From the NCBI RefSeq assembly GCF_029961185.1, contig NZ_JASBQQ010000003.1, positions 496,001-560,000 on the forward strand: 64,000 nucleotides of DNA, read 5' to 3'. Under the pieces are notes generated by a model that searched no databases, was not told the DNA's origin, and saw nothing but the letters and a program-made list of their open reading frames with translations. The stretch's first letter is position 1. The number at the start of each line of letters is the position of its first letter. A program made the translations under genes and the position numbers. Below are positions 1 through 64,000 of the stretch, piece by piece. Source of the stretch: Albidovulum aestuarii. Lineage in GTDB: Bacteria; Pseudomonadota; Alphaproteobacteria; Rhodobacterales; Rhodobacteraceae.

Positions 1-561
1 GTCCTTGCTATAAGCGGCCCCCGACGGGTTCGAGGGTGAATTCAGGAGAAGCCAGCGCGTCTTCGGCCCGATCGCGGTGCGCAACTGGTCGGGCGTGATG
101 CGAAAGCCGGTTTCGGCCGACGTCGGCAGAACCACCGCCTTGCCGTCGCAGACGGTGATGATGTCGGGATAGCTCGTCCAGTAGGGTGCAACGATCAGCA
201 CCTCATCGCCGGGATCGAGCGTGGCCGCAAAGGCATTGTAAAGCACCTGCTTGGCACCGGTGCAGACGATGATTTCGCCCGTCTCTGGCCTGTAGCCGTT
301 CTCGCGCTGGCAGGCCTCGCCAATGGCCTTGCGCAGCGCCAGTGTCCCGGCGGTCAGTGTGTATGTCGTTTCGCCCGCCAGTGCGGCCTTGTGGGCGGCT
401 TCAATGACCGGCGCTGGTGTCGGGAAGTCAGGCTCTCCGGTGCCGAGCGTGATGACGTCCCGCCCCTCGCGCTTCAGCGCGTCGGCAAGCTCGGAAATCT
501 TCAGGATTTCAGAGAGTTCGACCGCGTCGATGCGGGCGGAGCGGCGGAAGGGGTCGGACAT
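1..561 (-). CDS. Pyridoxal-phosphate aminotransferase (aspartate aminotransferase-like), C-terminus beyond window edge
   Basis: The reading frame starts at the ATG complementary to 559-561 and runs off the left edge, so only the first 187 residues are visible. They show the fold-type I class I/II aminotransferase pattern: an N-terminal ISELADALKREGRDV segment, LGTGEPDFPTP for substrate binding, a YTLTAGTLALRKAI segment, TGAKQVLYNA, and APYWTSYPDI, where the Tyr stacks near the cofactor. The visible end LLNSPSNPSGA carries the conserved Asn of the family. The PLP lysine lies outside the window. This is typical of AspC/AspB-type aspartate or aromatic aminotransferases of alphaproteobacteria, but substrate choice cannot be read here. 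The gene is divergent from a LysR-type regulator 92 bases away, which probably controls it. Confidence 0.85.
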   Translation of the reverse strand, partial: MSDPFRRSARIDAVELSEILKISELADALKREGRDVITLGTGEPDFPTPAPVIEAAHKAALAGETTYTLTAGTLALRKAIGEACQRENGYRPETGEIIVCTGAKQVLYNAFAATLDPGDEVLIVAPYWTSYPDIITVCDGKAVVLPTSAETGFRITPDQLRTAIGPKTRWLLLNSPSNPSGAAYSKD

Positions 562-630
562 GGGGGCCTCATGCGGGTTTTATGCATTATGGGCCATTGT
601 ATGCCGCCGGGATACCGCTATTCTGGCCGT

Positions 631-655
631 ATAATATGCATGGAGCGCATATAAT
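631..655. promoter_or_regulatory. Inverted repeat overlapping the LysR start codon
   Basis: ATAATATGC (631-639) and GCATATAAT (647-655) form arms that match at 8 of 9 positions around a 7-base centre. The right arm runs into the ATG at 654. ATGCAT-like words recur further upstream in the divergent intergenic region (about 580-605). This position suits an autoregulatory site of the LysR protein, but the assignment is inference. Confidence 0.35.
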
Positions 656-1571
656 GGCCACGCCCCGTCGGTTCCTGCCGTCAATCTCGCTGCTCACCGC
701 ATTCGAATCGGTGGTGCGCACTGGCTCGACGCTGGCGGCCGCCCGCGATCTGGACCTGACGCAGGGCGCGGTCAGCCGTCTGGTCCAGAACCTTGAGGCG
801 CAGTTGGGTGTCACGCTTTTTCTGCGCGAGCGGCGCAGGCTGATCCCCACCGACCATGCGCTGGCCTATGCCCGCGATGTGGTGAAGGCGCTCGACCTCA
901 TTTCACGCGGCTCGATGCGGGTGCGGTCGAATACTGGTGGCGGGACGCTGTCGCTCGCCATCCTGCCGACCTTCGGCACGCGCTGGCTTGCCCCACGCCT
1001 ACCGCGTTTCCTGGCCGATCATCCGGGGATAACAATCAATCTCGGCACCAGGCTGAAGCCTTTCGATTTCGAGGAAGAAGGGTTCGATGCCGCGATCCAT
1101 TTCGGAGCCGAGAACTGGGCGGGCACCGGTTGGGTCAAGCTTTTCGACGAGCGGTTGGTCGCCTGCTGTGCGCCGAAGTTTCTCTCTGATCATCCGGTCG
1201 AAGAGCCCTCGGACCTGATCGGACTGCCGCTTCTGCAACTCGAAACCCGGCCCAACGCATGGGCCGCATGGTTCGCTCATCATGGGGTCGAACGGAGGGT
1301 GGGGCAGGGGATGCTGTTCGACCAGTTCGCGCCGATGATCCAGGCGGTAATTCACGGGCTGGGTGTGGCGCTCTTGCCCGAATTCCTCGCCAAGCCGGAA
1401 CTGGCTGACGGGCGTCTGGTCGAGGTCTTCGGTGGGCCCGTGCAGGGTGAGGGCAGCTATTACCTCGTCTGGCCATCGGTCGGGGCATGGTATCCACCGC
1501 TTCAGGCCTTCCGTGACTGGCTGGTCGCCGAGGCCGCCGACCCGGACGGCGAGGCGATGCTGCCCCGTTGA
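654..1571 (+). CDS. LysR-family transcriptional regulator (GcvA-like)
   Basis: The chosen start gives 305 residues, normal for the family. A further in-frame ATG at 582 would add residues with no family similarity. The N-terminal winged HTH is clear: LLTAFESVVRTGSTLAAARD, then LTQGAVSRLVQNLEAQLGV. A periplasmic-binding-like effector domain follows, with the LFLRERRRLIPT linker and VACCAPKFL in the second lobe. The RFLADHPGITINL and GVALLPEFLA segments resemble the GcvA subgroup. It is divergent from the aminotransferase gene, the usual arrangement for a LysR protein and its target. The effector is unknown. The downstream XRE-cupin gene is on the same strand after a 31-base gap. Confidence 0.88.
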   Translation: MATPRRFLPSISLLTAFESVVRTGSTLAAARDLDLTQGAVSRLVQNLEAQLGVTLFLRERRRLIPTDHALAYARDVVKALDLISRGSMRVRSNTGGGTLSLAILPTFGTRWLAPRLPRFLADHPGITINLGTRLKPFDFEEEGFDAAIHFGAENWAGTGWVKLFDERLVACCAPKFLSDHPVEEPSDLIGLPLLQLETRPNAWAAWFAHHGVERRVGQGMLFDQFAPMIQAVIHGLGVALLPEFLAKPELADGRLVEVFGGPVQGEGSYYLVWPSVGAWYPPLQAFRDWLVAEAADPDGEAMLPR

Positions 1572-1602
1572 CCTTTTCCCCTGCCGGGATCACCTTTGCC
1601 CC

Positions 1603-2163
1603 ATGAACACACGCCCCGATATCCATGACCGTCTCGCCGCCTCTCTGAAGGAGGCGCGGAAGTCCAAGGGCCTCAGCCTTGACGCGGTGGCGAAGCTCTC
1701 CGGCGTCTCGCGGTCGATGGTCAGCCAGATCGAGCGGGGGGAGAGTAGCCCGACCGTCTCGACGCTCTGGAACCTGACACAGGCCCTGCAGGTCGATTTC
1801 GCAGGGCTTCTCGAAGGGCGCACCGCGCCGGGGATCGAGGTGATCCGGGCCGAGGCCGCACCCGTGATCGCGGGGCGGGGGCAGGGCGTGCGGATACGGA
1901 TATTGTCGCCCGCCGAAGCGGCGGGGGAGCATGAGGTTTACGACCTTGTTTTCGATGCCGGCGGTCGGCTCGTCAGCGACCCGCACGGGCCGGGCTGCCG
2001 CGAGCATCTGACGGTGCTGGACGGCGCAGTGGCGGTCGTGTCGGGAGAGGACAGCCAGCGGCTGGGCGTCGGCGACACGGCCCGCTACTTCGCCGACCGA
2101 CCGCACCGGATCGAGGCCGAGGGCGGTGCGGCACGGGCGATTCTGATCGTGCAGAATTCCTGA
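1603..2163 (+). CDS. XRE-family regulator with C-terminal cupin domain
   Basis: This is a 186-residue protein with two parts. Residues about 10-65 form a lambda-repressor-like HTH (LSLDAVAKLSGVSRSMVSQIERGESSPTV appears in order). Residues about 95-185 form a small cupin, with a conserved REHLTVLDGAVAVVSGE strand region and a late D-RPHRIEAE segment. Such XRE-cupin proteins (PuuR, SutR types) sense small metabolites through the cupin. ATG 1603 is chosen because the HTH begins shortly after it; the longer open frame upstream lies inside the LysR gene. A terminator-like hairpin follows the stop. Target genes are not evident, though the threonine-degradation genes begin about 150 bases downstream. 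Confidence 0.85.
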   Translation: MNTRPDIHDRLAASLKEARKSKGLSLDAVAKLSGVSRSMVSQIERGESSPTVSTLWNLTQALQVDFAGLLEGRTAPGIEVIRAEAAPVIAGRGQGVRIRILSPAEAAGEHEVYDLVFDAGGRLVSDPHGPGCREHLTVLDGAVAVVSGEDSQRLGVGDTARYFADRPHRIEAEGGAARAILIVQNS

Positions 2164-2190
2164 CGCTCCGCCGGGCGGAGGAGCCGGAAG

Positions 2191-2209
2191 CCTCCGGCGG
2201 AGGTGTTTT
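2191..2209 (+). terminator. Rho-independent terminator-like hairpin
   Basis: CCTCC and GGAGG pair around GGC and are followed by TGTTTT. A second GC hairpin, CTCCGC/GCGGAG (2166-2180), lies just upstream. It sits 30 bases after the XRE-cupin stop codon and before kbl, so it probably ends the regulator transcript. Confidence 0.5.
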
Positions 2210-2311
2210 GGAACAGAAGAAGCTGGAATCCGTGATTTAGGATTTTAATCCGTCATATTGACATTGGCGTGATAGCGGATATTGTTCCGCCATACCGGAG
2301 GAGAGTCTGTG

Positions 2312-3502
2312 ATGTCCGACCAAGCCGCCTTTCTGCAGCATCTGGGCGAAACCCTGACGGGGATCGAGGCCGATGGGCTTTTCAAGCGCGAACGCCTGAT
2401 CACATCGGCGCAAGGCGCGCATGTGAAGGTGGCCGGGCGCGACGTGCTGAACCTGTGTGCCAATAACTATCTGGGCCTTGCCAATCATCCGGCTTTGATC
2501 GCGGCGGCGAAAGCGGCAATGAACGACCACGGCTATGGCATGGCCTCGGTCCGGTTCATCTGCGGCACGCAGGACCTGCACCGGGAGCTGGAGGCGCGGA
2601 TCGCGAGTTTCCTCGGCAAGGATGACGCGATCCTGTTCGCGGCCTGTTTCGACGCGAATGGCGGGCTGTTCGAGCCGCTTTTGGGGCCGGAAGACGCGAT
2701 CATCTCGGACGCGCTCAACCACGCCTCGATCATCGATGGCATCCGGCTCTGCAAGGCGAAGCGCTACCGCTATGCCAATTCCGACATGGGTGATCTGGAG
2801 GCGCAATTGCAGGCGGCGCGGGCCGATGGCGCGCGGTTTATCATGATTGCCACCGATGGTGTGTTTTCGATGGACGGCTATCTGGCGAAGCTGCCCGAGA
2901 TCGTGGCCTTGGCGGAGAAGTACGGCGCACTGACCATGGTCGACGATTGCCATGCGACCGGGTTCATGGGGCCGCAGGGGCGCGGCACGCCTGCCCATGC
3001 CGGTGTCGATGTCGATATTCTGACCGGCACTTTGGGCAAGGCGCTCGGCGGCGCTTTGGGGGGCTATATCGCGGGTCCGCAACCAGCCATCGACCTCCTG
3101 CGCCAGCGGGCACGGCCCTATCTCTTCTCGAACGCGCTGCCGCCTGCCGTGGTGGCTGCCGGAATCGCGGCGCTTGATCTGGTGGAGGCGGCCGACGATC
3201 TGCGGGCATCGCTTTTCGGGAACGCCCGCTACTGGCGCGCGGGGCTGGAAGATGCGGGATTTACGCTTCTGCCCGGCGAACACCCGATCATCCCGGTCAT
3301 GCTGGGCGAGGCGAAGCTGGCACAGGCCATGGCGGCGGCGCTATATGAGCGCGGTGTCTATGTCTCGGGCTTCTTCTTCCCGGTCGTACCGAAGGGGCAG
3401 GCGCGCATTCGCACGCAGATGAACGCGAAGCTCACCCGGGAAGATCTGGACTTTGCGCTCGACGCCTTCCGGGCGGCGGGCAAGGCGGTGGGGGCAATCT
3501 GA
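2312..3502 (+). CDS. kbl: Glycine C-acetyltransferase (2-amino-3-ketobutyrate CoA ligase)
   Basis: This PLP-dependent alpha-oxoamine synthase cleaves 2-amino-3-oxobutyrate with CoA to glycine and acetyl-CoA, the second step of threonine catabolism. The 396-residue length matches E. coli Kbl (398). Visible landmarks are [10 protein letters not shown] near the N-terminus, [14 protein letters not shown], the His of [12 protein letters not shown] that stacks on [14 protein letters not shown] with the Asp that pairs with the pyridine nitrogen, and [13 protein letters not shown] with the PLP lysine. The start at 2312 is preceded by GGAGGAGA at 2297-2304. Its stop overlaps the tdh start by one base (TGATG), so the two are translationally coupled. 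Confidence 0.97.
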
Positions 3503-4539
3503 TGCGCAATGACATGAAGGCACTGGCAAAGGCGAGGCCCGAGGTCGGGCTCTGGATGGAGCACCGCCCGGTGCCGGAGATCGGGCCGGATGACGTGCTG
3601 ATCCGCATCCGCAAGACGGGCATTTGCGGCACCGATATTCATATCTGGAACTGGGATGAATGGGCGGCGCGGACTGTTCCCGTAGGTCTTGTCACCGGTC
3701 ACGAATTCGCGGGCGAGATCGTCGAGATCGGCAAGAATGTCGAAGGTTTGTCGATTGGACAGCGCTGCTCCGGCGAGGGTCATCTGATTGGTAAGAAGTC
3801 CCGCCAGAGTCGGGCGGGCAAGTTCCATCTCGATCCTGCCACCCGGGGCATTGGGGTCAATGAGCAGGGGGCCTTTGCCGAATACCTGAAGTTGCCCGCC
3901 TTCAACGTTGTTCCACTGCCCGATGAGATTGATGACGAGATCGGGGCGATCCTCGACCCCCTCGGCAATGCGGTCCACACGGCCCTCAGCTTTGATCTGG
4001 TGGGCGAGGATGTGCTGATCACCGGCGCGGGCCCCATCGGCATCATGGCCGCCGCCGTCGCCCGCCATGTCGGCGCGCGGCACGTAGTCATCACCGATGT
4101 CAATCAGGACCGGCTGGATCTTGCTGCCCAGGTAACGGACGTGGTGCCGGTCAACGTGGCCAAGCAAGACCTGAAGGATGTCGAAGGCGCCCTGAAGATG
4201 AAGGAAGGCTTTGATGTCGGCATGGAAATGTCCGGCAATCAGGCGGCCCTCGACCAGATGGTCGAGAATATGGTGATGGGGGGCCGCATCGCCATGCTGG
4301 GCATTCCGCCCGGCAAGTCGCCGGTCGACTGGTCCCGGATCGTTTTCAAGGCGATCACCATCAAGGGTGTCTATGGCCGCGAGATCTTCGAGACCTGGTA
4401 CAAGATGATCGCGATGCTGGAAAACGGGCTCGATATTCGGCGGGTGATCACCCACCGCTACAAGGTGGATGACTTCCGCGACGGATTCGAGATCATGCGG
4501 TCCGGCAAAAGCGGCAAAGTGGTGCTGGACTGGGGCTAG
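3502..4539 (+). CDS. tdh: L-threonine 3-dehydrogenase, lacking the structural-zinc cysteines
   Basis: This zinc-type medium-chain dehydrogenase oxidises L-threonine to 2-amino-3-oxobutyrate with NAD+ and feeds kbl upstream. Catalytic zinc residues are in place (C42 in GICGTDIH, H67-E68 in TGHEFAG), as is the dinucleotide motif [10 protein letters not shown]. By alignment from memory with E. coli Tdh, the four structural-zinc cysteines (E. coli 93, 96, 99, 107) are replaced by G97, S100, S103 and D111 in the stretch [19 protein letters not shown]. Length (345) and the rest of the fold are normal. The frame may instead start at ATG 3514 (MKALAKARP), as in E. coli. The stop codon overlaps the stop of the convergent PanB-like gene. 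Confidence 0.95.
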
Positions 4540-5336
4540 GCCGGGGCGTCGAGGCCGTTCAGGAACGCCTCGAATTCCCGGTCGTCTATACCCACAACAT
4601 GCTCGGGCGCGGGATAAGCGCCCGATGCCACATCCGCAGCAAACTCGCGGAAGGCGGCTATGCGTTCCCGCTGCAACCGTTCGTATTCGACCCGGAAGTT
4701 CCGATAGACCTTGGCATGGCGCGGACGGTGGCCACGTGTGCAGCCCAGCACGTCCTCGGCAAAGAGGTATTGGGCGTCACCCCCGGCGCCCGCCCCCATC
4801 GACAGCATGATAAGCGGCGTGCGGCGTGAGATTTCGGCCGCCACGCGGTCGGGGACGACTTCCAGTTCCGCGCCGATCGCGCCCGCTGCTTCCAGTGCCT
4901 TGACGTGACGCCAGACGGAAAGCGCGCTGTCGGCGGTCTTGCCCACGGCCTTGAACCCGCCTGTCCAAGTGGCCTTTGACGGAATCAGCCCGACATGACT
5001 GATTACCGGAATGCCCTCCTCCGCCAGCGCCTGGATCGTACCCAGCCCGGCCGCGCAATAGACCGCGTCGCCACCGATCCGCATCGCCCGATGGGCGGCA
5101 CGCAGATAGTCCTCTGCGGTCACGAGTTCGCCGTAGAGAAGACCGACCTGTACGAAGCAATCCCCCGCCGCCTCTCGCATCTCGGGCGTCCACAACGGGT
5201 CTATGATCGACAGGATGTCGATTCCGGCGACGGCAGCGGCGCGGGCCTCGTCGAGCGTTTCGACATAGAGCATGGTCATCTGCCGCTTGCCCTTCATCGT
5301 CCTGAGGTCGGCGACGGTCATCCGGTTGTGGCGCAT
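4536..5336 (-). CDS. Diverged PanB-family protein (ketopantoate hydroxymethyltransferase homologue) in a mocDE-like operon
   Basis: The 266-residue TIM-barrel protein follows PanB along its length: [30 protein letters not shown] (PanB H136 equivalent at H114), [15 protein letters not shown] (catalytic Glu equivalent E159), [10 protein letters not shown] and GHRPRHAK. Several active-site positions differ by my alignment to E. coli PanB. D45 is kept as D46, but D84 is G65, K112 is Y93 and E114 is A95. About 20 residues are missing in the first loop region. It is therefore unlikely to be the housekeeping ketopantoate enzyme. It starts 3 bases after the Rieske ferredoxin gene, and a desaturase-like oxygenase precedes that, so its job is probably tied to them, perhaps one-carbon handling after demethylation (inference). 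Confidence 0.75.
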
Positions 5337-5339
5337 GGC

Positions 5340-5654
5340 TCAACCCACCTGCACGAGTACGCGGCCACCCTCGACCTTCACCGGATAGGTCGCAAGGTTC
5401 ACGCAGACGGGCGCGCGCTTCGCCTCGCCCGTCCGATAGTCGAACTGGCCATTATGCTTGGGGCATTCGATGACGTAATCCATCACCAGCCCCTCCGCGA
5501 GGTGGACCTGTTCGTGCGTGCAGAGCCCGTCAGTACAGAAATATTCGTCGTCTGGGCTCCGGTAGACAGCGTAGGTCCGGCCGCCGTGATCGAAACGGAT
5601 CACATCCTCTTGCTCGATTTCCTCCGTCCCGCAGGCGTCAATCCAGTTGCTCAT
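5340..5654 (-). CDS. mocE: MocE-family Rieske-type [2Fe-2S] ferredoxin
   Basis: The 104-residue protein consists of one Rieske domain. The two cluster boxes are visible as C45-T-H47 (LCTHEQVHLAEG) and C64-P-K-H67 (IECPKHNGQFDYRTGEA). It would pass electrons to the oxygenase encoded just upstream. Length and sequence fit the MocE ferredoxin of the Sinorhizobium rhizopine (3-O-methyl-scyllo-inosamine) moc genes, known from memory. The gene sits 12 bases after the desaturase-like gene and 3 bases before the PanB-like gene, so all three share one transcript. No ferredoxin reductase (MocF) gene is visible in this window. Confidence 0.85.
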   Translation of the reverse strand: MSNWIDACGTEEIEQEDVIRFDHGGRTYAVYRSPDDEYFCTDGLCTHEQVHLAEGLVMDYVIECPKHNGQFDYRTGEAKRAPVCVNLATYPVKVEGGRVLVQVG

Positions 5655-5666
5655 GCCCTTCTCCCT

Positions 5667-6743
5667 TTATCCGGCCGCGCCGAGTGCCGCGGCGTGGAAA
5701 TCTTCCTTGTAAGGTTTCGCCGTAGGCGGCAGATCGCGCTTGAGGAAGTAATCCTCGTAGGCGAGTTGGCGCTTCAGGATTGGCAGAACCTCGGCATAGG
5801 CCTCCCAAATCGATCGATTGGGGCGCGGCAGGTCATCCTTGATCCGCTCGTGCAGCGCAGGCAGCCGGTGGTAGGGCACCATCGGGAACATGTGATGCTC
5901 CACATGGTAGTTCATGTTCCAGTAGATGAAGCGGCTGACCGGGTTCATATAGACCGTGCGGCTGTTCAGCCGGTGGTCGATGACATTGTCGGCAAGGCCC
6001 GCATGTTGCAGGACGCCGGTCAGGACGTGATGCCATGCGCCATAGAGGCGGGGCAGGCCGATCAGCATGAGGGGCAGGATTGAACCCGTCCAGATCGCGA
6101 GGCCCATGGTTGCGGCGTAGATGAGCACCCAGATGCGGGCGATGCGGACGACTTTCGGGTGCTCGCTTTTCGGGATAAAGGTCGCTTCCTCGGGGTCGAG
6201 GCGGCCTGAGGCATTCAGGAACATCCTTGCCCAGCCGTTCCATGCATCCAGAATACCGATAAAGTTCAGGCAGATGCGGAACAAAGCTGGCGGGCGCATC
6301 GCCACGATCTCCGGGTCGCGGCCGACGATGATCGTGTCTGTGTGGTGGCGGGCATGGCTCCAGCGCCAGGCCACCGGGTTGCGGATCATGCAGAAGCTGG
6401 CGATCTGGTAGACGAGGTTGTTCATCCAGCCGGTGCGGAAGGCAGTGCCGTGCCCGCATTCGTGCCAGCGTGAATCCATGGCCGAGCCGTAGAGAACGCC
6501 ATAGGCCAGCCAGAAGGGCGCAGACCACCACGTAGGCCAGAGGACTATGCCTCCCGCCGCGAAGGCGATCATCGCTGAAAACAGAATGAGCGTATCGCGG
6601 ATCGCTGGCCCGTCCTCGCGCGCCATCAGCGCCTTCATCTCCTTGCGCGGGATGTCGGTGTGATACCATTCCGCCGCCGCGAGGCCTGTTTGCACCGCGC
6701 GTCTCGCGTCCTCGCCCAGCAGGCTGTAATCCCGTTTCGTCAT
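5667..6743 (-). CDS. Membrane di-iron fatty-acid-desaturase-like oxygenase (MocD-like)
   Basis: The 358-residue integral membrane protein has the three histidine boxes of the desaturase/hydroxylase superfamily: HECGH (residues 94-98), HARHH (130-134) and a late NYHVEHH. Hydrophobic pairs lie before the first box (about 50-85) and between boxes two and three (about 185-225). ATG 6743 is chosen because the further upstream in-frame ATG at 6800 adds only unrelated residues. In moc loci the equivalent MocD works with MocE ferredoxin and is thought to demethylate the methoxy-inositol amine. With an inositol cluster next door, an O-demethylase or hydroxylase acting on a methylated cyclitol is the likely role. 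Substrate is inference. Confidence 0.85.
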   Translation of the reverse strand: MTKRDYSLLGEDARRAVQTGLAAAEWYHTDIPRKEMKALMAREDGPAIRDTLILFSAMIAFAAGGIVLWPTWWSAPFWLAYGVLYGSAMDSRWHECGHGTAFRTGWMNNLVYQIASFCMIRNPVAWRWSHARHHTDTIIVGRDPEIVAMRPPALFRICLNFIGILDAWNGWARMFLNASGRLDPEEATFIPKSEHPKVVRIARIWVLIYAATMGLAIWTGSILPLMLIGLPRLYGAWHHVLTGVLQHAGLADNVIDHRLNSRTVYMNPVSRFIYWNMNYHVEHHMFPMVPYHRLPALHERIKDDLPRPNRSIWEAYAEVLPILKRQLAYEDYFLKRDLPPTAKPYKEDFHAAALGAAG

Positions 6744-6851
6744 GTCCAGTGTCCTGAATTGTGCCGGACCGAAGCCTAGGAGCGATTGCGCGAACACCAT
6801 AGATCGGGTCTTGGATTCCCGTCAGATATCGTCAAAATGCGGCAGATAAAA

Positions 6852-6867
6852 TGACGTAATTACATCA
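6852..6867. promoter_or_regulatory. Operator-like palindrome, copy 1 (desaturase/LacI divergent promoter)
   Basis: TGACGTAATTACATCA is a near-perfect 16-base palindrome (7 of 8 half-site positions). It lies 14 bases upstream of the LacI-type regulator ATG and 108 bases upstream of the oxygenase gene. The identical 16-mer recurs at 7914-7929. Two identical copies flanking a LacI-family gene make it the probable binding site of that regulator. Confidence 0.7.
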
Positions 6868-6881
6868 GACTCGGAGGCGTG

Positions 6882-7913
6882 ATGGCGGGGCGGATGACGA
6901 TCGCGGATGTCGCGCGCGAGGCGGGTGTCAGCACGGCGACGGTCGACCGGGTGCTGAACGGACGTGAGAAGGTACGCGAATCCACGGCGAAACAGGTCTT
7001 CGAGGCGGCGCATCGGATCGGCTATCACGCGGCGGGCCTGATCGGGCAGCGGATCAAGACGGAACTGCCGCTGATGCGGTTCGGTTTCGTGATGCACAAG
7101 GAAAAGCAGGCCTTTTACAAAAACTTTGCCGCCGAGATGGAACGCGCCGTGCGGGCCGCCCCGGATGTGCGGGGGGAACTGATCATCGAATATTCCGCCT
7201 CGCAGTCGCCGGGCGATTTCGCCGATCTGATGCGGGGGCTGAAAGGCCGGGTAGATGTAATGGGTGCAACTGCCGTCACGCACCATATCGTTACCGAGGC
7301 GGTTCAGGAGTTGCAGGAGGGCGGCATACCCTGCTTCGCGCTTCTGAACGACTTCGCCCAAGGGGTGCGGCAGAACTATATTGGCCTTAATAACCTTAAG
7401 GTTGGGCGTATCGCGGCCTCAATGATTGCCACTGCGGTACACAAGCCGGGCAAGATCGCGGTCTTTGTCGGCGGCTATCGTTGGCACGGGCACGAATTGC
7501 GTGAAACCGGGTTCCGCTCCTATTTCCGAGAATATGCGCCGCAATTCACCGTGCTCGATACGCTGGTCAATCTTGAGACCCGGCAACTCACCTATGAGGC
7601 GACGCTCGATCTTCTCGCCCGGCATCCCGACCTGCGCGGCATCTATTGCGCGGGCGGTGGGATGGAGGGCGCAATTGCCGCGTTGCGTGAGGTGCGCCAG
7701 CCCGGGGATGTTGCGCTTGTCGTCAACGAGGTAACGCCTGAAACCCGCGCCGGGCTACAGGATCGCTATATCACACTGGTCATTTCCACCCCATTGGCGG
7801 TGCTGTGCCGCGACGTTGTCGCGCTGATGTCCAATGCGGTCCTCAACGGCATGTCGGATGTGGTTGGTCAGCATTTCCTTCAGCCAGAGCTTTACCTGGC
7901 AGAGAGCATTTGA
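6882..7913 (+). CDS. LacI-family transcriptional regulator of the inositol/rhizopine island
   Basis: The 343-residue protein has a typical LacI HTH at its N-terminus (MTIADVAREAGVSTATVDRV, then LNGREKVRESTAKQV) and a type I periplasmic-binding-like sensor domain. The ATG at 6882 is served by GGAGG at 6873-6877. GTG 6879 lies too close to that site, and ATG 6894 too far. It sits between two divergent inositol-related operons with the same palindrome on each side (6852-6867, 7914-7929), which points to local repression released by a cyclitol or its keto form. The sensor segment YIGLNNLKVGRIAASMIA resembles sugar-responsive members. Confidence 0.9.
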   Translation: MAGRMTIADVAREAGVSTATVDRVLNGREKVRESTAKQVFEAAHRIGYHAAGLIGQRIKTELPLMRFGFVMHKEKQAFYKNFAAEMERAVRAAPDVRGELIIEYSASQSPGDFADLMRGLKGRVDVMGATAVTHHIVTEAVQELQEGGIPCFALLNDFAQGVRQNYIGLNNLKVGRIAASMIATAVHKPGKIAVFVGGYRWHGHELRETGFRSYFREYAPQFTVLDTLVNLETRQLTYEATLDLLARHPDLRGIYCAGGGMEGAIAALREVRQPGDVALVVNEVTPETRAGLQDRYITLVISTPLAVLCRDVVALMSNAVLNGMSDVVGQHFLQPELYLAESI

Positions 7914-7929
7914 TGACGTAATTACATCA
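7914..7929. promoter_or_regulatory. Operator-like palindrome, copy 2 (upstream of transport/iol operon)
   Basis: TGACGTAATTACATCA, identical to 6852-6867, begins directly at the LacI stop codon. It lies about 150 bases upstream of the first gene of the right-pointing operon. A looser inverted pair, GGTGA (7934-7938) and TCACC (7950-7954), follows. No strong sigma-70 promoter can be assigned with confidence. Confidence 0.7.
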
Positions 7930-8075
7930 TTATGGTGATGTGGATTTCGTCACCTATGACGGAAACCACACCCCCTTACATTGACGATTCGTCTTATCGG
8001 GCGGCACCTTCGTTCCGACCGACATGAGATCGGCTCCTCGGGGACACCAGCCGGGGCAGGGAGGAAACGCGCAAC

Positions 8076-8903
8076 ATGCTGCCACTCGCGCTGAACCACA
8101 TGACCGTGGCCCGGCTGAATTACGAGGGTCTTCTGGACCTTGCAGCGGAGCTTGGCTGCGTAGGCGTCGAAGTCCGCAATGATCTGCCGCAACCTCTGTT
8201 CGATGGTCGCGACCCGGCTGAGGCAGGACAGATGGCGCGCGACAGGGGGCTGCGGATTCTGGCCGTCGCCGAAGTGAAGAGGTTCAACGACTGGTCCGCC
8301 GGGAAAGCGAAAGAGGCGCGCGACCTGATGCACATCGCCGCCGCCGCAGGGGCCGAGGCGGTCAGTCTCATTCCCCGCAATGACGGCTTGGGCATGGGCA
8401 ACGGTGAGCGGCAGGCCAATCTGCGCGTCGCGTTGAAAGACCTCAAACCGATGCTTGAGGATCACCGGCTGATCGGTTTGATCGAACCCCTCGGCTTTGC
8501 GATCTGCGCCTTACGTTACAAGGCCGAAGCGGTGGAGGCGATCGAAGCCTTGGGGGCAACCGGCCGGTTCAAACTGGTCCACGACACATTTCACCATACG
8601 CTCGCCGGGGGCGGCCCGATCTTTGCGGCACATACCGGCATGGTTCACGTCTCGGGTGTTACCGATCCGGGGCTCGGCATTGACGAGATGGGTGACGGGC
8701 ACCGGGTGCTGGTCGATGAACGCGACCGGCTGGGCAACGTCGATCAACTCAGGGCACTCAGTGACGCGGGTTACACGGGGCCGGTGTCGATGGAGAGTTT
8801 TGCGAAGGAAATACACGACCTGAACGATCCGGGCGCCGCCTTGTCCCGGTCGTTCAATTTCATGCGGTCACGGATGAGCGAATGTGAAAGCGCTCATGAC
8901 TGA
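8076..8903 (+). CDS. IolI/IolH-like sugar isomerase-epimerase (xylose-isomerase-like TIM barrel)
   Basis: The 275-residue protein belongs to the AP-endonuclease-2/IolI superfamily. By analogy with B. subtilis IolI (2-keto-myo-inositol isomerase), metal-ligand segments are visible: IGLIEPLGF (Glu), KLVHDTFHH (Asp/His), GMVHVSGV (His) and VSMESF (Glu). A good ribosome site, GGGAGGAAA, precedes the ATG. It is the first gene of the transporter/iol operon downstream of the second operator copy. A cyclitol keto-isomerase converting one inosose to another is the most economical role, but hydroxypyruvate-isomerase-like chemistry cannot be excluded from sequence alone. Confidence 0.75.
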   Translation: MLPLALNHMTVARLNYEGLLDLAAELGCVGVEVRNDLPQPLFDGRDPAEAGQMARDRGLRILAVAEVKRFNDWSAGKAKEARDLMHIAAAAGAEAVSLIPRNDGLGMGNGERQANLRVALKDLKPMLEDHRLIGLIEPLGFAICALRYKAEAVEAIEALGATGRFKLVHDTFHHTLAGGGPIFAAHTGMVHVSGVTDPGLGIDEMGDGHRVLVDERDRLGNVDQLRALSDAGYTGPVSMESFAKEIHDLNDPGAALSRSFNFMRSRMSECESAHD

Positions 8904-8981
8904 CCGATACCAATGCCCGAAGCGGGCTTCCGGCATGGTTTCAGGGAAAGGGTGCGCCGGACACCCGATGGGAGGAAAGAC

Positions 8982-9923
8982 ATGAAGAAAACCTTGGTAG
9001 CCGCCAGCCTTGCGGCGATGATGGGAACTACGGCGCTGGCCGAAAACGTCGGTGTCTCTATGGCGCTTTTTGACGACAACTTCCTGACCGTTCTGAGAAA
9101 CGGGCTTCAGGCCTATGCCGACGAGCAGGGTCACGATGTCCAGATCGAAGACGCACAGAACGACGTCGCCAAGCAGCTCGACCAGATCAACAACTTCATC
9201 GCCTCGGGCGTTGATGCAATCATCGTAAACCCGGTCGATACATCGGCGACGCAGGCGATGACCGACGCTGCCGCCGCCGCAGGCGTCCCGCTTGTCTATG
9301 TGAACCGTCAGCCGATTAACCTCGACACGCTGCCCGACAACCAGGCGTTTGTGGCCTCGAACGAAGTCGATAGCGGTACGCTCGAAACGATCGCGCTCTG
9401 CGACAACTGGGCGGGGGAAGGCAAGACCGAGGTCAACGTCTATGTGATGCAGGGTGAGCTTTCGAACCAGGCGGCAGTGCAACGGACGCAGGATATCTAT
9501 GACGTGATCGAGGCTGGCAAATGCAAGGTTACGGTCAATGTGATCGACCAGCAGACTGCAAACTGGAGCCGCGATCAGGCTCAGAACCTGATGACCAACT
9601 GGCTGTCAACCGGCGCCGCCTTCGACGGGGTGATCGCAAATAACGACGAAATGGCCATTGGCGCGATCCAGGCAATGAAGGCTGCTGGCATCGACATGGC
9701 GTCGGTGCAGGTCGGCGGTGTGGACGCAACGCAGGATGCCCTGGCTGCCATGCAGGCGGGCGACCTTGATGTGACGGTGTTCCAGAACGCCGCAGCGCAG
9801 GGTTCCGGAGCGCTCGATGCGGCCGTGAAGCTGGCCAGGGGCGAAGCGGTTGATAACGCCGTCTGGGTCCCGTTCGAACTGGTGACGCCGGACAACATCG
9901 GCGACTACCTGTCCAAGAACTGA
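8982..9923 (+). CDS. Sugar/inositol ABC transporter periplasmic binding protein (MocB/IbpA type)
   Basis: The 313-residue protein starts with a cleavable signal peptide (MKKTLVAASLAAMMGTTALA, then ENVG). A type I periplasmic-binding fold follows, with landmarks VGVSMALFDDNF, INNFIASGVDAIIVNPVDTS, YVNRQPINLD and IANNDEMAIGAIQAMKAAGI. The ATG at 8982 has GGAGGAA at 8971-8977. It is the ligand receptor for the permease and ATPase that follow. Neighbouring iolG, iolD, iolE and iolB, and the MocE-like ferredoxin, argue for myo-inositol, another cyclitol or a rhizopine as ligand. A stem-loop separates it from the permease gene. Confidence 0.9.
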   Translation: MKKTLVAASLAAMMGTTALAENVGVSMALFDDNFLTVLRNGLQAYADEQGHDVQIEDAQNDVAKQLDQINNFIASGVDAIIVNPVDTSATQAMTDAAAAAGVPLVYVNRQPINLDTLPDNQAFVASNEVDSGTLETIALCDNWAGEGKTEVNVYVMQGELSNQAAVQRTQDIYDVIEAGKCKVTVNVIDQQTANWSRDQAQNLMTNWLSTGAAFDGVIANNDEMAIGAIQAMKAAGIDMASVQVGGVDATQDALAAMQAGDLDVTVFQNAAAQGSGALDAAVKLARGEAVDNAVWVPFELVTPDNIGDYLSKN

Positions 9924-9943
9924 TCGACGGGGAGACCAAGATC

Positions 9944-9971
9944 TGAGGCGGTGCGGCATCGCACCGCCTCA
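9944..9971 (+). promoter_or_regulatory. Perfect stem-loop between binding-protein and permease genes
   Basis: TGAGGCGGTGCG and CGCACCGCCTCA form a 12-base perfect stem with loop GCAT and no following T-run. It probably stabilises the abundant binding-protein message or attenuates read-through, rather than acting as a full terminator. The frcB-frcC junction has an equivalent element. Confidence 0.65.
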
Positions 9972-10007
9972 TGCGCCCGATGTAACGGGGACATAGGGGG
10001 AAACTGC

Positions 10008-11081
10008 ATGGCCAACACGGCACACGGTATCGGCGGGTTGAAATACGACCCTAAGAAGCGCACCAAGCCACCAGAACTAAACGTGTTTATGGCGCTCGTC
10101 CTGATTATCGTCACGTTCGAGGTGCTTGGCTGGCTGATTTACCGGGATTCGTTCCTGTTCAATACCCGCGACAATGTCGATGCGATCTTCAACTGGGCGC
10201 GGATCAACATCATCATCCTGCAGGTGTCAATCATCGGGATCATCGCCATCGGTGTGACGCAGGTGATCATCTCGGGCGGCATCGACTTGTCGTCAGGCTC
10301 CATTGTCGGTGCTACCGCGATGATCGTGATGAGCTTTGCGCAAACGGAACTGGTTAACGGGAACCCGAACCCCAAGGCGGTCTTCGGTGCCTGGGCCATG
10401 GACCTTCCCGTGCTGGTACCCATCCTTGTCGGTCTTGCCTGTGGCCTCATCGCGGGCTGCGTGAACGGCCTGCTCATCGCCTATACCCGCATACCGCCCT
10501 TCATCGCCACGCTCGGCTTGATGGTGTCGGCCCGCGGCCTGTCCAAATGGTGGACGAATGGCCAGCCGGTCTCGTTCCCCACGGAAGGCTTCGCTGCGCT
10601 TGGCAAGGGCATGATGCCGGTTGTCTACTTCATAGCACTCGCGATCCTCTTCCACCTGATCCTGCGGCAAACCGTTTACGGCAAGCACACCTATGCCATT
10701 GGCTCGAATGAGGATGCCGCACGGATGTCGGGCATCAACGTCGCCCGTCACAAGGTGCTGATCTACACGATCGCCGGGATGCTTGCCGCGATTGCTGCCA
10801 TCATCCTGTCTTCAAAGAACCTGACGGCGCAGGCGGGAATGGGGGTCATGTATGAACTTGACGCGATCGCCATGTCGGTCATCGGCGGGGTCAGCCTTGC
10901 CGGTGGGCGCGGCTCGATCATCGGGACCGTGCTCGGCGCGCTGATCTTCGGTGTGATCATCTCCGGCTTCACGTTCCTGAAGCTCGACGCCTATTACCAG
11001 GAAATGGTGAAGGGCGCGATCATCGTCGGTGCCGTGGTGCTCGATCAGTGGCGCCAGCGCCGTACAGCGGCCCGGATGTGA
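10008..11081 (+). CDS. Sugar/inositol ABC transporter permease
   Basis: The 357-residue polytopic membrane protein is of the RbsC/AraH family (about ten hydrophobic segments). Hallmarks are IIAIGVTQVIISGGIDLSSG, the PFIATLGLMVSARGL segment, YAIGSNEDAARMSGIN (the EAA-like coupling region) and SVIGGVSLAGGRGSIIGTV. The ATG at 10008 is preceded by AGGGGGAAA. It follows the binding-protein gene after a stem-loop and precedes the ATPase gene by 10 bases. A homodimer would form the translocation channel. The N-terminus (about 25 residues before the first membrane segment) is polar and cytoplasmic. Confidence 0.93.
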   Translation: MANTAHGIGGLKYDPKKRTKPPELNVFMALVLIIVTFEVLGWLIYRDSFLFNTRDNVDAIFNWARINIIILQVSIIGIIAIGVTQVIISGGIDLSSGSIVGATAMIVMSFAQTELVNGNPNPKAVFGAWAMDLPVLVPILVGLACGLIAGCVNGLLIAYTRIPPFIATLGLMVSARGLSKWWTNGQPVSFPTEGFAALGKGMMPVVYFIALAILFHLILRQTVYGKHTYAIGSNEDAARMSGINVARHKVLIYTIAGMLAAIAAIILSSKNLTAQAGMGVMYELDAIAMSVIGGVSLAGGRGSIIGTVLGALIFGVIISGFTFLKLDAYYQEMVKGAIIVGAVVLDQWRQRRTAARM

Positions 11082-11091
11082 GGAGGAGAAG

Positions 11092-11862
11092 ATGAGCGAC
11101 ATCATTCTCGAAACCCGTGACCTGACAAAACATTACGGCGGCGTACACGCGCTGGAAGGGGCGAACTTCACACTCCGCAAGGGCGAACATGTTGCCATTA
11201 TGGGGGACAACGGCGCCGGTAAGTCGACCTTCGTTCGTCAGATTACCGGTGTCGAACAAAGGACCCGTGGCGACATCGTCTTCTACGGCAAGCCGGTGAG
11301 TTTTGCCGGCCCGCTGGATGCGCGCGAGGCCGGGATCGAAACCGTATTCCAGACGCTGGCACTGGCCGATCACCTCGACGTGGCTGACAATCTGTTCCTC
11401 GGACGTGAGAAGATCCGCTTCAAGCTGGGTCCCTTCTCGATCCTCGACTACAGGGCGATGCGTGACGCGACGCTGGCCGCGCTGGAAAAAACGGGGGTTA
11501 AGATCCCCAACATCCACAACACGATTGAGCGGATGTCCGGCGGCCAGCGCCAATGCGTGGCTATCGCGCGGACTGCGACCTTCCATTCGCGCCTCACGAT
11601 CATGGACGAACCCACCGCAGCCCTTGGTGTTCAGGAAACCGCGCAGGTCGAAAATATCATTCGTACACTGAAAGAGGCGGGTGAACCCCTGATCCTGATC
11701 AGCCACAACATGCGGCAGGTCATGGACCTCGTTGACCGGATCGTCGTCTTTCGACGCGGGCGGATCGTTGCCAACCTCAAGAAGGAAGAAACGGACGGGC
11801 AGGATGTCGTCGCCTATATCACCGGCGCGAAGACGCAACCGGAATACGAAGGCGCGGCTTGA
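11092..11862 (+). CDS. Sugar/inositol ABC transporter ATP-binding protein (single-domain)
   Basis: The 256-residue ATPase has one complete nucleotide-binding domain: Walker A GDNGAGKS, a FQTLALADHLDVADN Q-loop region, signature SGGQRQ, Walker B LTIMDEP and the switch His in LISHNM. Ribose- and inositol-type systems often use a duplicated ATPase of about 500 residues. This one has a single domain, like FrcA, so two copies would pair. The start has GAGGAGAAG immediately upstream. The stop TGA overlaps the next ATG by one base, coupling it to the SDR gene. Confidence 0.93.
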   Translation: MSDIILETRDLTKHYGGVHALEGANFTLRKGEHVAIMGDNGAGKSTFVRQITGVEQRTRGDIVFYGKPVSFAGPLDAREAGIETVFQTLALADHLDVADNLFLGREKIRFKLGPFSILDYRAMRDATLAALEKTGVKIPNIHNTIERMSGGQRQCVAIARTATFHSRLTIMDEPTAALGVQETAQVENIIRTLKEAGEPLILISHNMRQVMDLVDRIVVFRRGRIVANLKKEETDGQDVVAYITGAKTQPEYEGAA

Positions 11863-12632
11863 TGGATGCGGACCACCGCGACACCTCGGCGCTGATCATC
11901 GGCGGGACGCAGGGCCTTGGCCTTGCCATCGCCCGCGCGCTGAGCGCAGCCGGGTGCCGCGACCTCGTGATCGCGGGGCGCAATGCAGAACGGGGTGCGA
12001 AGGTTGCGGCAGAAATCGGCGCGACTTACCGGCAGGCCGACCTTGCCGATACGGACCAGATCATACGTCTTGTCGATGAGGCATCGGAAGTGATGGGCAG
12101 GGTGACCGCGCTGGTGAATGCCGGGGCTGCGACTGATAGGGGGTCGGTCCTCGATACGACACCCGAGCTTTGGGACCGGATGATGGCAGTCAACGCGCGG
12201 TCGCCCTTCTTCGCGATCCAGCGGGTGGCGCAGCGGGCGCGCGAGGCGGGGCATGCTGCGTCCATCGTCAACATCCTGTCGATGGTCGTCCATTGCGGAC
12301 AGTCCTTCCTTGCCCCCTATTCCGCGTCAAAGGCGGCGCTTGCCAATGTCACGAAGAATGCCGCGCAAGCGCTCAGGCGGGACCATATCCGCGTTAACGC
12401 CATAAACTGCGGCTGGATGGACACGCCGGGTGAGGATGAAATACAGCGCCGCTATCATGGCGCCGGTGACGGCTGGCTGGCCGAGGCCGAGGCGCGTCAA
12501 CCCTTCGGCATGCTGGTCAAGCCCGACCATGTGGCAGGTCTAGCCTCCTACATGCTATCGCCGCAGTCCGGTGTGATGACGGGTACGATAGTGGATTTCG
12601 ACCAGAACGTCGCCGGGGCCTATCCCGAGTAA
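11862..12632 (+). CDS. Short-chain dehydrogenase/reductase (SDR), probable cyclitol oxidoreductase
   Basis: The 256-residue classical SDR shows the cofactor loop IGGTQGLGLAIA, ALVNAGAAT in place of NNAG, the catalytic Ser in VNILSM, and YSASK with the Tyr/Lys pair. The C-terminal part ends in an SDR-like GTIVDFDQN. It overlaps the transporter ATPase stop codon (TGATG) and is followed 10 bases later by the inositol dehydrogenase gene, so it belongs to the inositol operon. Likely substrates are inososes or other hydroxy-cyclohexanes. The exact reaction is not readable. Confidence 0.85.
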   Translation: MDADHRDTSALIIGGTQGLGLAIARALSAAGCRDLVIAGRNAERGAKVAAEIGATYRQADLADTDQIIRLVDEASEVMGRVTALVNAGAATDRGSVLDTTPELWDRMMAVNARSPFFAIQRVAQRAREAGHAASIVNILSMVVHCGQSFLAPYSASKAALANVTKNAAQALRRDHIRVNAINCGWMDTPGEDEIQRRYHGAGDGWLAEAEARQPFGMLVKPDHVAGLASYMLSPQSGVMTGTIVDFDQNVAGAYPE

Positions 12633-12642
12633 AGGAAAAGAC

Positions 12643-13647
12643 ATGACGACACGATTTGCAGTTCTTGGGGCCGGCCGCATCGGTCAGGTCCATGCCCGCG
12701 CCGTGACATCCACCATGGGCGCGCGCCTTGTCGCGGTGGCCGAGCCGGATGCGGCAGCGGCCACGGCCATTGCGACGGCCTATGACTGCGATATCCGCAC
12801 GATTGATGAAATCGAAGAGGCCGACGACGTGGATGCGGTGATCATCTGCACCCCGACCGACACCCATGCCGACCTGATCGAGCGCTTCGCCCGCGCGGGC
12901 AAGGCGATCTTCTGTGAAAAGCCAGTGGACCTCAGCCTGGCCCGTGTCCGCGCCTGTCTGGATGTTGTCAGGGAAACCGGCGCCACGCTTATGGTCGGGT
13001 TCAACCGCCGCTTCGACCCCGATTTCATGGCGGTGAAGGCGGCGATTGATGCAGACCGGATCGGCAAGGTCGAGATGGTGACGATCACCTCCCGCGATCC
13101 CGGCGCGCCGCCTTATGACTACATCACCCGGTCAGGCGGCATTTTCCGCGACATGACGATCCACGACTTCGACATGGCCCGCTGGCTTCTGGGCGAGGAG
13201 GTCGAGACGGTGATGGCCGCCGCCTCGGTCCTGACCGATCCGAAGATCGGCGAACTGGGCGATTATGACAGCGTCAACGTGATCCTGCGGACTGCGTCCG
13301 GCCGTCAGGCGATCATCACCAACTCCCGACGGGCGAGCTACGGTTACGACCAGCGGATCGAGGTTCTGGGCGACAAGGGCGCGGTTTCCGCGGCCAATAC
13401 GCATGAGGCGAATATCCAGTTCGCGGGTCAGGGTGGCTTCACCCAGCCGCCGCTCCTGAACTTCTTCATGACCCGCTACACCGCCGCCTACGCCAATGAA
13501 ATCGCGGCCTTCATCGCGGCGGTGAATGCCGGGGCGACACCGCCGACCAGCGGGGAAGACGGCCTACTGGCGTTGGCGCTTGCCGAGGCCGCGCTGAAAT
13601 CAGTGGCTGAAGACCGGGCCGTGCGGGTCGCCGAAGTACTCGGATGA
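12643..13647 (+). CDS. iolG: Inositol 2-dehydrogenase (Gfo/Idh/MocA family)
   Basis: The 334-residue protein starts with the Rossmann motif GAGRIGQVHA, then has the EKPVDL motif with the catalytic-region Lys. FRDMTIHDFDMARWLLG contains the Asp and His of IolG-type enzymes. It oxidises myo-inositol (or another inositol isomer) to 2-keto-myo-inositol with NAD+, the entry step of the pathway completed by iolE, iolD and iolB downstream. RBS-like AAAGGAAAAG precedes the ATG. MocA of the rhizopine pathway is in the same family, so action on a methylated or amino-inositol is also possible. Confidence 0.9.
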   Translation: MTTRFAVLGAGRIGQVHARAVTSTMGARLVAVAEPDAAAATAIATAYDCDIRTIDEIEEADDVDAVIICTPTDTHADLIERFARAGKAIFCEKPVDLSLARVRACLDVVRETGATLMVGFNRRFDPDFMAVKAAIDADRIGKVEMVTITSRDPGAPPYDYITRSGGIFRDMTIHDFDMARWLLGEEVETVMAAASVLTDPKIGELGDYDSVNVILRTASGRQAIITNSRRASYGYDQRIEVLGDKGAVSAANTHEANIQFAGQGGFTQPPLLNFFMTRYTAAYANEIAAFIAAVNAGATPPTSGEDGLLALALAEAALKSVAEDRAVRVAEVLG

Positions 13648-13678
13648 TCCCGGCGCGTAGGGCAGGGAAGGACAAGAG

Positions 13679-15508
13679 ATGAAGACGATACGATTGACCG
13701 CCGCGCAGGCCATGGTGAAATACCTCGCCGCGCAGAAGAACGAGTCCGGAGAGGCCTATATCGCCGGATGTTGGGCGATCTTCGGTCATGGCAACGTGGC
13801 GGGTCTGGGCGAGGCGCTGTACGGCGTGCGCGACCAGCTGCCGACCTATCGCGGACACAATGAGCAGACGATGGCCCATACCGCGATTGCCTACGCAAAA
13901 CAGCTGCGGCGGGCGCGCGCGATGATGGTGACCTCGTCCATCGGGCCGGGCGCCACCAACATGGTCACAGCTTGCGCGCTGGCTTACGTGAACCGCTTGC
14001 CGGTCCTCATGGTGCCAGGTGATGTCTTTGCCCATCGCGGGCCCGATCCCGTACTGCAGCAGCCCGAGAACTTTTCCGATGGTACGGTCACCGCCACCGA
14101 CACGTTCCGCCCCGTCAGCCGGTATTTCGACCGGATCACCCGGCCCGAGCAGTTGCTGACCGCTTTGCCCCGCGCCATGCGGGTGATGACCGACCCCGCC
14201 GAGTGCGGGCCGGTGACGCTCGCCTTCTGTCAGGACGTGCAGGCCGAGGCCTATGACTGGCCCGAAGCCTTCTTTGACGAACGCGTCTGGCATCGCCGGG
14301 TGCCGCCGCCCGATCCGGCGGAACTGGCCCGTGTTGCCGATCTTCTGAAGACCGCGAAGCATCCGGTCATCGTCGCTGGCGGCGGGGTGCATTACGGCTA
14401 TGCGACCGACGCCCTGCGCGCATTCGCCGAAGCCCATCGCGTTCCCGTGGTTGAGACGCAGGCAGGAAAATCCGCTTTGCCCTGGGACCACCCGATGAAT
14501 CTCGGCCCCGTCGGCGTAACCGGGGCCAGCAGCGCCAATGAGGTCTGCGGCAAGGCCGACCTCGTCCTCGGCGTCGGCACGCGGTTTCAGGATTTCACCA
14601 CCGGGTCATGGTCGCTCTTCCGCGCGCCGGGACGGAAACTGGTCAGCCTAAATATCCAGCCCTATGACGCGATGAAGCACGGGGCCGTACCGCTCTCAGC
14701 CGATGCGAAGGCGGGGCTGGAGGCTCTGTCGGCCGCCCTGAAGGGCAAGACATTCGACGTGCCATCCGCGACGCTCAAGGCTGATTGGTTCGCCAAGGTC
14801 GATCCGCTGACCGACGCGCCCGGCGAGGGCAATCAGAAACCCACCGACATGCAGGTCGTGGGTGCGGTCCAGCGCGCCGCTGGGCCCGATACGGTGGTCA
14901 TGTGCGCGGCGGGTACTATGCCGGGAGAGTTGCACAAGCTCTGGAAGGCAGGGCGGCCGGGCAGCTACCACATGGAATATGGGTTCAGCTGCATGGGCTA
15001 TGAGATCGCGGGCGCCATCGGCATCAAGATGGCCGAACCTGACCGCGATGTCGTCTGCTTCACCGGGGACGGCACCTACATGATGGCGAACTCGGAGCTT
15101 GCCACCGCCTGTATGATGGGGATCAGCTTTACCCTGATTATCACCGACAATCGCGGTTTCGGCTGCATCAACCGGCTGCAGATGGGCACCGGGGGCGAAG
15201 AGTTCAACAACCTCCTCGACACCGCCCATCACGTGAACCCCTCAGCCATCGACTTCGTCGCCCATGCCGGTTCCATGGGTGCAAAGGCGGTTAAGGCAGG
15301 CAGCATCACCGAGCTTGAGGAGCATCTGGCAAAGGCGAAAGACCACAACGGGGTCTATGCCATCGTCATCGACACCGATCCCTATCCTTCCACGCCCCAT
15401 GGCGGAAGCTGGTGGGAGGTCGGAGTGCCCGAGGTCTCCGACCGGCCCAAAGTGCGCGCGGCGCGTGAGGTTTACGAAACAAGGCGCAAGGACCAGAGCG
15501 CCGTCTGA
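13679..15508 (+). CDS. iolD: 3D-(3,5/4)-trihydroxycyclohexane-1,2-dione acylhydrolase, ThDP-dependent
   Basis: The 609-residue ThDP enzyme opens the ring of the IolE product to 5-deoxy-glucuronate. Evidence includes the pyrimidine-domain glutamate region (YRGHNEQTMAHTAIAYAK), the central domain PVIVAGGGVHYGYA, and the ThDP/Mg motif GDGTYMMANSELATA ending near DNRGFG. The family-specific HMEYGFSCMGYEIAGAIG segment separates it from acetolactate synthases. Length matches IolD (about 610-640). Ribosome site GGGAAGGA lies a few bases before the ATG. It follows iolG by 31 bases and iolE by 11 on the other side. Confidence 0.96.
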   Translation: MKTIRLTAAQAMVKYLAAQKNESGEAYIAGCWAIFGHGNVAGLGEALYGVRDQLPTYRGHNEQTMAHTAIAYAKQLRRARAMMVTSSIGPGATNMVTACALAYVNRLPVLMVPGDVFAHRGPDPVLQQPENFSDGTVTATDTFRPVSRYFDRITRPEQLLTALPRAMRVMTDPAECGPVTLAFCQDVQAEAYDWPEAFFDERVWHRRVPPPDPAELARVADLLKTAKHPVIVAGGGVHYGYATDALRAFAEAHRVPVVETQAGKSALPWDHPMNLGPVGVTGASSANEVCGKADLVLGVGTRFQDFTTGSWSLFRAPGRKLVSLNIQPYDAMKHGAVPLSADAKAGLEALSAALKGKTFDVPSATLKADWFAKVDPLTDAPGEGNQKPTDMQVVGAVQRAAGPDTVVMCAAGTMPGELHKLWKAGRPGSYHMEYGFSCMGYEIAGAIGIKMAEPDRDVVCFTGDGTYMMANSELATACMMGISFTLIITDNRGFGCINRLQMGTGGEEFNNLLDTAHHVNPSAIDFVAHAGSMGAKAVKAGSITELEEHLAKAKDHNGVYAIVIDTDPYPSTPHGGSWWEVGVPEVSDRPKVRAAREVYETRRKDQSAV

Positions 15509-15519
15509 GGACAACCGGA

Positions 15520-16419
15520 ATGAGTGTGAAGATCGGGATTTCCCCCATCGCCTGGCAGAACGACGACCTGCCCGACCTGACCGCCGCCTATACGATGGAG
15601 CAGGCGCTGAAAGAGGCGCGTGAGATCGGTTATACCGGCGTTGAGCGCGGTCAGCGGATGCCGCATGATACCGAGGGGCTGCGCGCCTATCTCGATGCCT
15701 ATGACATCGCGCTTTGCGGTGGATGGTGCTCAGGCAATACGCTGGTGAATGACGCCGCGACTGAGATGGCGGCGATCCGCCAGCAGGTCGATCAGTTCAT
15801 CGCGCTGGACTCTCCCTGCATCGTCTATGCCGAATGCTCCAATACCGTGCAGGGAAAGCAGAATGTACCGGTCAACAAGCGACCGAAGCTGTCGCGCGAC
15901 GAGGTCATGGCCTATGCCGGGAAACTCAGTGAGGTCGCGAAATGGGTGACGGATCGGGGCATGCCCTTTGCCTACCACCACCATATGGGGTCGATCATCG
16001 AGGCCGAGGAGGACGTGAACTGGCTGATGGAGGGGTCGTCATCTGAGGTGAAACTGTGCTTCGACACCGGTCACCTCCTGTTCGGCGGCGGCGACGTGAT
16101 GGCAACGCTGAACCGCTGGGGTGACCGGGTGCATCATGTGCATTACAAGGACATCCGCCCCGATGTCGTGACGGATGTCCGCGCCAATGACCGCAGCTTT
16201 CTCGACGCTGTCATCGCGGGTGCCTTCACCGTTCCCGGTGACGGCTGCATCGACTTTCAGGCCGTGACCGATGCGCTGAAGGCAATGGACTACAAGGGCT
16301 GGATCGTGGTCGAGGCAGAGCAGGACCCCGCCAAGGCGCCGCCCTATGACTATTCCAAGCGTGGCTATGAGCATATCCTCAAGGTCTGCTCAAAAGCCGG
16401 ACTGGAGATCGCAGACTGA
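15520..16419 (+). CDS. iolE: Myo-inosose-2 dehydratase
   Basis: The 299-residue xylose-isomerase-like TIM barrel dehydrates 2-keto-myo-inositol to the diketone used by IolD. Landmarks are ISPIAWQNDDLPDL at the N-terminus (typical of IolE), HHHMGSIIEAEEDVNWLM, the metal-ligand segments CFDTGHLLFGGGD and HVHYKDIRPDV, and IVVEAEQDP near the end. MocC of the rhizopine pathway is a relative. The stop overlaps the ATG of the small membrane protein gene (TGATG), which suggests translational coupling. Confidence 0.95.
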   Translation: MSVKIGISPIAWQNDDLPDLTAAYTMEQALKEAREIGYTGVERGQRMPHDTEGLRAYLDAYDIALCGGWCSGNTLVNDAATEMAAIRQQVDQFIALDSPCIVYAECSNTVQGKQNVPVNKRPKLSRDEVMAYAGKLSEVAKWVTDRGMPFAYHHHMGSIIEAEEDVNWLMEGSSSEVKLCFDTGHLLFGGGDVMATLNRWGDRVHHVHYKDIRPDVVTDVRANDRSFLDAVIAGAFTVPGDGCIDFQAVTDALKAMDYKGWIVVEAEQDPAKAPPYDYSKRGYEHILKVCSKAGLEIAD

Positions 16420-16613
16420 TGGCCCTTATCGACCCCGCACACCCATTCTTCCGCCCGCTCTGGCGACGGGTCGTTGTGGTCGTGGCCTGTCTCGGCTGGG
16501 CATTGATCGAGATCATCACGGGCTCGCCCGGTTGGGCGATGCTGTTTGGCGGCGCGGGCCTCTATGCGGCCTATGTGCTGTTGGTCGCCGTCCGGTCGGA
16601 GGAAAAGAAATGA
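16419..16613 (+). CDS. Small two-helix membrane protein between iolE and iolB
   Basis: A 64-residue protein with two hydrophobic stretches, VVVVVACLGWALIEIITG (about 19-36) and WAMLFGGAGLYAAYVLLVAV (about 39-58), joined by a short loop. It ends in a charged tail, RSEEKK. It overlaps the iolE stop by one base and the iolB start by four (ATGA), so it is translated with both. No known domain is recognised. The position suggests a membrane accessory of inositol uptake or catabolism. I cannot assign a function. Confidence 0.75.
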   Translation: MALIDPAHPFFRPLWRRVVVVVACLGWALIEIITGSPGWAMLFGGAGLYAAYVLLVAVRSEEKK

Positions 16614-17428
16614 GCCCGCTTCTTGTGAAGCCTGCAGGAACCACCGGCAAGGTCCACAACGTGACGCCGAAGAGCGCGGGCTGGTCCTATGTCGGCTTTG
16701 GCCTTTATCGCCTGACGCAGGGCGAGATCGCGCAAGAGGAAACCGGCGACCGAGAGGTGATACTGGTTCTGGTCGAGGGCAAGGCGCGGATCACCGTCGA
16801 TGGCCACGATTTTGGTGAGCTTGGCGACCGGATGGATGTCTTTGAGCGGACGCCGCCCCATTGTCTCTATGTCCCGAACGGTGCCGTGTGGCAGGCCACC
16901 GCCACGACCCCCTGCACGCTCGCCGTCTGCTCGGCCCCCGGAAAGGGCGGCCATCCGGCTCAGATCATTGGACCTGCGGGAATCGACCTGACCCCGCGCG
17001 GCAAGGGCACCAATACGCGCTACATCAACAATATCGCGATGGAAGGGCGGGATGTCGCGGACTCGCTCCTCGTCACCGAGGTGTTCACGCCTGCCGGGCA
17101 CTGGTCCTCCTACCCGCCGCACAGGCATGATGAGGATGACTATCCGAACATGACCTATCTGGAGGAGACCTACTACCACCGCCTGCATCCCGCACAGGGG
17201 TTCGGCATCCAGCGGGTCTGGACCGAAGACGGGTCTCTGGATGAGACGATGGCCGTCGGTAACCACGACGTGGTGCTGGTGCCGAAGGGCCACCATCCCT
17301 GCGGCGCGCCCTACGGGTACGAGATGTACTATCTCAACGTAATGGCCGGCCCCTTGCGCAAGTGGCGCTTCAAAAACCATCCCGACCATGACTGGATCGC
17401 GCAAAGGGATCTTGCGGCCGACGCGTGA
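16610..17428 (+). CDS. iolB: 5-deoxy-glucuronate isomerase
   Basis: The 272-residue double-cupin protein converts 5-deoxy-glucuronate to 2-deoxy-5-keto-gluconate, the step after IolD. Family landmarks: GWSYVGFGLYRLTQGE, the metal-binding YPPHRHDEDD with EETYYHR downstream, and VLVPKGHHPCGAPYGYEMYYLNVMAGP near the end. Start ATG 16610 overlaps the small membrane protein stop, and GGAGGAAAAG just upstream is a good ribosome site. It is the last gene of the operon. The later enzymes iolC, iolJ and mmsA/iolA are not in this window. Confidence 0.95.
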   Translation: MSPLLVKPAGTTGKVHNVTPKSAGWSYVGFGLYRLTQGEIAQEETGDREVILVLVEGKARITVDGHDFGELGDRMDVFERTPPHCLYVPNGAVWQATATTPCTLAVCSAPGKGGHPAQIIGPAGIDLTPRGKGTNTRYINNIAMEGRDVADSLLVTEVFTPAGHWSSYPPHRHDEDDYPNMTYLEETYYHRLHPAQGFGIQRVWTEDGSLDETMAVGNHDVVLVPKGHHPCGAPYGYEMYYLNVMAGPLRKWRFKNHPDHDWIAQRDLAADA

Positions 17429-17588
17429 CAGTTCAGTAGTGCGCAGAGGATCGCAATCCACTTGCCCGCGCATGACGCGGCCCATAGCCTTGTCGCCAAC
17501 GGGAGCGGAATAGAGGATTTAAGACCTGATGACGGTGCATGCAGATTGCCGCCCGTTAGTGCCCTGCGCTAAACCGGTTTCCTGACCC

Positions 17589-18521
17589 ATGACCCAGACG
17601 GAGGAAGGCACCGGTACCGGTAACGCCCTGTTCTGGCGTGCGGCGCCCTTCGTGTTTCTGCTGTTCTGGTCCGGCGGCTACAGCTTTGCCAAGCTCGGCC
17701 TGACCCATATAGAACCCCTGACGATGCTCGCCCTGCGCTATGGTCTCGCGGCGCTGGCGCTTGTGCCGTTCCTTTTTCGGCGCAAGCTCAAATGGCCATC
17801 CGGTGCCCGGCACTGGGGCGCGCTGATGCTGACCGGTTTCCTTATCCAATGCGTTTATTTCGGGCTTGCCTATCTGGCGATGAAGCGGGGGATGAACGCT
17901 GGCACCACCGCGATTATCATGGCGTTGCAACCGATCCTCGTCGCGGCCCTCTCCCCGTATGTTACGGGGGTTCGCGGCGGACGGCACTTGTGGTTTGGCC
18001 TCGTCCTCGGCTTTCTCGGTGTCGTGATGGTCATTGCCGGAGGCCGGACGTTGGGACCAAGCCCCGCTGTTGCCGTGATCCTTGCCCTGTCGGCGCTCCT
18101 GGGCATCACACTCGCGACGCTATTCGAGAAATGGCACGGGCTGCGCACCGATCCAGCCATCGGGGGCGTTGTGCAGTACCTGGTTGGTTTCGCGGTCCTC
18201 ATGCCAGCGGCCTGGGCCACTGAGACACTGGCGATCGATTGGCACCCGGAACTGATCGTGTCGCTCGCCTATCTTGTGATTGCCAATTCGATCATCTCGA
18301 TCGGTCTCTACATTGCGCTCCTGCAACGCGGCGACGCGACACGAATATCATCAATGCTCTACCTTGTTCCGCCGCTGGCGATGCTTCTCGCTTGGGCGAT
18401 CCTTGGTGAGGCGGTGACCCCCGCCGCCTTCGCGGGGCTAGCGCTTTCTGCGGCGGGGGTCTATCTAGTCAACCGTCAGGCGGCGCCCCAGCGGCCCGCG
18501 AAATCGAATGCTCCGTCATAG
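17589..18521 (+). CDS. EamA/DMT-family transporter
   Basis: The 310-residue protein has about ten hydrophobic segments in two EamA repeats, typical of drug/metabolite exporters. First-repeat marks are [15 protein letters not shown] and [16 protein letters not shown]. The second repeat contains [22 protein letters not shown], the classic EamA ending pattern. The substrate is unknown. Its last 46 bases overlap the convergent cysteate sulfo-lyase-like gene. Sulfite or amino-acid export would fit that neighbour, but this is guesswork. The 160 bases upstream show no clear promoter. Confidence 0.88.
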
Positions 18522-19495
18522 CCGAAGAGTGCCGCCGCACCGCCGGTATGCAGGAAGACGACGCGCTCGCCCTTCTTGAAGTGCCTCTTGCGGATCAGGT
18601 CGATGAAGCCGGCAGCACCCTTGGCCGAATAGACCGGGTCAAGCAGGATCGCTTCCAGTTCGGCGAACATGCGGATCGCCTCCATGCCGCTTTCGGTTGG
18701 GATGCCATAGCCTTCGCCGACATAATCGGTATTGGCCACCACATCCTCACGCTTGACGATCCCGGCGCAGCCGAGTTTTTCGGCCGTGGCACAGGCGAGG
18801 TTGTAGACATTCTCCTCCTGCTTCGGCTTCGGGGCGCGCACGCCGATGCCCAGAAGTGGGATCTGCGCGTTCATCGCCTTGAGGCCGGTGATCAGGCCCG
18901 CCTGCGTCCCGGCCGAGCCGGTCGCGGTGACGATATGGTCGATCTTCATGCCGCTGTTGTTGGCCTGCGCCAGAAGCTCGAAGGCGCAGTTGACATAGCC
19001 CAGCGCGCCCGTCGGGTTCGACCCGCCGCCGGGGATGGTGTAAACCTTCTTGCCATCGGCGCGCAGCTTGTCGGCCACCTTTTCCATCTCGGCATTCATG
19101 TCGCCGCCGCCCGGGCGCTTTTCGGTCGTAGCGCCATGCAGGTGGTCGAGAAGGACGTTGCCGTTGTTGTTGTAGTTGGCGTTGTTGGACCCGGTGCGGT
19201 CTTCCAGCAGGATATGGCACTTCATGCCCAGCTTCGCGGCGAAGGCAGCGGTCTGGCGGGCGTGGTTCGACTGGGTCGCACCTTGCGTCATCACCATCTC
19301 GGCGCCCTGCGCCATGGCCTCGGCCATCAGGAATTCCAGCTTGCGGGTCTTGTTGCCGCCGGTCGAAAGCCCGGTGCAGTCGTCGCGCTTGATCCAGATT
19401 TCCGGCCCGCCGAGTTCCTTCGAGAGACGGTCCAGACGCTCCAAAGGCGTCGGCAGATGGGCGAGGAAGTGGCGCGGGAAGCGGGCAAGATGCAT
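18476..19495 (-). CDS. cuyA: D-cysteine desulfhydrase / L-cysteate sulfo-lyase family enzyme
   Basis: The 339-residue PLP enzyme is of the ACC-deaminase/D-cysteine desulfhydrase group. Key parts: [20 protein letters not shown] with PLP lysine K49, [48 protein letters not shown] for phosphate binding, and [14 protein letters not shown] near the end. The N-terminus MHLARFPR and overall sequence resemble CuyA of Ruegeria pomeroyi from memory, which cleaves L-cysteate to pyruvate, ammonia and sulfite. D-cysteine desulfhydrase is the alternative. The divergent LysR gene fits a cuyR role. The 3' end overlaps the convergent EamA gene. Confidence 0.82.
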
Positions 19496-19618
19496 GGGTC
19501 TCTCCGTGAGTTGCGTTTGATGACATATAGCTGTGCCAGACCCGCCGAAACAAATGCGAACTTCGCGAATTAATATTCCAAAGTTGCAAGTTGAGGCTCA
19601 TTGAGCTATGCGCCCTTC

Positions 19619-20485
19619 ATGCGGCTCGACTGGATCGACGATCTTCTGGCAGTGCTTGACACCGGCTCTTTCGCTAGGGCGGCCGAGATGCGCTGCCTGA
19701 CGCAATCGGCATTCACCCGCCGCATCCGCGCAATCGAGGACAGTATCGGGGCGGAACTCTTCGACCGCAGCCGCAAGCCGGTGGAACTGCTGCCCGCGAT
19801 CCGCGCGCAGGAGCCGGAGTTGCGGGCGCTCGCCACCGGCTTGCGCCGCCTGCGCGAGGGGCTGAAACGCGCCGGTCAGGGCAAGGGCGGCACGCTGTCG
19901 CTCGCCTGCCAGCATGCAATCACCACGACCGTCTCACCGCGCCTCGTCTCGGTTCTCGCCGAGACCGGCAATCACGCCGTACGTGTGCGGTCGGGCAATC
20001 GCGATGAATGCCTGCTGATGCTTCTGTCGGGCGAGGTCGATTTGGCGGTGATGTACGAATTGCCGGGTGAGCGCAGCCTGCCCGCCAGCCACGCCTTCGA
20101 CACCGCCATTCTTGGCCGCGACCGTTTCGTGCCCGTCGCGGCACCCGGAGTGGTCGAGGGGGAGGGTTGGCCCCTGATCGCCTATCCGGCCGATGTCTTC
20201 CTCGGACATGTCATGGAGCGCGCCGTCCTTCCGCGTGTCGCGCCCCATATCGGGTTTATCCGCAAGGCCGAGACCGCGCTGACGCTGGCCGCCCTGCAAT
20301 ACGCGCTGAACGGGATCGGCATTGCCTGGCTGCCGGAGGCATTGGTGAACGAGCCGGTTGCAGATGGACGGCTTGTGGCGCTTGACGACCGCCTGCCTGC
20401 GCAGGACCTCGACATCCGCATGATCCGCATTGCGGGCGAGGCGCGGTCCGACCTGCTGGACGCCTGGACGCAACTTACCGGCTGA
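19619..20485 (+). CDS. LysR-family regulator, probably of the cysteate lyase gene
   Basis: A 288-residue LysR protein: HTH region MRLDWIDDLLAVLDTGSF, then ARAAEMRCLTQSAFTRRIRAIE, followed by an effector domain with GIGIAWLPEALV. It is divergent from the cuyA-like gene across 123 bases that contain TTCGCGAA (19562-19569) and AT-rich sequence suitable for a LysR site. The start is uncertain. ATG 19619 begins at the usual family position, while TTG 19601 would add six residues and has GAGG four bases upstream. The 3' end overlaps convergent glpR by 11 bases. Confidence 0.85.
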   Translation: MRLDWIDDLLAVLDTGSFARAAEMRCLTQSAFTRRIRAIEDSIGAELFDRSRKPVELLPAIRAQEPELRALATGLRRLREGLKRAGQGKGGTLSLACQHAITTTVSPRLVSVLAETGNHAVRVRSGNRDECLLMLLSGEVDLAVMYELPGERSLPASHAFDTAILGRDRFVPVAAPGVVEGEGWPLIAYPADVFLGHVMERAVLPRVAPHIGFIRKAETALTLAALQYALNGIGIAWLPEALVNEPVADGRLVALDDRLPAQDLDIRMIRIAGEARSDLLDAWTQLTG

Positions 20486-21236
20486 AGATCACCTCGGTGC
20501 CCCAATCGCGGCATCTTGCGGCCAGTTGCTCGGGGAGGGGCCGGTCGGTGAACACACGGCCAATATCGGAGAGCGAGGCGATGCGAACCGGGGCCCGCCG
20601 GTCGAGTTTGGAGCCATCCGCCACAAGGCAGGTGGCGCGGGCCTGATGCAGGATCGCGCGGCTCACGCGCACCTCCTGCGGATCGAAATCCAGCAGATCG
20701 CCGTCGAGGTCGAGCGCCGAGGTGCCGATGATCGCGTAATCCACCTTAAAATGACCAATGGCCTCGGTGGTAAGGTCTCCGACCAGCCCGCCATCCGCAC
20801 GCCTCAGGACGCCGCCGGCGACGATCACATCGCAGCTTTCATTGGCGGCAAGGATCGTGGCCACGTTCATGTTATTGGTCACCACCGTCAGATTACGGTG
20901 TTTCAGAAGCGCGCGCGCCACCGCCTCGGTCGTGGTGCCGATATTGAGGAAGAGCGAGGAGTTGTCCGGGATGGTCGCTGCGCAGGCCGCGCCGATAGCG
21001 GCCTTGGCCTCGGCATTCATCAGCCGCCGTTCTTCATAGCCGATATTGGCGACACCAGCGCGTGGAACCGCTCCGCCATGGACGCGATCAAGCTTTCCGG
21101 CATCCGCCAGTTCGGTCAGGTCGCGGCGAATGGTCTGAAGGGTCACGCCGAAGCGTTCCGCTAGGTCATCGACCCCGACACGCCCCTCGGCCCGCGCGAT
21201 GTCGAGTATCTCACTTTGCCGGAAACTGAGCGCCAT
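20475..21236 (-). CDS. glpR: DeoR-family glycerol-3-phosphate regulon repressor
   Basis: The 253-residue DeoR-type protein has an N-terminal winged HTH (FRQSEILDIARAEGRVGVDD, then RFGVTLQTIRRDL, then GKLDRVHGGA). The DeoR sensor domain carries NSSLFLNIGTTTEA, VVTNNMNVA and DGDLLDFDPQEVRVSRA, the last close to GlpR of E. coli. ATG 21236 is preceded on its strand by GGAAGGGGAG. It is divergent from glpD and would repress glpDK and release on glycerol-3-phosphate. Its stop overlaps the convergent LysR gene. Confidence 0.92.
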   Translation of the reverse strand: MALSFRQSEILDIARAEGRVGVDDLAERFGVTLQTIRRDLTELADAGKLDRVHGGAVPRAGVANIGYEERRLMNAEAKAAIGAACAATIPDNSSLFLNIGTTTEAVARALLKHRNLTVVTNNMNVATILAANESCDVIVAGGVLRRADGGLVGDLTTEAIGHFKVDYAIIGTSALDLDGDLLDFDPQEVRVSRAILHQARATCLVADGSKLDRRAPVRIASLSDIGRVFTDRPLPEQLAARCRDWGTEVIFSR

Positions 21237-21312
21237 GCGCCTTTCTCCCCTTCCGTCCCGGACCTGATCCGGAGTGAGTAACGGATTATCCGCACTCCGC
21301 GCGAAAGTCACT

Positions 21313-21345
21313 AAAAACGAACATTATCGAAAAGTAAAGTTGACA
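21313..21345 (+). promoter_or_regulatory. glpD promoter region with GlpR-type repeats
   Basis: CGAACA (21318-21323) and CGAAAA (21328-21333) repeat with a 10-base period in an AT-rich context. This resembles the TTTCG-type half-sites of DeoR/GlpR operators on the opposite strand. TTGACA (21340-21345) is a good -35 box, with GATAAC (21364-21369) a weaker -10 at 18 bases. If used, transcription would begin near 21376, which favours the TTG start at 21395 for glpD. Confidence 0.5.
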
Positions 21346-21394
21346 AAACGCGCAATCCGGCGCGATAACCCGAATGCATAAACGGAGAATCCCC

Positions 21395-22965
21395 TTGGTT
21401 TCCGACCCCATTCCCGAACACGCCTATGACCTTTTCATCATCGGCGGCGGCATCAACGGCACGGGCATCGCCCGTGACGCAGCCGGGCGCGGGCTGTCGG
21501 TCGCGCTTGCCGAGATGGGGGACCTTGCACAGGCGACCTCTTCGGCCTCGACAAAGCTTTTCCATGGCGGATTGCGTTATCTCGAATATTTCGAGATCGG
21601 GCTGGTCAGAAAGGCACTGATCGAGCGCGAGGTGCTGCTGGAGGCCATGCCGCATATCGCCTGGCCGATGCGCTTCGTGCTGCCCTATCATGAAGATATG
21701 CGGTTCGAGGGCGCGACGCCCACTTCGCGGCTTCTGTCGGTCTTCATGCCGTGGATGCGCGGCCGTCGCCCCGCATGGCTGATCCGGCTGGGTCTTTTCC
21801 TTTACGATCATCTTGGTGGGCGCAAGATCCTACCCGGCACCGCAACGCTCGATCTGTCCTCGGACCCTGCGGGGGCCGTGCTGAATCCGAAGTACCGGAT
21901 GGCCTACGAATACTCGGATTGCTGGGTGCAGGATGCCCGCCTTGTCGTCCTCAACGCCCGAGATGCCGAGGCGCGGGGCGCGAAGATCATGACGCGGGCG
22001 AAGGTCGTCGACGCCCGGCGCGACGGTGATCATTGGGAGGTGAAGGTTGCCCTCAAGGGACGGGAAAAGACCTTCCGTGCGCGGATGCTCGTCAATGCCG
22101 GGGGGCCGTGGGTCGAACAGATCGTGCGCGAAACCTCTCATCTGAAGCCAAAGGCGCACATCCGCCTCGTGCGCGGGTCGCATATCGTGACGAAACGGCT
22201 GTTCGATCATGACAAGGCTTATTTCTTCCAGGGCACGGACGGCCGGATCATTTTCGCGATCCCCTATGAAGAAGATTTCACCCTTATCGGCACAACCGAC
22301 CAGGATCATGACGGCGATCCGCTGAATGCGCGCTGCACCGAGGCAGAGCAGGACTATCTCTGCGCCTTCGCATCGGAGTATTTTGCCAAGCCAGTGACTC
22401 GCGACGATATCGTCTGGACCTATTCCGGTGTGCGGCCGCTCTACGATGACGGCGCAAGTTCGGCGAGCGCTGCAACGCGCGACTATGTGCTGACGCTCAA
22501 CACTGACGGAGCGCCAGTGCTGAACGTCTTTGGCGGAAAGATTACGACTTATCGCAAGCTGGCTGAGGCAGCGATGGCAAAGATCGCGCCGGTCCTCAAG
22601 GTGACGAATCCCGACTGGACGGCGGGTGTGCCGCTGCCGGGCGGCGACTTTGCGGTGAGTGGCGTGGCGGGGCTGATCGCCGATCTGGCGAAACGCTATA
22701 CCTTCCTTGATGCCTTCACGACGCGGCGGCTGATCCGGACCTACGGGACGGAGGCCACGCAACTGCTCGGGGCCGCGAAAACCGCCGCCGATCTCGGCCG
22801 CGATTTCGGCGCGGGGTTGACGGAGGCGGAGGTCCGCTGGCTGATGGAGAAGGAATACGCGAAGAACGCCGAGGACGTGGTCTGGCGCCGTACCAAACTG
22901 GGGCTGCGCATGGACGCGGCCCAGATCGCGGCGCTGGACGCATGGATGGCGGAAGGGGGGACGAC

Positions 22966-22969
<4 letters not shown>
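21395..22969 (+). CDS. glpD: Aerobic glycerol-3-phosphate dehydrogenase
   Basis: The flavoprotein oxidises glycerol-3-phosphate to dihydroxyacetone phosphate and passes electrons to quinone at the inner membrane. Visible features are the FAD motif [39 protein letters not shown] typical of GlpD, TIGT-like [15 protein letters not shown], and [12 protein letters not shown]. From TTG 21395 it has 524 residues. GGAG at 21384-21387 lies correctly spaced for this TTG, whereas ATG 21374 has no ribosome site and sits at the predicted transcript start. The stop overlaps glpK (ATGA). Confidence 0.94.
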
Positions 22970-24446
<1,477 letters not shown>

Positions 24447-24450
<4 letters not shown>

Positions 24451-25562
24451 CCGCACCGTTCACGATCCTTCAACCGAAACGTATCCGCTTTGGGCGGGGC
24501 GAGGCGCGGGCCGCAATTCCCGAAATCGCCGCAATGGGGCGGCGTATCTTGCTTGTCCATGGGCGCGACGGATCGCGCGCGGAATGGCTGGTACAGGCGC
24601 TGAAGTCCGAAGGTGCGGCCGTTCACGCTTATGGTTGCGCAGGCGAACCGACCCTGCCGATGCTCAAGGAGGCGCTTATTGACGCCCGAGGGTCCGATTG
24701 CGTGGTCAGTCTGGGCGGCGGGGCAGCCATCGATCTTGGCAAGGCGGTCGCGGCGCTATTGCCTGCTTCCGGCACGCCGCTCGACTACCTCGAAGTCGTC
24801 GGACGCGGGCAGCGGCTGGACGCCGGCCCGTTGCCCTTCGTTGCGATCCCGACCACCGCGGGGACCGGGGCGGAGGTCACGAAGAACGCGGTGATCGATG
24901 TGCCAGAGCACCGGCGCAAGGTTTCGCTCCGCGACGATCGAATGATTGCCGATCTTGCGATCATTGACCCGGCGCTGACCGTCCATTGCCCGCGCGGGGT
25001 CACGCTCGCTTCGGGCCTCGATGCGATCACGCAGGTGATCGAGCCCTATCTCTGCACACGCGCCAATCGCTACACGGATGCGCTTTGCCGGGCCGCGATC
25101 CCGAAGGGGTTGGCCGCGCTCCGCCGCCTTATGGAGGGCGAGGATGCGCGCGCGCGGGACGAGATGGCCTGGGCCAGCCTTTCAGGCGGGCTGGCGCTTG
25201 CCAATTCGGGACTGGGCGCGGTGCATGGGCTGGCGGGCGTGATTGGCGGCATGACGTGTGCGGCGCATGGCGCGGTTTGCGGCGCGCTGCTGCCGCATGT
25301 CCTGCGCGCCAACGGGGCGGTGGTGGCGGACACCAGTCGCTTTGACGAAGTGGCCCGCTGGATCGGCGCCGTATTTGGAAGCGTCGGCGGTCTTGAACGC
25401 TGGATGCATGAGGCCGGGCTGCCCCGCCTGTCGGCGCAGGGACTTCATGCGCGGGATCATCACGTTGTGGCCGAGGCGGCGGCCGTTTCATCCTCGATGA
25501 AGGCCAATCCGGCGCCGCTCAATGCCGCCGATCTTGTTGCCGTGCTTGCCGCGGCGGGCTGA
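24447..25562 (+). CDS. Iron-containing alcohol dehydrogenase family protein, third gene of glp operon
   Basis: The 371-residue protein has the type III alcohol dehydrogenase fold: [13 protein letters not shown] for NAD(P), [31 protein letters not shown] and [12 protein letters not shown] with [12 protein letters not shown]. By alignment with FucO (D196, H200, H263, H277) the ligands correspond to D192, Q196, H260 and H274. One Fe-ligand His is therefore Gln, and FucO H267 is G264. Gln at the second position occurs in other family members, so activity may be retained. It overlaps glpK (ATGA). A role in glycerol-derived aldehyde or diol oxidation is inference. Confidence 0.82.
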
Positions 25563-25612
25563 TCCGGCATCTTCTATTGTTCCCGCCCCCCTTGCGGATT
25601 ACATCGGTGCCC

Positions 25613-26416
25613 ATGAAACGCTTCATCCCCTTTCTCAAATCGCCGCCACGCGTCGCGGTGATCCGCCTGCAGGGCGTCATCTCCTCCGGTGGGCGAACCG
25701 GGGCGGGGCTGAATGACGCGATCCTCGCGCCGATCATCGAAAAGGCCTTCAGGCGGGGCAAGCCAGCCGCTGTCGCGCTGGTCATCAACTCGCCCGGCGG
25801 CTCGCCGGTGCAATCGGCGCTGATCGCGGCCCGTATCCGCAGGCTGGCGGAGGAAAAATCCATCCCCGTTCACGCTTTTGTCGAGGATGTCGCGGCTTCG
25901 GGCGGCTATTGGCTGGCCACAGCGGGTGACGATATCTGGGTCGATGACAGCTCGGTTATCGGCTCCATCGGCGTAATCTCGGCCAGCTTCGGCTTTCCCG
26001 AGTTCCTGTCCCGCCACGGGATCGAACGGCGGGTCCATACGGCGGGCAAGTCGAAAAGCTTCCTTGATCCGTTCCGCCCGGAAAAGCCCGAGGATGTCGC
26101 GAAGCTGCGAGCCATTCTCGAACCCATCCACGAGGCCTTCAAGCAGCAGGTTACCGTCCGTCGCGGCGAAAGGCTGCCGGAGGACCGTGACCTCTTCACC
26201 GGCGATGTCTGGATCGGGCAGGCTGCGGTCGATCAGGGGTTGGCCGATGGCGTCGCACATATGGTGCCAACACTGAAGGCGGTCTATGGCGACAAGGTCA
26301 AGCTCGTACCCTATGGCGTAAAGAAATCCATCTTCCAGCGCTTCAGCGGGCGCATTCTGGGCGAGGCGATGGACCAGATCGAGGAACGCGCACTTTGGGC
26401 GCGGTTCGGGCTGTGA
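25613..26416 (+). CDS. S49 family serine peptidase (SppA/SohB-like)
   Basis: The 267-residue protein resembles short signal-peptide peptidases. Visible: VAVIRLQGVISSGGR, VALVINSPGGSPVQSA, the nucleophile Ser in EDVAASGGYWLATAGDD, SVIGSIGVISASFGFPE, and the general-base Lys in TAGKSKSFLDPF. ATG 25613 is chosen because the family's first strand follows it closely. There is no strong membrane segment at the N-terminus, unlike E. coli SppA. A short gene and an SDR gene follow with 1-base spacing and a 4-base overlap, forming a three-gene unit. Confidence 0.88.
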   Translation: MKRFIPFLKSPPRVAVIRLQGVISSGGRTGAGLNDAILAPIIEKAFRRGKPAAVALVINSPGGSPVQSALIAARIRRLAEEKSIPVHAFVEDVAASGGYWLATAGDDIWVDDSSVIGSIGVISASFGFPEFLSRHGIERRVHTAGKSKSFLDPFRPEKPEDVAKLRAILEPIHEAFKQQVTVRRGERLPEDRDLFTGDVWIGQAAVDQGLADGVAHMVPTLKAVYGDKVKLVPYGVKKSIFQRFSGRILGEAMDQIEERALWARFGL

Positions 26417-26417
26417 C

Positions 26418-26585
26418 ATGATCTTCAAGATCATCTCACTTTTCCTGATCTTCATGGCGGTTCTGGCGTTGTTCGGACGGCTGCGATTTCCGAAACTGCC
26501 CGGCAAGACCGGCTTGAAACGCTGCCCGGACTGCAACCGTCCGCTGATTGGCAAGGGCCCGTGCAATTGCGGTGGCAAGGCATGA
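26418..26585 (+). CDS. Short membrane-anchored zinc-ribbon-like protein (55 residues)
   Basis: ATG 26418 lies one base after the peptidase stop, and the TGA at 26583-26585 overlaps the SDR start (ATGA). The product begins with one hydrophobic helix (MIFKIISLFLIFMAVLALFG), then a basic linker and a CPDCN...CNCGG cysteine set (CXXC plus CXC) that could bind zinc. Tight packing on both sides and sensible codon use support a real gene although it is short. Function is unknown. Confidence 0.7.
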   Translation: MIFKIISLFLIFMAVLALFGRLRFPKLPGKTGLKRCPDCNRPLIGKGPCNCGGKA

Positions 26586-27361
26586 CGGGCCGCGCGCTGG
26601 TCACGGGGGCGGGCCGGCGGCTCGGTCGGGCCATGGCGCTTTACCTTGCCGGGCGAGGCTATGATGTGGCGATCCACTACGCGACCTCGGTTGCCGAGGC
26701 CGAGGAGGTTGCCCGAGATGCCCGCGCTTTGGGTGTGAAGGCCGCGACGATTCAGACCGATATTCTGAACGAGGGCGAGACACAGGCCCTCGTCGGCCGT
26801 GCGGCAGAAGTCCTGGGCGGGCCGCTCAATGTTCTCATCAACAACGCCTCGATCTTTGAATACGACAATATCCGCACCGCGACCCGCGAAAGCTGGGACC
26901 GGCATCTGGAATCGAACCTCCGCGCGCCCTTCGTGCTGACGCAGGCCTTCGCCGCGCAAGCGCCAAAAGCGATGACGGAGGATGGCGAGGCGCAGTCTCA
27001 GGCGCTTGTGATCAATATGGTCGATCAGAGAGTCCGGAAGCTGACGCCGGAGTTCATGACCTATACGATTGCCAAGATGGGGCTCTGGGCCCTGACCCAG
27101 ACTTCGGCCCGCGCACTCGGGCCGGACATCCGTGTCAATGCAATCGGTCCCGGTTCGACGCTGAAGGGCGAGAAGCAGAGCGAAGAACAGTTTCGGGCGC
27201 AGCGCGCGGGGTCCGTTCTCGCGCGTGGCGCGAATGCGGACGACATCTGCGCAGCCCTAGGGTATTTTCTGGACGCGCCTGCCGTGACCGGCCAGTTGCT
27301 TTGTGTTGATGGCGGCCAGCATCTGGGTTGGAAGACGCCTGATATTTTGGGTGTGAACTAG
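26582..27361 (+). CDS. SDR oxidoreductase of pteridine-reductase (FolM/PTR1) type
   Basis: The 259-residue SDR starts with TGAGRRLGRAMALYLAGRGY then VAIHY. The double Arg after the glycine loop is typical of FolM/pteridine reductases that use NADPH. Further marks: LINNASIFEYDN, a catalytic-site region INMVDQRVRKLTPEFMTYTI in which Tyr and Lys (TYTIAKMG) are present and the usual Ser is replaced by Met-Val-Asp, and GPGSTLKGE. The substitution of Ser by Asp is also known in the PTR1 group. It probably reduces dihydropterins. It overlaps the short upstream gene and ends before a 324-base gap. Confidence 0.8.
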   Translation: MTGRALVTGAGRRLGRAMALYLAGRGYDVAIHYATSVAEAEEVARDARALGVKAATIQTDILNEGETQALVGRAAEVLGGPLNVLINNASIFEYDNIRTATRESWDRHLESNLRAPFVLTQAFAAQAPKAMTEDGEAQSQALVINMVDQRVRKLTPEFMTYTIAKMGLWALTQTSARALGPDIRVNAIGPGSTLKGEKQSEEQFRAQRAGSVLARGANADDICAALGYFLDAPAVTGQLLCVDGGQHLGWKTPDILGVN

Positions 27362-27483
27362 CGAAATTCGTTGAGAAAAATGGGGCGCACCCCTTGACTT
27401 GTCCACTCGTAACGGACGCGTAACAAAGCTGTCACGATTCTGTCAATATTTTCAGGGATTTGCGGACTTCACGAAAAAAATCG

Positions 27484-27549
27484 TTAATTTTCAGTCCGTT
27501 GCGGCTCTGCCTAAAAAATAGGCAAAGCGACGAAGCCTGCTGAAAACAA
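27484..27549 (+). repeat. Nested inverted repeat capable of a long hairpin, upstream of uvrC
   Basis: Three sets of arms share one centre near 27516. TTTTCAG (27488-27494) pairs with CTGAAAA (27540-27546). CGTTGC (27497-27502) pairs with GCGACG (27527-27532, one G-T). TGCCTA (27508-27513) pairs with TAGGCA (27519-27524) around AAAAA. The whole could fold as a hairpin of about 60 nt, or act as a compound operator. It lies in the AT-rich gap 27362-27685, which otherwise has no gene. Confidence 0.5.
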
Positions 27550-27585
27550 CGAAAATTTCCGGGTGCCCATTTCTTTTCACCAGAC

Positions 27586-27594
27586 TTATCCACA
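27586..27594 (+). promoter_or_regulatory. Consensus DnaA box
   Basis: TTATCCACA is a perfect consensus DnaA box, about 90 bases upstream of uvrC. An inverted partner follows (TCCAC at 27589-27593, GTGGA at 27601-27605). It may link uvrC transcription or local replication control to DnaA. A chromosomal origin is not supported, since no dnaA, hemE or parAB genes are near. Confidence 0.5.
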
Positions 27595-27685
27595 AAATCC
27601 GTGGACAGGTTTTCTCTTGATCCGGGGCGCGTAAGATTGCAGCCGAAGCAGGGAATCGGTGTGGAAGTACAGGGAATGCAAAGGC

Positions 27686-29551
27686 ATGGCTGAGGTGACG
27701 TCGGGGAACGGAAGCGGCCATGCCCTTATCCAGTCCTATCTAAAGACCCTGACTGCGCAACCGGGCGTCTACCGGATGCTCGATGCCGAGGGTCGGGTTC
27801 TCTATGTCGGCAAGGCAAGGAATCTCAAGGCGCGGGTGTCGAACTATGCCCGCCCCTCGGGTCACTCGGCGCGGATTGCCCGGATGATTCACGCCACTCA
27901 TTCGATGATGTTCCTGACGACCCGGACGGAAACCGAGGCACTGCTGCTCGAACAGAATCTGATCAAACAGCTAAAGCCCTATTTCAACGTGCTTCTTCGC
28001 GACGACAAGTCGTTTCCGAACATTCTGGTTTCAAAGGAGCACGTCTTTCCGCAGATCAAGAAGCATCGCGGTGCGAAGAAGGAAAAGGGCGATTACTATG
28101 GCCCGTTCGCCAGCGCGGGCGCGGTCAACCGGACGCTGAACCAGCTTCAGAAGGTCTTTCTTCTGCGGAACTGTTCGGACTCGGTTTTCGCCAGCCGCAC
28201 TCGGCCGTGCCTGCTGCATCAGATCAAACGCTGTGCCGCGCCTTGCGTCGGTTATGTGGACGAGGCGCAATACGGTGCGCTCGTCGCTGATGCCGAACGT
28301 TTCCTTCAGGGGCGTTCAACGCAGGTTCAGGCGAAACTGGCAGCGGAGATGGCGGCAGCCTCCGAGGCGCTGGAGTTCGAACGAGCTGCTGCCCTGCGCG
28401 ACCGGATCAAGGCCCTGACACAGGTGCAGCAGGTGCAGGGCATCAACCCGCGTGGCGTGGCCGAGGCGGATGTTGTCGCGCTGCATATGGAGGGTGGGCA
28501 GGCCTGTGTGCAGGTCTTCTTCATTCGCGCCAATCAAAGCTGGGGCAACCGCGACTTCTATCCCAAGACCGGATCCGGTGCAGAAGAGGCTGAAGTGTTG
28601 GAGGCGTTCCTCGGTCAGTTTTATGCAGATAAGGAACCGCCCCGCCTCATCCTGCTCAGCCATCCGATCGAGGATGCGGACTTGATGACGCAACTTCTGT
28701 CGGACAGGGCAGGGCGCAAGGTCGACGTTGCCGTGCCCCAGCGTGGCGAGAAGGCAGAGCTTGTCGAAAACGCCGCCCGCAATGCGCGCGAAAGCCTTGG
28801 CAGGCGGATGAGCGAAAGCGCTGCCCAGTCGAAACTGCTGGAGGGGCTTGCCGAGGCGTTCGACCTTGACGGTCCGCCGCGCCGGATAGAGGTCTACGAC
28901 AACTCGCACATCATGGGCGCGAATGCCGTTGGCGGTATGGTGGTTGCCGGACCCGAGGGTTTTGTCAAAAGCCAGTACCGCAAGTTCAACATCAAGGGCA
29001 CCGAACTGACGCCCGGTGATGATTTCGGCATGATGAGGGAAGTGCTGACCCGCCGGTTCCAGCGCCTGCTGAAGGAAGATCCGGATCGCGAAAGCGAGGC
29101 CTGGCCCGACCTGTTGCTGATCGACGGCGGCGCCGGTCAGGTCTCGGCCGTGGCCGGGATCATGGAAGACCTTGGGGTTGAGGACATTGCCATGATCGGC
29201 GTCGCCAAGGGTGTTGACCGTGATGCCGGGAAGGAGGAATTCCACCGCCCCGGCCAGCGACCCTTTGCGTTGCCGCACAATTCGCCTGTCCTGTATTTCG
29301 TCCAGCGCCTAAGGGATGAAGCGCATCGCTGGGCCATCGGTGCCCACAGGGCGAAACGTGCCAAGGCCGTAGGGGCGACACCCTTGGACGACGTTCCGGG
29401 AGTTGGAGCCGCCCGCAAACGCGCCTTGCTGCAACACTTCGGCTCGGCCAAGGCGGTCAGCCGCGCAGGGCTTGAGGACCTGAAGGCGGTTGAGGGGATT
29501 TCCGAGAAAATCGCCCAGATCGTCTATGATTTCTTTCACGCTGGTGGCTAG
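27686..29551 (+). CDS. uvrC: Excinuclease ABC subunit C
   Basis: The 621-residue nucleotide-excision-repair nuclease makes both incisions with UvrB. Domains in order: GIY-YIG ([20 protein letters not shown], about 30-110), the Cys-rich linker ([20 protein letters not shown]), the UVR motif (about 205-240), the RNase-H-like endonuclease domain with [11 protein letters not shown] and [11 protein letters not shown], and tandem HhH motifs ([20 protein letters not shown], then ISEKIAQ). ATG 27686 is preferred over GTG 27659. Downstream pgsA, moaD and moaE follow on the same strand, an order common in alphaproteobacteria. Confidence 0.97.
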
Positions 29552-29605
29552 TCCCCGCGTCGGCACCCTCTTCCCCAGCGGGACGGCATCGGCTACTCAT
29601 CGGCC

Positions 29606-30271
29606 ATGAGTTGGACGATCCCGAATATCCTGACGGTCTTGCGCCTGTTCGCTGCACCCGGCGTTGCGGTTATGTTTCTGTATTTCCATCGTCCCTGGGC
29701 CGACTGGTTCGCGCTGGCGCTGTTCATTACGGCTGCGATTACCGACTTTTTCGACGGCTATCTTGCGCGCGCCTGGAAGCAGGAATCGAAGTTCGGCGCC
29801 ATGCTCGACCCGATTGCCGACAAGGCGATGGTTGTGATCGCCATCATGGTCATCACCGGCTATTCGGGGATGAATCCATGGCTGATCCTGCCTGCCGCGC
29901 TGATCCTCTTCCGCGAAGTCTTTGTCTCGGGCCTGCGTGAATATCTGGGTACAACAGCGGGGCTTTTGAAAGTCACCAAGCTCGCCAAATGGAAGACCAC
30001 GGCTCAGATGGTCGCCATCGCGGTTCTTTTCCTCGGCACCGGGCTTGAGCATCTGGAAGGCATCGCGCGGCGTGGTTTGACGACCGAGGAATATGCGGAA
30101 TTGGTAACGGCCGGGCTGGCTGATCCAATCCGCTCCTGCGGAGTTCGCGGCTGTTCGTCCTATGCGACCATGGCGGGGCTGGCCTTGATCTGGGTGGCTG
30201 CTGTGCTCACATTCCTCACGGGATGGGACTATTTCCGCAAGGCCCTGCCATTCCTCAAGGATGAGGCATGA
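29606..30271 (+). CDS. pgsA: CDP-diacylglycerol-glycerol-3-phosphate 3-phosphatidyltransferase
   Basis: The 221-residue inner-membrane enzyme makes phosphatidylglycerol-phosphate from CDP-diacylglycerol and glycerol-3-phosphate. The CDP-alcohol phosphotransferase signature reads TDFFDGYLARAWKQESKFG then AMLDPIADK. MSWTIPNILTVLRLFAAPG at the N-terminus is typical of PgsA. Several membrane helices follow. There is an extra segment between the last two helices (about 150-190, containing RSCGVRGCSSYAT) that is longer than in E. coli PgsA. Its stop overlaps moaD (ATGA). Confidence 0.93.
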   Translation: MSWTIPNILTVLRLFAAPGVAVMFLYFHRPWADWFALALFITAAITDFFDGYLARAWKQESKFGAMLDPIADKAMVVIAIMVITGYSGMNPWLILPAALILFREVFVSGLREYLGTTAGLLKVTKLAKWKTTAQMVAIAVLFLGTGLEHLEGIARRGLTTEEYAELVTAGLADPIRSCGVRGCSSYATMAGLALIWVAAVLTFLTGWDYFRKALPFLKDEA

Positions 30272-30516
30272 TTGACGTTCTCTATTTCGCTTGGGTCCGG
30301 GAGCGGATTGGCGTTCCGCGTGAGCGGATTGAGACTTCGGCCGCGACCGTCGCCGATCTGGTTGAGGAGTTGAAGGCGCGCGAGGACCGCTATGCAGCGG
30401 CCTTTGCCGACACCTCCGCCCTGCGTGTGGCGCTCGATCAGGAGCTGACGGAGTTCTCGGCACCCCTCGCCGGTGTGCGCGAGGTGGCGTTCTTTCCGCC
30501 TATGACCGGGGGCTGA
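30268..30516 (+). CDS. moaD: Molybdopterin synthase small subunit
   Basis: The 82-residue ubiquitin-like protein begins DVLYFAWVRERIGVPRE and ends with the required Gly-Gly (PPMTGG), which is thiocarboxylated and donates sulfur in molybdopterin synthesis. It overlaps pgsA by 4 bases and precedes moaE by 3 bases. Confidence 0.95.
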   Translation: MIDVLYFAWVRERIGVPRERIETSAATVADLVEELKAREDRYAAAFADTSALRVALDQELTEFSAPLAGVREVAFFPPMTGG

Positions 30517-30519
30517 CCT

Positions 30520-30975
30520 TTGCGCGTCCGGGTTCAATCTGCACCTTTCGACTATGGCGCTGAATGCGCGCGTTTCGGGCAGGGCGGGCGCGATGTCGGG
30601 GCGGTTGTGACCTTCCTCGGCGTGGTGCGTGATGACAGCGGAAGACTCGCCCGGATGGAGATCGAGCACTATCCCGGCATGACCGAAAAGGCGATCACCA
30701 CTATAGCCGAAGAGGCTAAGGCACGCTGGCAACTTGCCGATGTCCTCGTGATCCACCGCCATGGTGCGCTTGAGCCGGGTGAGGCGATCATGATGGTCGC
30801 CACAGCCGCACGTCACCGAGTCGCGGCTTTCGAGGCGGCCGAGTTCCTGATGGACTATCTTAAATCCCGGGCACCCTTCTGGAAGAAAGAGATCGGTCCG
30901 GATGGCGCCGAGTGGGTCGCCGCCAAAGATGAGGACGAGACGGCCCTTTCGCGCTGGAGTCCCGAAAGCGGGTGA
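30520..30975 (+). CDS. moaE: Molybdopterin synthase catalytic subunit
   Basis: The 151-residue protein forms the catalytic part of molybdopterin synthase with MoaD. Landmarks: GAVVTFLGVVRDDSG, LEIEHYPGM-like MEIEHYPGMTEKAI, VIHRHGALEPGEAIMMVA, the HR in AARHRVAAFEA, and SRAPFWKKE with the active-site lysine. The start must be TTG 30520, because no ATG lies in a suitable place and the frame follows moaD at once. The C-terminal tail after the KKE motif is somewhat long. Confidence 0.94.
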   Translation: MRVRVQSAPFDYGAECARFGQGGRDVGAVVTFLGVVRDDSGRLARMEIEHYPGMTEKAITTIAEEAKARWQLADVLVIHRHGALEPGEAIMMVATAARHRVAAFEAAEFLMDYLKSRAPFWKKEIGPDGAEWVAAKDEDETALSRWSPESG

Positions 30976-31033
30976 CAAGACGGTTTCACCGCCTTGACGC
31001 GGCAGGTGCGCTGGACTAGCTAACAGGAACGAC

Positions 31034-31085
31034 GCGGGCGTTGTGTAATGGTAAGACCCTTGCCTTCCAAGCAGGAGACTTGAGC
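31034..31085 (+). pseudogene. tRNA-Gly(TCC) 5' portion, broken at the T-loop
   Basis: GCGGGCG (31034-31040) matches the acceptor 5' strand of tRNA-Gly. The D-loop words TGTAATGGTAA follow, then a five-pair anticodon stem CTTGC/GCAGG with loop CTTCCAA (anticodon TCC at 31066-31068), then GAGACTTGAG where variable and T-stem bases are expected. From about 31085 the TTCGA T-loop and the complementary CGCCCGC acceptor strand are absent. An integrase gene follows, so this looks like the target tRNA cut by an integrated element without restoration of the 3' end. Reading it as a functional tRNA is not supported. Confidence 0.65.
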
Positions 31086-31198
31086 AGCGCGTCGTATCTT
31101 TTTCTTGCTAATAGTTTCATATAATTTAATATTATTGTGCACGGCGCGTCGTCCGGTGGCGCGCAGTATCATGTTGTTTCCTACAAAAAACCGACAAA

Positions 31199-32275
31199 AT
31201 GCCCAAGCTCACAGAAACCTTCGCAGGCAAGGTTCCGCAGACAAAATCCGGAACGGAGAAGTACTGGGACAGCGAGATCAAGGGCCTTGTGCTGTTCGTC
31301 GGCAAACGCTCCAAGACCTGGTACTTCCAGAAGGACATCGGCGGTCAGACCAAGCGAGTCATGATAGGCCGCTTTCCTGTGATCTCTGCCCAAGTGGCGC
31401 GACAGACCGCCCTCGGTTTCGCACTCGAATGGGGCAGGGGAGCCGGACGGACCATGCAGATCGGCGCGCCGTCGTTGCAAAGGGCAACGGAGGCGTACCT
31501 CGCCCGCCCGAAGCTTCGTTCCGAAGCGCACAAGACCGGCGTGCGCTCCCAATTTGAATTGCATCTGAAGGACTGGTTGCGAATCCCTCTCGACGAGATT
31601 TCAAAGTCCATGGTCGTCGAACGTCACCGAGCGATGGCGGCTAAACCGTCGAGTGCGAACCATGTGCTGAAGTACTTCAGGTCGGTCTGGAACCATGCCC
31701 GGCGCGTTTACGACCTGCCGGAATGCCCGACCATGGCGGTCGAGTGGTACGAAGAACGCCCCGACGGCACCATCATCAAGGATCTGTCAGAATGGCGCCA
31801 TGCTGTCGACAAGCTGTTCAATCCGATCCATCGCGTGCTCTTCGAGTTTCTTCTGTTTACGGGTTTGCGGAAGACAGAAGCGCTGACGCTGGAATGGAAG
31901 CACGTTCATGAGGACCGCATCCATCTGCCCATGACCAAGAACGGGCGGAGTTTCGATCTGCCAATTACTCAGGTCCACCACGAGATCCTCGCGCCACTGC
32001 GCGGGCTCGGAAGACGGTGGGTCTTCCCGTCGCCGAAGTCCTCGTCGGGGCACCTTGGAGGTCGCCTGAGATTTGCCTGGAGTGCGCATGCACACCGAAG
32101 AACATTCGCTACAGTTGCCATCGAGGCTGGCGTCATGGAGGAGATCGTTGGCAGACTTCTCAACCACACGCCGCTCTCCATCACAGGGCAGCGATACACG
32201 AAGCCTTCGATTGATGCACTGCGCCCCGCGATGGAGATCGTCTGTCAGGAACTTTCGAGGCGGATCGAAGGCTAA
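31199..32275 (+). CDS. int: Tyrosine recombinase / integrase
   Basis: The 358-residue integrase has an N-terminal arm-binding region of P4-integrase style (SEIKGLVLFVGKRSKTWYFQ). A central SAM-like domain lies at about 90-170, and a catalytic domain has R224 (TGLRKTEAL), the H-x-x-R box H297-R300 (AHAHRRTFATVA), H323 (LLNHTP) and nucleophile Y333 (GQRYTK). All catalytic residues are present, so it may be active. It lies 114 bases after the broken tRNA-Gly and reads away from it. It would catalyse site-specific integration and excision with the Xis-like protein. Confidence 0.93.
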   Translation: MPKLTETFAGKVPQTKSGTEKYWDSEIKGLVLFVGKRSKTWYFQKDIGGQTKRVMIGRFPVISAQVARQTALGFALEWGRGAGRTMQIGAPSLQRATEAYLARPKLRSEAHKTGVRSQFELHLKDWLRIPLDEISKSMVVERHRAMAAKPSSANHVLKYFRSVWNHARRVYDLPECPTMAVEWYEERPDGTIIKDLSEWRHAVDKLFNPIHRVLFEFLLFTGLRKTEALTLEWKHVHEDRIHLPMTKNGRSFDLPITQVHHEILAPLRGLGRRWVFPSPKSSSGHLGGRLRFAWSAHAHRRTFATVAIEAGVMEEIVGRLLNHTPLSITGQRYTKPSIDALRPAMEIVCQELSRRIEG

Positions 32276-32480
32276 TCTAGCCTGCCACGAACTCCCGATT
32301 CGCTCCCAAGCAACAGCTCGCGTTTGGCCGCATGGAGGTCAAAGGTTTGAATAGACTTGCTAAATCAGATATCTGGACCTTCTCCGAAGAACCCGAAAGG
32401 ATTTGCACTCCATACGGCACGCAGTTCATTTTCTGCCGTCTTGTGGACCCTCAACACGGTCGAATAGGGGACGTTTCCTC

Positions 32481-33260
32481 GTGTCAAGAAAAGAACATAA
32501 CGACAATATTGTTGTGCATGAGCCGGTTACGTTTGATGGGGGCAGACTGGCTTCCGAAAGCCGAGCCAGCCGGACACTTCGGTTTGTGTACGCGAGCTCT
32601 CCACGTACTGTGCTTGGCTATACCGAGCTGGCGTGCATTGCAGCAGACCTAAATGAGCGTCGTGCCGAGAGCCTGTGTGAAATCACTCCAGCCCGCTTGA
32701 TGAGGAAGGTTCGCCGCAAGTACGCCTTCGCCGCCGAGTTCCTCGCAGCCTCGTTAGCGCCGAAGTCGGCTGCCTTTGAAGACTTCACCCTCGACGAAGA
32801 GCGGGGTTCTCCAGACCAGACCAACGGGTCGCGGCCGGTTGCTATACCTGATGCTACTGTGCGCCGTGCTGCATATGCTAAGCTTCGGCAAGCCTGCGAC
32901 GCCCTCAGGAAGACCGAACGCTTGCTCAAGTCCGAAGAGATCGCACTCTTCTGCACCTATGATCCAAAACCCGCCCGGGCGCTGCGGCGCGAAATCGTGC
33001 GCGCCGCTCGACTAATGCGCGGGGGATGGGGCACCAAGCGCGGGTATCCTGCGCTTCGCCAGATCGTGTTGGACCTGCACCGCGACATATTTGATCTCAC
33101 GGGCGATTGGCAGCGCGGGGATCGCATCGAGGATGCTCAGGACGAGTTCTTAACCTCGATACTGTGCCGTCTCACTCGCCCCCTCGTTCCCGACAGCATT
33201 TCAGATTCTGGTATCCGAAGAGTCATTAATACGGCCATTAGGCAGCCCCACCAAATCTGA
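32481..33260 (+). CDS. Hypothetical protein of the integrated element
   Basis: A 259-residue protein without a recognised domain. The chosen GTG at 32481 has AGGGGACG about 10 bases upstream; the same frame is open to 32403 (ATG), but those residues look non-coding. It is basic and rich in Arg. RTVLGYTELACIAADLNERR could be a helical DNA-binding region, and KLRQACDALRKTERLLKSEE could be a coiled coil. It occupies the place where satellites often keep regulators or interference genes. Function is not assigned. Confidence 0.55.
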   Translation: MSRKEHNDNIVVHEPVTFDGGRLASESRASRTLRFVYASSPRTVLGYTELACIAADLNERRAESLCEITPARLMRKVRRKYAFAAEFLAASLAPKSAAFEDFTLDEERGSPDQTNGSRPVAIPDATVRRAAYAKLRQACDALRKTERLLKSEEIALFCTYDPKPARALRREIVRAARLMRGGWGTKRGYPALRQIVLDLHRDIFDLTGDWQRGDRIEDAQDEFLTSILCRLTRPLVPDSISDSGIRRVINTAIRQPHQI

Positions 33261-33398
33261 AGGATTGCTGTCCGGCAGGGCAACGCGCTGAACTCCGAAA
33301 AAAAGCGTGTGGTCCGACGCGGTGACCCTGAACGCAACTCCGGGAACACTCCCGCTAGACAGGAGCGCCTGACGCTCCCCGACGCTGGAGTATAAAAC

Positions 33399-33611
33399 AT
33401 GATGGACGACAAAAACTGGAACCATGAACTTCGCCTGCTGACCCGGGCCGAGGTCGAAGCGATTTTTGGTTTCCCCACGCGCCGCTACTTGGAGATCGCG
33501 GCTGGTACCGGCACCGGGCCGGTTGAGATTCGCATTGGCCGCACAGTTCGCTACAGGGCTTCGGACGTCCAGGCCTGGATCGAGCAGCACCGCGCGACGC
33601 GCCAGTCATAG
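33399..33611 (+). CDS. AlpA/Xis-like helix-turn-helix protein
   Basis: The 70-residue protein has the MerR-like winged HTH of AlpA and excisionases: LLTRAEVEAIFGFPTRRYLE, then RIGRTVRYRASDVQAWIEQH, ending in the usual WI-xQ-R pattern. AlpA proteins activate integrase or satellite genes, and Xis proteins direct excision. Both fit its place between int and primase. GGAG at about 33387 serves the ATG. It is followed 19 bases later by the winged-helix gene. Confidence 0.8.
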   Translation: MMDDKNWNHELRLLTRAEVEAIFGFPTRRYLEIAAGTGTGPVEIRIGRTVRYRASDVQAWIEQHRATRQS

Positions 33612-33630
33612 ATCCGGAAGGAAGGCAGAG

Positions 33631-33903
33631 ATGAGCAACCTCGCCACGAACTGGGTCAATACACTGACCCTTCCGCCCGCCCAGATGGGTGTCCTTAGGG
33701 TGCTGGCGGACATGCATAACGGCAAGACCGGCGCCTGCTGGCCGTCCATCAGCAAGATCTGCGCGCGCAGCGGCTATTCGAAATCCACGGTGCGTCGCGC
33801 CATAAACGCGCTCGAAGCCGCAGGTCTTTTGGTCGTGCATCACCGACTTCGGAGGGGCACCGGGTGGCAAATGTCGTGCTACTACGAGCTCAGGATTGTT
33901 TAG
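33631..33903 (+). CDS. Winged-helix (replication-initiator-like) protein
   Basis: A 90-residue protein with the pattern seen in phage and plasmid helix-turn-helix replication proteins: LPPAQMGVLRVLADMHNGKT, then ACWPSISKICARSGYSKSTV, then RRAINALEAAGLLVVHH. It starts after GGAAGGCAGAG. It is short, so it may be a regulator or a minimal initiator. The repeats immediately downstream (33950-34000) are candidate binding sites. Confidence 0.7.
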   Translation: MSNLATNWVNTLTLPPAQMGVLRVLADMHNGKTGACWPSISKICARSGYSKSTVRRAINALEAAGLLVVHHRLRRGTGWQMSCYYELRIV

Positions 33904-33949
33904 GTTCCGAGCCAGGAGCATGGGAAGAGTGACCGAGATCCAGATACCC

Positions 33950-34000
33950 CCGCACTGAGACTAGGCGGTCTCGCACCGGGACGAGGTGGTCTCACTGCGG
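33950..34000. repeat. Repeated GGTCTC words before the primase gene (putative origin or operator)
   Basis: CCGCACTGAGAC (33950-33961) and GTCTCACTGCGG (33989-34000) form an inverted pair matching at 11 of 12. A further GGTCTCGC lies between them at about 33967. AT-rich sequence with short A-tracts follows (34010-34070). The segment is in the 405-base non-coding gap between the winged-helix and primase genes, where a replication origin or a regulator site would be expected in a satellite. Confidence 0.45.
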
Positions 34001-34308
34001 CACCCGAACCGTAAGAAAACCTTAAGATAATCGGGAATCCTAGCCAGGAAAAAAAGAAGCTTGAGAAGGAAGATTCTTTGCTCCGACCAGAGCGCCGTAT
34101 CGATGGCTACCAACGGCTTCGTCTCCTGCCCCAGCTGCTCCACTTTCCCTGTGTCCGCGTTGTTAATTTTTTTTGGTGGGGGAGAGGCCAGCTTCGATTG
34201 CTGCAGCTGCGCACTGCGTCGATCCGTGCGACCCAGAGGTTACGTCAAGCCGTAGCGCCCCGCTCCGACATCTGCCCGCAAGCAGTTCGCCGCCACGAGG
34301 AGAAAGAC

Positions 34309-35256
34309 GTGAACACAGAAACCCGTGATTTGGCACGAGGACGCTGGACTGAATTGCTGCTGCGCCTCGGCATCGACGCCTCGTTCCTGATGGACAGGCA
34401 TGGTCCATGCCCGATCTGCGGCGGCAAGGATCGCTTCCGCTTTGACGACAAAAATGGCCGAGGCACATTCATCTGCAATCAGTGTGGCGCTGGTGACGGT
34501 TTTGACCTCCTCATGAAGTATTTCAGGTGGACGTTCAAAGACTCCGCTCAGGCAGTCCGACGCGTTTTGGGTGCGGAGCTTCCGTCGTTGACGCGCAAAA
34601 TCTCCTCAGCAAAGAGGAACATGGAAGCAACTGACCGGAAGGGGCTCGAATATCTCTGGCGATCGGCACGCCCGATAGAATCCGGCGATCCTGTCGACAA
34701 GTATCTTAGATCCAGGAAGTTGAGCTGGAACGTTTGGCCCCTGGACTTGCGCTTTTGTGAAAAGTGCCGACTCAGCAGAGGAGATGGCCAAGCGGAGCAG
34801 ATGTTACCCGCGATGCTAGCGCTTGTTCGCGATCCTGAGGGGCGTCCGGTGAATATTCAAAAAACCTTCCTCGGAAGCCAAGGGAAAGCCCGTTTCGCTA
34901 CGACACGAAGGTTGATGCCGGGCTGTATCCCCTCGGGAGCTTCAATCAGATTGAGCCCGCCAACGCCCGTGATCGGTATTGCCGAAGGGGTTGAGACCGC
35001 CTTGGCCGCAGCCTCGCTCTTCGGCCTCCCGGTCTGGTCTGCACTGAACGCCGCCTGCCTGCAGAAATGGGTGCCACCTCTGAGCGTGAGGAAGGTCGTC
35101 GTCTTTGCTGACAACGACGCCAATGGGACTGGACAGGGCGCGGCGACACGTCTTTTGACCAGGCTGATCGAAGCCGGCATTGACGCGACTATGCTTCTGC
35201 CAGAGGCGGTAGGTACAGATTGGGCCGATGAACTGGTGAGGCGCCAAGGCTCGTAG
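34309..35256 (+). CDS. P4-type primase: zinc ribbon plus TOPRIM, no helicase
   Basis: The 315-residue protein begins at GTG 34309, supported by GAGGAG at 34297-34302. The primase zinc ribbon is evident: C34-P-I-C37 GGKDRFRFDD and C56-N-Q-C59 GAGDGFDLL, as in phage P4 alpha. The TOPRIM domain has GIAEGVETALAAAS (E226) and VVVFADNDANG (D268, D270). P4 alpha (about 777 residues) also carries a superfamily-3 helicase; none is encoded here or in the next gene, so host or helper-phage helicase would be needed. It probably primes replication of the element. Confidence 0.88.
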   Translation: MNTETRDLARGRWTELLLRLGIDASFLMDRHGPCPICGGKDRFRFDDKNGRGTFICNQCGAGDGFDLLMKYFRWTFKDSAQAVRRVLGAELPSLTRKISSAKRNMEATDRKGLEYLWRSARPIESGDPVDKYLRSRKLSWNVWPLDLRFCEKCRLSRGDGQAEQMLPAMLALVRDPEGRPVNIQKTFLGSQGKARFATTRRLMPGCIPSGASIRLSPPTPVIGIAEGVETALAAASLFGLPVWSALNAACLQKWVPPLSVRKVVVFADNDANGTGQGAATRLLTRLIEAGIDATMLLPEAVGTDWADELVRRQGS

Positions 35257-35587
35257 ACGTCAGATAAGAAGACTTCCGCCTCAACTGCCACCTGCAATGC
35301 CTGCACGTATTGACAGGTGTCGATGTATCTTCTTCGGCTCAGAGACACGCGGCACACCCCTCGTGCATGTTGCCAACATGAGTGTTTTCATCCGGCGGTT
35401 ACGAGCACGCTTCGGTGCACGTTTGCGGGTACGCCCTGAATGGCCGCTCCTGATATTTGGCGGGTTTGGCCGCGTACTTCCAGGTGAATCGTGCGCTGGC
35501 CTGCGCACAGGAGCACCCGATGGGTTTCCGTGCGTGACCGAGCTGGTTTCGCCGCACAGGAGGCCGCTTCCGTGCCTAACTTCACAC
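35257..35587 (+). other. Gap between primase and TerS-like genes, no gene seen
   Basis: No convincing coding sequence was found in these 331 bases; the frame of the downstream gene is open upstream but composition and lack of a ribosome site argue against translation. It includes several GC-rich inverted words. By analogy with satellites, packaging (cos/pac) sites often lie near terS, but nothing here identifies one. Confidence 0.4.
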
Positions 35588-36127
35588 ATGCGCTATAGAA
35601 ACGATATCGTGCCAGTGGAGCCGACCAAAGGTTCAAACCGGCAGAAGTACGACGGCTCCATGGGGTGCCGGATTATCGAATTTGCCGAAACCGGCATGTT
35701 CCCGGAAGAATGGGTCTGCGAACTGGGTATTACCATGCGAACCCTTTATGCTTGGGCAAGAAGCTACCCAGAGTTCGCGGACCAGGTCGAGGAAGCTTGG
35801 CACGTGCTCCATGCGTATTGGGCGCGTCTTGTGCGGCAGAACATCCAGAACCCGGCCTTCCGCCAGACGCTGGCATTACGCATCATGGCGAAACGTTTTC
35901 CGTCGACTTGGGGTAGGGACCCTAATAACACTGTCGAGCACTTCCTCGGGCACGTACGTGCGGATGAGGCTTTCCCTCCGATCGACAAGGTGAGCGATAC
36001 AGGCGCAACGCTCACTATCGAGCAAATACGGCAAATGCCGACGGAGGAACTCGAAGGGAGGATCGCTGTTCTTAGAGCGAGGCGGCACGCTTTATTAAAG
36101 GGCAAAGTGGGAGGTTTAACCAATTAG
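35588..36127 (+). CDS. Terminase small subunit-like protein
   Basis: The 179-residue protein has an N-terminal HTH of TerS type (RIIEFAETGMFPEEWVCELG, then ITMRTLYAWARSYPEF) followed by a helical region (QVEEAWHVLHAYWARLVRQN) and a C-terminal segment TIEQIRQMPTEELEGRIAVL. Small terminases recognise packaging sites. In satellites a private TerS redirects helper phage packaging. No large subunit is present. ATG 35588 is chosen because the open frame further upstream lacks family features. Other phage HTH DNA-binding proteins are the alternative. Confidence 0.65.
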   Translation: MRYRNDIVPVEPTKGSNRQKYDGSMGCRIIEFAETGMFPEEWVCELGITMRTLYAWARSYPEFADQVEEAWHVLHAYWARLVRQNIQNPAFRQTLALRIMAKRFPSTWGRDPNNTVEHFLGHVRADEAFPPIDKVSDTGATLTIEQIRQMPTEELEGRIAVLRARRHALLKGKVGGLTN

Positions 36128-36242
36128 CCACTCACGAGCGGTCCGATTTGATTGTAAATGCGTCGTGGACTGGGCTTGCCCCCAATGCTGGACTTTTTTT
36201 GTGTCTCACGGTTGCATTTGCCTTGGCCCGGCCTCCATGGCC

Positions 36243-36572
36243 TCAGGACGAAATCTGGCCAATGATCGCTTCATCGAGCAAGCTGCCCCGTCGGCAGCGA
36301 TCCGACAAGGGACGCCTGGAGTAGGTATTGCCAACGTATACGACGGTGAGCCGATAAGTATATGCTGTGTTGTTGCTCAACTTCAGGTTCATGGAAGCTA
36401 CGCTGCGGCGAAAAGTGAGGCCGTGATCGGCAGGTTCGGGCCAGAATCTTCGCGTGTCGCTAAACCGGTTTGCCCCGATGGCGCTGCCGCCGACAGTGGC
36501 TGTGCCGTTGATCTGACCGCACTTGGGGGCCAGATCAGATCCCGTCTGATGTGATATCAGGCAGATGAAACT
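36243..36572 (-). pseudogene. Open frame without start, possible gene remnant at the element's right side
   Basis: Between stop codons, this minus-strand frame encodes about 109 residues, with protein-like segments such as GQINGTATVGGSAIGANRFS and NNTAYTYRLTVVYVGNTYS and high GC at third positions. There is no ATG at its beginning; the only Met is internal. It lies in the 528-base gap between the TerS-like and ROK genes and could be a decayed structural or surface-protein fragment. I do not recognise the family. The rest of 36128-36655 holds no clear gene. Confidence 0.3.
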
Positions 36573-36655
36573 TCATATCTCACGGTACCGCTCAATTCAC
36601 TCAGATGTGTCTACAGCCCGCAGTCTGGAACACAGTGATATCTGCTGTAGTGAAT

Positions 36656-37867
36656 TCAAATTGAACGCGGCGAGATGAGAAAACGCTGTGACAAAGGCAG
36701 GCTCGCGGCGCCGAGCGAACGAGCATCGGGCCCGATAGAACCTTCCCGCAATTCGGGTAGCGTGAGGCCGGTCATGTCGAACTCTGGAAGCTTCCTTTTT
36801 ATTAGTTCGACAAGGTCGTGCCGGACCTGTTCAGGAAGCCATCCGTCGAACACGATGAGTTCGAAGTCTATGACCGCGCAAGATGCGACGATCGCATAGG
36901 CAAGCCCGTCGGCAGCCTGAACCAACCAAGCGTCAAGAATGCCGTGATCCACATTCCACGCGTTAGAGTTTTCCCAGAGCACGTTGGCATCACCGCCGTT
37001 GACGGCAATCATTTTTTCTAGAACTGAGAGCGAGGCGACATCGATCAATTGCCGATTGCTCATGCTCTTGGACGGTATGGGTAGGGGTGCGAGTGCACCG
37101 GCGTTACCGGTGGGGCCGGTAAGTAACGAGCCGTCAACGACAACGCCGCCACCGATGAAATATCCGACATAGAAGTAGAGGAAATAGTTTGGATAATCCT
37201 GCGGTCCAAAGACAAGCTCTGCTCCGCACGCGCAGGAGGCATCGTTTTGCAGATAAACTGGGAAGTCGAACAAATCGTCTATTTCCGACCGGATGTCGCG
37301 GTCGCGCCATGCCGACATCCTCTCGTCTGGATCGCCGACGAGCTTACCCCACTCCCAAAGGTGTCCCGGAATCGCGATCCCGAGCCCGGCGATGTTGCGT
37401 CGCTGCCGGGCTGTCAATTGATCGGTCAGTTGAGCTACCGCCGTTCGGACGAACTGGATCGTACTATCGGGCTCGGGGTAGTCATGGATTTGATGCTTCC
37501 GGCTGATGCTGTGCCCGAGAAAGTCGACGAGGACCAGATCGGCGCTCCTGCGACCGATCTTCAACCCAAAAAACAACGCACCGTCCGGCGCCAGTTGCAT
37601 TGGGATTGATGGTTGGCCGACCTTCCCGCGCACAGGCGCGCACCGTTTGATCAGCCCCTCTTTTTCCAACTTACGCATGATGACCGACGCCGTTTGTGCC
37701 GATAGGCCGGTCAATCGCGCGATCTCAGCTTTCGCCGTCGGCCCTAGGCTGCGGAGTAACGACAGGATAAGGCGTTCGTTGTGCACGCGTAATCCGGCTT
37801 GGTTCGAGCCGCGGGCGGTCGGCTGGATCTCCTTCTCGGCCCCAAGATTATCGACGGCTTCCGGCAA
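36656..37867 (-). CDS. ROK-family transcriptional regulator of the fructose operon
   Basis: A 403-residue NagC/Mlc-type protein: an N-terminal winged HTH (KAEIARLTGLSAQTASVIMR, then KLEKEGLIKR), then a ROK kinase-like sensor domain with GIAIPGHLWEW and GGGVVVDGSLLTG. The zinc motif CXCGXXGCXE expected after GNAGAL is absent. TTG 37867 is the likely start: GGGAGAG lies just upstream, and the operator palindrome at 37911-37954 would then be fully outside the gene. The in-frame ATG 37930 lies inside that palindrome. It is divergent from frcB and probably represses it. Confidence 0.85.
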   Translation of the reverse strand: MPEAVDNLGAEKEIQPTARGSNQAGLRVHNERLILSLLRSLGPTAKAEIARLTGLSAQTASVIMRKLEKEGLIKRCAPVRGKVGQPSIPMQLAPDGALFFGLKIGRRSADLVLVDFLGHSISRKHQIHDYPEPDSTIQFVRTAVAQLTDQLTARQRRNIAGLGIAIPGHLWEWGKLVGDPDERMSAWRDRDIRSEIDDLFDFPVYLQNDASCACGAELVFGPQDYPNYFLYFYVGYFIGGGVVVDGSLLTGPTGNAGALAPLPIPSKSMSNRQLIDVASLSVLEKMIAVNGGDANVLWENSNAWNVDHGILDAWLVQAADGLAYAIVASCAVIDFELIVFDGWLPEQVRHDLVELIKRKLPEFDMTGLTLPELREGSIGPDARSLGAASLPLSQRFLISPRSI

Positions 37868-37910
37868 AAGTTCTCTCCCATATTGACGGAAAACATGGCC
37901 GCACACAGTT

Positions 37911-37954
37911 AGTCTGTCAATAATAAACAACTATGATTTAATTATTGACAGACT
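37911..37954. promoter_or_regulatory. Perfect 14-base inverted repeat with -35 boxes, ROK/frc divergent promoter
   Basis: AGTCTGTCAATAAT (37911-37924) and ATTATTGACAGACT (37941-37954) are exact reverse complements separated by 16 bases. Each arm contains TTGACA in the outward direction (+ strand at 37945-37950, with TTTTAT at 37969-37974 as a possible -10). It has the AT-rich TTATT/AATAA look of NagC/Mlc-family operators. Binding would block both promoters. Confidence 0.75.
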
Positions 37955-38021
37955 CGCGATTCTTTGTCTTTTATGTCCGAGAGGGCACTCCTAGGCCCGA
38001 TCCATCACGAGGGAGGACTAC

Positions 38022-39053
38022 ATGAAACGTTTCGCAACCGCCAAATCGGCACTGCTTGGGGCCGTGGCATTTGTGGCGCTAGGCGCCGGATCGGCTTCGG
38101 CCCAAGAGATCGGGGTGTGCCTGATCACAAAGACTGACACGAACCCCTTCTTCGTAAAGATGAAGGAAGGCGCCGAAGCCAAGGCGGCAGAACTTGGGAT
38201 GACCCTGAAATCCTTTGCCGGCAAGATCGACGGCGACCATGAGACTCAGGTGCAGGCGATCGAAACCTGCATTCTCGACGGGGCGAAGGGCATCCTGCTG
38301 ACCGCATCTGACACGGGCTCCATCGTTCCCGCCGTTCAGCAGGCGCGGGATGCCGGCATTCTGGTCATCGCGCTCGATACGCCGCTTGACCCGATTGATG
38401 CAGCCGATGCCACCTTCGCGACCGACAACTACAAGGCCGGCCTGCTGATTGGCCAGTGGGCAAAGGCAAAGCTGGGCGACGCCGCCGCCGATGCCAAAAT
38501 CGCGACGCTTGACCTGAATGTCAGCCAGCCGACGGTCGACGTCCTGCGCAACCAGGGCTTCCTTGAAGGCTTTGGCGTGGACCTGGCAGACCCAAATGTG
38601 ATCGGCGACGAAACCGATCCGCGCCTTGTTGGCAGTGATGTAACCGACGGCAACGAAGAAGGCGGACGCCGTGCGATGGAAAATCTACTCGCCAAGGACC
38701 CGATGATCAACGTCGTGCACACGATCAACGAACCTGCGGCCGCCGGTGCCTATGAGGCACTGAAGGCGATCGGTCGTGAGAACGATGTTCTCATCGTCTC
38801 GGTCGATGGCGGCTGCCCGGGCGTTCAGAACGTCGAGGCCGGTGTGATTGGCGCGACCAGCCAGCAATATCCGCTGCTGATGGCGTCACTTGGCGTGGAG
38901 GCGGTGAAGAAGTGGGCCGACGAAGGCGTCAAGCCGGAAAACACGCCCGGCAAGGACTTTTTCGACACCGGCGTCAAGCTGATCACCGACCAGCCGGCCG
39001 AGGGCGTCGAGTCCATCTCGGTTGCAGAAGGCAAGGACCTCTGCTGGGGCTGA
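38022..39053 (+). CDS. frcB: Fructose ABC transporter periplasmic binding protein
   Basis: A 343-residue periplasmic protein with a signal peptide (about residues 1-27, ending ASAQE). A type I sugar-binding fold follows: [77 protein letters not shown] and [10 protein letters not shown]. Sequence and gene order (binding protein, permease, ATPase, sugar kinase, ROK regulator) match rhizobial frcBCAK, a high-affinity fructose (also mannose/ribose) importer. GGGAGGA precedes the ATG. A stem-loop follows the stop. Confidence 0.88.
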
Positions 39054-39070
39054 GGTCTTCGCAAACAATC

Positions 39071-39097
39071 CGAAAGGGCGGTGGCGCCGCCCTTTCG
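39071..39097 (+). promoter_or_regulatory. Perfect stem-loop between frcB and frcC
   Basis: CGAAAGGGCGG (39071-39081) and CCGCCCTTTCG (39087-39097) form an 11-base perfect stem with a 5-base loop and no T-run after it. It probably protects frcB mRNA or reduces read-through, giving more binding protein than permease. Confidence 0.65.
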
Positions 39098-39187
39098 ACA
39101 TGAACATGGACGGGCGCGCGGTCTGGCGGCTACTCTGTCAGTGGCAAACAAAGCCTATATCAGGCGCCTATTTCTGGGAGAGTTCCG

Positions 39188-40261
39188 ATGGCAGAAACCG
39201 GCACTAAAGGTCAGGACTACGAATCCAGTTTGTCCGGCGCCAGCCAGACTGTTGCAGAATTCGAGGATCACCGGAAAGGGGCAGCTGGAAAGATTCAGCA
39301 TGCCCTGCACGTGAACCCCTCGCTCGTGCCATTGATCGTGCTTGTTTTCGCAATCGTGCTGTTCGGCCTTCTTTTGGGCAGCAAGTTCCTGTCACCATTT
39401 GCCCTAACTCTCATACTGCAGCAGGTGCAGATCGTCGGCATCGTGGCTGCAGCACAGTCACTGGTTATCCTTACCGCCGGGATCGATCTCTCAGTCGGCG
39501 CGATCATGGTCTTGTCGTCAGTGATTATGGGCCAGTTTACCTTTCGCTACGGCATTCCGGCACCAATCTCGATAGCCTGCGGAATTGCCGTTGGCGCCGC
39601 GATTGGCGCGGTCAACGGCTGGCTCGTCTCGAAGGTAAAGCTGCCGCCTTTCATCGTGACGTTGGGTATGTGGCAGATCGTTCTCGCAGCCAATTTCCTG
39701 TACTCGGCGAACGAAACCATCCGGAGCCAGGACATCGAGGCACAGGCGCCGTTCCTCCAGTTCTTCGGCGCCAAGTTTAACGTCGGCGGCGCGGTTTTCA
39801 CAGTCGGCGTGGTCTTCATGCTGCTGCTGGTTCTCGTGCTGGCATTCGCCCTGCGCCACACGGCCTGGGGGCGCCACGTCTATGCCGTTGGCGATGATCC
39901 CGAAGCCGCAGAACTGTCCGGCGTGAACGTGCACAAGACGCTGATGTCAGTCTACATCCTGTCCGGGCTTATCTGCGCCTTCGCGGGCTGGGCTTTAATT
40001 GGGCGCATTGGATCAGTTTCTCCCACTTCTGGCCAACTCGCGAACATCGAAAGCATCACGGCCGTGGTGATTGGGGGCATTTCTCTCTTCGGTGGTCGGG
40101 GGTCCATTCTGGGTTCGCTTTTCGGAGCATTGATCGTCGGGGTCTTCACCCTAGGCCTCAGGCTTCTCGGCGCCGACGCGCAGTGGACCTTCCTTCTTAT
40201 CGGCCTGCTCATCATCGGCGCAGTCGCAACCGACCAGTGGATCAGAAAGGTGTCTGCATAA
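39188..40261 (+). CDS. frcC: Fructose ABC transporter permease
   Basis: A 357-residue RbsC/FrcC-type membrane protein. After a polar 45-residue N-terminus there are about ten hydrophobic segments. Landmarks: SLVILTAGIDLSVGAIMVLS, PPFIVTLGMWQIVLAANFL, YAVGDDPEAAELSGVN (cytoplasmic coupling loop) and VVIGGISLFGGRGSILGS. It ends with TAA overlapping the frcA ATG by one base. It pairs with FrcB and FrcA in fructose uptake. Confidence 0.92.
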   Translation: MAETGTKGQDYESSLSGASQTVAEFEDHRKGAAGKIQHALHVNPSLVPLIVLVFAIVLFGLLLGSKFLSPFALTLILQQVQIVGIVAAAQSLVILTAGIDLSVGAIMVLSSVIMGQFTFRYGIPAPISIACGIAVGAAIGAVNGWLVSKVKLPPFIVTLGMWQIVLAANFLYSANETIRSQDIEAQAPFLQFFGAKFNVGGAVFTVGVVFMLLLVLVLAFALRHTAWGRHVYAVGDDPEAAELSGVNVHKTLMSVYILSGLICAFAGWALIGRIGSVSPTSGQLANIESITAVVIGGISLFGGRGSILGSLFGALIVGVFTLGLRLLGADAQWTFLLIGLLIIGAVATDQWIRKVSA

Positions 40262-41049
40262 TGTCTGACCAAACACCAGTCGTAGTAGGCCGCAACATCG
40301 TGAAGCGTTACGGTCATGTCACCGCCATCGACCACTCTGACTTCGAGTTGCGCAAGGGCGAAATCCTCGCAGTCATCGGCGACAACGGCGCGGGAAAATC
40401 GTCGATCGTCAAAGCGATCTGCGGCGCCGTTATCCCGGACGAAGGAGAAATCCTGATCGAGGGGAAACGGGCCAATTTCACCTCGCCGATGGAGGCGCGG
40501 AACATGGGCATCGAGATCGTCTACCAGAACCTCGCGATGTCGCCGGCCCTCTCGATCGCCGACAACATGTTCATGGGCCGCGAAATTCGGCGCGAGGGCT
40601 GGCGGGGCGATTGGCTTCGGATGCTCGACAAGAAGAAGATGGAGCAGTTCGCCCGCGACAAGCTGACCGAGTTGGGCCTGATGACGGTTCAGTCGATCAA
40701 CCAGGCCGTCGAAACCCTGTCTGGCGGACAGCGCCAGGGCGTCGCGGTGGCGCGCGCCGCCGCCTTTGCAACCAAGTTCATCATCATGGATGAGCCGACG
40801 GCGGCGCTGGGGGTCAAGGAAAGCCGGAAGGTTCTGGAACTGATCCAGGACGTGCGGTCGCGTGGCATTCCGATCATCCTGATCAGCCACAACATGCCGC
40901 ACGTATTCGAAGTCGCAGACCGCATTCACATCCATCGGCTGGGCAAGCGTTTGACGACGATCAAGCCCGGTGACTACTCCATGTCGGATGCCGTGGCCTT
41001 CATGACTGGCGCAAAGGAGCCGCCAGAGATCGAAGCTGCCAATGCCTGA
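40261..41049 (+). CDS. frcA: Fructose ABC transporter ATP-binding protein
   Basis: A 262-residue single-domain ATPase: Walker A GDNGAGKSS, YQNLAMSPALSIADN Q-loop region, signature SGGQRQG, Walker B FIIMDEP and LISHNMPHVFEVADR. Like rhizobial FrcA it lacks the second copy found in RbsA. The start overlaps the frcC stop. A gap of 248 bases with no convincing gene separates it from the fructokinase. Confidence 0.93.
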   Translation: MSDQTPVVVGRNIVKRYGHVTAIDHSDFELRKGEILAVIGDNGAGKSSIVKAICGAVIPDEGEILIEGKRANFTSPMEARNMGIEIVYQNLAMSPALSIADNMFMGREIRREGWRGDWLRMLDKKKMEQFARDKLTELGLMTVQSINQAVETLSGGQRQGVAVARAAAFATKFIIMDEPTAALGVKESRKVLELIQDVRSRGIPIILISHNMPHVFEVADRIHIHRLGKRLTTIKPGDYSMSDAVAFMTGAKEPPEIEAANA

Positions 41050-41297
41050 GCATTGCACCGAAACCGCCGAGATGGTCCGCGCGCCGAGCGATACCGCCCC
41101 CCAAAGCGGTTCCGACTGCGGGCCGGGGTCGGTTGTCAGTGAACCGGGCGTCGCAAAGGCGGTGATCGTCCGCACTTCGGGTGGATAAGTGGCCTTGGTG
41201 CGTCCAGTGTCATGCCCGAATGTGTGAGTGGGCAAATTAAGTACCCAACCGCAAGATCCACCATGGGTGATCCGAAACGCGCGTCCCCAGACATCTG

Positions 41298-42329
41298 ATG
41301 ACGGAAATTGGGAGAGACAAGTTGATACTATGCTGTGGCGAAGCGTTGATCGACATGATCCCTTCGGTGAATGAGAAAGGGCAGCCGTCATTCACGCCGT
41401 ATGCTGGCGGCGCGGTCTTCAACACGGCGATCGCCTTGGGACGACTGCGCGCAAGGACGGGATTTTTGTCCGGTATTTCCAGCGATCTGTTCGGTAGCCT
41501 GCTTCGTGATACCCTGGCACGCAGCAATGTCGATTCAAGCATGGCGATCATTTCCGACCGGCCGACGACCTTGGCCTTTGTCCAGCTCACCAACGGGCAT
41601 GCCTCATATATATTCTATGACGAGAACACCGCAGGTAGGCTGCTCGATCCAGCTAACTTGCCCGAACTGCCTGATGGCACGCTCGCGCTCTATTTCGGTG
41701 GTATCAGCCTGATCGGAGAACCAGGCTCGGAATTCTACGCCGCTCTTGCCCTTCGGGAGTCACCCGATCGGGTGATCATGCTCGATCCGAACATCCGCGC
41801 GGGTTTCATCAAGGATGAGCGTGCGTACCGCGCCAGGCTGGATCGGATCATTGCGCACGCTGACATCGTGAAAGTCTCGGACGAGGACTTGAACTGGATC
41901 ATCCCCGGCATGCTCTCGCTGGACGACAAGGTGTCGAAAATATGCGCGATGGGGCCAAGCCTCGTCATTCTTACGAAGGGTGGTGCAGGTGTCGCTGCGG
42001 CTGCGCAAGGTCGGAGCATGGTTAGCGTCATGGCCCGACGGGTCGAGGTCGTCGACACTGTCGGCGCGGGTGACACGTTCAACGCGGGTGTTTTGTCGAA
42101 GCTTTCCGAACTGCGTCTTCTGACGAAGGAGGCGCTGAAACAGATTTCCGACGAACACATAAGAATGGCGCTTGAGCAAGGCGTTCGCGTGGCTGCAATA
42201 ACGGTCTCCCGATCGGGAGCGAATCCACCATGGGCGGAAGAGCTTGCGGCCGCAGACGCTTTATCTGACCAGCGATCCGAACGCAGTGATTCCGCGACTA
42301 CCTCTGCAACTCCGCAAACCAAAGAATGA
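41298..42329 (+). CDS. frcK: Fructokinase (PfkB/ribokinase family)
   Basis: The 343-residue sugar kinase has the N-terminal CGEALIDMIPS, the YAGGAVFNTAIALGRL substrate motif and the C-terminal anion-hole motif VDTVGAGDTFNAGVLSKL. It phosphorylates the imported fructose to fructose-6-phosphate. The C-terminal 25 residues are Ser/Thr-rich and probably disordered. The stop overlaps the glgP start (ATGA), joining sugar uptake and glycogen metabolism in one transcriptional unit. Confidence 0.9.
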   Translation: MTEIGRDKLILCCGEALIDMIPSVNEKGQPSFTPYAGGAVFNTAIALGRLRARTGFLSGISSDLFGSLLRDTLARSNVDSSMAIISDRPTTLAFVQLTNGHASYIFYDENTAGRLLDPANLPELPDGTLALYFGGISLIGEPGSEFYAALALRESPDRVIMLDPNIRAGFIKDERAYRARLDRIIAHADIVKVSDEDLNWIIPGMLSLDDKVSKICAMGPSLVILTKGGAGVAAAAQGRSMVSVMARRVEVVDTVGAGDTFNAGVLSKLSELRLLTKEALKQISDEHIRMALEQGVRVAAITVSRSGANPPWAEELAAADALSDQRSERSDSATTSATPQTKE

Positions 42330-44746
42330 AGATGCCCAAAGATCTACACAACACACTCGACGCCGCCTCAATGCGCGCCAGCATCCTGCGGCATCTGACC
42401 TATTCTCTTGGCAAGGACGATGCGCATGCGTCGCGGTATGACTGGCGGATGGCGATGTCTCTGGCGTTGCGGGATCTCGTTGTCGATCCGTGGTTCGCCA
42501 GCACACGCGAAACCTATGAGGCGATGGGAAAACGGGTGTACTACCTCTCGATGGAGTTCCTGATCGGTCGCCTGATCGAGGATGTGGCGGTCAATCTGGG
42601 TGTGGACGATATCGCGCGGGATGCGATCGCTTCGTTCGGCCAGAACTACGATGCGATCGTTGCGGACGAACCCGATGCCGCATTGGGCAATGGCGGCCTT
42701 GGCCGCCTTGCCGCCTGCTTTCTCGACTCTCTCTCCACGCTCGGCATCCCTGCCTATGGCTATGGCATCCGGTACGAGCATGGTTTGTTCGAGCAGCATT
42801 TCGAGGATGGTAGGCAGGTCGAGTCGCCTGAAACCTGGCTTGCACAGCGCCATGTTTGGGAGTTCGAGCGTCCCGAGGCCCGATACGACATCGGCTTTGG
42901 CGGGTATGTCAGCACGTCGGTCGGGCATCACACATGGCACCCGGCGGAAACCGTCGTCGCATCTGCCTACGATACGCCGATCGTCGGCTGGAAAGGTGAC
43001 TGGGCCAATACGTTGCGGCTTTGGGCGGCAATGCCGACGCAGCTGTTCGACCTAGCCAGCTTCAACCGCGGCGACTACATTACCGCCAGCGAACCCGAGG
43101 CGCTGGCCCGAACGATATCACGGGTGCTTTATCCCGATGACAGTTCCGACAAAGGCAAGGAACTGCGCCTGAAGCAGGAATACTTCTTTACCTCCGCATC
43201 CATTCAGGACCTTTTGCGTCGCTTTCTGTCTGAAGGCTACGCCCTGGAAGACCTTGCCGACCATGTCGCCATTCAGTTGAACGACACGCATCCGGCGATC
43301 GCAGGGCCGGAATTCGTGCGTCTTCTGGTCGATGTGCACGGAATGGAGATCGGCAAGGCAATCTCTGTCGTGCGCGGCTGCCTGGCTTACACCAATCACA
43401 CGCTGCTGCCCGAAGCCCTGGAACGCTGGACCGAGGATCTGTTCGCCCGCATCCTGCCAAGACACCACCGCATCATAGAGATCATACAGGATACCTGCCT
43501 GGCCGACACCGGGGTTCGGATTATCGAAGGCGGCATGGTCAAGATGGGCGAACTGGCCTTCGTGATGGCGCACAAGGTTAATGGCGTGTCTGCATTGCAC
43601 TCCCAACTGGTCAAGGAAACCGTCTTTGCCGATCTTCACGCAGCCTTTCCGGATCGGATCCTCAATCAGACCAACGGTATTACACCGCGCCGCTGGCTCT
43701 ATTCGTGCAACCCACCGCTAAGGGCCCTGATCGACGAGACGATCGGTAGCGGCTGGGCGGACGATCTTGAGCGGCTGGATGGGCTTGCTGTCCACGCCGA
43801 CGATGCGAATTTTCGCGCGGCTTTTCGCGCGGCAAAGTCGGAAAACAAGGAACATCTTGCGGCCTGGCTGAAGGCGCGCGACGGCGTGGTAGTCGATCCT
43901 GCTGCCATGTTCGACGTGCAGATCAAGCGCGTCCACGAATATAAGCGCCAACTTATGAACATCCTTGAGACAGTGGCGCTCTGGAATGACATCCGCGACA
44001 ACCCGAATGGCGACTGGACGCCACGGGTCAAGCTGTTCGGTGGCAAGGCTGCGCCGGGCTATGTCGCCGCGAAGGCGATCATCCACCTCATCAACGATGT
44101 GGCGAAAGTGATCAATGCCGACCCGGTGACGCGCGATCTTTTGCAGGTTGTCTTTCCGGCCAACTACAACGTCACCATGGCCGAGCTGCTGATCCCGGCG
44201 GCCGATCTTTCAGAACAGATATCGACCGCCGGCAAGGAGGCGTCGGGCACCGGGAACATGAAGCTCGCGCTGAATGGTGCGCTGACGATCGGGACACTGG
44301 ACGGGGCCAATGTCGAGATTCGCGACAAGGTCGGGGCGGAGAACTTCTTTCTCTTCGGTATGACCGCGGCCGAAGCGGTTGCGAAACGCGCCGAACCCGA
44401 CTTTGCCCGAAATGCGATATCGGCAAGTCCGCGGTTGGCGCGGGTTCTGGGGCAGATCGCCGGAGGCGTTTTCTCGGGCGCGGATCGGGGGCGATACGAG
44501 GCGCTTGTCGCCAATCTCTACGCGCATGACTACTTCTTGGTAACCTGTGATTTTGACGCCTATTTCGCGGCCCAACGCGAGGTGGATACGGCCTATCGCG
44601 ACACCGCATGCTGGGGCCGAATGGCGGTTCTGAATACAGCGCGCATGGGCTGGTTCTCATCTGACCGTACGATTGCCGACTACGCGCGTGAGATTTGGAA
44701 CACCGGGTCGCTGAAAAAGAAACGGTCCGCGAAGGATGATGGATGA
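42326..44746 (+). CDS. glgP: Glycogen/starch phosphorylase
   Basis: The 806-residue GT35 enzyme releases glucose-1-phosphate from glycogen with phosphate. Landmarks: YLSMEFLIGRLIEDV, ALGNGGLGRLAACFLDSLST, NDTHPAIAGPEFVRLLVD, LNQTNGITPRRWL, and EASGTGNMKLALNGALTIGT containing the PLP lysine. ATG 42326 overlaps the frcK stop; ATG 42332 is an alternative. It overlaps glgB by four bases. It is the first of seven glycogen-cycle genes here. Confidence 0.97.
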   Translation: MKMPKDLHNTLDAASMRASILRHLTYSLGKDDAHASRYDWRMAMSLALRDLVVDPWFASTRETYEAMGKRVYYLSMEFLIGRLIEDVAVNLGVDDIARDAIASFGQNYDAIVADEPDAALGNGGLGRLAACFLDSLSTLGIPAYGYGIRYEHGLFEQHFEDGRQVESPETWLAQRHVWEFERPEARYDIGFGGYVSTSVGHHTWHPAETVVASAYDTPIVGWKGDWANTLRLWAAMPTQLFDLASFNRGDYITASEPEALARTISRVLYPDDSSDKGKELRLKQEYFFTSASIQDLLRRFLSEGYALEDLADHVAIQLNDTHPAIAGPEFVRLLVDVHGMEIGKAISVVRGCLAYTNHTLLPEALERWTEDLFARILPRHHRIIEIIQDTCLADTGVRIIEGGMVKMGELAFVMAHKVNGVSALHSQLVKETVFADLHAAFPDRILNQTNGITPRRWLYSCNPPLRALIDETIGSGWADDLERLDGLAVHADDANFRAAFRAAKSENKEHLAAWLKARDGVVVDPAAMFDVQIKRVHEYKRQLMNILETVALWNDIRDNPNGDWTPRVKLFGGKAAPGYVAAKAIIHLINDVAKVINADPVTRDLLQVVFPANYNVTMAELLIPAADLSEQISTAGKEASGTGNMKLALNGALTIGTLDGANVEIRDKVGAENFFLFGMTAAEAVAKRAEPDFARNAISASPRLARVLGQIAGGVFSGADRGRYEALVANLYAHDYFLVTCDFDAYFAAQREVDTAYRDTACWGRMAVLNTARMGWFSSDRTIADYAREIWNTGSLKKKRSAKDDG

Positions 44747-46941
44747 GTTTCAACTCTGAGGATATCGCCCGGCGCATCGCCGACGGCACGCATTCGGACC
44801 CGTTCGCGGTTCTGGGAATGCACATGGTGGATGGGCGGCCAACCATCCGGGTGTTCCACCCGGATGTCGAGCGAGTCGAGGTTCTGGATGCCAAGACCGG
44901 GCAACGCGTCGCGCTTCTGGCTGAGGCCGCGGAGGCACCCGGAGTGTTCTCGGGTCAGGCGGCGCGGCGCAAGAAACCCTTTGCCTATCGCTTGCGCTTC
45001 ACCCGAGGCGCGGATGTCTGGACGCTCGACGATCCCTACCGGTTCGGCCCCGTGCTAGGGGCGTTGGACGAACACCTGATCGGCGAGGGTGCGCATCTGA
45101 ACCTGTGGGAAGTGCTGGGGGCGCATGTCCTGACGCACGAAGCGGTGGTGGGGACCCATTTTGCGGTCTGGGCGCCAAATGCACGGCGGGTTTCCGTTGT
45201 GGGTGACTTCAACAGCTGGGACGGTCGCAGGCACTTGATGCGCCAACGCGGTCAGACCGGCGTGTGGGAAATCTTCGTGCCCGGTATCGGCGAAGGCGAG
45301 TCCTATAAATATGAGCTGCTCGGCCCCGATGGCGCGCTTATGCCGCAGAAAGCCGACCCCTTCGGCTTCGGCGCGGAGCATCCTCCGAAAACCGCATCGA
45401 TCGTGCGCGATCTGCGCGGCCACGCCTGGGGCGACAGGGAATGGATGACCGGGCGCGAGGCTGCGCAACGAATCGACAAGCCAATCTCGATCTTCGAAGT
45501 TCATCTCGGTTCGTGGAAACGCGTGCCCGATGAAGGGAACCGGCCGCTTTCCTACCTGGAACATGCTCGCCAGCTGGTCGCCTATGCAAAGGATATGGGC
45601 TTTACGCATATCGAGCTGATGCCGGTTTCCGAGTTCCCGTTTGACGGGTCCTGGGGATACCAGCCGATCGGTCTTTTCGCCCCGACGATCCGACACGGTA
45701 CACCCCAGGAATTCCGTGCCTTCGTCGAAGCCTGCCATGCGGCGGGGATCGGTCTGATCCTCGACTGGGTGCCGGGCCATTTCCCTGAGGACCAGCATGG
45801 GCTCGGCCGTTTTGACGGCACCCCGCTTTATGAACATGCCGACCGCAAGGAGGGCTTCCACCCCGACTGGCACACGCTGGTCTACAATTACGGCCGCAGA
45901 GAAGTTGCCAACTACCTGATGTCCAACGCGATCTATTGGCTCAAGGAACATCACGTCGACGGGCTGCGGGTCGACGCAGTTGCCTCGATGCTGTACCGCG
46001 ACTATTCGCGAAAAGAGGGGGAGTGGGTGCCAAATATCCATGGCGGACGGGAGAACCTCGAAGCGATTGCCTTCCTGCAGCGGACGAACGAGGCCTGCTA
46101 CCGCGAGGTGCCGGGCATCATGACGGTCGCCGAGGAATCCACCGCTTTTCCCGGCGTTAGCGCGCCCACTAGCCATGGCGGGCTCGGTTTTGGATACAAG
46201 TGGAATATGGGTTGGATGAACGACACCCTGTCCTACATGTCCGAAGACCCGGTGCACCGAAAATATCATCACCACAAGATGACCTTCGGCCTCCACTATG
46301 CGTTCTCGGAAAACTTCATCCTGCCGCTTAGCCATGACGAGGTGGTGCATGGCAAAGGCTCGCTTCTCGACAAGATGCCGGGCCACGGCGGCGACAAGTT
46401 CGCCAATCTGCGGGCCTATTACGGGTTCATGTGGGGGCATCCGGGCAAAAAGCTGATGTTCATGGGCGGTGAGTTCGCCCAGGGTGCGGAGTGGAACCAT
46501 AACTCCAGTCTCGACTGGCATCTGTTGGACCACGATCTGCATAGAGGCGTGCAGGCGCTAGTCCGCGACCTGAACAAGATCTATCGCACCACGCCGGCGC
46601 TTCACCACCTCGACAGCATGCCTGAAGGATTCCAATGGGTCGAGGAGGGCGCCTCGGACGAGTCGATCTTTGCGTGGCTGCGACAAGGCAGAGAGGGTGC
46701 GCCGGTTCTGGTCGTTTGCAACATGACACCGGTGGAGCGTAAGGGCCGCCGTATCGGCGTGCCGCAACCGGGGCGCTGGAATGAGCGGCTTAACACCGAC
46801 GCCAGCGAATACGGCGGGGGCGGTCGGGGTAACCTGGGGCATGCCATGAGCGAGGAGGTGGCGGCCTCGGGCCAGCCACATTCATTGAACCTGACCCTGC
46901 CTCCGCTTTCGGCGCTATTCTTTGAACTGGAAGAGGACTGA
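44743..46941 (+). CDS. glgB: 1,4-alpha-glucan branching enzyme
   Basis: A 732-residue GH13 enzyme with two N-terminal CBM48-like domains (FAVLGMHMV, then [20 protein letters not shown]), as in E. coli GlgB. The catalytic barrel holds [32 protein letters not shown] (nucleophile Asp), [12 protein letters not shown] (acid Glu) and [14 protein letters not shown]. It makes alpha-1,6 branches. The start overlaps the glgP stop. Confidence 0.97.
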
Positions 46942-46984
46942 GCGGAATTCACGTCAACACGATTTTTTAAGGGGAGGTAAACGT

Positions 46985-48244
46985 ATGAACCGGGAATCCC
47001 AACGGCTCGCACAGCAATCCATGGCGTTCGTTCTGGCTGGCGGCCGGGGCAGTCGGCTCTATGAATTGACGGACAGGCGCGCCAAGCCTGCGATGTATTT
47101 CGGCGGTAAGAGCCGGATCATCGACTTTCCGCTTTCAAATGCCGTGAATTCCGGCATCCGTCGCATCGGGGTTGCCACGCAATACAAGGCCCATTCCCTT
47201 ATCCGGCATCTGCAACGTGGTTGGAGCTTCTTTCGCGCCGAACGCAACGAGTCCCTCGATATTCTGCCGGCTTCGCAACGGCTGGACCAAGAGAATTGGT
47301 ACAAGGGAACGGCCGACGCCGTTACCCAGAACATCGATATTATTCAGAGCTATGCGCCAAAATATATCGTCATCCTTGCGGGCGACCATATCTACAAGCA
47401 GGACTACTCCCTGATGATCGCGCATCACGTTGACAGCGGCGCCGATGTTACGGTGGGTTGTATCGAGGTTCCCCGGGATGAGGCGAGGGGGTTCGGCGTG
47501 ATGAATGTGGATGAGAATGACCGCATCCTCGATTTTGTGGAAAAACCTGCCGATCCGCCCGCGATGCCAGGTCATCCCGACAAGGCGCTGGCCAGCATGG
47601 GAATTTACGTCTTCGAAACGGACTATCTGATCGACCTGCTGCGCGCGGATGCAGACGATCCCAATTCCAGCAATGATTTTGGCAAGGACCTTATCCCGTC
47701 GATCGTAAAGAACGGCAAAGCGATCGCGCATCCCTTCAGCCGTTCCTGCGTGCGGTCGGGGCTTGAAAAGACGCCTTACTGGCGGGATGTGGGTACGATC
47801 GATGCGTTCTGGCAGGCCAATATCGACCTGACGGATTTCATGCCGGAGCTTGATCTATATGCCACTGAATGGCCGATCTGGACCTATTCCGAGCTGACGC
47901 CGCCCGCCAAGTTCATTCATGACGAGAAGAACCGGCGCGGGCAGGCGATCTCCTCCATGGTGTCGGGTGGCTGCATCATCTCCGGCTCCAGCTTGCATCG
48001 CTGTCTGCTCTTCACCGGCGTCCGCACCCACTCGTTCTCAAGCCTGAAGGGGGTCGTGGCCATGCCCTATGCCGATATCGGCAGAAACGCGCAGTTGAGC
48101 GAAGTTGTGATCGACCGCGGCGTGCGGATACCAGAGGGTCTCGTCGTTGGCGAGGATCCAAAGCTGGACGCGAAGCGGTTCCGCAGGACCGAAAGCGGGA
48201 TTTGCCTGATCACCCAAACGATGATCGATGCATTGGATAGTTAA
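46985..48244 (+). CDS. glgC: Glucose-1-phosphate adenylyltransferase
   Basis: A 419-residue ADP-glucose pyrophosphorylase, the committed step of bacterial glycogen synthesis. Seen: [20 protein letters not shown] (nucleotide site and activator lysine region), [35 protein letters not shown] and [16 protein letters not shown] left-handed helix domain at the end has [23 protein letters not shown] 46985 is preceded by AAGGGGAGGTAA, a strong ribosome site. It is directly followed by glgA with no gap. Confidence 0.96.
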
Positions 48245-49683
48245 GTGAAGCTGCTGTTCGTCGCCTCGGAATGCGCCCCCTTCGTCAAGACCGGCGGTCT
48301 GGCCGATGTGATCGGCGCCGTGCCCAAGTCACTGGAGGCAATGGGCGTCAGCGTCAAAGTCCTTATCCCGGCCTATCCGGCCCTAGCGGAACTGGTTTCC
48401 AGTGGCAACGCAGTCATGCGGGTTCCGGACCTTTTCGGCGGTCCGGCTCGGGTGATTGACACGCGTGCTGAGGGCCTCGAACTCCTGCTTCTCGATGCGC
48501 CCCATCTCTACGACCGCCCGGGTGGTCTCTACCTCGATGGCAACGGCGCAGACTGGGCGGACAACCATTTGCGCTTCGGTGGCCTCTCGCGCGTGGGTGC
48601 GAAGATCGCGATCGACGGTATCGGCGCGTGGCGACCCGATGTGGTGAACGCGCATGACTGGCAGGCCGGGTTGGTGCCCGTCTATCTGCGTCAGGCCGCC
48701 GGGAGGACGCCGCCGACTACCATGACAATCCACAACATCGCGTTTCAGGGTCTTTTCGATCCCTACGTGATGGGCGCGCTGGGACTGGACCGAGACCTGT
48801 TCACGCCAGAGGGATTTGAGTATTTCGGCAGGGTCGGGTTTCTGAAAGGCGGTCTCGCATTCGCCGAAAAGCTGACGACCGTCAGCCCGACCTACGCCAA
48901 TGAGATCGTGACACCTGAAATGGGGATGGGTCTTGAGGGGCTGCTGCGGTCGCGTCAAGGCGACCTGAGCGGCATTCTCAACGGCATCGACCTCAATGTG
49001 TGGAACCCCGAAACCGACGCCGAACTTGTCGCGACCTATTCGGTTCGCACGATCCGGGCGAAGGTCAGGAACCGTGCCAGGATCGAGGAGCGGTTCGGCC
49101 TGTCGTCCGATCCGGACGCGCCGCTTTTCTGCGTTATCTCGCGGCTGACATCGCAAAAGGGACTGGACCTTCTTCTCGACTGTCTCCCTGGACTTGTAGG
49201 GCGCGGCGGGCGACTGGCCCTGCTTGGCACCGGCGAGAAAACCCTTGAACGCGCCTTTGTCGCCGCCGCCAGCCGCCATGCAGGGTCGGTCGGCGCGATC
49301 ATCGGTTATGATGAGAAACTGTCGCATCTGTTGCAGGGCGGCAGCGATGCGATCCTCATTCCTTCGCGCTTTGAGCCCTGCGGCCTGACCCAGCTTTACG
49401 GACTGCGCTACGGCACGATACCGGTCGTGGCCAGAACCGGCGGGTTGGCTGACACCGTGATCGACGCCAACGCCGCCGCGCTCGCGGCGAGTTGCGCAAC
49501 CGGTGTTCAGTTCTCGCCGGTTAACGCAGTGGCGCTCGACCAGGCGATCGAGCGGACGATCGCGCTTTATCGGCAGCCGAAGGTCTGGGGCGGTATGGTC
49601 CGGCGTGCCATGCGCCATCCGGTGGGGTGGGATCAGTCGGCCGCGGCCTATCTTGCGCTGTTCGAAGACCTCGTGGGGCCGGA

Positions 49684-49687
<4 letters not shown>
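48245..49687 (+). CDS. glgA: Glycogen synthase (ADP-glucose-dependent)
   Basis: A 480-residue GT5 enzyme. The ADP-glucose site is KTGGLADVIGAVPKSL at the N-terminus. Further marks: NAHDWQAGLVPVYLR, TIHNIAFQGLFDP, CVISRLTSQKGLDLLLD, and ILIPSRFEPCGLTQLYGLRY with the retaining-glycosyltransferase Glu, followed by RTGGLADTVIDA. The start is GTG 48245 immediately after the glgC stop, giving the usual MKLLFVASECAPFVKTGG beginning. It overlaps glgX by four bases. Confidence 0.96.
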
Positions 49688-51803
<2,116 letters not shown>

Positions 51804-51807
<4 letters not shown>

Positions 51808-53852
51808 AGGAGGACGAAGCCCTTGAACGGCTTGCGGATCGGATGGGGATTCTGCCGTCCTTTCACGATCTGGGCGGGACCAAACGGTGCATTTCCCCCG
51901 AAACTCAGAAAGCGCTCCTGCAGGCGAATGGCCTCGACGTGGGGTCAGAGGCCCTGATCAGAGAGGCCCTTGCCGAGGAAACCGCCCGCGACGAAGAGCG
52001 CACGTGCCCCGCGCAAGTGATCCTGAACAGTCGCGCACGAAGCGCGCTGGATTTCGGCGCGGGGGCCCAGTGGCGTCTTCATGACGACGGCTCCGATGGC
52101 GTTCTGGCGGAAGGGGGAGGTGAGGAATCCATAAGCCTGCCGCCGCTCCCCTCCGGTGTCTATGATCTTGTGGTCCAGTTCGCTGATCGCACCGAGACTG
52201 TGCTGGTTCTGGTGGCTCCGCCGCGGCTTCCGCAAGTTGAGGAGGTTACGCGCCGGGCGCGACTCTGGGGATTGAATGCAGCGTTGTATGGGCTGCAGTC
52301 CCATAGAAATGCAGGACTTGGCGATTATGAGGATCTGGCGCGTATTGGTGAAATTGCGGCCAGTCAGGGCGCCGGTTTCATCGGCATTAATCCAGTCCAC
52401 GCCATGGGCGCGGAAGAGGACGAGGCAATCAGCCCCTACTCGCCGTCGCATCGCGGGTTTCTGAACACAACGAATATTGCGCTGGATCGGATTCCGGGGC
52501 TGGGTGCATCAGTCACGGCCAGAGAGGTTCTGGAAAGGACACGCCTGAGTGCCGCCCGTCTTCGCGGATCTGCGCTGGTGCAATATGCCGACCACAGGGC
52601 TTTGCATCGCCCGGCGCTTGAAGCGTTGTACGAGGTTTACTGCCGCGAAGCGGATACCAACAGCCGGGCGGACTTCAGTTCCTGGGTCAATGCTGCGGGT
52701 CCGGACCTTTCGGCCTTCGCCGCGTATGAGGCGGCGACAGAGCAGCATGGCCCAGACTGGCGGGCATGGTCTGGCGAGGTGAAGAAGCTGGAACGAGCGG
52801 AGCCGGCGCCACGCCGGGCTCGTATGGAGTACCACAGTTGGCTACAGTGGGTTGCCGACCGGCAACTTACAGCTGCGCAAGAGCGGGTCCGGTCCCGGGG
52901 CATGGCGCTTGGCCTCTATGTCGACCTCGCTGTCGGCTCCCGGCGCGGGGGCGCCGAAACCTGGTGCGAGGCAGATGTCGTCGCCGAGGGCGTCTCGATC
53001 GGTGCCCCCCCGGACCATCTTAGCCCCGGTGGCCAGAACTGGAACCTCGCGGCCTTCGCGCCGAGAAAATTGCAGGCACGCAAGTACGCGCCGTTCCGCC
53101 GGATCCTGCAACAGTCGATGCGCAAGGCCGGGATATTGAGGATCGACCATGTGCTGGGGCTTATGCGCAGTTACTGGGTTCCCGATGACGGGAGCCCGGG
53201 CGGTTATGTCCGGCAACCCTTCGAGGCTCTAATCGCCCTCATAAAGATTGAGGCGGAGCGGGCAAGCGCAGTCGTTGTCGGAGAGGATCTCGGTCTCGTA
53301 CCGGAAGGGTTCCGCGCGCATATGCGGCAGAACGGTTTCTATGGGTATTCCGTTCTGCAATACGAAAAGGACCAGAGCGGGCATTTTCGGGACCCGTCGG
53401 ACTATGGATCACAGGTCCTGGCCTGCTTTGGTACGCACGACACCCCGACGCTTGCCGGCTTCGCCAAGGGCCGCGATATCGACTGGTGGCGCGGGCTGGG
53501 GTGGATCGGTGACGTGGACGAAGTGAAGGTCCGCGCGCGCCGCGCTGCCGATGTCGCCGTATTGGGCAATCTGGCCAAGAAAAACAATCGGTCGTCCGAT
53601 CCGGTCTTCCAATCCGTGCACACAGCCCTTGCCCGGTCGCCAGCGGAGCTCGTCGCCGTTCAGCTTGACGATGTCGTTGGTGAGACCGAGGCCCAGAACC
53701 TTCCGGGCACCATCGACGAACACCCGAACTGGCGCCGCAAATGCAAGGTGCCGCTTGACGCTTTCAGCGCAAGCGCGGAACTGCAGACCGTTGCCCAATG
53801 GATGCGGGATAGTGAGCGAGTTGCGAAACCAGCCGATCAGAAGGAGGCTTGA
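51804..53852 (+). CDS. malQ: 4-alpha-glucanotransferase (amylomaltase)
   Basis: A 682-residue GH77 enzyme that rearranges maltodextrins released by GlgX/GlgP. Evidence: RARLWGLNAALYGLQSHRNA then GLGDYEDL (conserved donor region), NPVHAMGAEEDEAISPYSPS, the nucleophile Asp in ILRIDHVLGLMRSYWVP, acid Glu in VVGEDLGLVPEG, and FGTHDTPTLAGF. The N-terminal 150 residues form the extra domain seen in proteobacterial MalQ. The start overlaps the glgX stop. Confidence 0.95.
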
Positions 53853-53853
53853 G

Positions 53854-55485
53854 ATGACATTCGAGACGGTGGCGACGCGTCCAATCAACGGTCAGAAACC
53901 GGGAACTTCGGGATTGCGGAAGAAGACCCGGATTTTCATGGGCGAACACTATCTTGAGAACTTCATCCAAGCGATCTTCAATGCTATCGGCGGGGCGGAC
54001 GGCAAGACATTCGTCGTCGGCGGCGATGGACGGTACTTCAACGCCGTCGCGATCCAGACGATTCTAAAAATGGCTGCGGCTAACGGCGCGGCAGAGGTCA
54101 TCGTGGGTCAGAACGGCCATTTGTCCACGCCCGCCGCCTCGCATCTTATCCGGCTTAACAAGACCGATGGCGGTATCATTCTTTCGGCCAGCCATAATCC
54201 CGGCGGCGTAGATGAAGATTTCGGCATAAAGTTCAATATTGCCAATGGCGGGCCAGCCCCCGAGGCGGTGACGGCGGCAATGCTCGATGCCAGCGAAACC
54301 ATTAACAGCTACCGGATCGCGCACCAGCCGGACGTCGATCTCGGGTCGATCGGCAGTGCCAAGATGGGCCAGATGAAGATCACCATTGTGGATCCGGTTT
54401 CCGACTATCGCGCCCTGATGGAAACGCTTTTCGACTTCCAGGCGATCAGGGCGATGTTTGCCGCAGGCTTCACAATGCGGTTCGACGCGATGCACGCCGT
54501 GACCGGTCCATATGCCAAGGCGATCCTTGAAGAGACGCTCGGCGCACCGCAAGGCACCGTGGTGAACTCTGTCCCGCTGGAGGATTTCGGCGGGGTGCAT
54601 CCTGACCCGAATCCAATCTGGGCGAAAACGCTGATGGACCTGATGATGTCAGGGGACGCCCCGGATTTTGGTGCCGCATCGGATGGCGATGGCGACCGAA
54701 ACATGATCGTCGGGCGCGGCCAGTATGTGACACCCTCCGACAGCCTCGCCGTCCTGCTCGCGAACGCCCATCTGGCGCCTGGCTACAAGGATGGCGTTGC
54801 TGGCGTCGCGCGGTCGATGCCGACCAGTGCGGCTTGCGACCGGGTGGCCGAAAGGTTGGGCGTCGAGTGTTTCGAGACGCCGACGGGCTGGAAGTTTTTC
54901 GGCAATCTCATGGATGCCGGCCGTGTGACGATCTGCGGAGAAGAAAGCGCCGGCACCGGGTCGAACCATGTGCGCGAGAAAGACGGGCTCTGGGCGGTTC
55001 TACTCTGGCTGAACATTCTCGCGGTCCGCAAGATATCCGTTGCCGAGATCCTGGCCGATCACTGGGCGGAATACGGGCGCAACTACTATTCACGGCACGA
55101 TTACGAGGCGGTCCCGGCCGTAGGCGCCAATCAACTGATTAACCACGTGATCGGGCAGCTGGCAGATCTGCCTGGAAAGTCCTTCCATGGCCTGACCGTG
55201 ACACGTGCGGACGAATTTTCGTACAGCGACCCTATCGATGGTTCGCAGAGCAGTCATCAGGGACTTCGTATTTGGTTCGAAGGTGGTGGTCGTGTTGTGT
55301 TGCGGCTGTCGGGAACCGGCACCGAGGGCGCCACCCTTCGGGTGTATCTGGAGCAGTACAGAGTACCGGGCGAAGACCTTCGGACAGATCCTGCTGTGGT
55401 TTTGTACCCGCTGAAGCAAGCGATCATTCAACTGACCAGTATGCATCACTTTATAGGTCGGACGGATCCTGACGTGGTGACCTAG
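53854..55485 (+). CDS. pgm: Phosphoglucomutase (alpha-D-glucose type)
   Basis: A 543-residue phosphohexomutase interconverting glucose-1- and glucose-6-phosphate, linking glycogen turnover to glycolysis. Marks: KPGTSGLRKKTRIF, phosphoserine loop ILSASHNPGG, metal loop DGDGDRN, CGEESAGTGSNHVREKDG and RLSGTGTEGATLRVYLEQY. The C-terminus GRTDPDVVT aligns with the normal end of E. coli Pgm, so the gene is full length. AAGGAGGC lies in front of the ATG. The last base of the TAG stop is the first base of the IS5-type element. Confidence 0.96.
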   Translation: MTFETVATRPINGQKPGTSGLRKKTRIFMGEHYLENFIQAIFNAIGGADGKTFVVGGDGRYFNAVAIQTILKMAAANGAAEVIVGQNGHLSTPAASHLIRLNKTDGGIILSASHNPGGVDEDFGIKFNIANGGPAPEAVTAAMLDASETINSYRIAHQPDVDLGSIGSAKMGQMKITIVDPVSDYRALMETLFDFQAIRAMFAAGFTMRFDAMHAVTGPYAKAILEETLGAPQGTVVNSVPLEDFGGVHPDPNPIWAKTLMDLMMSGDAPDFGAASDGDGDRNMIVGRGQYVTPSDSLAVLLANAHLAPGYKDGVAGVARSMPTSAACDRVAERLGVECFETPTGWKFFGNLMDAGRVTICGEESAGTGSNHVREKDGLWAVLLWLNILAVRKISVAEILADHWAEYGRNYYSRHDYEAVPAVGANQLINHVIGQLADLPGKSFHGLTVTRADEFSYSDPIDGSQSSHQGLRIWFEGGGRVVLRLSGTGTEGATLRVYLEQYRVPGEDLRTDPAVVLYPLKQAIIQLTSMHHFIGRTDPDVVT

Positions 55486-56337
55486 GCTCAGGACCCATTG
55501 AACTTGCGCGTGCGTCATGATTCAGCCTCCGCAAGGAGACTGAACGATGAGCAACCTTTTCTGGCTGACGGACGCGCAGATGGCGCGCCTGCAGCCCTTC
55601 TTTCCCAAGAGCCACGGCAAGCCGCGCGTCGACGACCGGCGTGTCCCGAGCGGCATAATCTTCATCAATCGCAATGGCTTGCGCTGGTGCGACGCGCCCA
55701 GGGAATATGGACCGCCGAAGACCCTCTACAACCGTTGGAAGCGATGGGGCGACAAGGGTGTCTTTGCCCGGATGATGGAGGGCCTGGCCTCCGAAGCGGC
55801 CGTTCCGAAGACGGTTATGATCGACGCGAACTATCTCAAGGCGCACCGCACGGCCACCAGCCTGCGGGCGAAAAAAGGGGATCTGGCGACAAGCAGGACC
55901 GCCTGATCGGCCGCACCAAAGGCGGCATGAACACCAAACTGCATGCCGTCACCGATGCCGATGTGCGACCGATCCGGTTCTTCATGACGGCCGGTCGGGT
56001 CAGCGATTACACCGGTGCGGCGGCCCTGTTGGACAGCTTGCCAGCGGCAGAATGGCTGTTGGGCGACCGTGGCTATGACGCCGACTGGTTCAGAGATGCG
56101 TTGAAACACAAGGGGATAATGCCCTGCATCCCGGGCCGGAAATCACGTGGCAAACCCGTCAAATATGACAAACGCCGCTACAAACGCCGCAACCGGATCG
56201 AGATCATGTTCGGGCGGCTGAAGGACTGGCGACGGGTCGCAACCCGCTACGACAGATGTCCGAAGGTCTTTCTCTCCGCAATCGCCCTGGCCGCAACCGT
56301 CATGTTCTGGCTATGAAACGAGAACGAGTCCTGAGCC
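55485..56337 (+). mobile_element. IS5-family (IS427-type) insertion sequence, about 853 bp
   Basis: Terminal inverted repeats are visible: GGCTCAGGACCCATT at the left (from 55485) and its partner ending GTCCTGAGCC (56328-56337) at the right, matching over the first ten bases. Between them lies a transposase split in two frames. The left end falls on the third base of the pgm stop codon. Flanks show no clear target duplication (TA on the left, GA on the right). The element is complete and could be active. Confidence 0.88.
55547..56316 (+). CDS. IS5-family transposase, two frames joined by -1 frameshift
   Basis: The first frame (55547-55906) encodes the N-terminal half, LTDAQMARLQPFFPKSHGKP through MIDANYLKAHRTATS (first catalytic Asp). 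The second frame runs from about 55876 to 56316 with RLIGRTKGGMNTKLHAV, GDRGYDADW (second Asp) and RNRIEIMFGRLKDWRRVATR (Glu). The run AAAAAAGGGG at 55871-55880 is where a -1 shift joins them into about 256 residues, as in the IS427 subgroup. Whether this is programmed shifting or a decay mutation cannot be decided here, but the location in a slippery run favours the former. Confidence 0.88.
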
Positions 56338-56558
56338 GAGCGAGGAAAAGACCCCCCTTATTGAATGCTTTCATTCGCGGCGGGACAGGCGCGTCTGGCA
56401 ACCGGCGAGAAGGTCTCGCAAGTTGGTTGGTGCGGCCCACTTGGCCACTCATTCCGGCCAGCGAAAAAACTGCGCAAGAAAGGAACGCAGAAAGTGCTTG
56501 GGGGCTCGCTTCAGGTGACCGTAACCTCGCGAGAGACCGGCCAAATGGGGACTGTCGG

Positions 56559-57515
56559 ATGAAGATCGCAGTAATGGGCGCAGGCGCGCTTGGCGGCTAT
56601 TTCGGAGGGCGGCTTGCTGCTGCAGGCCATGAGGTGACGCTGATTGCGCGCGGCGCTCATCTGGCGGCGATCCAGCGGAACGGCTTGCGCATCCTCAGCC
56701 CCAAGGGCGACCTGCACCTGCAAGGCATCGGCGCCACGGACGATCCCGCAACCGTCGGGCCAGTGGACGTAATCCTTTTCATGGTCAAGAACTATGACCT
56801 CGAACACGCTTCGCAGGCTATCCGTCCGATGCTCGGCCGCGACACGCTTGTGGTAACCTGCCAAAACGGTGTCAGTGCTCCGGATCGGCTGGCAGCGGCG
56901 ATCGGCGCGGCCCGTGTCGTGCCGGGGGTGGTGCGCATGCCGGCCGATATCCGCGAACCGGGGGTCGTGAGACACAGCGCCGAGGCCGAGATGTTCACCT
57001 TTGGGGAATTAGATGGCAGGACGTCGGACCGCGTGACCGGATTGCGAGACGCCCTGGTTGCAGCCGGCGTTAATGCGGTGATCCCGGACAGCATCCAGCA
57101 CGACCTTTGGGCCAAGTTTATCGTCCAGGCCTCGCTCGCCTCGATAACCACGCTAACCCGTCTGGATATCGGCCCGCTCAGGGAGCACCCGGCGACGAAA
57201 CAGCTCTTTCTCGATTCGATACAAGAAGCGGAACAGGTGGGGCGTGCCGTCGTTCCGGATCTGCCGGCTGGTTTGGTCGAAAACTCATGGGCTTTCCTGA
57301 ACAAGTTCCCGCCAACGATGCACGCCTCGATGCTGGACGATCTGCGCCGGGGTAAGCCGCTTGAAATCGACTATCTCGGCGGCGACGTGGTGCGGCTGGG
57401 CGCCGAATTGGGGGTAGCGACGCCAATACATGCGGTGTTCTACTCAGCACTCTTACCCTTCCGCGACGGTGCCCCAGCCGGAGCCAAAGGTGCGGGCCAA
57501 ATGGACAAGACTTAG
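56559..57515 (+). CDS. panE: 2-dehydropantoate 2-reductase family protein
   Basis: A 318-residue ketopantoate reductase-like protein. Evidence: MKIAVMGAGALGGYFGGRLA for NADPH, FMVKNYD and CQNGVSAPDRL (substrate Asn), DLWAKFIVQASLASITTLTR with the catalytic Lys, and LEIDYLGGDVVRLG with the acid Glu. It would reduce ketopantoate to pantoate. The family also has paralogues with other 2-keto acid substrates, so the role in pantothenate synthesis is probable rather than proven. ATG 56559 starts the Rossmann motif. No panB or panC gene is adjacent; a PanB-like gene lies 50 kb away in another operon. Confidence 0.85.
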   Translation: MKIAVMGAGALGGYFGGRLAAAGHEVTLIARGAHLAAIQRNGLRILSPKGDLHLQGIGATDDPATVGPVDVILFMVKNYDLEHASQAIRPMLGRDTLVVTCQNGVSAPDRLAAAIGAARVVPGVVRMPADIREPGVVRHSAEAEMFTFGELDGRTSDRVTGLRDALVAAGVNAVIPDSIQHDLWAKFIVQASLASITTLTRLDIGPLREHPATKQLFLDSIQEAEQVGRAVVPDLPAGLVENSWAFLNKFPPTMHASMLDDLRRGKPLEIDYLGGDVVRLGAELGVATPIHAVFYSALLPFRDGAPAGAKGAGQMDKT

Positions 57516-57951
57516 TCAGCCTTTGCCGCGGCCAGATGGCGCAATTCCATCTCCCCCTTCAGCGGCGGCGTCTCGCCGGTGAAGCACTTCGCAATTGACT
57601 TCCTTCTTGAGCCAGGTCCGCAAGCCGCGCATTCCGTCGGATGCTGCGCTGATCACCGACGTCGCCTGCGGGCTCTCAGCCGAGCTGCGGCGGCGCAGCG
57701 ATCTGGGCTCGCCGGCCGGTCGGTCCATCGTCGTGGTCGGCCCAAAGGTGACCTTCGAGCAGAAGTTGGGTGCTGCAGCGCAGCTTCACCAGAGCAGCCA
57801 TTTGTCGTCAGCGCAGCAATTCAGGATTCTGTAGGGCGGCAGTGCGGGGCAAAGCAGTCGGCGCACGTAGCGACTTTCTAAATGGGGCTCTCAATAGGAC
57901 TGTGTGCAACGCTCGTTCATCTTAATATCATCTTCAATGGATGATCGTCGC
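57516..57951. other. Region without intact gene, possible degraded coding remnants
   Basis: Several overlapping open frames exist on both strands (for example + 57595-57834), but none has a ribosome site, a recognisable motif or consistent codon use. On the minus strand, 57515-57640 reads protein-like only if the frame is shifted once (RGLRTWLKKEVNCE, then GETPPLKGEMELRHLAAAKA). This hints at a decayed gene end next to panE, not far from the IS element. Not assigned. Confidence 0.3.
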
Positions 57952-57978
57952 TGAAACTTTTTCCTGCCTGAATTCGTG
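57952..57978 (+). promoter_or_regulatory. ECF-type promoter motif, copy A (tiny secreted protein)
   Basis: GAAAC (57953-57957), 16 bases, TCGTG (57974-57978), with TTTT directly after the first box. The same boxes and spacing occur at 60988-61013 (minus strand) and 61262-61287. The predicted start near 57986 gives a leader of about 30 nt before the ATG at 58016. I infer recognition by the ECF sigma factor at 59868-60410. Confidence 0.75.
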
Positions 57979-58015
57979 ACTGGGTAACTGAACCAATCAA
58001 AGGGAGAAGACAGTC

Positions 58016-58234
58016 ATGAAGACGATCGTACTCAGTGCAGCAGTCCTTTGCATCGCGGCATCCGGCGCGATGGCCAAGGGCCACGACCAGGGCAACACAG
58101 CCGTTCCCGGTGCAGAAGACGTCGGCTCGGTGACCGTGTCCAACGCCCAGGCTCTTGGTGGGGCGAAGGGCAACAGGCCCGATGACAAGGGTCCGTCGGC
58201 GGGCAACCCGGCGACCTCAAAAGCCGGCCGCTGA
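58016..58234 (+). CDS. Tiny secreted protein of the ECF sigma locus
   Basis: A 72-residue protein with a clear signal peptide (MKTIVLSAAVLCIAASGAMA, cut before KGHD) and a mature part of about 52 residues rich in Gly, Asn, Lys and Asp (GHDQGNTAVPGAEDVGS). No domain is recognised. AAAGGGAGAAG precedes the ATG. It has its own promoter of the GAAAC-N16-TCGTG type and a strong terminator after it. It is probably an abundant periplasmic stress or matrix protein (inference). Confidence 0.8.
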   Translation: MKTIVLSAAVLCIAASGAMAKGHDQGNTAVPGAEDVGSVTVSNAQALGGAKGNRPDDKGPSAGNPATSKAGR

Positions 58235-58256
58235 CGGACAGCCGCCGCGTAACAAC

Positions 58257-58292
58257 TGCAATGGCCCGGTTCAAAGCCGGGCCATTGCATTT
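58257..58292. terminator. Bidirectional terminator between convergent genes
   Basis: TGCAATGGCCCGG (58257-58269) and CCGGGCCATTGCA (58277-58289) form a perfect 13-base stem with loop TTCAAAG, followed by TTTA. It separates the + strand secreted-protein gene from the convergent minus-strand ECF operon and could end both transcripts. It touches the DUF4198 stop codon (58291-58293). Confidence 0.8.
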
Positions 58293-59124
58293 ACGGCTCA
58301 ATATCAAATGAGACCGAGGCCCAGTGACTTTGCCAGACGACGCTGCCTGGCCCGTCCGCAGGTTCGATTCTCACGGCGTTGAGAAGATATTGACCCGTCC
58401 CGGGCATCGGAAACTCCGCGTAACCCTCGCCATCCGTTTCAACCAGGGTTCTGGTCGTGTCACCCGGTGCCGTTCCGCCGCTCGGCAGGTGGAACAGCGC
58501 AATCTGAATGTGCGGCGCGGCGGCGCCTTGCCACGTCAACCGAACGGTAAGGGTTCTTTTCCCGGCAATGAACGGCGTGCCGTCGACGACGATCTCGAAC
58601 GGCATGCCGGTTGGACGATCAACATCGCTGTTGCCGATGGAGCCGACCTGGATCAACGCGCGTGCATTCCGCAGGTACTCTTCGGCGACCCCGGTGTCCG
58701 GTAGTCCGCGTGCGCGATGGCGGTCCGCGATCTCGGTAAGACCTTCATAGGCAAGGTAGGCCTCGAACTCTGGCATCGTGTCGAAGACAATGTAGGCCGG
58801 ATGCGTCTCGACGGTTAGGATATGCAGACCGTTGCTGCCGAACGTCACGTCGTTGATGGCCGGGCGGTCTCCGAGCCTTGATGCAAGCGGCTCCACGCCT
58901 TCCCGCGAGACGTGCGTCATCGATCTGAATGTCGTGTCGAGATAGGGCAGGGCGGCACCGGACAGATCCTGCCCGACCCTGAGGTCGGCGGAAACACTTT
59001 CGCCCATCACGGGCCTGCCCGGACCGGCGTCGATCCAGAACTCATGTGCATCGAGCGGCTGCGAAGTCGCAACAAGGGCGATCAGGACAAGCTGCGCAAG
59101 GAATCTGGCGGGAATGGGTTTCAA
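58291..59124 (-). CDS. DUF4198-like periplasmic protein
   Basis: A 277-residue exported protein. From TTG 59124 it starts KPIPARFLAQLVLIALVATS then QPLDAHEFWIDAG, a signal peptide followed by the AHEFW motif typical of DUF4198 proteins, which are linked to metal (nickel/cobalt) uptake or found near TonB systems. A C-terminal immunoglobulin-like region has LTVRLTWQGAA and GEGYAEFPMPGTGQYLLNAV. CGGAGG lies seven bases before this TTG, favouring it over TTG 59172. It is the last gene of the ECF operon, 60 bases after the anti-sigma gene. Confidence 0.75.
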   Translation of the reverse strand: MKPIPARFLAQLVLIALVATSQPLDAHEFWIDAGPGRPVMGESVSADLRVGQDLSGAALPYLDTTFRSMTHVSREGVEPLASRLGDRPAINDVTFGSNGLHILTVETHPAYIVFDTMPEFEAYLAYEGLTEIADRHRARGLPDTGVAEEYLRNARALIQVGSIGNSDVDRPTGMPFEIVVDGTPFIAGKRTLTVRLTWQGAAAPHIQIALFHLPSGGTAPGDTTRTLVETDGEGYAEFPMPGTGQYLLNAVRIEPADGPGSVVWQSHWASVSFDIEP

Positions 59125-59184
59125 AGCATGGCCTCCGAGTTTCTTGTGGAAGACACGCACAGACAGGCTCAAGAGTTTCAGATG

Positions 59185-59871
59185 TCAGACGTCGCTGAAC
59201 TGCGCCGCGGCGACGATCGGCCCGGTCGGCGCACCTGACGGCGATCCCCCGGGCGGCTCCTCGGAGACGGCGATGGTTCCGGTCCGGACACCCGGCGCGA
59301 TGTCGTCCGGCACGCGAATCCGCGTAATCCCCTGGTTCTCGAGGAGGCCCAGCGAAACGGGTGCGTCGGCCCCCTCCGCGATCAGCCAGAGTTCATGCAC
59401 TCGCCCCTCCGGAGCTGTGCCTGTGACACGCTCGATCACGATCTCATGGGTAGCGGGAATGACGCCGGCCACCATCACCTGCGCGCGGTCTTCGGAGGCA
59501 AGCTCCGCCTGGAAGGCCACGGCGAGGTTTGGCTCCGGACCAAACGTCTCACCGAACAGAACGAACAGGAGCAGCCCCGCCGTAACTGCCCCGCCGGCAA
59601 TCCAGGCCCAGAGCGCCTGCGCGGGGCGTCGTGCCGGCGGTTCGCCGACGGACTGAAGGACTCGGCTTCGAAGCGTCTTCGATGGCGCTACCACCTCAAT
59701 GGCATCGGACAATGGCGACAGACGCTTTTCCCACGACCAGACGCGCACCTGAAGCTCACGATCCGTCGCGAGCCGCGCCTCGAAAGCCCGCCGCTCGTCG
59801 TCGTCGAGCAGGTGCAGGACGTACTCCGCTGCAAGGACGTCATCGTCATGTGCGTCTTCGGACTCGCTCAT
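59185..59871 (-). CDS. RskA-type anti-sigma factor
   Basis: The 228-residue protein has an acidic N-terminal helix set that binds sigma (DDDVLAAEYVLHLLDDDERR, then AFEARLATDRELQVRVWSWE), one membrane helix (about 86-107, ALWAWIAGGAVTAGLLLFVL) and a periplasmic anti-sigma-K domain with IVIERVTGTAPEGRVHELWL and GTIAVSEEPPGGSPSG. No zinc-binding HxxxCxxC motif is present, so sensing is probably through the periplasmic domain and regulated proteolysis. It overlaps the sigma gene by four bases (ATGA), the usual arrangement for a sigma/anti-sigma pair. Confidence 0.9.
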   Translation of the reverse strand: MSESEDAHDDDVLAAEYVLHLLDDDERRAFEARLATDRELQVRVWSWEKRLSPLSDAIEVVAPSKTLRSRVLQSVGEPPARRPAQALWAWIAGGAVTAGLLLFVLFGETFGPEPNLAVAFQAELASEDRAQVMVAGVIPATHEIVIERVTGTAPEGRVHELWLIAEGADAPVSLGLLENQGITRIRVPDDIAPGVRTGTIAVSEEPPGGSPSGAPTGPIVAAAQFSDV

Positions 59872-60410
59872 CGCGTCAGACAGTCTCTCAGTTTCATCAG
59901 GCTGCGCCGCAGCCAGGTTCTCATCGTGTTCAGCGGCACGTCGAAATGCTCCGCCAGATCCTTGTAGGTCTCCCCCTCCAGATAGACCGCCCGAACGGCA
60001 TCGGCCCTGTCGCTTTCCAGTTCGCCCATGCAGGCCTCGATCCGGGCGCGCTCCGAACTGGCGATCGCCGCGGCCTCGGGGCCCGGCCCGGCGTCGGCGA
60101 CAAGCGCCATCGCGTCGTCGCTGCCGGTCTCAGGTCGTCTTTTTCGAAGCCGGTCGATCGACATGTTCCGCGTCACGGTAATCAGCCAGGTCATCGGGCT
60201 GTGCCCCGTCACGGCGTAGGTATCGGCCTTCTGCCAGACCCGGACGTACACATCGTGCAGGACGTCTTCCGCTTCGCTTCTGTTCTGCAAGACACGCAGA
60301 CAGACACCGAAAAGTTTCGCGCTGGTGGCATCGTAGAGCGACGCAAGCGCGTCCCGGTCGCGCAACGTGATGCGCGCCATCATGTCTTCGATATCGGCGA
60401 TCGTTGTCAT
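59868..60410 (-). CDS. ECF-family RNA polymerase sigma factor (SigK/RpoE type)
   Basis: A 180-residue sigma-70 of the ECF class. Region 2: LYDATSAKLFGVCLRVLQNR, then SEAEDVLHDVYVRVWQ and MTWLITVTRNMSIDRLRKRR. Region 4: MGELESDRADAVRAVYLEGE, then YKDLAEHFDVPLNTMRTWLR. The start at 60410 (MTTIADIEDMMARI) fits the family; an upstream open frame to 60521 is ignored. It is preceded by a strong intergenic hairpin and the DUF7282-like gene and followed by its anti-sigma. I infer it reads the GAAAC-N16-TCGTG promoters around it, including that of its own operon. Confidence 0.92.
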   Translation of the reverse strand: MTTIADIEDMMARITLRDRDALASLYDATSAKLFGVCLRVLQNRSEAEDVLHDVYVRVWQKADTYAVTGHSPMTWLITVTRNMSIDRLRKRRPETGSDDAMALVADAGPGPEAAAIASSERARIEACMGELESDRADAVRAVYLEGETYKDLAEHFDVPLNTMRTWLRRSLMKLRDCLTR

Positions 60411-60475
60411 GGTATCTCGATGTGATCTCCCGCCGCCACCATTTGGCAGTGCGACGCGAAAGTCAAACAGGCGAA

Positions 60476-60510
60476 CGCCGCGCCGACGGAAGGTCTTCCG
60501 CGGCGCGGCG
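60476..60510 (-). promoter_or_regulatory. Strong GC hairpin between DUF7282-like and sigma genes
   Basis: CGCCGCGCCG (60476-60485) and CGGCGCGGCG (60501-60510) pair fully. CGGAA/TTCCG extends the stem inside. No T-run follows on the minus strand. It probably attenuates or processes the operon mRNA so that the first gene product is made in excess over the sigma factor. Confidence 0.6.
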
Positions 60511-60536
60511 CCACTCGCCACTCAAAAATCAGCGCG

Positions 60537-60956
60537 CTACTGTGCGGTGATCACACTCATCACAAGCTTGTCTTCGACCCGGATCGGCCCGTCCTCCTTC
60601 GCTCCGAGTGTATATTCGAAGACGCCGGTCGCCATGCCGCCGGATTCGCCGTGCACCATCAGCATCAGCATGTCTCCCGGGTTCACGGCTTCGGTAAGGA
60701 TCGCCGCGACATCGGTGTTTTCGCCGGCACGCAGCGGCGCATATCCGACGACCGGACCGGGCTTCATGTCGGCATCCGTCCGATGAACGACCAGCCAACC
60801 GTTCTCGCCCGCCGCCACTTTCTCAGCGGCGACGATGCCGTTTTCGACCGATTGATCGAACGCCATGACCATGGGTGCCATTCCGTGGCCGGCCGCGAGC
60901 GCCGCGCCGGCAGTGACGGTTGAGGCGACAAGGATTGTAAGGAAAGTGTGTTTCAT
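60537..60956 (-). CDS. Exported DUF7282-like protein, first gene of ECF operon
   Basis: A 139-residue protein with a signal peptide (MKHTFLTILVASTVTAGAAL, ending ALAAG) and one small beta-rich domain: FDQSVENGIVAAEKVAAGEN, GWLVVHRTDADMKPGPVVGY, then LMVHGESGGM and EDGPIRVEDKLVMSVI. This repeats the pattern of the DUF7282 family as I remember it. The function of that family is unknown. ATG 60956 lies about 24 bases after the predicted ECF promoter start. Its messages probably also carry the sigma and anti-sigma genes. Confidence 0.75.
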   Translation of the reverse strand: MKHTFLTILVASTVTAGAALAAGHGMAPMVMAFDQSVENGIVAAEKVAAGENGWLVVHRTDADMKPGPVVGYAPLRAGENTDVAAILTEAVNPGDMLMLMVHGESGGMATGVFEYTLGAKEDGPIRVEDKLVMSVITAQ

Positions 60957-60987
60957 GTGGTATTTCTCCGTTTTGGACAGACAAAGC

Positions 60988-61013
60988 CACGATTGATCGT
61001 CGGGAAAAGTTTC
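60988..61013 (-). promoter_or_regulatory. ECF-type promoter motif, copy B (sigma operon)
   Basis: On the minus strand GAAAC (61013-61009), 16 bases, TCGTG (60992-60988), again with TTTT after the first box. The predicted transcript begins near 60980 and covers the DUF7282-like, sigma, anti-sigma and DUF4198-like genes, so the sigma factor would be autoregulated. Confidence 0.75.
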
Positions 61014-61261
61014 GCGGGGACGAAGGATTTCTCGTGCCGGCGACAGCGCTGCTTTTCCGCCGGTCCGGACGCGCCTGCGAAGTTCAGCAAATGGCGGGCG
61101 AGCGCTCCGCATTGCGCTGGTCCAAAGCGACCGCCTGAAGCGCCCAGACTGGCCCGAACAAGAACCGGGCGATTGTCGGCGGCTTGCAGGTTCTGGCCAG
61201 TTCCAGAGATCCGAAGCCGTTGGATCGTCAGGATCGCACGATCATTCCTGTGAACTTTTTT

Positions 61262-61287
61262 GAAACTTTTGCGCCTGACGCCTCGTG
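61262..61287 (+). promoter_or_regulatory. ECF-type promoter motif, copy C (small protein and HupE/UreJ gene)
   Basis: GAAAC (61262-61266), 16 bases, TCGTG (61283-61287), with TTTT after the first box. Predicted start is near 61295, about 24 bases before ATG 61319. A partial duplicate, GAACTTTTTT, lies just upstream at 61252-61261. Confidence 0.75.
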
Positions 61288-61318
61288 TCTTCGCCTGAAG
61301 CCAAAGGAAGAGGCCCAG

Positions 61319-61465
61319 ATGCCCGGAAACAGAGACACGTCCAATCGCCTTCCGCCTGACACAACATCCCGGGAAGAATATGAGGCGCTTTTTCGGCGAG
61401 ACCTTCGGGAAAAGACCGAAATCGTGGCGAACCGGAACGAGGAAGATTTGAACTATGCGCATTAG
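61319..61465 (+). CDS. Small acidic protein upstream of HupE/UreJ gene
   Basis: A 48-residue hydrophilic protein (MPGNRDTSNRLPPDTTSREE, then YEALFRRDLREKTEIVANRN) with no signal peptide and no known domain. AAGGAAGAGG lies 6-14 bases before ATG 61319. Its position right after the copy C promoter and its 11-base overlap with the following membrane-protein gene suggest translation coupled to it. The same frame is open upstream to 61184, but those codons lie before the promoter. Confidence 0.65.
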   Translation: MPGNRDTSNRLPPDTTSREEYEALFRRDLREKTEIVANRNEEDLNYAH

Positions 61466-62894
61466 GACGTTGTCCCGAACTGCGGCGAGATTGATTTGCT
61501 CGGCTTTTGCATCGGCGCTTCTTGCGGCCTCTGCTGTGCAGGCGCACGAGGTCCAGCCTGTGGTAATGGACATGACTATAAGCGCCGACACCGTCGAAAT
61601 TTCAGCGGACTGGATGATCGAGACCGCAATTTCGGGTCTCGATCTGACCCATCTTCAGAACACCGCCGAGGCAGAAAACGACGTTGAGTATGACCGGCTT
61701 CGGGCACTGCAACCGGACCAGCTCGCCGAGGCCGTGAGCGCCGCCTGGCCCAGTATCGTATCGAAGCTCGAACTCTCAACAGGAGGCGAACGGCTTTCAC
61801 TAAAGCTGGAGGACATCGAGGCCGGCGATGTTGGCAATTTAAAGATAGCCCGGCTCTCCACGCTTCGGCTGTCGGCCTCTTTGCCTCCCGGTGACGCGCC
61901 GCTCGAATTCCGCGCTGCGCCTGAACTTGGACCCTTCGTGGTCCGACTGACCGGCGTGGAGAACGGCTATGCGGAGTTTCTTGCGCCGGGCATGTCATCC
62001 GGCGCGATCCCGCGCACGGGTGGCGAAGACCAGACGGCCAGCGCGGCGTTCGTCGACTACATCGCCGTGGGTTTCGATCACATCGTCCCGAAGGGGCTGG
62101 ACCACATCCTTTTCGTGCTTGGTCTCTTCTTCCTCTCGACCCGCATGGGGCCGCTCCTCTGGCAAGTCTCCGCCTTCACCCTGGCCCACACCGTGACGCT
62201 TGCCCTCGGCGCACTGGACATCGTGCGGATTCCGCCCTCGGTCGTCGAGCCGCTGATCGCCGCCTCCATCGTCTACGTGGGCGTCGAAAACGTGTTTTTT
62301 CGCAACCTGTCCCCCTGGCGCCCCTTCGTCGTGTTCGGCTTCGGCCTGTTGCACGGTCTCGGGTTTGCATCGGTTCTCATGGACTTCGGTCTCGGCGGTA
62401 CAAACTTCGTGCCGAAGCTGGTCGGCTTTAACGTAGGAGTGGAGATCGGGCAGCTTGCGGTGATCGCTGCCGCCTGGCTTACACTGAACTTCTTCTTCGA
62501 CCGGTACGAATGGTACCACCGCCGGATCGCGGTACCGGTGTCCGTTGCGGTTGCAATCATCGCCGCATTCTGGGTGTTGGAGCGCACGGGCGTTGTCGGC
62601 ACCGACGGGCCATTGGCGCTGTTCAGTGCTCTGACAGAGGGTGGGTTCGATCCGATCTGGGTTGCGGCGGCTGCTGCCATTTTTACCGCTGCGCTTGCCG
62701 GAGTTCAGTTGCTTTCGGGGACTATGGAAAAGCTCAAAGAGTTTTCAGGAATGCTTACCTCGCTCCTGATGTTCCTCTTGCTCGTCGCGGCCTTCACATC
62801 AGGCGCGTGGGTCATGTGTGTTCTTGTGGCCTTGGCATGGGTGTTAGCGCTTCGGATCCAATCATTTAGCGGACGCGACGAAGCCGTCGCATAG
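61455..62894 (+). CDS. HupE/UreJ-type membrane protein with N-terminal periplasmic domain
   Basis: A 479-residue protein: signal peptide (about 1-30, ending VQAHE), a periplasmic domain of about 170 residues, then 6-7 membrane helices with the HupE/UreJ marks VGFDHIVPKGLDHILFVLGL, FTLAHTVTLALGALD, AASIVYVGVENVFF, GFGLLHGLGFASVL and FNVGVEIGQLAVI. His and Asp residues in these helices are the expected metal sites. HupE/UreJ proteins are nickel/cobalt permeases, though this long subgroup is less well characterised. It is driven by the copy C ECF-type promoter, linking it to the adjacent sigma factor. Confidence 0.85.
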   Translation: MRIRTLSRTAARLICSAFASALLAASAVQAHEVQPVVMDMTISADTVEISADWMIETAISGLDLTHLQNTAEAENDVEYDRLRALQPDQLAEAVSAAWPSIVSKLELSTGGERLSLKLEDIEAGDVGNLKIARLSTLRLSASLPPGDAPLEFRAAPELGPFVVRLTGVENGYAEFLAPGMSSGAIPRTGGEDQTASAAFVDYIAVGFDHIVPKGLDHILFVLGLFFLSTRMGPLLWQVSAFTLAHTVTLALGALDIVRIPPSVVEPLIAASIVYVGVENVFFRNLSPWRPFVVFGFGLLHGLGFASVLMDFGLGGTNFVPKLVGFNVGVEIGQLAVIAAAWLTLNFFFDRYEWYHRRIAVPVSVAVAIIAAFWVLERTGVVGTDGPLALFSALTEGGFDPIWVAAAAAIFTAALAGVQLLSGTMEKLKEFSGMLTSLLMFLLLVAAFTSGAWVMCVLVALAWVLALRIQSFSGRDEAVA

Positions 62895-63404
62895 GTTTCT
62901 TGCGACTTCGCACGAGTTTACGAGCACAAGAAATCAATGCAGTGCGGCCGGGCTCATCGCTTGCCCGCAATTAGGAAGGTGCAATCAATGCCGCCTTTCG
63001 TTTACATCCATCAAAACTCGGCCCGCGGATCACCGATCACGATAAAGGGACCCCCATCGCTACCTTGGGAGGTATCGTGCGTAGGCTCTGCCGTTCGCCG
63101 CAGGCAACGTAAACTTGCAAAAGGTAGACAAAGCGCTAGTTCACCGGATCTGCGAAAACGGCCCATTCCTGCCGTTCGTCGCAAAACGACGCGCTTCAGT
63201 GCGGCTTTCTCGAATTCGCCGTTCGCTCGTTAGTGCAGCATTTTTGGCGGAGCGGAGGAAGCAAAGCGATCGACGCGGACAGAGACGCATCGAGCAACCG
63301 GATATCCTAAAATGAAGATAAATGCCGACGTATCGAAAGCTAGTCCTATGGAGCGGCCACTGCCGTGCCTTGCGGTTTTGAAGCGATCATTTTAATATCG
63401 AGAG
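62895..63404. other. Intergenic region, no gene seen
   Basis: About 510 bases without a supported gene. Short open frames (62937-63233, 63115-63315) lack motifs and ribosome sites. The word TGCCGTTCG recurs (63089-63097, 63173-63181), part of repetitive low-information sequence. No terminator of the classic type is clear after the HupE/UreJ-type gene. Confidence 0.4.
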
Positions 63405-63983
63405 ATGGGCAGACCAAGAACTTATTCCCGAGACGCTGTGGTCGAAAAGGCTATGGGCGTGTTTTGGCAGAACGGCTACGTGGCAACGTCGGTCAGCGAT
63501 ATCGTCCGCGAAACCGGGTTGAATACGGCCAGCATGTACAAGGAGTTCGGTGACAAGGACGGACTGTTCCTTGAGACGCTCGGCTATTACCGCGGCCATG
63601 TGATTGGGCCCCGCTATCAAATCCTGCGTGACAATCCCAACATGGCTGGCGTCGAGATGTTCGTGAAGAATGTCATAACCGGTGCCGCCCGGACGGAGTA
63701 CAGGGGTTGCCTGATGATGAACCATCTGGCTCAGAAGCATGCGATCAGCCCGGATGCCGCCGAGCAGGTTGGCGCGTTCTGCGCCGAGATCGAATCGCTG
63801 ATTGAAACCGCCCTTCGAAACGCCCAATCGGACGGAGATATCGAGCCGGACAAAGACCCGCAGCAGCTTGCGAGCTTCGTTGTACTCTGCGTTCACGGCG
63901 CAGTTCTGTATGGGCGTCACGAGAGCAAAAAAGACGAAATTACAAAGTTTTACGACATGATCATGGGCGTTCTCAGAGGGTAG
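63405..63983 (+). CDS. TetR/AcrR-family transcriptional regulator
   Basis: A 192-residue protein with the TetR HTH (SRDAVVEKAMGVFWQNGYVA, then TSVSDIVRETGLNTASMYKE, then FGDKDGLFLETLGYY) and a helical ligand domain with EYRGCLMMNHLAQKHAISPD. This resembles the AcuR/NemR-like group in which the GC(L/M)xxN segment carries a conserved Cys. The target is not visible, because the window ends 17 bases after the stop. RBS-like GAGAG lies just before ATG 63405. Confidence 0.88.
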   Translation: MGRPRTYSRDAVVEKAMGVFWQNGYVATSVSDIVRETGLNTASMYKEFGDKDGLFLETLGYYRGHVIGPRYQILRDNPNMAGVEMFVKNVITGAARTEYRGCLMMNHLAQKHAISPDAAEQVGAFCAEIESLIETALRNAQSDGDIEPDKDPQQLASFVVLCVHGAVLYGRHESKKDEITKFYDMIMGVLRG

Positions 63984-64000
63984 CGGTAGCTCCACTTAGA

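Follow-up and report, generated by a model that had tools for sequence, protein, structure and literature searches.

The mycobacterial SigK/RskA/MPT70-MPT83 system (ECF19), in which the SigK promoter consensus is CCATCC/CCGAAT, is among the described systems that most resemble the locus analyzed here, and we know of no intragenic promoter copy described for SigK. In Mycobacterium tuberculosis, autoregulation of sigK is reported to run through a promoter that belongs to a gene upstream of it (PMC7509140). A different design is found in Corynebacterium glutamicum, where PrshA, the SigH-controlled promoter of the anti-sigma gene rshA, lies within the sigH coding region, was demonstrated in that one species by Northern blot and primer extension, and was proposed to bring about fast shut-off (PMC3489674). 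The ECF regulons of Sinorhizobium meliloti resemble the one considered below in belonging to alphaproteobacterial ECF factors, in being small and locus-centred and in their autoregulation, but the accessible text of that study has no ECF19 and no fasciclin, and its promoter sequences are different (PMC6180224).

The locus lies in a 64,000-nucleotide stretch of DNA from Albidovulum aestuarii (the whole stretch analyzed, hereafter the window) and comprises the following features:

57953..57981 (+): site 1, predicted sigma-dependent promoter, GAAACT-N16-CGTG with T at position 29, 37 nt 5' of the small secreted-like ORF
58016..58234 (+): small 72-aa ORF whose start resembles a signal peptide, without a Pfam or NCBIfam match
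58291..59124 (-): DUF4198 protein (Pfam PF10670, E 8.7e-21), TTG start deduced from the reading frame
59151..59179 (-): site 2, predicted promoter, GAAACTCTT and GCGTG, 29 nt 5' of the DUF4198 gene
59185..59871 (-): rskA, anti-sigma factor with an RskA_C domain (Pfam PF10099, E 1.1e-16; NCBIfam NF052375 above cut-off)
59868..60410 (-): SigK-like ECF sigma factor, Sigma70_r2 and r4_2 (NCBIfam NF009167/PRK12514, 273.7 bits, cut-off 265)
60290..60318 (-): site 3, candidate intragenic promoter in sense orientation, sigma ORF codons 31-41 (A-K-L-F-G-V-C-L-R-V-L)
60470..60519 (-): predicted strong hairpin between the DUF7282 and sigma genes (60411-60540 fold -61.6 kcal/mol, z -2.89)
60537..60956 (-): DUF7282 secreted-like protein (Pfam PF23951, E 7e-17)
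60985..61013 (-): site 4, predicted promoter, 31 nt 5' of the DUF7282 gene
61262..61290 (+): site 5, predicted promoter, 31 nt 5' of the 48-aa ORF and HupE/UreJ-like gene
61319..61465 (+): 48-aa ORF without a family match
61455..62894 (+): HupE/UreJ_2 family membrane protein (Pfam PF13795, E 4.9e-48)

The sigma protein (180 aa) scored above the gathering scores of PF04542 and PF08281 and has regions 2 and 4.2 only. Its best match among 15 PDB sequences was SigK (4nqw, E 5.2e-22), its score against the NCBIfam SigK model PRK09646 (130.8 bits) was under the cut-off of that model (226), and its best NCBIfam model, PRK12514, is one of unnamed function. The anti-sigma factor had no PDB match at E 0.01. 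Judged by these family and structure matches, the pair is SigK/RskA-like, and it shares with the mycobacterial system a sigma factor nearest SigK among solved structures, an anti-sigma factor of the RskA_C type and adjacent genes preceded by a common motif. The resemblance extends to relatives in which a secreted fasciclin protein of the MPT70/MPT83 type is encoded after rskA (e.g., loci L118, L106, and L130, by Pfam). In the window such a gene beside rskA, which is a usual and not a strictly defining feature of SigK/RskA systems, is absent, and DUF7282, DUF4198 and HupE-like genes are present instead. The sites also differ from the mycobacterial SigK consensus, as they read GAAACT-N16-CGTG.

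We propose that this pair governs a compact regulon centred on the locus that encodes it. Release of the sigma factor by RskA would allow the holoenzyme to transcribe four flanking units, namely the small secreted-like protein, the DUF4198 protein, the DUF7282 gene followed by sigma and rskA, and the 48-aa ORF with the HupE-like gene. The holoenzyme would also start at the site inside the sigma gene, giving a transcript without the sigma start codon but with rskA, whose start lies ~420 nt further 3', so that the anti-sigma factor would rise relative to sigma and the response would be shut off or kept in bounds by negative feedback. We give this explanation as a whole, a local SigK/RskA-like regulon with feedback through an intragenic rskA promoter, a probability of roughly 0.66.

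A preliminary description of this DNA had reported the motif GAAACTTTT-N12-TCGTG three times within 3.4 kb, and an exact search of the window found just these three (57953-57978, +; 60988-61013, -; 61262-61287, +), compared with a mean of 0.00 and a largest count of 0 in 100 dinucleotide shuffles of the window; when up to three mismatches were allowed there were 8 matches against a shuffle mean of 3.03 (largest 7). The three exact sites are thereby confirmed and are not due to chance, and they end 37, 31, and 31 nt 5' of a start codon, as had been noted of their placement. Two members of the set had been missed (59154-59179, -, and 60293-60318, -, the latter in the sigma ORF). The boxes had also been drawn too long, since relatives conserve neither the nine-base left box nor the first T of TCGTG and share a core of GAAACT-N16-CGTG together with a T at position 29.

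Across the whole genome (4,242,458 bases) the longer motif had 17 matches with at most two mismatches; all four of those with fewer than two (three exact, one with a single mismatch) lie in the cluster, as does one of the 13 two-mismatch matches, and a reversed control pattern gave 14 matches at up to two mismatches and 2 at up to one. The refined consensus derived from the relatives, GAAACT-N16-CGTG-N-Y-T, had just six matches in the genome (4.24 Mb), of which five lie within the 3.3-kb cluster, and its reversed control had none, and on this count the sites look like a local regulon around the sigma locus. A regulon member elsewhere in the genome was considered and set aside, the sole refined match outside the cluster being coding sequence of a LysR-type gene, and the genome scan did not return the many random genic copies that the preliminary description had regarded as contrary evidence. 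Three results favour its proposal that this sigma factor has the motif as its cognate promoter: the near-confinement of the refined consensus to the cluster, the retention of the core in relatives, and the failure to find a second SigK-like sigma in the genome (the closest match to the sigma factor after itself has E 2.1e-16 and 28% identity). The five sites are very probably promoters of the adjacent sigma factor.

The autoregulation put forward previously is plausible and indirect: the site that had been assigned to the sigma operon (60988-61013) directly precedes the DUF7282 gene, and the sigma gene starts 126 nt 3' of that gene, behind the predicted hairpin. DUF7282, sigma and rskA are presumed to form an operon of which DUF7282 is the first gene, and the rskA start codon overlaps the sigma stop codon (ATGA).

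The 96 orthologous loci of relatives include 75 with at least one such intergenic site, 98 sites in all, and these promoter-type sites adjoin rskA, fasciclin, DUF4394, DUF7282, or small1 genes. T was present at position 29 in all 98, although the search pattern did not specify this base. Among the named loci that contain the respective gene, the core precedes DUF7282 in 20 of 22 and a site precedes small1 in 6/6 (by small1 match) and DUF4198 in 3/6. The sister locus L076, 94% identical, keeps all four intergenic sites, with GAAACC as the left box of site 5.

The candidate promoter within the sigma gene was examined in 97 orthologues that remained from 101 sigma genes once identical or contained ones were removed. 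Of these, 67 carry GAAACT and CGT with exactly this spacing, whereas 5000 synonymous permutations yielded a mean of 1.31 and a maximum of 7. Roseovarius amoyensis (L128) and Nioella nitratireducens (L151) are examples of species with both boxes intact. A second set, the 29 best-matching phylum-draw loci after the window and hence not a random sample, had the boxes in 25 of the 26 orthologues left after three duplicates were dropped (permutation mean 0.53, maximum 4). When the first set was thinned to <70% protein identity, GAAACT with CGTG persisted in 15/26 compared to 0.34 expected. The codons concerned depart markedly from those used elsewhere in the same sigma genes: the Arg39 codon is CGT in 74/84 (8.9% elsewhere), the Lys32 codon AAA in 74/95 (33%), and the Leu41 codon TTG in 60/95 (18%). 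Arg39 ranks second of 111 columns for codon departure, after Arg180 (CGA), which owes its rank to the ATGA overlap with rskA. T at position 29 is found in 57 of 67 rows with the boxes and 12 of 30 without (p 1.6e-5), and G at position 7 in none of the 67 and 14 of the 30. These sigma ORFs (75,867 nt) contain no further GAAACT-N16-CGT, and none antisense. Among paralogues within the ECF family, the boxes are absent from all 19 aligned loci (one of 20 failed to align) and CGT occurs in only one of 17 aligned Arg codons. These patterns argue that in the clade the intragenic copy has been preserved by selection at synonymous positions far beyond what codon usage would give. A promoter overlaid on the coding sequence of a conserved sigma region would account for the otherwise odd codon choice.

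This does not hold for the gene arrangement of the window itself, with DUF7282 upstream on the same strand, in which the intragenic boxes are present in only 6/20 loci (the window included) as opposed to 61/77 elsewhere. Homologues from other classes of the phylum likewise have the boxes in only 3/20. A Shine-Dalgarno-like sequence beyond synonymous expectation lies upstream of rskA in 115 of 131 genes, and rskA could therefore be translated from a transcript that begins past the sigma start; the corresponding pairing in the window is weak (-2.9). We consider it likely that the intragenic copy is a working rskA promoter in the clade, and the chances that it is still in use in the window organism to be even. 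Two further comparisons limit this reading. Codon-usage departure correlates with intergenic information over 12 wobble positions (Spearman 0.73, p 0.007), a correlation that weakens when the first bases of Leu33 and Arg39 are added (Spearman 0.50, p 0.07), and a tree of 142 related rows has 15 state changes, with only five phylogenetically independent pairs supported, too few for a pair test to add weight.

The boxes could instead be a coding coincidence, in which the conserved region-2 residues K-L-F-G-V-C-L-R-V-L and their inherited codons spell the motif without promoter function. Such residues are common among ECF sigma factors, the LysR-type match outside the cluster is likewise a coding A-K-L-F stretch, and in L076 both boxes are lost, having changed to GAAGCT and CGGG. 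Distant loci (one of 20 dropped as a duplicate) also retain CGT without an intergenic promoter of matching spacing, as in the alphaproteobacterial loci L223, L228, and L233, where the spacer, read by eye, is 15 bases in the intergenic candidates and 16 in the intragenic sequence. Against this stand the synonymous permutations, which recover so few of the 67 and 25 observed cases, the downstream T of the intergenic sites, which predicts the odd TTG codon of Leu41, and the homologues from other classes of the phylum with the same residues, whose Arg codons are mostly CGC (9, with 5 CGT and 3 CGG; n=17). We regard coincidence as unlikely. Slightly less improbable, and still doubtful, is that the holoenzyme bound at the intragenic site acts as a barrier or pause site repressing the sigma operon. 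The net sign would be the same, negative feedback, and Sigma-E of Streptomyces coelicolor is reported as a direct repressor with 92 of 193 ChIP sites intragenic (PMC10771440); yet boxes, spacing and downstream T all match the presumably active intergenic promoters, and rskA lies directly downstream with its own Shine-Dalgarno-like sequence in most loci.

Two further alternatives appear very unlikely, each to about the same degree. An intragenic promoter might yield an N-terminally truncated sigma factor that contains the region 4 part and could titrate RskA or compete for promoters, as its transcript would extend through the remainder of the sigma ORF, where a GHSPMTW stretch offers an in-frame Met; this Met, however, sits in a protein stretch that is conserved generally. 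Alternatively, the sites might serve another ECF sigma factor or some other regulator. Many ECF groups share GAAAC and CGT boxes, and the genome holds six other ECF matches (E up to 0.001), but the refined sites are confined to the locus and travel with the adjacent sigma gene in the 75 relatives' loci noted above.

Like PrshA, the intragenic rskA promoter would be a sigma-controlled promoter of an anti-sigma gene inside the sigma coding region; site 3 lies in sense orientation 5' of the anti-sigma gene and has the consensus of the sigma factor's other promoters. It differs in ECF group and promoter consensus, in that sigH itself is transcribed from housekeeping promoters, and in that PrshA was shown by experiment whereas the promoter here is deduced from conservation across many genomes (PMC3489674). 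Our literature search, of partial coverage, found no report of a promoter inside sigma genes of the SigK type or of Rhodobacterales, and we make no claim that none is in print. The further copy inside the sigma gene of many relatives probably makes more of the inhibitor and ends the response. We lean towards the broader view that, in Rhodobacterales and other alphaproteobacteria, sigma genes of the SigK/RskA-like kind hold in their region 2 codons a conserved promoter for the cognate anti-sigma gene. The activator's coding sequence would then also serve to regulate its own brake, through an element more widely retained than several of the regulon's intergenic promoters. If true, the sigH/PrshA design would reach beyond C. 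glutamicum into a second ECF group and be conserved across many genera. A feedback device in coding sequence escapes promoter surveys of intergenic DNA, and the core defined here provides a testable promoter for a widespread, little-studied sigma factor.

Covariation of the last -10 base was also considered. In the first set, the intragenic site reads CGTA in 7/7 loci with intergenic CGTA and in 4/54 with intergenic CGTG (Fisher 7.6e-7), but it was dropped as evidence because in the second set, read by eye, seven loci (L254-L260) were discordant, combining intergenic CGTA with intragenic CGTG, against six in agreement (L264-L267, L269, and L270). The predicted hairpin between the DUF7282 and sigma genes is a possible attenuator or processing element.

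The three exact sites of the preliminary description, which had proposed them as the cognate promoter of the adjacent ECF sigma factor, were all recovered in a search of the window, and two further sites appeared once mismatches were allowed: 60293-60318 (−), with one mismatch, and 59154-59179 (−), with two. The five sites lie in a cluster with the following gene calls.

58016-58234, +, small ORF
58291-59124, −, DUF4198
59185-59871, −, rskA (anti-sigma)
59868-60410, −, ECF sigma
60537-60956, −, DUF7282
61319-61465, +, 48-aa ORF
61455-62894, +, HupE/UreJ_2

Among named relatives, Defluviimonas sp. WL0002 is the closest at this locus (sigma protein identity 94%). Outside the cluster, an IS4/IS5-type transposase at 55498-56316, split across two overlapping frames (DUF4096 part 55547-55906, DDE part 55498-56316), is flanked by genes for phosphoglucomutase (53551-55485) and ketopantoate reductase (56256-57515).

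Across the 4.24-Mb genome carrying the window, only four sites had one mismatch or fewer, and all were inside the cluster; at two mismatches there were 13 matches, one of them in the cluster, a level similar to that of the reversed control (14 at two or fewer). The relaxed box GAAACTNTT-N13-CGTG matched perfectly at six genomic positions and the relatives-derived consensus GAAACT-N16-CGTG-N-Y-T also at six (reversed control, 0), with five of six in the cluster each time; the sixth match falls inside a LysR-type gene. The earlier finding stands, and was understated: the sites, putative promoters of the usual ECF kind, delineate a five-site regulon of a SigK/RskA-like pair that is confined to its own locus.

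Similar promoters were sought at 80 loci from a scan of named genomes and 20 from relatives' genomes. Among the 80 named loci, with at most one box mismatch allowed, a site preceded DUF7282 in 20 of the 22 loci having this gene, the small ORF in 6/6 and DUF4198 in 3/6, and directly followed rskA in 38/80; of the downstream ORFs scanned, 3/10 were fasciclin and 3/10 DUF4394. A slightly wider pattern identified 98 intergenic sites at 75 of 96 non-identical loci, with GAAACT in 82 and CGTG in 87. Position 29, left free by this pattern, was T in all 98.

The conserved intragenic copy is a new element of the regulon. The site at 60293-60318 codes for A-K-L-F-G-V-C-L-R-V of sigma. To see whether conservation of the protein alone could account for it, its codons were compared, in 97 non-identical orthologues, with those for the same residue elsewhere in those genes. 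Arg39 is CGT in 74/84 orthologues (8.9% of Arg codons elsewhere), Lys32 is AAA in 74/95 (33%), Leu41 is TTG in 60/95 (18%) and Leu33 is CTG in just 10/97 (46%). Ranked by departure from codon usage over 111 columns, Arg39 was second to Arg180 CGA, a natural positive control because its last base sits in the ATGA overlap with rskA. Leu25 (~60336-60338), outside the motif, also has a strong bias (CTT 43% versus 17%). When synonymous codons were shuffled within each gene and GAAACT + CGT counted at the correct places, 1.31 occurrences were expected against 67/97 observed, 0.53 against 25/26 in further orthologues, and 0.31 against 8/19 in distant alphaproteobacterial homologues; thinning the first set to <70% protein identity left GAAACT + CGTG in 15/26 (0.34 expected). 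A search of both strands of the same sigma ORFs found no second GAAACT + CGT site, and the boxes occurred in 0/19 paralogous ECF genes and 3/20 homologues in other classes.

The codon departures fall at motif positions 1, 4, 7, 25 and 29 and are small at 10, 13, 16, 19 and 22. For a link to the intergenic promoters the best test at any one position is 29: T occurs there in every intergenic site, and in the sigma gene, where the position opens the Leu41 codon, T is present in 57/67 genes with boxes versus 12/30 without. Departure correlated with intergenic information content over 12 wobble-type positions (0.73, p 0.007; 0.50, p 0.07 once codon position 1 of Leu33 and Arg39 was included), the values being read by hand from a per-position table. 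Covariation of the last -10 base between intragenic and intergenic sites was clean in one locus set and contradicted in another. Support is strong for selection on the intragenic copy as a DNA element within the clade, and reasonable for its being an rskA promoter.

RskA-like proteins keep their sigma factor bound until a signal releases it. Released sigma would transcribe the flanking units and, via the DUF7282 promoter, possibly activate its own operon, in which a predicted hairpin stands between DUF7282 and sigma; the intragenic promoter would yield an rskA transcript without sigma, providing an additional brake scaled to active sigma. The hairpin (60470-60519) is predicted to be strong (z -2.89); at other DUF7282-sigma loci the intergenic stretches fold too (mononucleotide z about -1 to -5). 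The Shine-Dalgarno-like stretch of rskA exceeds synonymous expectation in 115/131 orthologues and is weak in the window. The extra-brake design proposed here from sequence is that demonstrated for C. glutamicum SigH/RshA, for which PMC3489674 describes a SigH-controlled promoter within the sigH coding region that drives only rshA.

It is uncertain whether the copy still acts as such an element or promoter in the window organism. Where DUF7282 lies upstream on the same strand, as in the window, the boxes are kept in 6/20 loci versus 61/77 elsewhere (p 5.9e-5, relatedness of loci not accounted for), and the sister locus L076 has lost both intragenic boxes and kept four intergenic sites. One reading is that an internal promoter is less needed where a sigma-driven operon promoter sits upstream; however, many loci of the DUF4394 arrangement likewise carry a site upstream, and this arrangement keeps the boxes in 9/13. 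Relatedness of the rows also counts against the promoter reading: a tree of 142 rows gave 15 state changes, with too few supported independent pairs.

Promoter variants were found among the relatives. In several relatives of the window's genus GCAACT...CGTA replaces the usual promoter before fasciclin. At L085, L087, L089 and L091-L094 the intergenic promoters, beside a fasciclin gene, have CGTA (left box GCAACT in 6/7), pointing to a change of promoter specificity in these sigma factors, which are ~50% identical. The Maliponia/Antarctobacter/Mameliella-type loci L136, L137, L142, L147 and L148 have no site of this type, either between genes or within the sigma gene, and sigma may use another promoter there. 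At the distant loci L223, L228, L233 and L277, GAAAC(C/T)-N15-CGTA precedes DUF7282 or lies upstream of sigma, with a spacer one base shorter than in Rhodobacterales; in the first three, candidates before neighbor genes have the 15-base spacer and the intragenic sequence one of 16, a difference that weighs against the intragenic promoter reading. A motif-type site in Poseidonocella sp. is followed by a different kind of target (L139:5352-6704, −), a protein carrying calcium-binding repeats of the RTX type.
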